Source: Caldisericum exile
Lineage (GTDB): Bacteria; Caldisericota; Caldisericia; Caldisericales; Caldisericaceae
NCBI GenBank assembly: GCA_002877955.1
Contig: PNIL01000020.1
Location: forward strand, 1-33,372
Direction of reading: 5' to 3'
Length of the DNA stretch: 33,372 bases
A program made the position numbers and the translations under genes. Below are positions 1 to 33,372 of the stretch, one piece after another. The stretch's first letter is position 1. Each line of letters opens with the position of its first letter. Under the pieces are notes generated by a model that saw only the letters and a list, made by a program, of their open reading frames with translations, had not been told where the DNA came from and ran no database searches.

Positions 1-43
1 TTACGTGTGGCTTTACCCTTTCAAATTTTTCTTTAGTTGCCAT
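1..43 (-). CDS. tuf: Elongation factor Tu, N-terminal fragment (cut by window edge)
   Basis: Only the first 14 codons are inside the window. They read MATKEKFERVKPHV, which matches the start of bacterial EF-Tu just before its first GTP-binding loop. The ATG has a perfect AGGAGG ribosome binding site (bases 49-54) that overlaps the stop codon of fusA, leaving 10 nt between that stop and the start. EF-Tu carries aminoacyl-tRNA to the ribosome A site. Its place last in an rpsL-rpsG-fusA-tuf string is the classical bacterial str operon. The identification rests on a short peptide plus this context. Confidence 0.9.
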   Translation of the reverse strand, partial: MATKEKFERVKPHV

Positions 44-53
44 GTTGTACCTC

Positions 54-2135
54 CTAAATTTCTCCTTTTGCTTTCTTTAAAATTTCTTCTTGTACAGCAG
101 TAGGTACTCTCTCATATTTATGGAAAACCATCGAGAAAGATCCTCTACCCTGTGTAAGTGTCCTTAAAACTGTTGTATAGCCAAACATACTCTCAAGAGG
201 AATAAGCGCTTGAACAATAACTGTATTTCCTCTTTCAATCATACCTTTTATACTTCCACGTCTTGCATTAACACTATTTATCACTTCACCTAAGAAAGTC
301 ATTGGCACAATAATTTCAACACTCATTATTGGTTCAAGAAGATATGGGCTTGCCATTGACACTGCATCTTTAAAAGCCTTGGACGCTGCTATTTTAAATG
401 CAAGTTCAGATGAGTCAACAGGATGATATGACCCATCAATTAGTTCAACATGAACTCCATAAACAGGAAACCCAAGAAGAGGTCCATTTTCGGAAGCAAT
501 TTTGATTCCTTCTTCAATTGAAGGTATAAAATCTTTAGGTATTACCCCACCTTTTGTTTTATCTTCAAATTCGATACCTTTATCTGGTTCAATTGGAGAG
601 ACTTGAATTACGACATGTCCATACTGACCGTGTCCGCCTGTTTGTCTAATGTATTTACCTTCTGCCTTTGCAAAGCTACCAATTGCCTCTTTATATGCAA
701 CCTGAGGTTTTCCAACACGTGCTTCAACGTTGTACTCTCTGAATAACCTGTCAACAATAATCTCAAGATGTAACTCACCCATTCCTGAAATGATTGTTTC
801 AGATGTATCCTCATCATATTTAATCTTGAAAGTTGGGTCTTCGATTGCAAATTTTGCAAGTGCCTGTGAGAGTTTCTCTTGATCTGCTCTTGTCTTTGGT
901 TCAATTGCAACAGAAACAACTGGCTCAGGGAACTTAATATCTTCAAGAACTAAAGGCATATTTACATCCGATATTGTATGCCCAGTAATCGCATTTTTCA
1001 CACCAACTATAGCTCCTAAATCGCCTGCCTTAAGATAATCAACATCCTCACGTTTGTTAGCATGTAGCCTTAATAGCCTTGCAACTCTCTGCTTTTCGTT
1101 TGTAGTTGCATTTAACACATAACTTCCCTTTTCAAGAGTACCAGAATAAACTCTAACAAAACTTAATATTCCAGAATAAGGATCAGCCATTACTTTAAAT
1201 ACAAGAGCTGCAAGCGGTCCGGATGGATCCGGTTTTAAAGTTATAGTTCTTCCGTCTTTAGTTGTTGCAATTATTTCACCCCTATCAATAGGAGAAGGAA
1301 GATAGTCACATACTCCATCAAGAAGCATCTGGATGCCTTTGTTTCTAAAAGAAGAACCCACAAAAACAGGGAAGGCAACTCCACTTACAGTGGCTCTTCT
1401 TATTGCTTGTTTTAAAGTATCTTTTGGGATATTACCCGTTTCAAGGTAAAGCCCTAGAGCATCTTCGTCAACATCTGCTACACTCTCTAACATTATTTCT
1501 CTATATTTTGCAAACTTTTCACTATACTCTTGTGGTATGTCAATTTCTTTAAATTCCTCACCTGTTTCTGAAGTGTAAACGTAAGCCTTGCCCTCAATAA
1601 GATCGATTATACCAACAAACTCGTCTTGTTCTCCTAAAGGAATTTGAAGCGGAATAATTTTTACATTAAGTCTTTCATCAATACTTTTGAGTGTATCTTC
1701 AAACGATGCACCAAGTCTATCCATTTTATTAATGTAAATAATCCTCGGTACCTTGTGCATCGTGGCTTGTCTCCAAACCGCTTCAGATTGGGCTTCAACT
1801 CCCTCGACGGCAGAAAAAATAACCACAGCTCCGTCGAGTACTCTAAGCGACCTTTCAACTTCAGCCGTAAAGTCAACATGGCCGGGCGTATCAATAATAT
1901 TAATTTGATGTCCTTTCCAAAAGCATGTTGTAACAGCCGAAGTAATAGTAATACCCCTCTCTCTTTCTTGAACCATCCAATCGGTAACCGTATTACCATC
2001 ATCTACATTACCCATCTTATAGGTTGTGCCGGTATAATACAAAATTCTTTCTGTTGTAGTCGTTTTACCAGCATCTATATGGGCTATGATTCCGATGTTC
2101 CTTATTTTTTCAAGAGGGGTATCAATATACGGCAT
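54..2135 (-). CDS. fusA: Elongation factor G (canonical translocase)
   Basis: This GTPase moves tRNAs and mRNA through the ribosome after peptide bond formation. All hallmarks of a full-length EF-G are present: the P-loop AHIDAGKTT near the N-terminus, switch [16 protein letters not shown] with the catalytic His, NKMD, the domain IV tip [10 protein letters not shown] and the [11 protein letters not shown] segment. Length is about 693 residues, normal for the family. A longer reading from GTG at 2144 is possible, but that GTG is the tail of the AGGTGA ribosome binding site that fits ATG at 2135, so I prefer the ATG ([13 protein letters not shown]). The gene follows rpsG with almost no spacer and precedes tuf. 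It is one of two EF-G family genes here; the other sits between rpoB and rpoC and is clearly diverged. Confidence 0.97.
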
Positions 2136-2144
2136 AAATTTCAC

Positions 2145-2615
2145 CTACCAACGTAAATGAGCATAAGACCTATTTGCTTCTGCCATCTTATGCAAATCAA
2201 TCTTTTTCTTGTATGCTGCGCCAGTTTCGTTAGATGCGTTTATAATTTCGTCTGCCAACTTTTCTTCCATTCTCTTACCTTTAACACTTCGCGCAGCTTG
2301 AATTATCCACTTAATTGCAAGTTTTTGCCCTCTCTCTTTTTCAATTTCAATAGGAATTTGATAAGTAGCTCCACCTACTCTTCTTGGTTTGACTTCGACC
2401 AACGGTCTTACCTTTTCAAGAGCAAGCTCAAAGACTTCAAGAGGGTCTTTCCCAGTTTTATCTTTTAAAATATCAAATGCAGCATAAACAATTTTTTCTG
2501 CAAGGCTTTTTCTACCACCTTTCATCACATTGTTTATTAATTTTGCGACCATTACATTGTTATATACTGGGTCACCTTCAATTTCCCTTTTTGGGGCAGG
2601 TCCTCTACGAGGCAT
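2145..2615 (-). CDS. rpsG: 30S ribosomal protein S7
   Basis: S7 nucleates assembly of the 30S head by binding the 3' major domain of 16S rRNA and contacts the E-site tRNA. The 156-residue product begins [20 protein letters not shown] and ends in [12 protein letters not shown], with the basic [12 protein letters not shown] and [14 protein letters not shown] stretches typical of bacterial S7. Its ATG overlaps the rpsL stop codon by one base (TAATG), so the two are probably translationally coupled. The stop codon abuts the fusA ribosome binding site. Members of this operon are often autoregulated by S7 binding its own mRNA. The space for such a site between rpsL and rpsG is absent here, so I cannot support that mode of control. 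Confidence 0.98.
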
Positions 2616-2998
2616 TATGCACCTCCCTTTTTGGGCTTCTTCGCACCATATTTAGATCTTCCACGCATTCTTCCTTCCACACCTGCTGCATCTAATGCAC
2701 CACGAATGATGTGGTATCTTACACCTGGAAGGTCTTTAACTCTTCCACCACGTACCAAAACCATTGAGTGCTCCTGGAGATTATGTCCAATTCCAGGAAT
2801 ATAGGCAATGACTTCCTCTCCATTGGTAAGCCTTACCTTTGCAATTTTTCGCAAAGCAGAATTTGGCTTCTTAGGGGTCATTGTTCTTACTTGAATACAA
2901 ACGCCCCTCTTCTGAGGACACCCTTGCAACGCAGGTGTCTTACTCTTCTCTTTTGTCCTTTCTCTCGGACTTCTCACTAATTGGTTAAAAGTAGGCAT
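2615..2998 (-). CDS. rpsL: 30S ribosomal protein S12
   Basis: S12 lies at the decoding centre of the 30S subunit and affects accuracy. The 127-residue protein starts [20 protein letters not shown] and carries the conserved [11 protein letters not shown] loop and the [17 protein letters not shown] loop. The lysines whose mutation gives streptomycin resistance in other bacteria are therefore wild type, and the Asp that RimO methylthiolates in E. coli is present. The basic tail ends KPKKGGA. The ATG has a strong AGGAGG site. It is the first gene after a consensus promoter in the 76-nt rpoC-rpsL gap, so it heads the rpsL-rpsG-fusA-tuf unit even if read-through from rpoC also contributes. Confidence 0.98.
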
Positions 2999-3038
2999 AT
3001 CAATTTCCTCCTAATTAAATTCTTTCACACAATTTGAA

Positions 3039-3066
3039 ATTATAGCAAAATTATTTTAATTGTCAA
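3039..3066 (-). promoter_or_regulatory. Sigma-70-type promoter for rpsL-rpsG-fusA-tuf
   Basis: On the minus strand a perfect -35 TTGACA (3061-3066) is separated by 16 bp from a perfect -10 TATAAT (3039-3044). It lies inside the 76-nt gap between the rpoC stop and the rpsL start, about 40 nt upstream of the rpsL ATG. The octamer TCAAATTG begins one base after the -10 box and is shared, in the same position, with the rpoB promoter. No intrinsic terminator is visible between rpoC and this promoter. Confidence 0.85.
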
Positions 3067-3074
3067 TAACATAT

Positions 3075-6000
3075 TTAATCCTCAAAATCCATATTTGTAC
3101 CTGCTGGAATCTTTTTCCCAACAATAATAGATTCTTTCATTCCTCTTAATAGGTCTATCTTTCCTTTAATTGCAGCCTCTGCAAGAACTCTTGGAGTTTC
3201 CTGGAAGGAAGCAGCAGATAAGAAACTGTCTGAAGAGAGTGCGGCCTTTGTAATACCCTGAACTAACAATCTGAACTTAGCAATTCTTTTTCCTTCTGCC
3301 TTCATTTTTCTATTCTCTTTAAGAACATCATCCTTGTTTACAACTTCACCTTCGTAGAAGTTAGTATCTCCAGAATCCATAATTTCAACTTTATCAAACA
3401 TCCTTTTCAATATTATTTCGATATGTTTTATATTAATATCAACACCCTGAGACTTATACACCTTTTCAATCTCATGCAAAAGATATCTTGCAGTAAAATT
3501 AATACCCTTAATGTCAAGAATCTCTCGTGGATCAAGGGGTCCATCACTTAATATATCACCGACATTTACATAATCTCCTGTTTTTACATTCAATTTCTTA
3601 TCACGTGGCGCTGGAATCTTTATTTTTTCACCTTTTTCTCCTGTAATTGTAATGAGTTGTCTCAACTTATCAGAAGTGACCTCAACCTTTCCTTTTGCAG
3701 GAGATACAATTGCCTTTCCCTTAGGACTTCTTGCGGAGAAAAGTTCCTCAACTCTTGGAAGACCCTGAGTAATATCCTGACTTGCTACACCACCAGTGTG
3801 GAATGTTCTTAGAGTTAATTGAGTTCCTGGTTCTCCAATCGACTCTGCTGCAACCACTCCAACTGCTTCACCAACTTTTACAATATCTCTATTTGAAAGA
3901 TCAACTCCATAACACTTTGCACAAACACCATGCTCTACATTACAGGTAATTGGCGATCGAACTTTAACAGTCCTTATACCAAGACTTTCAATGAGTTCTG
4001 CTTTTTCTTTTGTAATAAGTTCATTTCTTCTAACTATTGGTTCCACATTTTCGTCAAATACTTCAACTTCTTTAACTTTTGCTTTCTCAAGAATTTCAAT
4101 CACACCTTCTGTTATTTTTCTTCCTTTTTCAAGTAATAGCTCTCCATTATCAAAAACAGATTCTGCAAGAACATAACCTATCGCCTTTTTGTTAACTTTA
4201 ACTTTTTTAGGTGTTATAGGTGGATAGATTGTTTCAGCTGCATACCTTCCCCAGATTTGTTCTGCAAGAGTTATTACAGGTTTATCGTAGTTGTTTCCTT
4301 CAACAATTGGGTAAACATCAATACCGTTAACAAAGTCTTCTATAAGAATTGAAGATATTCCAAGCTTATCAAGTAAAGATGCTTGCTTCGAAGAAATTGT
4401 ATCACCTTTTCTAATGAATGCCATACCGGTATTAGGGTCAACAACATCTTCAGCTGCCACTTTAAGAATAACCTTTGAAGAGAGTGGCTCAATAAGTTCA
4501 TCTCCAACCATAGTTGCCTTAACTCTTCTTACTGAGCAATCATCTTCTTTAACAATGATACCATGGGCAACATCTACCAATCTTCTTGTAAGATATCCTG
4601 AATCGGCTGTTCTTAACGCAGTATCTGCCTGTCCTTTTCTTGCTCCATGAGTTGAAAGGAAGTATTCAAGAACTGTGAGCCCTTCTCTCAAGTTTGATAG
4701 AATTGGGAACTCAATAATTTTACCAGTTGGACCAGCCATAAGTCCACGGATTCCAGCCATCTGTGTTATTTGTGTTGGGCTTCCACGAGCACCTGATATT
4801 GCCATCATGTAGACTGGATCAAAGTTATCAAAATTATTGAAGACGAGTTTCTGAATTTCTTCTGATGCCTTTCTCCAAATTTCAACTACCGCTTCATATC
4901 TTTGTGATTCTGATAATAAACCTTCGTTGTACTGAGCCTCTATATGTTCAACTTTTTTCTGTGCTTCTCTTATAACTTTATCTCTCTCTTTAGGTATTTT
5001 TATATCGTCGAGACCAATGCTAATTCCGCTAAATGTTGCAAACTTAAAACCAATATCCTTCAAATTATCAAGTAAGATGTCTGTTTTTACAAGACCGTAT
5101 CTATCATAAAACTCGGAAATAATGCGTTCTAACTGTTTTTTACCAATTACTTCGTTTATGAAAGGATAGTCATCTTCACCATCAAAAATACCTTCGCGAA
5201 TTTTCATGTTAAAGATAACTCTACCAACAGTAGTATTAAAAATTTTTCCTCTAAAACTGAATCTGATGCTATCGTGCAACTTCAGAAGCCCTTTTTCGTA
5301 AAGAAGCTCTACAAGATGTGGATTATCATATATACGTTTACTTTTAGGTTCAGCATTCTTTGATAGTGTAAGATAGTAAATCCCTATAACCATATCCTGA
5401 ACAGGTGTATCAAGTGGACCACCATGTGCAGGAGAAAGTATATTATGAGAAGAAAGCATAAGCATCTTTGCTTCCATCTGGGACTGTAAGGAAAGTGGCA
5501 AATGTATTGCCATCTGGTCTCCATCGAAGTCAGCATTAAATGGAGTACACACAAGAGGAGAAATTTGGATTGCTTTACCTTCTATCAATACAGGTTTAAA
5601 AGCTTGGATGCTAAGCCTATGAAGGGTTGGCGCACGGTTAAGCAAAACTACATAATTTTTCGAAAGATCCTCAACCGCTTTCCAAACTTCTGGAGTTGGA
5701 TTCTCGATGAGTTCCTTGGCTTTTTTCTTGTTGTATCCAAGCTTAGAGAGTTCAAAAGTCACAAAAGGTTTAAATAGTTCAAGTGCCATCTCTTTTGGAA
5801 CGCCACATTCATCAATTTTTAATTCTGGACCTACAACGATAACGGCTCTTCCAGAATAGTCAACTCTCTTTCCAAGAAGGTTTTCTCTAAACCTACCTTC
5901 CTTACCTTTTAAGATATCTGTTAAGGATCTTAAAGGTCTCTTATTTGCGTTAACTACAGGATAAGGTTTTCTTCCGTTGTCAAATAGTGCATCAACTGCC

Positions 6001-6866
6001 TCTTGAAGCATCCTTTTTTCGTTTTCAAGCATTATATCAGGAGCATTTACTTCATATAATTTCTTTAAGCGATTATTCCTATTTATCACTCTTCTGTAAA
6101 GTTCATTAAGATCATCAGAAGCATATTTACCACCTTCAAGCGGGACCAAGGGCCTTAAATCAGGAGGTATAACAGGTATAACGGTCAAAACCATATCCTC
6201 AGGCTTTCTGTTATTGTTTAAAAGTCCTTCAACAACACTTAAGAGTCTTACTGCGCTACTCTTTTCTTGCGAAGAACCACTTTTAAGTTTTAAAAGGGCT
6301 TCTTCTCTTAACTTATTCAAATCCACATGCTCAAGTAATTCTTTTATTGCCTCTCCGCCCTTCTTTGCAACAAAATCAAGATTCTCTTCAAATCTATACA
6401 TGTAGTACTCTTCTTCAGAGAGGACTTGTTTATACCTTAATTTTGTTTTCTTCGGATCTGTTACAACATATGCTACAAAATAAATAATTTTCTCTACATC
6501 CTGAGACTTCATATCGAGAAGAAGCGCAATATAGTTTATGTTGTTCTTGAAGTACCATATATGAGCAACGGGTGTTGCAAGTTGAATATGTCCAAAACGT
6601 TCCCTTCTTACGCTTGATGGTAAAATTTCAACTCCACAGTTAGGACATTTTAAACCTTCATATTGCTTTCCCTTCAGTTTTCCACAATGGCACTGATAAG
6701 AATGTACTGGTCCAAATATTTTTTCACAAAAAAGCCCGTCAGGTTCAGGAAGATAATTCCTATAACTATAAGTATCTCCTCGCTTAACCTCTCCGTGAGA
6801 CCACGATAGGATCTCTTCAGTTGAGGCAAGCAAAATTTTCAATGCTTTTATATCTGCTTTATTCAA
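3075..6866 (-). CDS. rpoC: DNA-directed RNA polymerase subunit beta'
   Basis: This is the catalytic large subunit of RNA polymerase. The N-terminal zinc site is visible (Cys62, 64, 77, 80 counted from the upstream GTG). So are the active-site motif NADFDGDQMAIH with its three Mg-binding aspartates, the bridge helix/trigger loop segment ending LRTFHTGGV, and the second zinc site (DDCSVRR, then CNVEHGVCAKC). The spacing between the first and second Cys of that second zinc site is about 197 residues, against about 73 in E. coli, because of an insertion built from repeated modules. No large trigger-loop insertion is present. The longest reading begins at GTG 6875, but that GTG sits within the ribosome binding site AGGGGGTGA. 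A TTG at 6866 (MNKADIKALKI) has ideal spacing, so I use it. It follows the EF-G-like gene by less than 20 nt. Confidence 0.98.
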   Translation of the reverse strand: MNKADIKALKILLASTEEILSWSHGEVKRGDTYSYRNYLPEPDGLFCEKIFGPVHSYQCHCGKLKGKQYEGLKCPNCGVEILPSSVRRERFGHIQLATPVAHIWYFKNNINYIALLLDMKSQDVEKIIYFVAYVVTDPKKTKLRYKQVLSEEEYYMYRFEENLDFVAKKGGEAIKELLEHVDLNKLREEALLKLKSGSSQEKSSAVRLLSVVEGLLNNNRKPEDMVLTVIPVIPPDLRPLVPLEGGKYASDDLNELYRRVINRNNRLKKLYEVNAPDIMLENEKRMLQEAVDALFDNGRKPYPVVNANKRPLRSLTDILKGKEGRFRENLLGKRVDYSGRAVIVVGPELKIDECGVPKEMALELFKPFVTFELSKLGYNKKKAKELIENPTPEVWKAVEDLSKNYVVLLNRAPTLHRLSIQAFKPVLIEGKAIQISPLVCTPFNADFDGDQMAIHLPLSLQSQMEAKMLMLSSHNILSPAHGGPLDTPVQDMVIGIYYLTLSKNAEPKSKRIYDNPHLVELLYEKGLLKLHDSIRFSFRGKIFNTTVGRVIFNMKIREGIFDGEDDYPFINEVIGKKQLERIISEFYDRYGLVKTDILLDNLKDIGFKFATFSGISIGLDDIKIPKERDKVIREAQKKVEHIEAQYNEGLLSESQRYEAVVEIWRKASEEIQKLVFNNFDNFDPVYMMAISGARGSPTQITQMAGIRGLMAGPTGKIIEFPILSNLREGLTVLEYFLSTHGARKGQADTALRTADSGYLTRRLVDVAHGIIVKEDDCSVRRVKATMVGDELIEPLSSKVILKVAAEDVVDPNTGMAFIRKGDTISSKQASLLDKLGISSILIEDFVNGIDVYPIVEGNNYDKPVITLAEQIWGRYAAETIYPPITPKKVKVNKKAIGYVLAESVFDNGELLLEKGRKITEGVIEILEKAKVKEVEVFDENVEPIVRRNELITKEKAELIESLGIRTVKVRSPITCNVEHGVCAKCYGVDLSNRDIVKVGEAVGVVAAESIGEPGTQLTLRTFHTGGVASQDITQGLPRVEELFSARSPKGKAIVSPAKGKVEVTSDKLRQLITITGEKGEKIKIPAPRDKKLNVKTGDYVNVGDILSDGPLDPREILDIKGINFTARYLLHEIEKVYKSQGVDINIKHIEIILKRMFDKVEIMDSGDTNFYEGEVVNKDDVLKENRKMKAEGKRIAKFRLLVQGITKAALSSDSFLSAASFQETPRVLAEAAIKGKIDLLRGMKESIIVGKKIPAGTNMDFED

Positions 6867-6884
6867 AAGATTCACCCCCTATTA

Positions 6885-8909
6885 TTACTCTTCAGTCTCT
6901 TTCTTGTTGTGTTGAGCTTCTTGTATTATTTTTTCGGCAATCTTTGGAGGTACAGGCTCATAATGTGAATGTTCCATTTTAAATTCGCCGGTTCCTTGAG
7001 TAATAGAGTTGAGATCATTTGCGTAATTGAGCAATTCGGCAAGCGGAACATATGCTTCAATTATCTGTTTTCCTCCCTCACTCTTCATACCTATAACTCT
7101 TCCTCTTTTTGCGTTGAGATCTCCAATAACATCACCCATATATTGCTCATCAACTATCACAATTACTTTCTCAATTGGTTCAAGAAGAATTGAATTTCCC
7201 TGTTCAAGTGCCTTTTTAAGGGCCATTGATCCTGCAATTTTGAATGCAAGTTCTGAAGAATCTACTGGGTGATAAGATCCATCAACAACTGCAACTCCAA
7301 TATCCGTAACAGGATAGCCTGCAAGGATCCCTTCTTCCATTGCTTCCTTGACGCCTTTTTCTACCGCCGGGATATACTGCTTCGGAATAGCACCACCAAA
7401 GATTCTACTTTCAAAACTATACTCTTTACCCCTTTCAAGCGGTTCAACCTCAAGGAAACAATGTCCGTATTGACCATGACCACCAGTCTGTTTCTTGTAT
7501 TTACCTTCAACCTTCACTTTTGTTGTAATTGTCTCGCGATATGGGACCTTAGGTATTGTTAATTCAATATTCACTCCATATCGACCACTTAATTTTTCCA
7601 TAATAACAGAAAGATGCGTTTCGCCTATACCTGAAATAAGTTGCTCCTTCGTTTCCAAATTTTTTGAAATCCTCACTGTAGGATCTTCTTCCGTTATCTT
7701 AGAAAGGCCTATACTCATTCTATCTTCATCGGTCTTTGTCTTCGGTCTCATTGCCCTTGTAAGCATTGGTTCAGGGAATTCAATTTTTGGAAATTCAATT
7801 GGATTATCTTTATCGCAAAGCGTATCATTTGTTTGAGTAACTGTAAGTTTAGTAATAACTGCAATATCGCCTGCAATGACCTCATCAACAGGTTCTTGAG
7901 TTGCACCCATCATAAATATAATCTGACCAGTCTTTTCCAAAACACCTTTTGAAGAGTTATACACGGTTGAGTTTGATTTTAAAACACCAGAATAAACCTT
8001 TGTAAACGAAAGCTTACCAACATATGGATCTGACAAAGTTTTGAAAACAAATGCTGAAAGAAATTCATCTGATGCAACTCTTCTTGTTTCTTTTTCTCTT
8101 GTATTTGGATTTATACCTGTTACCTCTCCTAACTCTTCTGGACTCATCATTACATCACTTATAAAGTTAAGAAGTTCATCGAGACCAACAAGTCCTATCG
8201 CAGAACCAAAAAGCACTGGATATATATTTCCTTTAGTATAAGCACTCTTTAATCCATTGTTTATTTCTTCCTGGGTAAGCTCTTCACCACCAAGATACTT
8301 TTCAAGGAGAGCATCATCTGATTCTGCTGCAATCTCAATTAATTCATGCTTAAAATTCTCTAAGTTCTGATTTGAAAAGACTGAATCCACTTTAACAAAT
8401 TTACCGCCCTCAAAAACAGGATAGTTTATAGGAATTGCCTTTGGCCCAAAGAAATCTCTAACTACTTTTACGATATGGTCAATATCGACTCCTTCAACAT
8501 CAACTTTGTTTATAAAAATCGCACGTGGTTTATTTTCATTTTCTAAAAACTTCCAGTATTTCTTAGTTTGAATTTCAATACCACTTGTTGCGTTAATAAG
8601 CATAATTGCATTCTCAGAAGCTCTTATTCCACTTAATACTTCTCCAACGAAATCAGCATAACCTGGTGTATCTAAGAAATTAATCTTTATTCCATTATGC
8701 TCAACCGGAATAATGGATAAGCTTACACTAAATTTTCTATTCTTTTCTTCAGGTTGATAATCAGAGACAGTGTTTCCGTCTTCAACCCTTCCCATCCTTG
8801 AAATGACCTTTTTCTTAAAAAGAATTGCCTCTAATAAAGTCGTTTTTCCTGCATTTCCGTGAGAAACAAGAACTACATTTCTAATTTTGTTAGTTGCTTG
8901 AGCCTTCAT
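6885..8909 (-). CDS. EF-G-like translational GTPase located between rpoB and rpoC
   Basis: The 674-residue product has the full five-domain EF-G layout. It shows a P-loop HGNAGKTT (residues 17-24), DTPG (80-83), NKVD, the domain IV tip [10 protein letters not shown] and [12 protein letters not shown]. Two key features differ from the fusA product in this window. The switch I motif RGITI is replaced by NRKFSVS (residues 57-63), and the catalytic His after DTPG is Tyr84. These fit the EF-G-like (EF-G2) family rather than the main translocase. Its role could be in translation under special conditions or ribosome recycling; I cannot tell which. The ATG has an AAGGAGG site and overlaps the end of rpoB by 20 nt, and rpoC follows immediately, so it is co-transcribed with RNA polymerase. 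It is intact, with no sign of decay. Confidence 0.93.
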   Translation of the reverse strand: MKAQATNKIRNVVLVSHGNAGKTTLLEAILFKKKVISRMGRVEDGNTVSDYQPEEKNRKFSVSLSIIPVEHNGIKINFLDTPGYADFVGEVLSGIRASENAIMLINATSGIEIQTKKYWKFLENENKPRAIFINKVDVEGVDIDHIVKVVRDFFGPKAIPINYPVFEGGKFVKVDSVFSNQNLENFKHELIEIAAESDDALLEKYLGGEELTQEEINNGLKSAYTKGNIYPVLFGSAIGLVGLDELLNFISDVMMSPEELGEVTGINPNTREKETRRVASDEFLSAFVFKTLSDPYVGKLSFTKVYSGVLKSNSTVYNSSKGVLEKTGQIIFMMGATQEPVDEVIAGDIAVITKLTVTQTNDTLCDKDNPIEFPKIEFPEPMLTRAMRPKTKTDEDRMSIGLSKITEEDPTVRISKNLETKEQLISGIGETHLSVIMEKLSGRYGVNIELTIPKVPYRETITTKVKVEGKYKKQTGGHGQYGHCFLEVEPLERGKEYSFESRIFGGAIPKQYIPAVEKGVKEAMEEGILAGYPVTDIGVAVVDGSYHPVDSSELAFKIAGSMALKKALEQGNSILLEPIEKVIVIVDEQYMGDVIGDLNAKRGRVIGMKSEGGKQIIEAYVPLAELLNYANDLNSITQGTGEFKMEHSHYEPVPPKIAEKIIQEAQHNKKETEE

Positions 8910-11900
8910 CTAACTCCTCCTTAACCATTTTTCCAAGATTTATTTTTGTTGTTATTTTAGGTAAGAAAGGTTCTTTAACCTTCTTCTCCTCTTTCTTGGT
9001 AGGTAATACCTTTAGGTCAATTGCAAGACCTCTCAAGGTTCTCTGTAATACGTTAAATGATTCAGGGATTCCAGTTTCAAATATTGTTACACCTTTAGAA
9101 ATTGCTTCATATGCACGCTTTCTTCCCTCTAAGTCATCGGATTTAATCGTGAGCATTTCATGGAGAAGATTTGCAGCACCATATGCTTCAAGTGCCCAAA
9201 CTTCCATTTCTCCTAATCTTTGACCGCCAAACTGCGCCTTGCCGCCAACTGGTTGTTGAGTTATTAATGTATATTTACCAACTGCCCTTGCGTGAATCTT
9301 ATCCTCTGCAAGATGATTAAGTTTGAGGAAGTATGCTTCACCGACTGTAACTTTATATTCAAAAGGTTTACCTGTTCTTCCATCATAAACAGTCATCTGT
9401 CCAGACTCTTCAAGGTTTGCCTTCTTAAGGAGATTTCTAACATCCTTTTCAGATGCACCAATGAAAGAAGGGGTTACAACTCTAACATTTAGATTTCTTG
9501 CCGCAATCCCCAAATTTGCTTCAAGTATCTGACCAATATTCATTCTCGAAGGGACTCCAAGGGGACTCACTATAACATCAATAGTTGTACCATCTTCAAG
9601 ATATGGCAGATCTTCTTCAGGAACAATTTTACTTACAACACCTTTATTACCATGTCTTCCTGCAAGTTTGTCTCCAACAATAATTTTTCTTTTCTTTGCA
9701 ACGAATATTTTTATAAGCTTCAAAGCATTCTTTGTTAATTCGTATCCTTCTTCTCTTGAGAAAACCTGAACATCTATGACAACTCCACCTTCTCCGGGTG
9801 GCACAACAAAAGAACTATTCTTTAAATTACTGTTTCGATTACTCCACAAACTTCTCCAGATTTTCGCCTCATTTGACTCTTCCTCTTCCGGGAATGGAGT
9901 TACTTTACCAACAAGGACATCACCTGGTTTTACTTTAGAACCAACTTTTACTATTCCTCTTTCATCAAGGAAACGTAAAGCTTCTTTTCGAACATCTCTT
10001 ATATCTGGAGTAAGCTCTTCGGGGCCTTGTTCTGTCTCATGAACCTCAACAGTATATTCTTTAATGTGAATAGAAGTAAATTTATCTTCACTTACAAGCC
10101 TTCTACTTATTACAATAGCATCCTGATAGTTATAGCCATACCACGAAAGATATGCAATTAGTACATTTATACCAAGAGCCAATTCACCATTCTTAGTTGC
10201 ATATCCATCGGCAAGAGGCATACCCTTTTTTACAATATCACCTTTTTTAACAATAGGTCTTTCATTTCTGCAAGTATCTTGGTTTGTTCTCTCAAATTTT
10301 CTTAACTTATAAACAACCTCTTCTCTCACTTTGACTTTATTAACACCTGCTTCTGCAAGTTTTCTGAGTTTATCAAGATTTATAAGTTCTCCTGCTTTAA
10401 TAATAACTTCTCCTTTTTCGTTTGTGTAGTCTTTTGCAACAACTCTGTCAATGATATCCTCGTTAATCTTTCCAAGATTAAAAGTCTCAACTTCCTGTGG
10501 AGAATAAACAAGAAGATCAGTAATTCCTTTGCTATAGAGTTCATGAAGTAACTCTTCTGTTATCTCTTTTTCAAACCTAAGCGTTTTTTTGGTATTTGTA
10601 AGCGTTCCAAATAGACTCTTGCCAATAATATTTTTTCCCAAAGCAGTCAACGACAAGATAAACACTGGTTTTGTAACTACTTCTCCATTCTCCTCAACTT
10701 TAATTTCCTTAACTCCACTCTGCTCATAGAGTCTATTCAGTTTTGTGTCAGATATTTTCTGTCCTTCTTCAATAAGGGGTTTTCCTTTTTTGTTCACGAT
10801 GGTTTCTCTTGCAACAAGACCTATCAAATCGTCATTACGCTCTTTCTCAAAGCAATTTGTAATTGAAAACTTCTGAATTTTGTCAGAATCAATTATTGAA
10901 ATCTGTTCAATGCCATGAGTGATAAGTTTATCTACAATTTGAGGAGTTATCTTTTCACCGACAAGTTTATAATAATCCTCTATTTCGGGTTTTATATCAA
11001 GAAGCACAATTTCCTTTTGTTTTGCTCTATTTAATAAACTTTGCTTAAGATCAGAGGCTTCTCTATAAACAGAAACATCAACGGTCTTTGCATCATTTGG
11101 AACAATATGAATTTCACTGCCATCAACATATGATATAATTCCATCATGCATTGAAAGAGGTAAATCGAGGTCATCAACTGCAATTTTTGATTCATAACCT
11201 GTTGAAACTCTTGGAAGATCAGGATCCAACAGTGGAACTGCTTGACGCTGCATATTGCATCCCATCAATGCCCTGTTCGCATCATCATGCTCAAGAAAAG
11301 GAATGAGTGATGCAGAAGGACTTATTACTTGTTGAGGAGACACATCCATAAGTTGAACTAACTCCTTTGAAACAAGTTGTGGAAGGATTTCTCCTGACTC
11401 AGTTCTTTTTCGTGCAATGACTAATTCCTCAGTAATCCTACCCTTTTCATCAACAGGAGTGTTTGCCTGCGCTATGATATATTTTTCCTCTTCATCTGCT
11501 GTTAGATATAAAATTTCATTGGTTACAACACCATCTTTTACAATCCTATATGGAGTTGTTATAAAGCCGTATTCATTAACACTCGCAAACATTGTGGGAG
11601 AATTAATGAGTCCTATGTTCTGACCTTCTGGCGTTTCAATAGGACAAATTCTTCCATAATGTGAAGAGTGGACATCTCTTACTTCAATTCCGGCTCTCTT
11701 TCTATGTAAACCGCCTGCACCTAATGATGTTAATCTTCTCTTATGAGTTAATGATGCAAGGGGATTGGTTTCTTCCATGAACTGTGATAATTGGCTTACG
11801 CCAAAGAATTGTCTCAACTGACCTGTAATTGCTTTATTACTAAAAATAGAAGGAATTGTTATCTCTTCTGGCTTCTTAATTGCAATTGCTTCCCTTGCGC

Positions 11901-13086
11901 TTCTTTGAACTTTCAAGGCGCCTTTCTCAAATTCTTCAGAAATTAGTTCACCGACAGTCCTCACTCGTCTATTTGCAAGGCTATCAATATCGTCTTCTTT
12001 TTCAATGCCTTCTCTTACTTTAATAAGGTGCGAAATAATATCTACAAAATCATCTTTTGTGAGGATATGATCATCCCTTTTTACATTAAATTTTTTATTA
12101 ATTTTATATCTTGAAACTGGATAGTATTCATTTCTCCGAGGATCCATTAAAATATTATGAACAAGCTCTTCAGCTGCTTCTAACGTCACCCTTTCTTTTG
12201 GATGGAAAATTTTATAAATTTCGATTTTTGCTTCATCAGAGTTATTGGTTTTATCCTTCTTAAGCGTTTGCTCCACCCAATAGTCATAACCTTCAACCTT
12301 GACAGAATAACGTAGGATGTTTTCTTCACGCAACTTTTCAAAAGATTCCTCTTGAAGAATTGTCCCCTTCTTAATAATAACTTTACCTTCAGAGTTTTTA
12401 ATATCCTCGGCAAGCTTCTTACCGATAACGACATCGTATGAGAAGGGAGATGTAGTCATGACGTCAACTGTCATGGTCTGATAGAATTTCTCGAGAATTT
12501 CTTCATTGTTCTTAAAACCAATCGCCTTTAAAACTACCGTAACAGGAAGTTTTTTCATTCCCTTCTTCAGCCGAATGTACATCACATTGTCTTTGCCAAC
12601 TTCCATTTCCATCCAGTTACCTCTGTCGGGAATGATTGTAACAATATAATTAGTAAAACCACTCTCTACATCTTTTTCACTTTGAAAGTAAACACCGGGG
12701 GATCTTATTAACTGTTGGACAACGACTCTCTTCTTTCCATTGATTATAAAAGTGCCATCAGGAAGCATTCTTGGTACATCAGCAAGAAGAGCCTCTTGTT
12801 CCTTAATCTCACCTGTATTTTTATAGATCAATCTGAATCTACCTTTAATTGAAACCTCGTATGTAGTTCCAACCCTAATACAATCTTCTGGAGTCCTCAA
12901 AGGCTCACCAACAGAATATGAAACAAACTCTACACGTATATTCTTTGTATCTATAGGGAAGATCCTCTGAAGAATTTCCCCTATTCCCTCGTTTAAAAAC
13001 TTTTCATAAGATGAAATTTGAACACTCAGCAAATTAGGTAAAGGTATACTCAGTTTTGTTTTTCTAAGGTCTAAAATTTTATCCAT
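8890..13086 (-). CDS. rpoB: DNA-directed RNA polymerase subunit beta
   Basis: Core motifs of bacterial beta are all present: the rifampicin-pocket region FFGVSQLSQFMEETNPL through THKRRL, EVRDVHSSHYGRICPIETPEG, GYNYQDAIVIS, KLAGRHGNKGVVSKIVPEED, and the C-terminal GGKAQFGGQRLGEMEVWALE. Length is about 1398 residues, longer than the roughly 1193 of B. subtilis. The extra length is mainly a block of about 250 residues (about 672-925) just before the FERTNQDTCRNERPIV segment, made of repeated modules related to one near residue 222 and to others in rpoC. Relative to E. coli the rifampicin pocket has Glu at position 516 and Thr at 531. Two ATGs lie side by side after AAGGAGGT; the second (13086) has the better spacing. 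No rplKAJL genes lie upstream; moaC does. Confidence 0.98.
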   Translation of the reverse strand: MDKILDLRKTKLSIPLPNLLSVQISSYEKFLNEGIGEILQRIFPIDTKNIRVEFVSYSVGEPLRTPEDCIRVGTTYEVSIKGRFRLIYKNTGEIKEQEALLADVPRMLPDGTFIINGKKRVVVQQLIRSPGVYFQSEKDVESGFTNYIVTIIPDRGNWMEMEVGKDNVMYIRLKKGMKKLPVTVVLKAIGFKNNEEILEKFYQTMTVDVMTTSPFSYDVVIGKKLAEDIKNSEGKVIIKKGTILQEESFEKLREENILRYSVKVEGYDYWVEQTLKKDKTNNSDEAKIEIYKIFHPKERVTLEAAEELVHNILMDPRRNEYYPVSRYKINKKFNVKRDDHILTKDDFVDIISHLIKVREGIEKEDDIDSLANRRVRTVGELISEEFEKGALKVQRSAREAIAIKKPEEITIPSIFSNKAITGQLRQFFGVSQLSQFMEETNPLASLTHKRRLTSLGAGGLHRKRAGIEVRDVHSSHYGRICPIETPEGQNIGLINSPTMFASVNEYGFITTPYRIVKDGVVTNEILYLTADEEEKYIIAQANTPVDEKGRITEELVIARKRTESGEILPQLVSKELVQLMDVSPQQVISPSASLIPFLEHDDANRALMGCNMQRQAVPLLDPDLPRVSTGYESKIAVDDLDLPLSMHDGIISYVDGSEIHIVPNDAKTVDVSVYREASDLKQSLLNRAKQKEIVLLDIKPEIEDYYKLVGEKITPQIVDKLITHGIEQISIIDSDKIQKFSITNCFEKERNDDLIGLVARETIVNKKGKPLIEEGQKISDTKLNRLYEQSGVKEIKVEENGEVVTKPVFILSLTALGKNIIGKSLFGTLTNTKKTLRFEKEITEELLHELYSKGITDLLVYSPQEVETFNLGKINEDIIDRVVAKDYTNEKGEVIIKAGELINLDKLRKLAEAGVNKVKVREEVVYKLRKFERTNQDTCRNERPIVKKGDIVKKGMPLADGYATKNGELALGINVLIAYLSWYGYNYQDAIVISRRLVSEDKFTSIHIKEYTVEVHETEQGPEELTPDIRDVRKEALRFLDERGIVKVGSKVKPGDVLVGKVTPFPEEEESNEAKIWRSLWSNRNSNLKNSSFVVPPGEGGVVIDVQVFSREEGYELTKNALKLIKIFVAKKRKIIVGDKLAGRHGNKGVVSKIVPEEDLPYLEDGTTIDVIVSPLGVPSRMNIGQILEANLGIAARNLNVRVVTPSFIGASEKDVRNLLKKANLEESGQMTVYDGRTGKPFEYKVTVGEAYFLKLNHLAEDKIHARAVGKYTLITQQPVGGKAQFGGQRLGEMEVWALEAYGAANLLHEMLTIKSDDLEGRKRAYEAISKGVTIFETGIPESFNVLQRTLRGLAIDLKVLPTKKEEKKVKEPFLPKITTKINLGKMVKEELDEGSSN

Positions 13087-13117
13087 CATACCTCCTTAAG
13101 CAAATACGCAATTTGAT

Positions 13118-13145
13118 ATTATACAAAATTCCAAAATTTAGTCAA
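13118..13145 (-). promoter_or_regulatory. Sigma-70-type promoter for rpoB-EF-G-like-rpoC
   Basis: Reading the minus strand, -35 TTGACT (13140-13145) and -10 TATAAT (13118-13123) are 16 bp apart. The -35 box overlaps the last codons of moaC, so the 48-nt gap holds essentially only the promoter and leader. One base after the -10 box is TCAAATTG, the same octamer in the same place as in the rpsL promoter. Spacing to the rpoB start gives a short leader of about 25 nt. Confidence 0.83.
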
Positions 13146-13617
13146 GCTTTTTTTCTTTTCTAAAAGTTCCAGATTTTCCCCCAGTCTTTTCTAAAAGATA
13201 AATCTCTCTTATTTCTATATTCTTGTCAATTGATTTACACATATCATAAATAGTCAGTGCAGCGACTGAAACGCTCGTAAGAGCTTCCATCTCTGCACCA
13301 GTTTTTGCTTTCAATTCGACAAAACTTTCAATTTCAATTGATGGAGGCTCATCAACCAATCTAAAAGCTAAATCAGAAAAAGTAATATTAAGAGGATGGC
13401 AAAGAGGAATTAATTCAGATGTCTTTTTTGATGCCATAATACCTGCAATTTTTGCAACAGTCAATACTTCCCCTTTTTGAATGTCACCAAGTTTTATTTT
13501 TTCAAGGGTTTCCTTTGAAAGTAAAATTTTTGCAAATGCTCTTGCAGTCCTTAAAGTCTCGTCTTTATTTGTTACATCCACCATGTATGCTTTGCCGCTC
13601 TTATCAAATTGGCTCAT
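13138..13617 (-). CDS. moaC: Cyclic pyranopterin monophosphate synthase MoaC
   Basis: MoaC converts the MoaA product 3',8-cyclo-GTP to cyclic pyranopterin monophosphate, the first stable intermediate of molybdenum (or tungsten) cofactor synthesis. The 159-residue protein has the family motifs AGIMASKKTSELIPLCHPL, KTGAEMEALTSVSVAALTIY with DMCKS, and KTGGKSG, and is of normal length. It begins 3 nt after the moaA stop. Its ribosome binding site GGGGGGA is formed by the last two Gly codons of moaA plus flanking bases, so coupling to moaA is likely. It is the last gene of a long tightly packed run, and the rpoB promoter overlaps its 3' end. No other cofactor genes (moaD, moaE, mogA, moeA) are in the window. 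Confidence 0.96.
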   Translation of the reverse strand: MSQFDKSGKAYMVDVTNKDETLRTARAFAKILLSKETLEKIKLGDIQKGEVLTVAKIAGIMASKKTSELIPLCHPLNITFSDLAFRLVDEPPSIEIESFVELKAKTGAEMEALTSVSVAALTIYDMCKSIDKNIEIREIYLLEKTGGKSGTFRKEKKLD

Positions 13618-13620
13618 TTT

Positions 13621-14583
13621 TTATCCCCCCAATTCTCTCATGTTTTCAATGAATTCTTTCGAACCAATTTTAATTTCCCCGTGTCCTGCAGGTTTAACAA
13701 AAACAGCACTTTCAAATTTGCTTCTCAAAAGCTCAAAATCTCTATTCTTTACAGCATCTTTTATATCAATATTGATTGTTGAAAACAGACAAGGATAAAT
13801 CTTATATGTAGATGTAAGCCTTAACCTATTGCAGGAAGAACAAAAATGCTGACTTATTGAAGCAATAAAACCAACCTTGCCTTTAAAACCTTCAATTTGG
13901 TAATAGTTAGCAACTTCATGATTTGAATCTTCTATTTTTTTTAAGGTGTATTCTTTCTCAAGAATTTCTATTGCTTTTTTAAAGGCCATAAAATGCCTTT
14001 CAAAAAATGGATTACCTTTTACTGGCATCAACTCAATAAATCTTACAATTATATTTTCGTTCTTCGTAAGATTAGCAATTGGCACTATATCTTCTTCGTT
14101 AATACCTTTAAGAAGAACTGTATTTATTTTTATAGGAATTAAACCTACTTTTATTGACTCTTCGATTCCTGAAATCACATCATCAAGTTTATCAATAGTT
14201 GTAATTTGCGAAAATACATCTCTTCTTAAGGAATCAAGACTTATATTTAACCTTGTCAATTTGGCCTCTTTCAAATCTTTTGCAAGATCTTTAAGGCGAT
14301 ATGCGTTTGTTGTCAAAACGATCTCTTCAAAACCCACATTTGAAGCAATTCTTACAATTTCAACAATATCGCTTCTTAATAGAGGCTCACCACCTGTAAT
14401 TCTAACCTTCTTAAAACCAAGCGTGCGGACACCTTTTAAAATAAATTCAATATCCTCAAGAGGTGGTTCTTTTGCAATTGCATCATCTTTATATGAACTG
14501 CAGTAAGCACACCGAAAGTTGCATCGCTCAGTAACAGAGAATCTAAGATAAGATATTTCTCTCCCAAATCTATCCTTAAGCAA
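13621..14583 (-). CDS. moaA: GTP 3',8-cyclase MoaA (radical SAM)
   Basis: MoaA rearranges GTP to 3',8-cyclo-7,8-dihydro-GTP using S-adenosylmethionine. The N-terminal radical SAM cluster motif CNFRCAYC (Cys21, 25, 28) and the ITGGEPLL SAM-binding motif are clear. The second, GTP-binding iron-sulfur cluster is represented by CSSC (248, 251) and Cys265. The C-terminus is the conserved Gly-Gly tail (RELGG) needed for activity in this family. The start is a TTG with a good GGGAGG site six bases upstream; it gives the typical MLKDRFGREISYLRFS beginning and overlaps the preceding gene by 8 nt. moaC follows directly, making a minimal pyranopterin pair. Confidence 0.96.
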   Translation of the reverse strand: MLKDRFGREISYLRFSVTERCNFRCAYCSSYKDDAIAKEPPLEDIEFILKGVRTLGFKKVRITGGEPLLRSDIVEIVRIASNVGFEEIVLTTNAYRLKDLAKDLKEAKLTRLNISLDSLRRDVFSQITTIDKLDDVISGIEESIKVGLIPIKINTVLLKGINEEDIVPIANLTKNENIIVRFIELMPVKGNPFFERHFMAFKKAIEILEKEYTLKKIEDSNHEVANYYQIEGFKGKVGFIASISQHFCSSCNRLRLTSTYKIYPCLFSTINIDIKDAVKNRDFELLRSKFESAVFVKPAGHGEIKIGSKEFIENMRELGG

Positions 14584-15736
14584 AACTTACCTCCCAGTTT
14601 CCGTAAACACCATCATATCCACAATCAAAAATGAGATTACCTTTTCTTATTTCATTTAAATACATTATAGTTTCATTATTAACAAGATGCGCAACATCAT
14701 CAAGATCTGAAAAAAGCAATAAATTTAGCTCATTACCAAATTCATAAATTAAAGTGAGATAGATTTTCTCTTGTTCTTTCTTTTTGTATGACCTTTTCAA
14801 AATTTCTTGCAAAGGAATATAATAGAAATATTTAATCTTTGACAATCCTGAGCTAATGTATGAATCGCTTAATTCCTTAACTCTATGTAATACTCCTTTC
14901 GTAAGTGGTTTCCCGCATACAGGACAGATGGACACCGAAAAATCTTGAGTCTTGAATTTACATTTCCTATGTCCATCAAGATAATATTTACCAAGTTGAG
15001 GAAAGTTTTCTATTGTAAAGGTGAATAAAACATCCTTTAAATTATAGAACAATTCCTCAAATCCTTTTGAGTGTTTTGTAGCAGTTGCCTCTCTTCCAAT
15101 ATGCAAAGGAGAGTGCGAATCTGAACTTGATAAAACAGGATAATTCTCAAGCTCAGAAATAGAATAAACCATTTTAGGATCAGCACTTAAACCTGTCTCA
15201 ATAAACAAATTATCTATAAAATCCGTTTCAAAAATTTCACTTATACCACGAAAACCATTTGAGGCGCCTAAAGCTCCGTAATGAGGCGTAAAAATATGTG
15301 CTAAGATAACTGGAATATTCGAGTTTACATCCTTTAAAATTCTCAAAAATTCTTTCGGTTCAAGTCTTATATTCGGACGTGCATTTTTTTCAAAATTAGA
15401 AAAAGCTTTATAAGCCTTTTGGAAATTTTCGACATCTTTTAGAGTTGGAAATGCAAGCACAATATGAAAACTTTTATTTCCGTTTCTCTCAAAAGTAAGA
15501 TTTACTTCTCCTGTTAGAATGAAAGGGAAATCGTAAAAATAATAAAATCCGTTATCAAAGGAAAGAATATTTTCTATCTCTTTCCTCCATCTTGGAAGGA
15601 AAATATCCCCTGTTCCCAAAATTGTAATTCCTTTCATTTTTGCATATTCAACCATATGAGGAATATCCATAAAACGGCTTGAAGGAATACTAAATAAAGA
15701 ATGCAAATGGTAATCTAAAATGTCTATTTCTTGCAT
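14576..15736 (-). CDS. Endonuclease Q-like PHP-domain protein with zinc ribbon
   Basis: The N-terminal two thirds is a PHP metallo-hydrolase domain. Likely metal ligands are Asp8, His10 and His12 (DYHLH), the LGTGD motif ending at Asp44, Glu77, His90, His146 (LAHIFTPHYG), Glu179, and Asp205/His207 (SSSDSHSP). After it comes a zinc-binding segment with DGHRKC (Cys258) and CPVCGKPLTKGVLHRV (Cys270, 273), and then a helical tail. This order is that of the conserved family once called TIGR00375, to which archaeal endonuclease Q belongs. Endonuclease Q nicks DNA 5' of deaminated bases such as hypoxanthine and uracil. Assignment to the family is firm; the DNA repair role is inferred. It overlaps the glycosyltransferase gene by 13 nt and moaA by 8 nt. 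Its ATG lacks a strong ribosome binding site, suggesting coupling. Confidence 0.8.
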   Translation of the reverse strand: MQEIDILDYHLHSLFSIPSSRFMDIPHMVEYAKMKGITILGTGDIFLPRWRKEIENILSFDNGFYYFYDFPFILTGEVNLTFERNGNKSFHIVLAFPTLKDVENFQKAYKAFSNFEKNARPNIRLEPKEFLRILKDVNSNIPVILAHIFTPHYGALGASNGFRGISEIFETDFIDNLFIETGLSADPKMVYSISELENYPVLSSSDSHSPLHIGREATATKHSKGFEELFYNLKDVLFTFTIENFPQLGKYYLDGHRKCKFKTQDFSVSICPVCGKPLTKGVLHRVKELSDSYISSGLSKIKYFYYIPLQEILKRSYKKKEQEKIYLTLIYEFGNELNLLLFSDLDDVAHLVNNETIMYLNEIRKGNLIFDCGYDGVYGNWEVSFA

Positions 15737-16395
15737 CTATAAAAAGCAAGTTTCAAAGTGACAAATAAAAATTTTAACGGATCAATAATCTGGTTAATTT
15801 TACTCTTAGCTCTATTGGTATAGATAGTATTTATCTCCACAAAGGCAATCTTAAACCCACATTTAGCTGCTTTTATAAGCATCTCAGTATCAAGTTGATA
15901 TCTTTTTGTCTCGAATTTAATCTTCTTTGCAACTTCTGCTCTTAAAACTCTATACCCTGATTGACTATCAAGAATTTTCGTACCACAAATAACGCTAACA
16001 AGAAAAGATGAGAAACTATTTGCAAAGATTCGAAGAGGAGGCATTAATTGTGGCAAAAACTTTCTTGCACCAACTACTATATCATAACCTTCGTTTAACT
16101 TGTTTAAAAGTTTAGGAAGCTCGTCTGGGTCGTGTTGTCCATCAGCATCAAGGAGAACAATTGTATCAAAATTATGCTCAATTGCATATCTAAAACCAAT
16201 TTTAAGTGCATCAGCCTTACCAAGATTTACTTCATTTCTTACAACAAATGCGCCTGCACTTTCTGCAACAGTCTTTGTATCATCAATTGATCCGTCATCA
16301 ATAACAAGCACAAAATCAACATATTTTCTTGTCTTTATAATAACATCCTTTATGTTGTGTGCCTCATCCTTTGCTGGAATAATTGCAATTAACAT
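15724..16395 (-). CDS. Family 2 glycosyltransferase (polyprenyl-phosphate type)
   Basis: The 223-residue protein has a GT-A fold of the dolichyl/polyprenyl-phosphate sugar synthase type. The N-terminus AIIPAKDEAHNI binds nucleotide, VIDDGSIDDT follows at residues 31-40, and the metal-binding DAD motif lies in LLDADGQHDPDELP (83-85). DSQSGYRVLRAEV in the second half is usual in bacterial undecaprenyl-phosphate or lipid glycosyltransferases. No transmembrane domain is evident, so it is probably soluble or membrane-associated. The sugar and acceptor cannot be told from the sequence. It overlaps the acyltransferase gene upstream by 7 nt, and a paired glycosyltransferase and acyltransferase hints at glycolipid assembly. 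The ATG has AAGGAG five bases upstream. Confidence 0.88.
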   Translation of the reverse strand: MLIAIIPAKDEAHNIKDVIIKTRKYVDFVLVIDDGSIDDTKTVAESAGAFVVRNEVNLGKADALKIGFRYAIEHNFDTIVLLDADGQHDPDELPKLLNKLNEGYDIVVGARKFLPQLMPPLRIFANSFSSFLVSVICGTKILDSQSGYRVLRAEVAKKIKFETKRYQLDTEMLIKAAKCGFKIAFVEINTIYTNRAKSKINQIIDPLKFLFVTLKLAFYRCKK

Positions 16396-17258
16396 GAATA
16401 CTCCTTAAAATAATCAAAAAAATGATACCACTGAGTTGGATATCTTTTAACAAATTCTTCTAATATAGATGCAAATTTTGAAACATACCTTTTAGAAAAT
16501 TCACTTTCAGGAAGCGTAAAGTCAATATCAAATTCGTCTGAAAAGTAAACCTTATAGTAACCATTTTCTCTTATAAGAGCAGCAAAAATACTTTTTACCT
16601 TTGTTCTATAAGCAAGAATAGATGCGCCCTTGGGAAAGGAAACGTTCCTTCCAAAAAAATTTACACAAACTCCGTCTTTATTAATGTCTCTATCACTAAC
16701 AATTGTTGCAATTTCGCCATTTTTAACGGCCTTATATGCACCAAGAAATCCTCCTTGAAAAGGGTGGACTATTACATTGAATCTCCTGCGCAATTCTTCG
16801 TAAAACTTTTCAACTTCAATATCTTGCTGGGGAAGACCAATACCGTGAGCTTTAAAGCCAAGAGATCCAACAAGAACGCCGGCAACTTCCCAATTTCCAA
16901 GATGCGCAGTTGGTATAACAAGACCGCCATTTTGAGTTAGTTCTTTAAGTTTCTTAAAAACTTCTTCTTTTGGTGTGAGTATTTTTATCTTATCAAATCC
17001 CTTAACAACAACTATAAAATAATCTGCAATGTTCAAAGCAAAGTTTTCGTAAAATTCAATTCCAAGTTTATACAAACTAAACCTATTCTTATTTGTTATT
17101 ATCTTTATATTATTCAAGACATAATTCCTTTTTCTATCAAACCAAAATGAAAAAAAACCTAACAGTTTTGCTGTTAGATAAACAAAAGATACAGGCATTA
17201 TCTTTACATATTTTTTGCCTAACTTATACCAAAATGAGAGCATTTTTCTGTTAGCCAA
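16389..17258 (-). CDS. LpxL/HtrB-like lysophospholipid acyltransferase family protein
   Basis: This 289-residue protein matches the LABLAT-type acyltransferases, which include lipid A late acyltransferases and the actinobacterial acyltransferase of phosphatidylinositol mannosides. The catalytic H-x4-E motif is AHLGNWE (His119, Glu124). A hydrophobic N-terminal segment (residues about 20-40) should anchor it in the membrane. The C-terminus has the typical [13 protein letters not shown] segment. Whether the acceptor is a lipid A-like molecule or another glycolipid is unknown, because no other lipid A gene is in the window. Start choice is uncertain. TTG at 17258 overlaps the Nudix gene by 8 nt, while ATG at 17243 lies just after the Nudix stop; neither has a strong ribosome binding site. 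Confidence 0.85.
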
Positions 17259-17772
17259 ATCTATTTCTAAACCAAAGTAACCCTAAAATAGTTTTTCCAT
17301 CTATAATCTTTCCACTATCAAGTAGCTTCAAGGCCTCGTTTTTTTCAATAAAGGTAATACTCACATCTTCACCTAAATCTAAATTCTTTTTGCCTTGTTC
17401 AAAATCATCTGCATAAAACATATAGAGTTTTTCATCTACAAATCCAGGAGATGGATAAAATTCATAAACAAAACTCAAATTTTTTGGTATAAAACCTGTC
17501 TCTTCTTCTAATTCTCTTCTTGCACAATCAAACGGAGTTTCCCCTTCCTCAATCCGTCCAGCGGGAAACTCCAAAATAAAATCTTCAAGTGTAGGTCTAA
17601 ATTGCTTAACAAATATAAACTTCCCCTCATAAAAAGGTACTATAAAAGAAGCATTACCGCCATACGTAACAACCTCACGCAACCATATACTTCCATCTCT
17701 ATTTTTGACTTCCTTAAGAATTATTGAAAGGAGCCTTCCTTTAAAAGCAACTTCTTTTCTTACAACTTGCAC
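17251..17772 (-). CDS. Nudix hydrolase, ADP-ribose pyrophosphatase type
   Basis: The complete Nudix box runs from Gly72 to about Ile95: GRIEEGE, then seven residues, then RELEEETGF, with the metal-binding glutamates in place. The preceding EFPAG and the downstream [10 protein letters not shown] resemble ADP-ribose pyrophosphatases, which split ADP-ribose into AMP and ribose 5-phosphate. Length (173 residues) fits. The start is GTG at 17772 with GAGGA about ten bases upstream, 4 nt after the stop of the V-ATPase D gene. Its presence behind the ATPase genes looks like operon packing rather than shared function. Substrate specificity within the Nudix family is not certain. Confidence 0.88.
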
Positions 17773-17776
17773 TTTT

Positions 17777-18397
17777 TTAATGTCCTCTTATAATATCCTT
17801 AATCTTCAAAAGCCTTGCTATATTTTCTCGATCCATCTCCTCCAATTTTCCTTCAATATATTTGATCGTTTCTTCAAGATTAGGGATCATTACATATTCA
17901 AGGGCATTTACTCTTCTTCTGACTTTTGCAACTTCAAGAGCAATTGAATAAAGTTCTTGTTCAAGAGAGGCAAGCTCTATAATTCGTTCAATAAGCTTGA
18001 GAATTTCAAGAAAAGTATAATCAAGCATTACAGGTGTCAAGGAATATGGATAGGCAATAGGTGAACCGCTCATTTTAACGCTAAACGTAGGATACTTGAC
18101 ATTCATAACATTTACAAGCTTATAAGAAAGTTCAGTACTAAAATTGCCCCCCTCTAAAAGGGAATCAAGCATATCTTCCTCTATATCTTGAGTAGAAATT
18201 TGGAACTTCTTCAAAGCCAAAACAAATTTTTCATCAAAATCCTTTCTCAGTTCAATATATCTCTTTGAAACATCAAGAAAATTCTTCATCAAACCTTCAA
18301 GTTTGTCTTTTAAAAGCTTATGTCCTCTCTTTGCAAGGACGAGTCTCTCCTTTAAACGGAGAAGTTCCATCCTTGTAGGATTTACATTAAGAAGCAT
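17777..18397 (-). CDS. atpD: V-type ATPase subunit D (central stalk)
   Basis: Subunit D is the long coiled-coil rotor shaft of the V1/A1 sector that turns inside the A3B3 ring. The 206-residue sequence begins with the family signature [15 protein letters not shown] followed by [11 protein letters not shown]. It ends with the second long helix containing [20 protein letters not shown]. These two helices form the antiparallel coiled coil. It overlaps the B-subunit gene by 11 nt and is the last ATPase gene of the cluster. This position matches ntpD in the Enterococcus hirae ntpFIKECGABD order. Confidence 0.95.
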
Positions 18398-19790
18398 TGC
18401 TTTCTACCTCTTTTTTAAGATACTTTGAAAGATATTTTTCAATGAACTGTGGCTTTACTCTCTTAAGCTCTTCAACTGGAAGCATTGAGAGAAGTTTCCA
18501 ACCTATTTCAAGCGTTTCTTCTATTGACCTATTTTCATATTCACCCTGTTTTACAAAATTTCTTTCAAACTCATCTGCAAATTTTACATGCAGTAAGTCT
18601 ACAGGCGTTAATGCACTTTCACCTAAAACTGTTAAAAGCTCACGGGCCTCTCTTCCTCTTGCATAACTTGCAAAGAGTTGGTTCATTATGCTTGCATGAT
18701 CTTCTCTTGTTTTTTCTGGACCAATTCCCTTATCCTTTAACCTCGACAAACTTGGCAATACGTCAATTGGAGGATAAATACCTTGCTGATATAGGCTTCT
18801 ACTTAAGAAGATCTGTCCCTCGGTAATATAACCGGTTAAATCGGGAATCGGGTGAGTTTTGTCATCTTCTGGCATTGTTAATACAGGAATCTGAGTTATA
18901 GATCCTTTTTTACCTTTGATTCTTCCTGCTCTCTCATAAATTGTGGCAAGGTCGGTATACATATACCCAGGGTATCCTCTTCGCCCCGGAACCTCTTTTC
19001 TTGCCGCAGAGATTTCACGAAGTGCCTCACAATAGTTTGTCATGTCAGTCATAATAACAAGAACGTGCATTCCGAGTTCAAATGCAAGGTATTCAGCAGC
19101 CGTAAGACCAAATCTTGGAGTTGCAATTCTTTCAATAACAGGGTCATTTCCCAAGTTTATAAACATAACTGATCGCTCTAATGCACCAGATTCTCTAAAG
19201 CTATTGATAAAGAAGTTTGCCTCTTCAAAGGTAATACCCATTGCAACAAAAACAACTGCAAATTTCTCTTCTTTTCCTAAAACCTTTGCCTGTCTTGCAA
19301 TTTGAGCTGCAAGTTGAGCATGAGGTAATCCAGAACCGGAAAATATAGGCAATTTTTGTCCTCTTACAAGCGTATTTAGACCATCAATTGCTGAAACTCC
19401 TGTTTGTATAAACTCAGATGGATAATCTCTTGCGTATGGATTAATAGGGCTCCCATTTATATCAAGCTTCTTATCTGGAATTAGTGGCGGTGCTCCATCA
19501 ATAGGTTTACCTGATCCATCAAATATTCTTCCCAAAATATCAGGGGAAACACCCAACTCAACGCCATGACCTAAAAATTTAACCTTTACCTCACCAAGAC
19601 TTAAACCAGATGTTCCTTCAAAAACCTGAATTAGGGCCATATTTCCATTAACTTCGAGAACTTGACCTCTCTTAATTGAGCCATCAGCCGTTTTAATTTC
19701 TACAATCTCGTTATAGGTAGCTTTTTCAACATTATCAACTATAAGCAAAGGTCCTGCTATCTCTTTGGCGGTTGTATATTCCTTAGGCAT
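18387..19790 (-). CDS. atpB: V-type ATPase subunit B (non-catalytic)
   Basis: Subunit B alternates with A in the A3B3 head and forms part of each nucleotide site without hydrolysing ATP. The Walker A lysine motif is absent and replaced by [13 protein letters not shown], as is normal for B. The sequences [52 protein letters not shown] (given here only as the region around residues 250-290) and [13 protein letters not shown] are typical. About 467 residues. A GTG at 19802 gives a slightly longer reading, but it belongs to the ribosome binding site AGGTGAGGTG of ATG 19790 ([11 protein letters not shown]). It overlaps the end of the A gene by 8 nt. Confidence 0.97.
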
Positions 19791-21558
19791 ATTGCACCTC
19801 ACCTAAAAGTGAATCAAATGACTGCTTTATTTTTTCTTCAATTTCATCAAACTTTTCTAAATTCTTCTCAGAAATAAATTTTGCTCTTGATATATCAATT
19901 CTTACAGGAAGAGATACAATTTTCTCTAATTCAATACCTTTTTTCAAAGCCTCTTCTGCAAAATTTGCAAAAGTAAAAATCAACTTTATCATCTTGTATT
20001 GTTTCTTTAAAGACGTATATGTATCTTCAGGATCAAAAGCATCCTGCTGCAAAAAATCTTCTCTTATAGAACGAGCAATTTCAAGGGTAAGCCTATCATG
20101 AGAAGAAAGAGCATCTATACCAACAAGTCTAACCATTTCCTGAAGTTCTGCTTCTTTTCTTAAAATAGAAAGTGCTCTTGCCCTATATTCATTCCAACCA
20201 ACACCTGCATTCTTATCATAAAACGACTTCAGTTGATCTGCATACATTGAATAGCTTCTTAACCAGTGAATTGCAGGGAAGTGCCTTGCATACGCCAGCG
20301 TTGCATCAAGCGACCAGAAGACTCTTACTGTTCTTAAAGTTGCCTGTACTACAGGGTCAGAAAGATCTCCTCCCGGAGGAGAAACTGCACCAATAACACT
20401 CAAACTTGAAACTACATCTTCTTTACCAAGCACATATACCTTCCCAGCTCTTTCGTAAAAAGACGAGATCCTTGATGCAAGATATGCTGGATATCCTTCC
20501 TCTCCCGGCATTTCTTCAAGTCTTCCTGACATTTCTCGCATTGCCTCAGCCCAACGTGAGGTTGAATCCGCCATAAGAGCAACATTATAACCCATATCCC
20601 TATAATATTCGGCTATAGTTATTCCTGTAAAAACTGATGCTTCTCTTGCTGCAACTGGCATATTTGATGTATTAGCAACAAGAACTGTCCTTTCCATAAG
20701 CGGTCTTCCTGATTTTGGATCTCTGAGTTCAGGAAATTCAATAAGGACATCCGTCATTTCGTTTCCTCTCTCGCCGCATCCAATAAACACAATTACATCA
20801 GCATCAGCCCATTTTGACAATTGGTGCTGCACAACAGTCTTACCACTTCCAAATGGTCCTGGAACGCAAGCAGTACCACCTTTTGCAATTGGGAAGAACA
20901 TATCAATGGTTCTCTGACCTGTTACAAGAGGTTCATCGGGTGGAACACGCATTTTTACAGGTCTTGCAAGCCTAACAGGCCATTTATGGTACATTTTTAA
21001 TTCAATATTTTTCTCACCATCTTCAAGGATTGCAATAACTGTATCTACATTGTAGTCGCCTTCTTTTACAATTTTTAATACTTTTCCTTTAACATTTGGC
21101 GGAACAAGTATTTTATGTTTAATCAAAGGAGTTTCTTGAACCTCTCCTAAAACATCATTCGAAGATACTTCCATTCCTACTTTTATAGTTGGCACAAAAT
21201 GCCACAGCTTTTCTCTATTGAGTGGTGCTGCAAAAATTCCTCTTTGAACAAACTCTCCAAACCTTGCCATAAGCTCATCAAGTGGTCTCTGCACGCCATC
21301 ATATATAGATCCAATAAGTCCCGGTCCAAGCTCAACACTCAGGGGCATTCCGGTAGAAAAGACAGGTTCATTTGGGCCAATTCCAGAAGTATCTTCATAA
21401 ACTTGAATTGAGGACATATCTCCTCTGACTTCGATTATTTCGCCAAAGAGCCTCTTTTCTCCAACATATACCATCTCGTACATTTTTGCATTAGGTATAC
21501 CTTTTGCAACCACAAGAGGCCCTGCTACTTTTACAATCTTACCTACTCTTTCCTCCAT
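19783..21558 (-). CDS. atpA: V-type ATPase subunit A (catalytic)
   Basis: This is the ATP-hydrolysing or synthesising subunit of the V/A-type ATPase head. The Walker A motif GPFGSGKT is at residues 234-241, followed by [11 protein letters not shown] and the [16 protein letters not shown] segment. The roughly 80-residue bulge domain that separates A subunits from F-type beta is present between residues 110 and 190. Length is 591, normal for bacterial and archaeal A subunits, and no intein interrupts it. It begins 2 nt after the F gene stop with a GGAGG site. Confidence 0.98.
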
Positions 21559-21560
21559 AT

Positions 21561-21887
21561 CTATTTTCCTCCACTGGTTTTTCCTAAAATATTAATACCA
21601 ATAGCCTTCTCTACAACCTCTCCTATCATTTTGACTGTTTCGCCACTCGACTCAATAGTAGGAAGCATCATAATAGCAGGTAAAGGTGACGTCTTCTTTG
21701 CGATAAAATTTTTAACTGCCGAAGCATAGCTTTCTTCTGTAAGTATTATACCGTATGAATTAGTTTTAGTAATTTCTTTAAGCTTTGAAATAAACTCAAC
21801 ATTGCTACCCACAACAAACATTTCAATTCCAAAACTCTTTAAAAGTATCCCTAATCTTTTGCTTCCAACAAAAGCGATCCTATTCAT
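21561..21887 (-). CDS. atpF: V-type ATPase subunit F (central stalk)
   Basis: Subunit F binds the D shaft and modulates activity. The product is about 108 residues, opens MNRIAFVGSKRLGILLKSFG and has YGIILTEESYASAVK followed by PAIMMLPTIES, matching the small Rossmann-like F family. A TTG two codons further upstream (21893) is possible. The ATG at 21887 has GGAG with seven bases of spacing, so I prefer it. It overlaps the C gene by 8 nt. In E. hirae naming this is NtpG. Confidence 0.9.
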   Translation of the reverse strand: MNRIAFVGSKRLGILLKSFGIEMFVVGSNVEFISKLKEITKTNSYGIILTEESYASAVKNFIAKKTSPLPAIMMLPTIESSGETVKMIGEVVEKAIGINILGKTSGGK

Positions 21888-22824
21888 AAGCAAACTCCAA
21901 TTCTGGAATCTCTGTAGGACTTACCCCATGATATAGGGCATAGGCAAGCTTTTGCAACAAGCTTGCCTCATAATCCAACCTCAAAAGGTACACAAAAATA
22001 GGCTCAATTCCTTCGTTAAAATATTTTCCTTTATCAAAAAATCTCCTCAATGTATCAATTTCAAGAGTTTCGTATGTTTCATCAAGCTCTTTCTCTGAAT
22101 AAAAGGCCCTCGAATAGTTTAGGAAATGTGACAACTCTTCGAAATTTCTAACCTTAGTTAGGATATCTCTCTTTTCAAGTCGAGCATAAAGGTATTCCAC
22201 CAACTTATTAAAATCATTTTCGTTGATGAAATTATTCTTCACGAAATTATAATTTCGCATAAGTATTTTAAGAACAGTATTGTTTATAAATTCAGAGTAA
22301 AATTCAACAATAAAATCACTATTAGTTTTCTTTGCATTTTCCCAAATAAAATTAAGATAATACACATCAATCACTAAAGGCCTAATATAAGATGGAAGTC
22401 CAGCCTTAAGCTCTTCAAAACATTTACATAGTTCTAGTGGAACTTTACAGGGACTCTTTAATAATAAATCAGTAAATCCATTGTTAAAAGCTACATCTCC
22501 TAAGGCAATCTTCTTTAATAAAAGAAAATACTCTTTTGACTTAAAAAATACATCAATAAAATCTTTTAGATCGAACTTAGAAATTTCATTAAATTCAGAT
22601 TTTTTTCGATTTTCAATTGCCTTCTTTACTGACTCAAAATCAACATCTTCAAGGAAATTCTTATAAGGATAATTCTGTAAAACTTCAACAAACCCTTTAA
22701 AGTCCTTTTTTACAAGCTCCTTAAAAACACTATCACCCATAAGATAAGTTTCAAGTACCTTTACTCTACCGCAAAGGAAATCATATTGACTTTTAGATTC
22801 TATCTTGAATGAAAAGTTCACCAT
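21880..22824 (-). CDS. atpC: V-type ATPase subunit C (AC39/d family)
   Basis: Subunit C is the funnel-shaped, all-helical socket that joins the D/F stalk to the membrane c-ring. The 314-residue sequence is almost entirely helical and rather divergent. The C-terminal EPIFVYLLRLDYEASLLQKL segment corresponds to the conserved end of the family, and the repeated aromatic YNF/YYL segments fit. Position between E and F and the length support the assignment more than any single motif. The ATG overlaps the E stop codon by one base (TAATG). Confidence 0.9.
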   Translation of the reverse strand: MVNFSFKIESKSQYDFLCGRVKVLETYLMGDSVFKELVKKDFKGFVEVLQNYPYKNFLEDVDFESVKKAIENRKKSEFNEISKFDLKDFIDVFFKSKEYFLLLKKIALGDVAFNNGFTDLLLKSPCKVPLELCKCFEELKAGLPSYIRPLVIDVYYLNFIWENAKKTNSDFIVEFYSEFINNTVLKILMRNYNFVKNNFINENDFNKLVEYLYARLEKRDILTKVRNFEELSHFLNYSRAFYSEKELDETYETLEIDTLRRFFDKGKYFNEGIEPIFVYLLRLDYEASLLQKLAYALYHGVSPTEIPELEFAYE

Positions 22825-23402
22825 TATCCGAAAATCTCCTTTGCAATTTCAATCTCTTTTTCTTCTCTAAACGAATCAACTAATTCGTCAATAGAATCAT
22901 CGATTTCGAAATTTGGCGATTTAATTATCAAGCCACCTTTGATATTTATAGGAGATTCCTCGATTTTTACGTCGTTTAATTTCAAATCCTGGTAGATAAG
23001 TTTCTCAAAGTCCTTACCAAATTTTTTCAAATCATCTCCATTTAGATACACAGTGGAGCCATCAACTACATCTCTCTTTAGAAGAGTTATTAACATTTTC
23101 TTATAAGATTTCTCATCTTTCATCATCATTGATTTTAAATGCTCAAAAAATTCATCGAGAATTTCCTTCTTTTTTAAAAGTTTTTTCTTTTCTATTTTCG
23201 AAATTTCAATAACTTTAGCACGGTCAAATTCTTCATCAATTTCCCTTTTCAATCTTTCGAGTCTTGCTTGATATTCTTCATCAAGTTGTTTTTTAAATTT
23301 GGAAAATTCTTCTTCTAAATCTCTTTTAGCGGTCTCAATCATCTCTTCCGCTTTCTTTTTTGCAGAATTGATGATGAGATCTTTAATTTTTTCTATTCCC
23401 AT
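22824..23402 (-). CDS. atpE: V-type ATPase subunit E (peripheral stalk)
   Basis: Subunit E pairs with the G/H subunit to form the outer stalks that hold the head against rotation. The N-terminal half (residues about 5-85) is a charged coiled coil rich in Lys and Glu. The C-terminal half is the globular domain, with INIKGGLIIKSPNFEIDDS as in the family. About 192 residues. A TTG at 23408 directly after the c-subunit stop would add two residues. ATG at 23402 is the likelier start, although neither has a strong ribosome binding site, so coupling to the upstream gene is probable. Confidence 0.9.
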   Translation of the reverse strand: MGIEKIKDLIINSAKKKAEEMIETAKRDLEEEFSKFKKQLDEEYQARLERLKREIDEEFDRAKVIEISKIEKKKLLKKKEILDEFFEHLKSMMMKDEKSYKKMLITLLKRDVVDGSTVYLNGDDLKKFGKDFEKLIYQDLKLNDVKIEESPINIKGGLIIKSPNFEIDDSIDELVDSFREEKEIEIAKEIFG

Positions 23403-23408
23403 GTCCAA

Positions 23409-23894
23409 TTAAAAGACTGCTTTTGAAATCCAAAGAGAGAGCAAAACACCTGAAAGAAGTCCAAGAATAGCATAGGTTTCAACAAGTGCTGGGAGAAGAA
23501 TTGCACGCCCGCTTTCTTCTGGCCTCTTCGCAGTCAAATCTAAAGCACCTAATGCAGAATGTGCCTGATCAAGTGCAGTCTTAAATTCTACAAGCCCAAT
23601 AAAAATCCCTACAAAAAGTGCCGCAATGCCTTGGGAAAGACTTGCCTTGGGAGTACCTGCAACAAACCCAAAGAATTGAAGCATCAAAAACATTACAACA
23701 AGCGAATAGAATCCCTGTGTTCCTGGAAGCGCCATAATAACAAGTGTTTTACCGAAGAGTTCTGGTTTTTCAGAAAGAATTCCACCTGCATGAGAAGTAG
23801 TCCTTGCAATACCAATACCAGATCCTATTGCTCCCATTGCAGCTACCAAAGCAGCGCCAATTGCAACTAACATTGGTCCATTAAATACACTCAT
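23409..23894 (-). CDS. atpK: V-type ATPase subunit K (c-ring proteolipid, duplicated hairpin)
   Basis: This 161-residue membrane protein is the ion-carrying rotor subunit, with four transmembrane helices from a duplicated hairpin. The first hairpin carries LPGTQG (Leu56, Thr59, Gln60) and lacks a carboxylate there. The fourth helix carries the ion-binding Glu139 in LVETYAILG. These match Leu61, Thr64, Gln65 and Glu139 of the Na+-translocating NtpK of Enterococcus hirae. The position of NtpK Gln110 is Glu103 here. The ring is therefore likely to have one carrier site per subunit, probably for Na+. It starts 13 nt after the I gene with a strong AGGAGG/AGGTGA site, as suits a subunit needed in many copies. 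Confidence 0.95.
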   Translation of the reverse strand: MSVFNGPMLVAIGAALVAAMGAIGSGIGIARTTSHAGGILSEKPELFGKTLVIMALPGTQGFYSLVVMFLMLQFFGFVAGTPKASLSQGIAALFVGIFIGLVEFKTALDQAHSALGALDLTAKRPEESGRAILLPALVETYAILGLLSGVLLSLWISKAVF

Positions 23895-23907
23895 TTCACC
23901 TAACCTC

Positions 23908-25905
23908 CTAATTTTTTTTATTTAATCTAATATTTTTAAATTCAAACCCTAATGGCTTGAATTCATAACCACCCAAATCATAAAACCTTCCAAAAAACTC
24001 AAGGAAATTTAAACGTATTGAATGAATAAACGCACCTAATACGTTCATAAATAAAGCAAGTGCATGAAGAGAAATAAGTATTATAAATGTTACAAAAACA
24101 CCAATGGGTCCGAGAATTTCTCCTATCACTCTTGCCATTAGATTGAATGAAGATGCAAGAATGCCAGAACTTAATCCTAATGCAAACAATCTGAGATAAG
24201 AAAGAGTATCACCTAAAAATCCAGAAATTCCGTAAGAACTTCTAATACCGTAGAGATTTACAAGCGCTGCTATTGGTTTGAAGAAAGGAGTTCTAATTGA
24301 CATCCACCCGCCTATTAAAATAAATGTGAGACCTAACAAAATAAGCATATTATCAATTAATTTTAAGGTTGGGTTCGAACCTATAACTGCAACCATAACA
24401 ATACCAGGCAAAAACAGTAGCCATCCCACACCATTAAAAATTGCATCTAAAAAGGCTCTGTTTCTAATTTTAACTATAATACTTACAAGTACGCCAATCA
24501 TTTGTGAAGTAAAACCAATTATTAAAGACAAAATCATAAATTGAACAGAGCCATCCGGAGATGTTGGATCAATAACTTGTATTTTTGACATCAGTTGGGT
24601 AAGGATGAAGTTTGGAAAATACAGAGAAAGAATGTTGCCAAAAAATGAGTTTGTCATCAATCCAACAAATATTGACATCAAGCCGCCATAGAAAAGAATC
24701 ATAAAAAATTTCCAAGCACCTAAATTACGCTTATACTTATTAGCAAAAGTAATTCCAAATAAGGCAGTCAAAAATCCGTATCCTACATCTCCAAGAGCAA
24801 AACCAAAGAATGTAGTAAACAAAATAGCAACAAGTATTGTAGGATCAATATTTGAGTAAGAAGGAAAACCAAACAATCTAACAAGGAATTCAAAAGGTCT
24901 AAATAAGGTTATATTCCTGAGGCTAACAGGAACGAGGTCATTTGAACTTGTTTCAAGTTCAAAAACTAAGAAATTTAACTTGGTAATATTAGAAGTTAAA
25001 TAATCAAAATCAGTTTCTTTTACATATCCTTTTGTAACAAGAACTACATTGCCTTCTATAAAGGAGGATAATGACTTTTCCTTTGAAGAAAGTGAATTAT
25101 AGTAATCCTCTAAAATGAGAAGTTTCCTTTTTTCCTTATATGATTCAGCCACTTTTGAACGAATTATACGCTCTTCCTCTTCAATTTGTTTTAACCTTCT
25201 TTCTATTCTTTCTACCTCTTCCTCAAAATAACCTGACAAATTTTCAGGTGGTGTAAGAATTTCGATTGAATAGTCCCCTATAAGGGCATTAACATTATCC
25301 TTTTCTTCATTTAGATAAAGCACAAAAATACTTACTCTATTTTTATCAGCTTTAAAAGTATGCAAAAATAGATTTTTTACTCTCTCATCAGAAACAAATT
25401 TATCAAAGTTTTTCTTATTTAACAAGCCAATAAAAGAGGAAGTTCTTTTAGTTCCCCTTAAAATAGAAAATTGGAATGGAAAACCAGAAAAAACCTTTAG
25501 GTTTTTCTTTTCTTCAAGAAGCTTTGTTCTTTCTAATTCAATTTCATGAAGTCTATTTCTTAAAGAATTAAGTTCATTATAGAGTTTATCTAAATTAAAT
25601 TCATTAATAACATTTTCAAATTCATCGGCGTCTACATCAAAATCCTGTGGCAAAAAGCCTTGTATTAAACCTTGCTTTTCAAGGTTTAAATCTTTATAAA
25701 TCGAGAGAATCGACGAAATTTTATAAATTTCATCTTCAAAAGTCTTCTCGGGAATTGCGGTTTTAAAATTTTCAAAATTTGAAATAATCTCTTCTGAGAC
25801 GCTTTCAAGATGAAAAACATTCAAGTCAAAAAGTGCATCGAGTAATTCCTTTTTTCTTTTTACGCTCCCAAGGATAGCAATCTTCTTAACCTTCTCTATA
25901 GCCAT
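23908..25905 (-). CDS. atpI: V-type ATPase subunit I (stator, a-subunit)
   Basis: Subunit I is the membrane stator that forms the ion half-channels against the c-ring. The first 330 or so residues are soluble and coiled-coil rich. From about residue 340 there are around seven to eight hydrophobic segments. Arg572 in the conserved SYLRLFALGLS helix and Arg631 in HSIRLNFLEFF correspond to the two essential arginines of this family. Length 665 is normal. The ATG has AGAGG nine bases upstream and overlaps the G/H gene by 20 nt. Confidence 0.96.
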   Translation of the reverse strand: MAIEKVKKIAILGSVKRKKELLDALFDLNVFHLESVSEEIISNFENFKTAIPEKTFEDEIYKISSILSIYKDLNLEKQGLIQGFLPQDFDVDADEFENVINEFNLDKLYNELNSLRNRLHEIELERTKLLEEKKNLKVFSGFPFQFSILRGTKRTSSFIGLLNKKNFDKFVSDERVKNLFLHTFKADKNRVSIFVLYLNEEKDNVNALIGDYSIEILTPPENLSGYFEEEVERIERRLKQIEEEERIIRSKVAESYKEKRKLLILEDYYNSLSSKEKSLSSFIEGNVVLVTKGYVKETDFDYLTSNITKLNFLVFELETSSNDLVPVSLRNITLFRPFEFLVRLFGFPSYSNIDPTILVAILFTTFFGFALGDVGYGFLTALFGITFANKYKRNLGAWKFFMILFYGGLMSIFVGLMTNSFFGNILSLYFPNFILTQLMSKIQVIDPTSPDGSVQFMILSLIIGFTSQMIGVLVSIIVKIRNRAFLDAIFNGVGWLLFLPGIVMVAVIGSNPTLKLIDNMLILLGLTFILIGGWMSIRTPFFKPIAALVNLYGIRSSYGISGFLGDTLSYLRLFALGLSSGILASSFNLMARVIGEILGPIGVFVTFIILISLHALALFMNVLGAFIHSIRLNFLEFFGRFYDLGGYEFKPLGFEFKNIRLNKKN

Positions 25906-26218
25906 AGCTAAAAACCTCTTTTAGGTATTTATCAAAAAGTTCATTTGCTTTTGTTTTATAGGATTTTTCCAGGTTTTCAAGTTCACTTTCAAAATGTTTT
26001 TTGAATGTTTCAATTTCCTTAATGAGATTCTTTTGTTTCTCCTCTCTATAAGTTTTTGATTCGGTTTCTATTTTTCTTTCAACTTCGTTTCGAAGATCAA
26101 TCATCTCTCTTTTAATTTCTTCTTTCATTTTCTGAATCTTTTCCTGGGCTTCTTTTATAATTTTTTCTCCCTCTTCTTCAAATTCTCTTACAGTGTTTAA
26201 AAGGTCTCTTTCAAGCAT
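25886..26218 (-). CDS. V-type ATPase peripheral stalk subunit G/H
   Basis: The 110-residue product is one continuous charged helix with almost no Gly or Pro, opening MLERDLLNTVREFEEEGEK with heptad-like spacing. This is expected of the subunit that pairs with E in the peripheral stalk (NtpF in E. hirae, AhaH in archaea). Sequence signatures in this family are weak, so the assignment relies on helix composition, size and its place directly before subunit I. Its AAGGAG site lies in the last codons of the decarboxylase gene, whose stop is 2 nt upstream. Confidence 0.85.
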   Translation of the reverse strand: MLERDLLNTVREFEEEGEKIIKEAQEKIQKMKEEIKREMIDLRNEVERKIETESKTYREEKQKNLIKEIETFKKHFESELENLEKSYKTKANELFDKYLKEVFSYGYREG

Positions 26219-26220
26219 GA

Positions 26221-27669
26221 TTACTCTCCTTTCACAACTCTTATTGCAATTTCACTTCCATATCTTATTGAACCTTGAACAAGACCACCTTTCTCAAATA
26301 CTTCCTCTGTAAATTCAATACAATCATTGTTTATAACCATGCCTGGTGCAAGAACAGGAATTCCTGGTGGATATGGTGCAACAATTCCCCAAGAAATCCT
26401 TCCGAGAGATTCCTTAAGGGGCACAACTTCAAATTCCTTTTGGAATGCCTCAAATGGTAACATTGCAAATTGAGGTGCTTCTGGAAACTTTGGCATTCTT
26501 ACAGTACTCTTTTCTTTACGTGGTTCAATCTTCTTTAAAACGGATACAAGTGTATCTATATCCCTTTTTGATGTACCTATGGTTATAAATAATAGCACAT
26601 TTTGAAGATCTGCAAGCTCAATTTCAATTCCATTTTTATTTAAAATATGCTCAAATTCAAAGCCTGAGTAACCCAGTTCTTGAACGTTTATAGTAAGTTT
26701 AATTGGATCAAAGGCATATATATCATCCCCATTTATTATTTTCTCAGTAATTACCTTAAATCCATCTAAAGCTGAAATGCGTGCCCTTGCATACTCTGCA
26801 ACTTCGATTGCTTTATCCCACATCTCTTTCCCGTGCAAAGCCATCTCACGCCTTGCAACATCAAGAGCAGTCATAAAAATATATGAGGGACTTGAACTTT
26901 CAATGATACTTAGAATTTGTTCAATACGATCTACATTTACTTCCTTAGATGGAATATGTAAAAAAGATGTTTGTGTCAAAGTGGGTAATGTTTTGTGGGC
27001 ACTTTGAGTTACAAGATCGGCACCTAAATAAATGGCCGATTTAGGAAACTTCGGATTAAAAGGAAAATGGGCTCCATGCGCTTCATCGACAAGCGCACGC
27101 ATACCATTTTCATGAGCTAAATCAATTATATCCTTAATTCTCCCTTGAAGTCCATAGTAATTAGGAGTTGTTACAAGTACTGCCTTTGCATCAGGATTTT
27201 CTTTTATTGCTTTTTCAACTGATTCTGGTTTAACATTCGTAATTATTCCAAATTCATCATTGAATTCTGGCTGAACAAAAACCGGTTTTGCCTTTGCAAG
27301 AAGAATTCCACCAATAACAGACCTATGTGAATTCCTTCCAATTATGATTTTCTCATTTTCTTTTACAGAATCAAGAATCATCGCATGCACGCCAGCTGTA
27401 GTACCATTAACAAGAAAGATAGTAGCTTCAGTTCCATAAAGAGTACTTGCAAGATTTTCAGCTTCCCTTATAACACCCTGAGCGTAATGAAGATAATCAA
27501 GACCCGAAACTTCAGTCAAGTCAAAGTCAAAAAACTTATCACCAAAGAGTCTTTTTAAAATCTTAGGAGCGCCTTTACCTTGCGAGTGACCCGGCATATG
27601 AAAAGGAATCATCTTTCGCTTTATATACTTAGAAACTGCTTCATATAAAGGCGCACGTTCTTGTTCCAC
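26221..27669 (-). CDS. speA: PLP-dependent Orn/Lys/Arg decarboxylase (probable arginine decarboxylase, SpeA type)
   Basis: This fold-type I decarboxylase removes the carboxylate of a basic amino acid to make a polyamine or its precursor. The N-terminal FHMPGHSQGKG, LVNGTTAGVHA, DEAHGAHFPF (residues 195-204) and the cofactor lysine in TQSAHKTLPTLTQT (Lys226) are diagnostic. The C-terminal PYPPGIPVLAPGM loop is also typical. At 482 residues it resembles the short form found in Gram-positive bacteria (B. subtilis SpeA), not the larger E. coli inducible enzymes. Arginine is the likeliest substrate, but lysine or ornithine cannot be excluded. The start is GTG with GGAGG five bases upstream. It lies 32 nt after tRNA-Pro(CGG) and 2 nt before the ATPase genes, so it heads that operon. 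Confidence 0.88.
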   Translation of the reverse strand: MEQERAPLYEAVSKYIKRKMIPFHMPGHSQGKGAPKILKRLFGDKFFDFDLTEVSGLDYLHYAQGVIREAENLASTLYGTEATIFLVNGTTAGVHAMILDSVKENEKIIIGRNSHRSVIGGILLAKAKPVFVQPEFNDEFGIITNVKPESVEKAIKENPDAKAVLVTTPNYYGLQGRIKDIIDLAHENGMRALVDEAHGAHFPFNPKFPKSAIYLGADLVTQSAHKTLPTLTQTSFLHIPSKEVNVDRIEQILSIIESSSPSYIFMTALDVARREMALHGKEMWDKAIEVAEYARARISALDGFKVITEKIINGDDIYAFDPIKLTINVQELGYSGFEFEHILNKNGIEIELADLQNVLLFITIGTSKRDIDTLVSVLKKIEPRKEKSTVRMPKFPEAPQFAMLPFEAFQKEFEVVPLKESLGRISWGIVAPYPPGIPVLAPGMVINNDCIEFTEEVFEKGGLVQGSIRYGSEIAIRVVKGE

Positions 27670-27701
27670 CTATACCTCCAATCTTATATTTTTTTCTTTG
27701 A

Positions 27702-27779
27702 TGGTCGGGATGGTGGGATTCGAACCCACGACCTCTTGGTCCCGAACCAAGCGCTCTAACCAAACTGGGCCACATCCCG
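27702..27779 (-). tRNA. tRNA-Pro (CGG)
   Basis: The minus strand folds into a full cloverleaf. The acceptor stem CGGGATG pairs with CATCCCG, the D arm contains GTTTGGTTAGAGC, the anticodon stem is CTTGG/CCAAG around loop TTCGGGA (anticodon CGG, G at 37), and the T arm is GTGGG TTCGAAT CCCAC. The discriminator is A and the CCA is encoded. The C1-G72 pair and G37 are normal for proline. It lies 3 nt from the other proline tRNA, and the decarboxylase gene follows after 32 nt without a terminator. Confidence 0.96.
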
Positions 27780-27782
27780 TAG

Positions 27783-27860
27783 TGGTCGGGGCGAGAAGAT
27801 TCGAACTTCCGACCCCCTGCACCCCATGCAGGTGCGCTTACCAAACTGCGCCACGCCCCG
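27783..27860 (-). tRNA. tRNA-Pro (GGG)
   Basis: This is a cloverleaf on the minus strand. The acceptor stem CGGGGCG pairs with CGCCCCG, the anticodon stem is CCTGC/GCAGG around loop ATGGGGT (anticodon GGG, reading CCC and CCU), and the T arm is GGAAG TTCGAAT CTTCT with one G-U pair. The discriminator is A with encoded CCA. It is the first of two tandem proline tRNAs downstream of a good promoter. Confidence 0.96.
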
Positions 27861-27885
27861 ACAACTAAAACTCTTGACCCGCTAA

Positions 27886-27913
27886 ATTATATGAAAACTT
27901 TTCAAATTTGCAA
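27886..27913 (-). promoter_or_regulatory. Promoter for the tRNA-Pro pair (and possibly the decarboxylase/V-ATPase genes)
   Basis: On the minus strand, -35 TTGCAA (27908-27913) and -10 TATAAT (27886-27891) are separated by 16 bp, about 26 nt upstream of tRNA-Pro(GGG). It begins only 8 nt past the 3' end of the RNase P RNA gene. No terminator lies between the tRNAs and the decarboxylase gene, so it may also feed the long operon below. Confidence 0.7.
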
Positions 27914-27920
27914 TACTTTT

Positions 27921-28263
27921 AAGGCCTTAAGTAAGGAATAAGCCGGATTCTGTTCCTCAAAAGAGGCGGCAGTCATTTATCTCAGCGGCCAACCCGGTAG
28001 CGTGAGGGGAGCATCTCTTTGCTACCCTATTTGGCCTTGCTCCAGGTGGGGTTTGCCATGCATAGCCCTGTCACCAGGACTACCGGTGGTCTCTTACACC
28101 ACCTTTTCACCCTTGCTAACCATTGGTTAGCGGTCTATTTTCTGTGGCACTTTCCCTGGGGTCACCCCCGCTTGGATTTCCCAAGCACCCTGCTCCCAGG
28201 AGTCCGGACTTTCCTCAGAAGGACAATATGCCTTCTGCGACCACCTTCCTTACTTAAGGCCTA
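27921..28263 (-). ncRNA. rnpB: RNase P RNA (bacterial type A)
   Basis: This is the catalytic RNA that cuts the 5' leader from tRNA precursors. On the minus strand the ends GGCCTTAAGTAAGG and CCTTACTTAAGGCC pair as helix P1. The universal cores are present: GAGGAAAGTCCGGACT near the 5' side, GTGCCACAGAAA, AAGGGTGAAAAGGTG, GGAGCAAGGCCAAATAGGG and ACAGAATCCGGCTTA near the 3' side. Layout is type A, with P15 formed by GGTAGC/GCTACC. The loop of P15 lacks an obvious GGU, the tRNA CCA-binding triplet of many bacteria. The gene lies 4 nt after the zinc-ribbon protein stop and between tRNA genes. Exact ends are set from P1 and may be off by a few bases. Protein-like reading frames across it are artefacts. 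Confidence 0.97.
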
Positions 28264-28267
28264 TAAA

Positions 28268-28981
28268 TCACTCTATCTTTAAGTATAATATCTTTCCGCA
28301 AATTTCGCAACGTAGAATTTTATCGCCTTTAGTTTCTTTAAGAAACTCAATAAATTCAAGTGGAAGTTTTACTCCACAATTTCCACAATGACCATGGTCA
28401 ACTTGGGATATTGCACCATCAGGAAAATCTTCTCTTATCGAGAGATACTCTCTTGCAAACTCTAATGGTAGCGTTGAAAGGACACTATCAAACTCTTTAT
28501 CTAATGCTTCTCTTTCTTCTTTAATCTCTTTTTCGAGTTTATTGTATTCCTCTTGAATATTATTGTATCTATTTTTTAATTTTACAATATTATCACTTAT
28601 CTCTTTTATCTTTTTTTCCTTATCGGCTATCTCTGAATTTACAAATGATAAACTCTTTTTAAGTTCATCTAATTTTGCGACCAAATTTTCTTCCGTCTTT
28701 TTTGCTGCCTTAAGTTCCTTTTGAGTCTTGAACTGGTTTGATTCTATTGCAGTTTGGACACTTTTTAATTCCCTCTCTGTTTCTTCGATTTCACGTTCTA
28801 TTTCATTTTTTCTTTTTATAAACCCAGACTTTGAAAGGTTTATTTCGTCTATTTCACTTGAAAGGTTTTTTATTTGATCTTCAATTTTCAATTCTTCTTC
28901 TATTTCTTTAACTCGTTTTTCCTTTTCATGGGTTATGGTTAATTTGGTTTCAACTTCGTAAAGTTTTTCCAGATATGACAT
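28268..28981 (-). CDS. Coiled-coil protein with C-terminal C4 zinc ribbon (COG1579 type)
   Basis: The 237-residue product is a long charged coiled-coil hairpin (residues about 1-175) followed by a zinc ribbon with HCGNCG and RCEICG as the two CxxC pairs. This is the widespread COG1579 family, thought to bind nucleic acid or act as an adaptor; its function is not settled. A longer frame runs back through the tRNA-Met gene and must be wrong. An ATG made by the CCA end of that tRNA (28993) has no ribosome binding site. The ATG at 28981 is preceded by GGAGGA with five bases of spacing, so I use it. The message begins only 11 nt after the tRNA 3' end. The RNase P RNA gene follows 4 nt after the stop. 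Confidence 0.88.
   Translation of the reverse strand: MSYLEKLYEVETKLTITHEKEKRVKEIEEELKIEDQIKNLSSEIDEINLSKSGFIKRKNEIEREIEETERELKSVQTAIESNQFKTQKELKAAKKTEENLVAKLDELKKSLSFVNSEIADKEKKIKEISDNIVKLKNRYNNIQEEYNKLEKEIKEEREALDKEFDSVLSTLPLEFAREYLSIREDFPDGAISQVDHGHCGNCGVKLPLEFIEFLKETKGDKILRCEICGKILYLKIE
28282..28310 (-). promoter_or_regulatory. Possible promoter for RNase P RNA inside the zinc-ribbon gene
   Basis: On the minus strand TTGCGA (28305-28310) and TATACT (28282-28287) are 17 bp apart, within the last codons of the upstream protein gene. This would start RNA about 14 nt before P1. The -35 match is modest (4 of 6), and transcription from the tRNA-Met promoter could equally supply the RNA. Confidence 0.35.
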
Positions 28982-28992
28982 AAATTCCTCCA

Positions 28993-29067
28993 TGGTGGGC
29001 CCGCTTGGATTCGAACCAAGAACCAATTGGTTATGAGCCAACCGCTCTGCCGTTGAGCTACGGGCCC
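28993..29067 (-). tRNA. tRNA-Met (CAU), elongator type
   Basis: The minus-strand cloverleaf has acceptor GGGCCCG/CGGGCCC, D stem GCTC/GAGC, anticodon stem GTTGG/CCAAT around loop CTCATAA (anticodon CAT), T arm CTTGG TTCGAAT CCAAG, discriminator A and encoded CCA. It has a normal first base pair, so it is not the initiator. A tRNA-Ile2, whose CAU is modified by TilS, has the same anticodon loop and cannot be ruled out by eye. It is 11 nt upstream of the zinc-ribbon gene start. Confidence 0.92.
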
Positions 29068-29086
29068 AGATTCAAAGTGCATAACT

Positions 29087-29114
29087 ATTTTACACAAAAG
29101 TAGATTTTAGTCAA
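29087..29114 (-). promoter_or_regulatory. Promoter for tRNA-Met, zinc-ribbon gene and probably rnpB
   Basis: On the minus strand -35 TTGACT (29109-29114) and -10 TAAAAT (29087-29092) are 16 bp apart, about 20 nt upstream of the tRNA 5' end. The box begins right after the T-run of the peptide transporter terminator. Confidence 0.75.
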
Positions 29115-29116
29115 GA

Positions 29117-29149
29117 GTAAAAACTGAGGAGCTTTAAGCTCCTCAGTTT
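29117..29149 (-). terminator. Intrinsic terminator of the peptide transporter operon
   Basis: A 13-bp perfect stem (29121-29133 with 29137-29149) closes a 3-nt loop. On the minus strand it is followed by a run of five T. It lies 31 nt beyond the last ATPase gene of the transporter. Confidence 0.92.
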
Positions 29150-29179
29150 AACAATCCATAAGACTAACAATTCAACAAA

Positions 29180-30172
29180 CTACTTAGAGTATTCAACCAC
29201 TTTCCCTTCTTTTACAAAATGACATGCAACATAATGCCCAGAACCTACATCAATTAGTGGTGGTTCCTTCTCTGCACAAATGTCTTTTGCAAATCTACAT
29301 CTTGTCCTAAATCTACATCCAGATGGTGGATTAATTGGTGACGGAATATCACCCTGAAGAAGTATTCGCTCTTTTTTAATTTCTGGATCTGGAATTGGTA
29401 TAGCGGAAAGTAATGCCTGTGTATACGGATGAAGAGGAGTAGAAAATAGTTCTTTTGTTTCAGCAACTTCAACGATCTTTCCAAGATACATAACGCCAAT
29501 TCTATCCGATACGTGCCTTACCACAGCCAAGTTATGAGCAACAAGTAAGTATGTAAGAGCAAGTTTTTGTTGTAGCTCAAGAAGAAGGTTAAGTACCTGT
29601 GCTTGAATTGAAGCATCAAGTGCCGAAACAGGTTCATCTGCCACAACGAACTTTGGATTCAAAACTATTGCACGAGCAATACCAATTCTTTGCCTCTGTC
29701 CACCTGAAAATTCGTGAGGATACCTACGAAGGTATTCAGGACGCAAACCAACAAGTTTCATTATTTCAACAACTCTTTCCTCTTGTTCCTTTTTATCACC
29801 AATACCATGCACTAAAAGTGGTTCACGAATAATCTCTCCAATTGGCATTCTTGGATTAAGCGATCCATAAGGGTCTTGGAAAATAATTTGCATTTCTCTT
29901 CTTATCGGTCTAAGCTGATTTTCTGGTAGTTTTGTTATATCTTTGCCATCAAAAATAATTTTTCCTTTTGTAGGCTCTATAAGTCTTATTATTGTTTTTC
30001 CTGCTGTTGTTTTTCCGCTTCCACTTTCACCCACAAGTCCAAAGGTTTCTCCTTCAAAGATGTGAAAAGAAACATCATCAACAGCTTTAACCCATGCAAC
30101 TGGTCGGGAGAAAATTCCACCTAAAACCGGAAAATATTTAATTAAATTTTGCACTTCAACCAATTTTCTCAT
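29180..30172 (-). CDS. dppF: Dipeptide/oligopeptide ABC transporter ATP-binding protein, DppF/OppF type
   Basis: This is one of two ATPases powering peptide uptake. Walker [10 protein letters not shown], signature [14 protein letters not shown], Walker [12 protein letters not shown] and the switch His in [10 protein letters not shown] are intact. The C-terminal oligopeptide/dipeptide extension has the Cys-rich [15 protein letters not shown] segment and a later Cys in YVACHF, typical of this subfamily. The N-terminal part contains the [14 protein letters not shown] insert seen in DppF and OppF. 330 residues, normal. Its ATG overlaps the DppD stop (ATGA). Last gene of the operon, closed by a strong terminator. 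Substrate (di- or oligopeptide, or a sugar in some relatives) is not resolved. Confidence 0.94.
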
Positions 30173-31170
30173 GACACAGCCTCCTTCTCAACAGCAACTG
30201 GATGGAAACATCTCACAAGATGCCCGGGTTCAATTTCTGCAAGTTCAGGCATCTCCTTCCTGCAACGTTCCGTTGCAAAAGGACACCTTGGATTAAAGTG
30301 GCATCCACTTGGCATTTTATACGGGTTTGGCACCATTCCCTCAATTGCAGGAAGTGGTGTTTTTGTCTTTTCTGTTTTTAAACTGGGTACGGAACTTAAA
30401 AGACCATAAGTATAAGGATGTCTTGGCTTCTTAAATATCTGATAAACATCTCCGTACTCAACGATTTTCCCAGTGTATGCAACTGCAACGGAATGAGCCA
30501 TTTCTGCAACAAGCGCGAGGTCGTGTGTAATAAAAAGAATTGCCATACCAGTTTTTCTTTGAAGATCTTTCATAAGCTCAAGTATTTGTGCTTGAATTGT
30601 TACGTCAAGTGCTGTTGTTGCTTCATCTGAAATAAGAAGATCTGGATTGCAGGACATTGCCATTGCAATCATTACCCTCTGTCTCATTCCACCACTTAAT
30701 TCATGTGGATATTGATTAAATCTTCTTTCAGGCTCTGGAATTCCAACAAGCCTTAGAAGTTCGATTGTTCTCTTTTTTGCTTCTTCCTCACTTAAATCCT
30801 GGTGGATAAGAATCGCTTCCATTATTTGATTACCAATTGTATAAACAGGATTTAAGGAAGTCATCGGCTCTTGGAAGATCATCGCAATTTCAGAACCCCT
30901 AATTTTTCTCATCTGTTCCGGAGTTTTCTTGAGAAGATCCTCACCTTTAAAAATAATTTCTCCCTCAACAATTTTTCCAGGAGGTTCAACAAGCTGCATT
31001 ATAGATAAAGATGCAACAGATTTACCACATCCACTTTCTCCTACAAGTCCTAAAACTTCACCTTTTCGAATCGTAAAACTCATTCCGTCAACTGCCTTAA
31101 CTACGCCATCATCTGTAAAAAAGTAAGTCTTTAAATTTCTTACGTCAAGTAAAGTTTCTTCTCTTTCCAT
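30169..31170 (-). CDS. dppD: Dipeptide/oligopeptide ABC transporter ATP-binding protein, DppD/OppD type
   Basis: This is the partner ATPase. Walker [11 protein letters not shown]-loop [10 protein letters not shown], signature [14 protein letters not shown], Walker [13 protein letters not shown] and switch His FITHDLALV are present. The C-terminal domain [15 protein letters not shown] plus a later Cys is the family extension. In the D-loop region the usual DEPTTALD reads DEATTALD; the catalytic Glu is kept, so activity is expected. 333 residues. The ATG has AGGTGAG upstream, 7 nt after the permease gene stop. Confidence 0.94.
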
Positions 31171-31177
31171 ATCTCAC

Positions 31178-32071
31178 CTACCTATAAAGTTTCGGATCCA
31201 TTGCATCACGGAGACCGTCACCAAGATAATTAAATGCAAGAACAGTTATAAACATGGCAAGACCAGGAGACCACACAAGCCATGGTGCAATTGCCATAGC
31301 ATATTGTGCGTTCTGAAGCATATTTCCCCAAGAAGGTGTTGGTGGCATAACGCCAAATCCAAGATAGCTTAATGCTGCTTCGTATATGATATTTCCTCCA
31401 ACACCAAGCGTTGCTGAAACAATAATTGGAGCAAAAGAATTCGGAAGTATATGTCTCCAAATAATTCTGTTATTGGAAACACCAATTGCCCTTGCTGCCT
31501 CAACATATTCATTTTCTCTAAGCGACAAAAACATACCACGAACAATTCTTGCATCGGTCATCCAACCGAATATAGCAATTACCAAAACTATCTTCCAAAC
31601 ACCGGCACCTGGAATAACAGAGGATAAAACAATCAAAAGTGGCATAACTGGAATAGAAAACATAATATCTGTAAACCTCATAAGAATTGTATCAAGAAAA
31701 CCACCAAAATAACCTGCATACGCTCCTACAATAATTCCAACAAGTAGTGCTGAAACAACTGAAGAAAAACCTACCAAAAGGGAAATTCTTCCTCCATAGA
31801 AGAGTCTTGTTAATACATCTCTTCCAAGTTCATCTGTGCCAAGAGGATGCTTCCAACTCGGCGGCTGTAAAACTTCTGTAGTGGAACCGAGCTCTGAAAC
31901 TTTATAAGGCGAAATATAAGGACCCACTATACATGCAAGAATTATTAAAATAAGAACAACAAGAGAAAGCATTGCAAGCCTGTGCTTTCTTAATCTTTTT
32001 CCAACAAGATACCAGTAAGTTTCTACTCTGCCGGTAAGAACCTCTTCAATTTTTGTTGCTTCAACTGCCAT
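31178..32071 (-). CDS. dppC: Dipeptide/oligopeptide ABC transporter permease, DppC/OppC type
   Basis: This is an inner-membrane permease of 297 residues with about six transmembrane segments, the first at residues about 33-52. The domain HPLGTDELGRDVLTRLFYGGR before the second membrane segment (about residues 75-95) is the mark of DppC-type subunits. The EAA loop that docks the ATPases is EAARAIGVSNNRIIWRHILP. The sequence ends NYLGDGLRDAMDPKLYR as usual. AGGAGG site, 9 nt after dppB. Confidence 0.95.
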   Translation of the reverse strand: MAVEATKIEEVLTGRVETYWYLVGKRLRKHRLAMLSLVVLILIILACIVGPYISPYKVSELGSTTEVLQPPSWKHPLGTDELGRDVLTRLFYGGRISLLVGFSSVVSALLVGIIVGAYAGYFGGFLDTILMRFTDIMFSIPVMPLLIVLSSVIPGAGVWKIVLVIAIFGWMTDARIVRGMFLSLRENEYVEAARAIGVSNNRIIWRHILPNSFAPIIVSATLGVGGNIIYEAALSYLGFGVMPPTPSWGNMLQNAQYAMAIAPWLVWSPGLAMFITVLAFNYLGDGLRDAMDPKLYR

Positions 32072-32080
32072 ATTAACCTC

Positions 32081-33049
32081 CTAACTATACCTTATACGTG
32101 GATCAACAACTGCATATAATAAATCTGCAATTAAATTTCCAACTATAAGAAGGGATGATTCAAGGAGCAAGCATACCATTGCAACAGGATAATCATTTGA
32201 AAGCATTGCATCAACTGTAAGCCTTCCCATACCAGGAATACTAAAAACTGTTTCAGTAATTGTTGCACCTGAAATTATTCCAGGTAAAGATAAACCTAAG
32301 AGAGTTATTATAGGAATTAACGCATTCCTAAGTGCATGTTTAAAAATTACTGTTCTTTCTGGGAGTCCTTTTGCTCTTGCGGTTCTAACATAATCTTGTC
32401 TTATTACTTCAAGCATAGAACTTCTTGCATAACGCATCCAAGAACCCATACTAAAAAGCGAAAGCACTATTACAGGAAGAACCATATATTTAGCCTGGTC
32501 AAGAATCCTCGCAAATAATGGTGCAGTCTCAATTCCAGGCGTCATTACACCACCCAAAGGAAGCCACCCCAACTTTAAACCAAAGATCATCATAAGAATA
32601 AAACCAAACCAGAAAGTTGGCATAGACATTCCAAAAAATGCAAAGAAAGTAAAGAAATAGTCAAAAAATGTGTATTGGTGCAATGCAGAATAAATACCGA
32701 TTGGAACACCAACCACAAATGCTAAAATAAGTGAAGCAAGAGAAAATCTTAAAGTATACGCAATCGCACGAGCAACAAGTTCAGTAACAGGCTTTCCACC
32801 TGCAAAAATGGAAACACCCCAATTACCGGTAATCATTGACCAGAACCATTTAAAGAATCGAAGGTACCAAGGAAGGTCAAACCCCCAGGCATGCCTTAAT
32901 CTTGCAATATCCTCTGGCTTTATTCTTGGGTTTATTGCCATTTGTGCAAATGGATCACCAACCAAGCTCAAAACGGCAAAAGTAACAAGAGCAACCCCTA
33001 AAAAGAGCGGGATCATCTGTAGCACTCTTCTTATTAGATAGTTTCTCAC
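32081..33049 (-). CDS. dppB: Dipeptide/oligopeptide ABC transporter permease, DppB/OppB type
   Basis: This is the second permease, 322 residues with about six membrane segments, opening MRNYLIRRVLQMIPLFLGV as in the DppB family. The EAA-type loop is YVRTARAKGLPERTVIFKHA, and the C-terminus NLIADLLYAVVDPRIRYS is highly characteristic. The start is GTG with AGGA close by and AAGGAGG slightly further up. It lies just downstream of a GC-rich stem-loop that separates it from the binding-protein gene. Confidence 0.95.
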   Translation of the reverse strand: MRNYLIRRVLQMIPLFLGVALVTFAVLSLVGDPFAQMAINPRIKPEDIARLRHAWGFDLPWYLRFFKWFWSMITGNWGVSIFAGGKPVTELVARAIAYTLRFSLASLILAFVVGVPIGIYSALHQYTFFDYFFTFFAFFGMSMPTFWFGFILMMIFGLKLGWLPLGGVMTPGIETAPLFARILDQAKYMVLPVIVLSLFSMGSWMRYARSSMLEVIRQDYVRTARAKGLPERTVIFKHALRNALIPIITLLGLSLPGIISGATITETVFSIPGMGRLTVDAMLSNDYPVAMVCLLLESSLLIVGNLIADLLYAVVDPRIRYS

Positions 33050-33072
33050 TTTTTCCTAAGCCTCCTTCTCTT

Positions 33073-33103
33073 AAAAATAGGGGGCCTCTTTGCGGAGGCC
33101 CCC
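33073..33103 (-). terminator. GC-rich stem-loop between binding-protein and permease genes (partial terminator)
   Basis: A nine- to ten-bp stem (GGGGGCCTC with GAGGCCCCC, 33080-33088 and 33095-33103) is followed on the minus strand by TATTTTT. It sits in the 76-nt gap after the binding-protein gene. Such structures commonly reduce read-through so that the binding protein outnumbers the permease, and they protect the upstream message 3' end. Confidence 0.7.
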
Positions 33104-33125
33104 GCAAAGGTAAATCAAATATTAA

Positions 33126-33372
33126 CTATTTCTTCTCCCAATACCAAAGTTCTGAATTATAAGTATAACCGACTGAAGAAGACATTACATAGTTAAATCC
33201 TGCCATTGCAAGACCCTTCTTAGGTGTGTAGATATCAGTCCAGACGTTCAAACCAATTTGAGGAACAAGGTCTGCAAGTCTTTGCTCCGCAATATAGTAG
33301 TTCTTCTGACGAACAACTGGGTCAACTTCGTGAGTTGCTTTGTAAATTGCATCATCAAGAGTTGGGTCAGAA
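33126..33372 (-). CDS. Peptide ABC transporter substrate-binding protein, C-terminal fragment (cut by window edge)
   Basis: Only the last 81 residues are inside the window. They begin SDPTLDDAIYKATHEVDPVV and include the IAEQRLADLVPQIGL segment and a TPKKGLAMAGFNY stretch, and they end LWYWEKK before TAG. These resemble the C-terminal lobe of family 5 extracellular binding proteins (DppA/OppA type). Its position just before dppBCDF supports that. The signal peptide and lipoprotein box would lie outside the window. Ligand unknown. Confidence 0.85.
   Translation of the reverse strand, partial: SDPTLDDAIYKATHEVDPVVRQKNYYIAEQRLADLVPQIGLNVWTDIYTPKKGLAMAGFNYVMSSSVGYTYNSELWYWEKK

Follow-up and report, generated by a model that had tools for sequence, protein, structure and literature searches.

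A gene for a zinc-ribbon coiled-coil protein of the COG1579/DUF164 type (PF02591) lies upstream of, and on the same strand as, the RNase P RNA gene rnpB in genomes from several bacterial phyla. We regard this linkage as secure, and it is the main value of the present analysis. The locus described here was found in a 33,372-nt stretch of the Caldisericum exile contig PNIL01000020.1 (the window) and is probably a condensed version of an ancient bacterial cluster, whose core of tRNA-Ile2, zinc-ribbon gene and rnpB would form one transcription unit in the window's family, with co-transcription inferred from the arrangement of genes and putative promoters. A first-pass annotation of the window had described rnpB as sandwiched between its tRNA substrates, with the expression of five genes linked through tRNA processing; the feature is real, while its first tRNA was probably misnamed and the unit drawn too wide.

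Organization of the locus

All five genes lie on the minus strand in the order originally described, as borne out by tRNA, Rfam and ORF searches: a tRNA with a CAU anticodon and an encoded CCA end (28993..29067), the zinc-ribbon gene (28268..28981; 237 aa, ATG at 28981, stop codon ending at 28268), rnpB (27924..28256), tRNA-Pro(GGG) (27783..27860) and tRNA-Pro(CGG) (27702..27779). The RNase P RNA is of class A, matching RF00010 over model positions 1-367 (276.2 bits against a gathering score of 100, E value 2e-89), and the strands of its helix P1 reach about 28262 and 27922 (predicted pairing, locus L013). Spacers measure 11 nt from the tRNA to the ATG, 11 nt from the stop codon to the Rfam start of rnpB, 63 nt from rnpB to tRNA-Pro(GGG) and 3 nt between the two tRNA-Pro genes; helix P1 itself begins 5 nt past the zinc-ribbon stop codon.

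The ribosome binding site of the zinc-ribbon gene had been placed one base past the tRNA CCA, with an 11-nt leader before the ATG, and the sequence indeed reads T, GGAGG, AATTT, ATG. This leader varies in the relatives and is mostly longer there, so the exact length of 11 nt is a property of the window genome. The spacers had also been described as free of terminators, and a simple scan returned no intrinsic terminator in them; the minus-strand matches within the unit fall inside the tRNA and the ORF, and a strong one (29121..29149, minus strand; 13-bp stem, 3-nt loop, T-rich tail) lies upstream, separating a group of ABC-transporter genes from the unit. An Orn/Lys/Arg decarboxylase gene (26221..27669, minus strand; PF01276, E value 1e-82) is positioned 32 nt downstream of tRNA-Pro(CGG) and may share a transcript with the tRNA-Pro pair.

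Identity of the CAU tRNA

The tRNA at the head of the cluster had been labelled tRNA-Met; it is very probably tRNA-Ile2, the AUA-decoding tRNA modified with lysidine. The single-contig sister genome G003 returned 46 tRNA matches, among them three distinct CAU sequences: an initiator (score of 69 against E. coli metZ), a tRNA with the acceptor sequence GGCGGCG and the cluster tRNA, with GGGCCCG. In the acceptor stem, C4 and C5 act as determinants for the lysidine synthetase TilS; our literature search on these determinants returned nothing. Both bases are present in GGGCCCG, as in E. coli ileX, whereas metT has TA and metZ has GG at these positions. When scored against E. coli tRNAs, the cluster tRNA was closest to ileX (52.0, versus 45.5 for metT and 41.5 for metZ). 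The presumed elongator tRNA of G003 likewise scores slightly higher with ileX (54) than with metT (52), so the Ile2 assignment rests mainly on C4/C5 and on elimination, not on overall similarity, and BLAST of the cluster tRNA against E. coli genomes and phages returned mixed labels. The tRNA-Met identity was dropped: the initiator is a different CAU tRNA, and Ile2 suits the cluster tRNA better than elongator Met does.

TilS (TIGR02432) was detected above the cut-off in G002, G003 and G004, and as a sub-cut-off match only in G000, a 55% complete assembly; this loose search matched 14 of 14 control genomes, 10 of them above the cut-off. Taken together, C4/C5, the ileX score, the TilS matches, the position of ileX near rpoD in E. 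coli K-12 (one gene between them) and the sigma-70 genes found upstream of the cluster elsewhere lead us to read the cluster tRNA as tRNA-Ile2.

The zinc-ribbon protein

The window protein matched PF02591 at 23.9 bits (E value 4.5e-5), short of the gathering score of 29.1, so its family placement rests on fold and on a wider alignment. Among 56 aligned sequences, a set partly picked by this very motif, C199, C202, C225 and C228 are the sole invariant columns, and the C-terminal CxxC...CxxC ribbon is present in the window protein. The predicted model (pLDDT 97, pTM 0.79) combines an N-terminal coiled coil with the ribbon and has the HP0958/CT398 fold. Foldseek against the PDB returned only four matches under an E value of 0.001, namely 3NA7, 4ILO, 5Y05 and 5Y06, with E values below 1e-6, TM-scores of 0.46-0.64 and 16-19% identity. 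These structures represent HP0958 (FlgZ, 3NA7), CT398 (CdsZ, 4ILO) and MSMEG_4306 (5Y05/5Y06), all of which, like the window protein, consist of a coiled coil and a C-terminal C4 zinc ribbon. Sequence searches matched 4ILO (E value 1e-4) and 3NA7 (E value 0.002), followed by coiled-coil proteins such as Gfh1 (E value 0.006). Matches to SMC/Rad50 models of NCBIfam were far below the cut-off and were set aside as coiled-coil similarity.

Conservation within the phylum

The window's phylum yielded 43 rnpB loci, 27 of which carry the zinc-ribbon gene beside rnpB. The pairing is present at every locus of the window's family (f1, 16/16) and of family f2 (11/11); in families f3-f7, neither the cysteine motif nor a profile detected the gene at any of 16 loci, searched in stretches around rnpB of 2.1-6.3 kb total length. 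A CAU tRNA precedes the zinc-ribbon gene at 16/16 f1 and 9/11 f2 loci. At three of the f1 loci (L026, L029 and L038), the longest ORF runs back over the tRNA, which ARAGORN shows in all three. The tRNA-Pro pair occurs at 7/16 f1 loci, which belong to genus g1 and to two further genera; all 11 f2 stretches are without it. The order tRNA, zinc-ribbon gene, rnpB is thus kept among relatives, which amounts to more than chance.

Linkage of the zinc-ribbon gene and rnpB across Bacteria

PF02591 and RF00010 were searched in the same 292 genomes. PF02591 matched in 239 of these (205 above the cut-off) and RF00010 in 275, and we compared the 86 genomes present on both best-scoring lists (the best 145 of the 239 and the best 150 of the 275), which were not picked for linkage. 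Outside the window's phylum, the zinc-ribbon gene lies no more than 5 kb from rnpB in 53 of 84 genomes (43 families), and in every one of the 53 it is upstream and shares the strand of rnpB. By simple arithmetic for genomes of 1 Mb or more, fewer than one linked genome would be expected by chance. The two members of the window's phylum in the set (G051 and G053) are both unlinked, and 33/86 genomes are without linkage at 5 kb. At least five of these 33, counted among contigs with rnpB on the plus strand, have less than 3 kb of contig on the relevant side, and two more have the gene farther upstream, at 6.1 and 9.4 kb, again with the strand shared. One linked locus, L197, gave no zinc-ribbon match in the ORF search, its contig ending just past the domain, and is absent from the tables of 52 broad loci used below.

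A scan of named genomes with an rnpB motif returned at least 119 loci. Among those listed, the gene is present at 17, in every case upstream of rnpB with the strand shared, at distances of up to 5.7 kb (limit 6 kb); some of the 119 stretches are short, and many of the listed loci belong by title to Alpha-, Beta- or Gammaproteobacteria. The 17 loci span seven phyla (Actinomycetota, Chloroflexota, Spirochaetota, Omnitrophota, Kiritimatiellota, Myxococcota and Thermodesulfobacteriota), and an Rfam check of these gene-bearing loci confirmed rnpB in 16, the seventeenth (L158) being truncated. An initial rnpB search had matched seven genomes of other phyla, three of which have the gene near rnpB (L001, L002 and L050; the rnpB match of L050 is partial and under the cut-off). 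PF02591 had no match in the E. coli K-12 control.

Other members of the cluster recur less regularly. A CAU tRNA lies upstream on the same strand at 33/52 broad and 6/17 named loci, and tRNA-Val(CAC) at 13/52 and 2/17, respectively. Upstream proteins, scanned at 41 of the 60 loci having one, include NIF3 (19/41) and sigma-70 (5/41). No intervening ORF separates the zinc-ribbon gene from rnpB at 24/52 broad loci; where such ORFs are present, 40 were scanned (one per locus, of 57), of which 34 matched PF13456 (RNase HI type) and four a histidine-phosphatase domain. The ORF picker may miss intervening genes, for example at L170, whose family-mate L200 has one.

We infer that the zinc-ribbon gene stays beside rnpB through selection and not through inertia. 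It is possible, if short of probable, that the order was simply inherited and held near the rpoD region without functional meaning: sigma-70 genes are found upstream at the five scanned loci mentioned above, E. coli keeps rpoD near ileX (though PF02591 is unmatched there), and the linked label is clustered on a quick tree, with 21 changes compared with 29.4 in shuffles and none of 500 shuffles as low. On this tree, which includes seven zinc-ribbon proteins of unassigned linkage status (L299-L305) in no group, 58 of 133 branches are open, and we therefore make no claim on the number of linkage losses or gains. Inheritance without function is harder to reconcile with the 43 families outside the phylum and the seven phyla among the named loci, and with an order and strand that are constant in 53/53 and 17/17 cases while other neighbours vary.

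Promoters and transcription units

A putative promoter (TTGACT-16-TAAAAT; 29087..29114, minus strand) precedes tRNA-Ile2 and is conserved in family f1. Fifteen of the 16 f1 loci entered the scoring and one lacked the tRNA pattern, leaving 14 scored for the tRNA promoter; the promoter is kept in all 14 with a mean score of 10.1, a level reached by 0% of coding windows (windows inside the zinc-ribbon genes). The best sites upstream of rnpB have a mean score of 8.3 across 15 loci, equalled by 18% of coding windows. Judged by these scans, rnpB is without a promoter as conserved as that of tRNA-Ile2.

A rival view of transcription gives every stable RNA a promoter of its own, with rnpB transcribed from a site in the last zinc-ribbon codons, and takes the gene order as no more than packing. 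This we consider rather unlikely. A possible, weak embedded promoter (TTGCGA-17-TATACT; 28282..28310, minus strand; 9/12 match) does lie upstream of rnpB in the window, similar sites occur in several relatives, and at four of 15 loci (L006, L009, L017 and L021) the site beats every coding window; in E. coli, rnpB is transcribed from a promoter of its own. The 14/52 broad loci whose nearest CDS ends more than 100 nt before P1 also leave space for a separate promoter. The 16/43 same-phylum loci (f3-f7) and 33/86 genomes without linkage count against the explanation proposed here for the cluster. However, scores before rnpB are on average not clearly above the coding background, and the sites at the four loci overlap conserved codons, as does that of the window, which sits on those for CEICGKILY. 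With the -10 element of the window site some 20 nt ahead of P1, transcription would start at a position differing from the mature rnpB end, and a different or weaker site is the best one at L007, L008, L039 and L041.

The tRNA-Pro pair has a putative promoter of its own (TTGCAA-16-TATAAT; 27886..27913, minus strand), found by promoter scan, with a comparable site in relatives. Within 60 nt upstream of tRNA-Pro(GGG), the best site scores at least 8.5 at six of the seven loci having the pair, and at the seventh (L039) TTGCAA-16-TATATT was recognized by eye farther upstream. By this predicted promoter, the pair is a neighbouring unit, and the promoter pattern divides the region into tRNA-Ile2/zinc-ribbon/rnpB and tRNA-Pro/tRNA-Pro, the latter perhaps with the decarboxylase gene. 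That all five genes are processed from one precursor is very doubtful and was dropped as a reading: the scan shows no intrinsic terminator between rnpB and tRNA-Pro, making read-through possible, but the near-consensus promoter before tRNA-Pro(GGG) is kept while the spacer drifts, and the pair is missing from 9/16 f1 loci.

The junction with helix P1 and a proposed mechanism

At the 52 broad loci, the nearest CDS ends inside or past the start of P1 in 11 cases, 0-20 nt before it in 10, 21-100 nt before it in 17 and more than 100 nt before it in 14; the overlap counts depend on predicted pairing, and the larger distances are upper limits since the ORF picker may miss genes. By the Rfam boundary alone, 7/52 loci overlap. 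The overlapping gene in the 11 cases is the zinc-ribbon gene in four and RNase HI or another gene in seven. In family f2, the last codons and the stop codon of the zinc-ribbon gene make up the 5' strand of P1 at all 11 loci, and the zinc-ribbon stop codon also falls within P1 at L001, which belongs to another phylum. In family f1, 9/16 loci overlap P1 by 2-9 nt, in part through terminal A-U pairs of P1; the other 7/16, including the window with its 5 nt, have no overlap. Measured by the Rfam boundary, the junctions of the two families run from overlaps of up to 11 nt to gaps of up to 16 nt. Where the stop codon is inside P1, excising the mature RNase P RNA would strip the stop codon from the mRNA, and one transcript could thus act as an intact mRNA or as a ribozyme, not both.

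We propose that the old cluster had the order tRNA-Ile2(CAU), sometimes tRNA-Val(CAC) and NIF3, the COG1579 gene, sometimes RNase HI, and rnpB. Transcription would start at the conserved promoter before tRNA-Ile2, cross the zinc-ribbon gene and extend into rnpB. The tRNA would be freed by RNase P together with a 3' tRNA endonuclease, leaving a short-leader mRNA, which would then be translated. To yield the mature RNase P RNA, the transcript would be cut close to the ORF end and trimmed by RNase J as far as helix P1. A TIGR00649 protein is present above the cut-off in 4/4 genomes of the same genus; we take this model, printed as MG423, to represent the RNase J family, and its search matched 13/14 controls, nine of them above the cut-off. 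The original proposal of expression linked through tRNA processing therefore holds up in part. It fits tRNA-Ile2/zinc-ribbon/rnpB, given the conserved promoter, the background-like sequence upstream of rnpB, the tight junctions, the RNase J-family gene and a precedent in Staphylococcus aureus (below), and it fails for the tRNA-Pro pair, which has its own predicted promoter and is found at only 7/16 f1 loci.

More speculatively, the COG1579 protein may be an RNA-binding factor associated with RNase P or tRNA maturation in many bacteria, kept beside rnpB for that reason, with the P1-embedded stop codon coupling the protein of the preceding gene to the supply of RNase P RNA. If so, the coupled protein would be the zinc-ribbon protein in f2 and part of f1, and RNase HI in some other lineages. 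A role of the zinc-ribbon protein with RNase P is offered here as a hypothesis.

Comparison with known systems

In the published work consulted here, PF02591 proteins, widespread as they are, figure mainly in connection with sigma-54, flagella and secretion, in two lineages. HP0958, CT398 and MSMEG_4306 differ from the window protein in having been studied for such sigma-54, flagellar or secretion roles, and our literature search found no published link of these three to RNase P. Linkage to rnpB, RNase HI and tRNA-Ile2 across phyla points instead to RNA processing. In the available part of one report, the zinc ribbon of HP0958 is described as binding mRNA, and Rv2229c, a PF02591 protein, as essential in Mycobacterium tuberculosis (PMC5947703).

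Gene-context studies that count protein neighbours alone would miss RNA genes such as rnpB. In the portion accessible to us, Pereira et al. (2011) describe NIF3, rpoD and dnaG as neighbours of DUF164 genes, a figure legend adding tRNA-Met and rnhA, and place rnpB downstream of the flgZ/DUF164 gene only in Borrelia burgdorferi (PMC3372290). These neighbourhoods involve the same protein family as the window, with the tRNA labelled Met; unlike the present analysis, that portion gives neither counts of rnpB linkage nor a junction overlap. COG1579 is the commonest NIF3 partner in the accessible part of a DUF34 study, in whose main text neither 'rnpB' nor 'RNase P' occurs, and our search of the open-licence literature found no account of zinc-ribbon/rnpB linkage wider than Borrelia.

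RnpM/YlxR, reported as an RNase P-associated protein of B. subtilis in the part of the source available (PMC11898665), is a different protein and serves only as a precedent for further proteins that act on RNase P in bacteria. The closest precedent for the proposed processing is the gpsB-rnpB (SA1279-rnpB) region of S. aureus, where, in the accessible part of the report, a long transcript runs into rnpB, rnpB is cut out of the upstream mRNA, and RNase J trims to P1 (PMC3937233). The authors also note a possible start site for rnpB whose -35 element is very weak (PMC3937233). As in the window, rnpB follows a protein gene there; the S. aureus region, so far as it is described in that part, differs in the identity of the upstream gene and in that its unit is not headed by a tRNA.

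In family f2, which belongs to the same phylum as the window, the zinc-ribbon gene (PF02591, COG1579) appears to end within rnpB, as its final codons and stop codon constitute the 5′ strand of the predicted helix P1, one instance being ACCGCGAATGA paired to TCATTCGCGGT (loci L014, L016, L018, L019, L020, L023, L025, L028, L030, L031 and L032).

In genera of family f1, from the same phylum, that lack the tRNA-Pro(GGG)/tRNA-Pro(CGG) pair, an ORF judged by eye to resemble the 16S rRNA methyltransferase RsmH starts soon after rnpB (L015, L017, L021, L022, L026, L027, L029, L034 and L038), and a T-run precedes it in several of these loci. In the window, tRNA-Pro(CGG) lies 32 nt from a downstream Orn/Lys/Arg decarboxylase gene (together with the spacer, 26221–27701), and a terminator scan of the stretch between them found none; hence, the decarboxylase may be expressed from the predicted tRNA-Pro promoter.

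Upstream of the zinc-ribbon gene, tRNA-Val(CAC) accompanies or replaces the CAU tRNA in 13/52 loci from outside the phylum (including L090, L106, L176, L178, L181, L184 and L185). The window's own CAU tRNA (28993–29067), very probably tRNA-Ile2, was matched by 1397 of 50,697 phage records (E value up to 10). Several phage records among the matches listed are annotated as tRNA-Met, and some phage genes so labelled may in truth encode tRNA-Ile2.

Finally, a PF02591 search returned no match in the E. coli K-12 genome; there, ileX, encoding tRNA-Ile(CAU), lies near rpoD with mug as the sole intervening gene (L263, NC_000913.3:3214800-3216500), possibly a relic of the tRNA-Ile2/zinc-ribbon/rnpB gene cluster.
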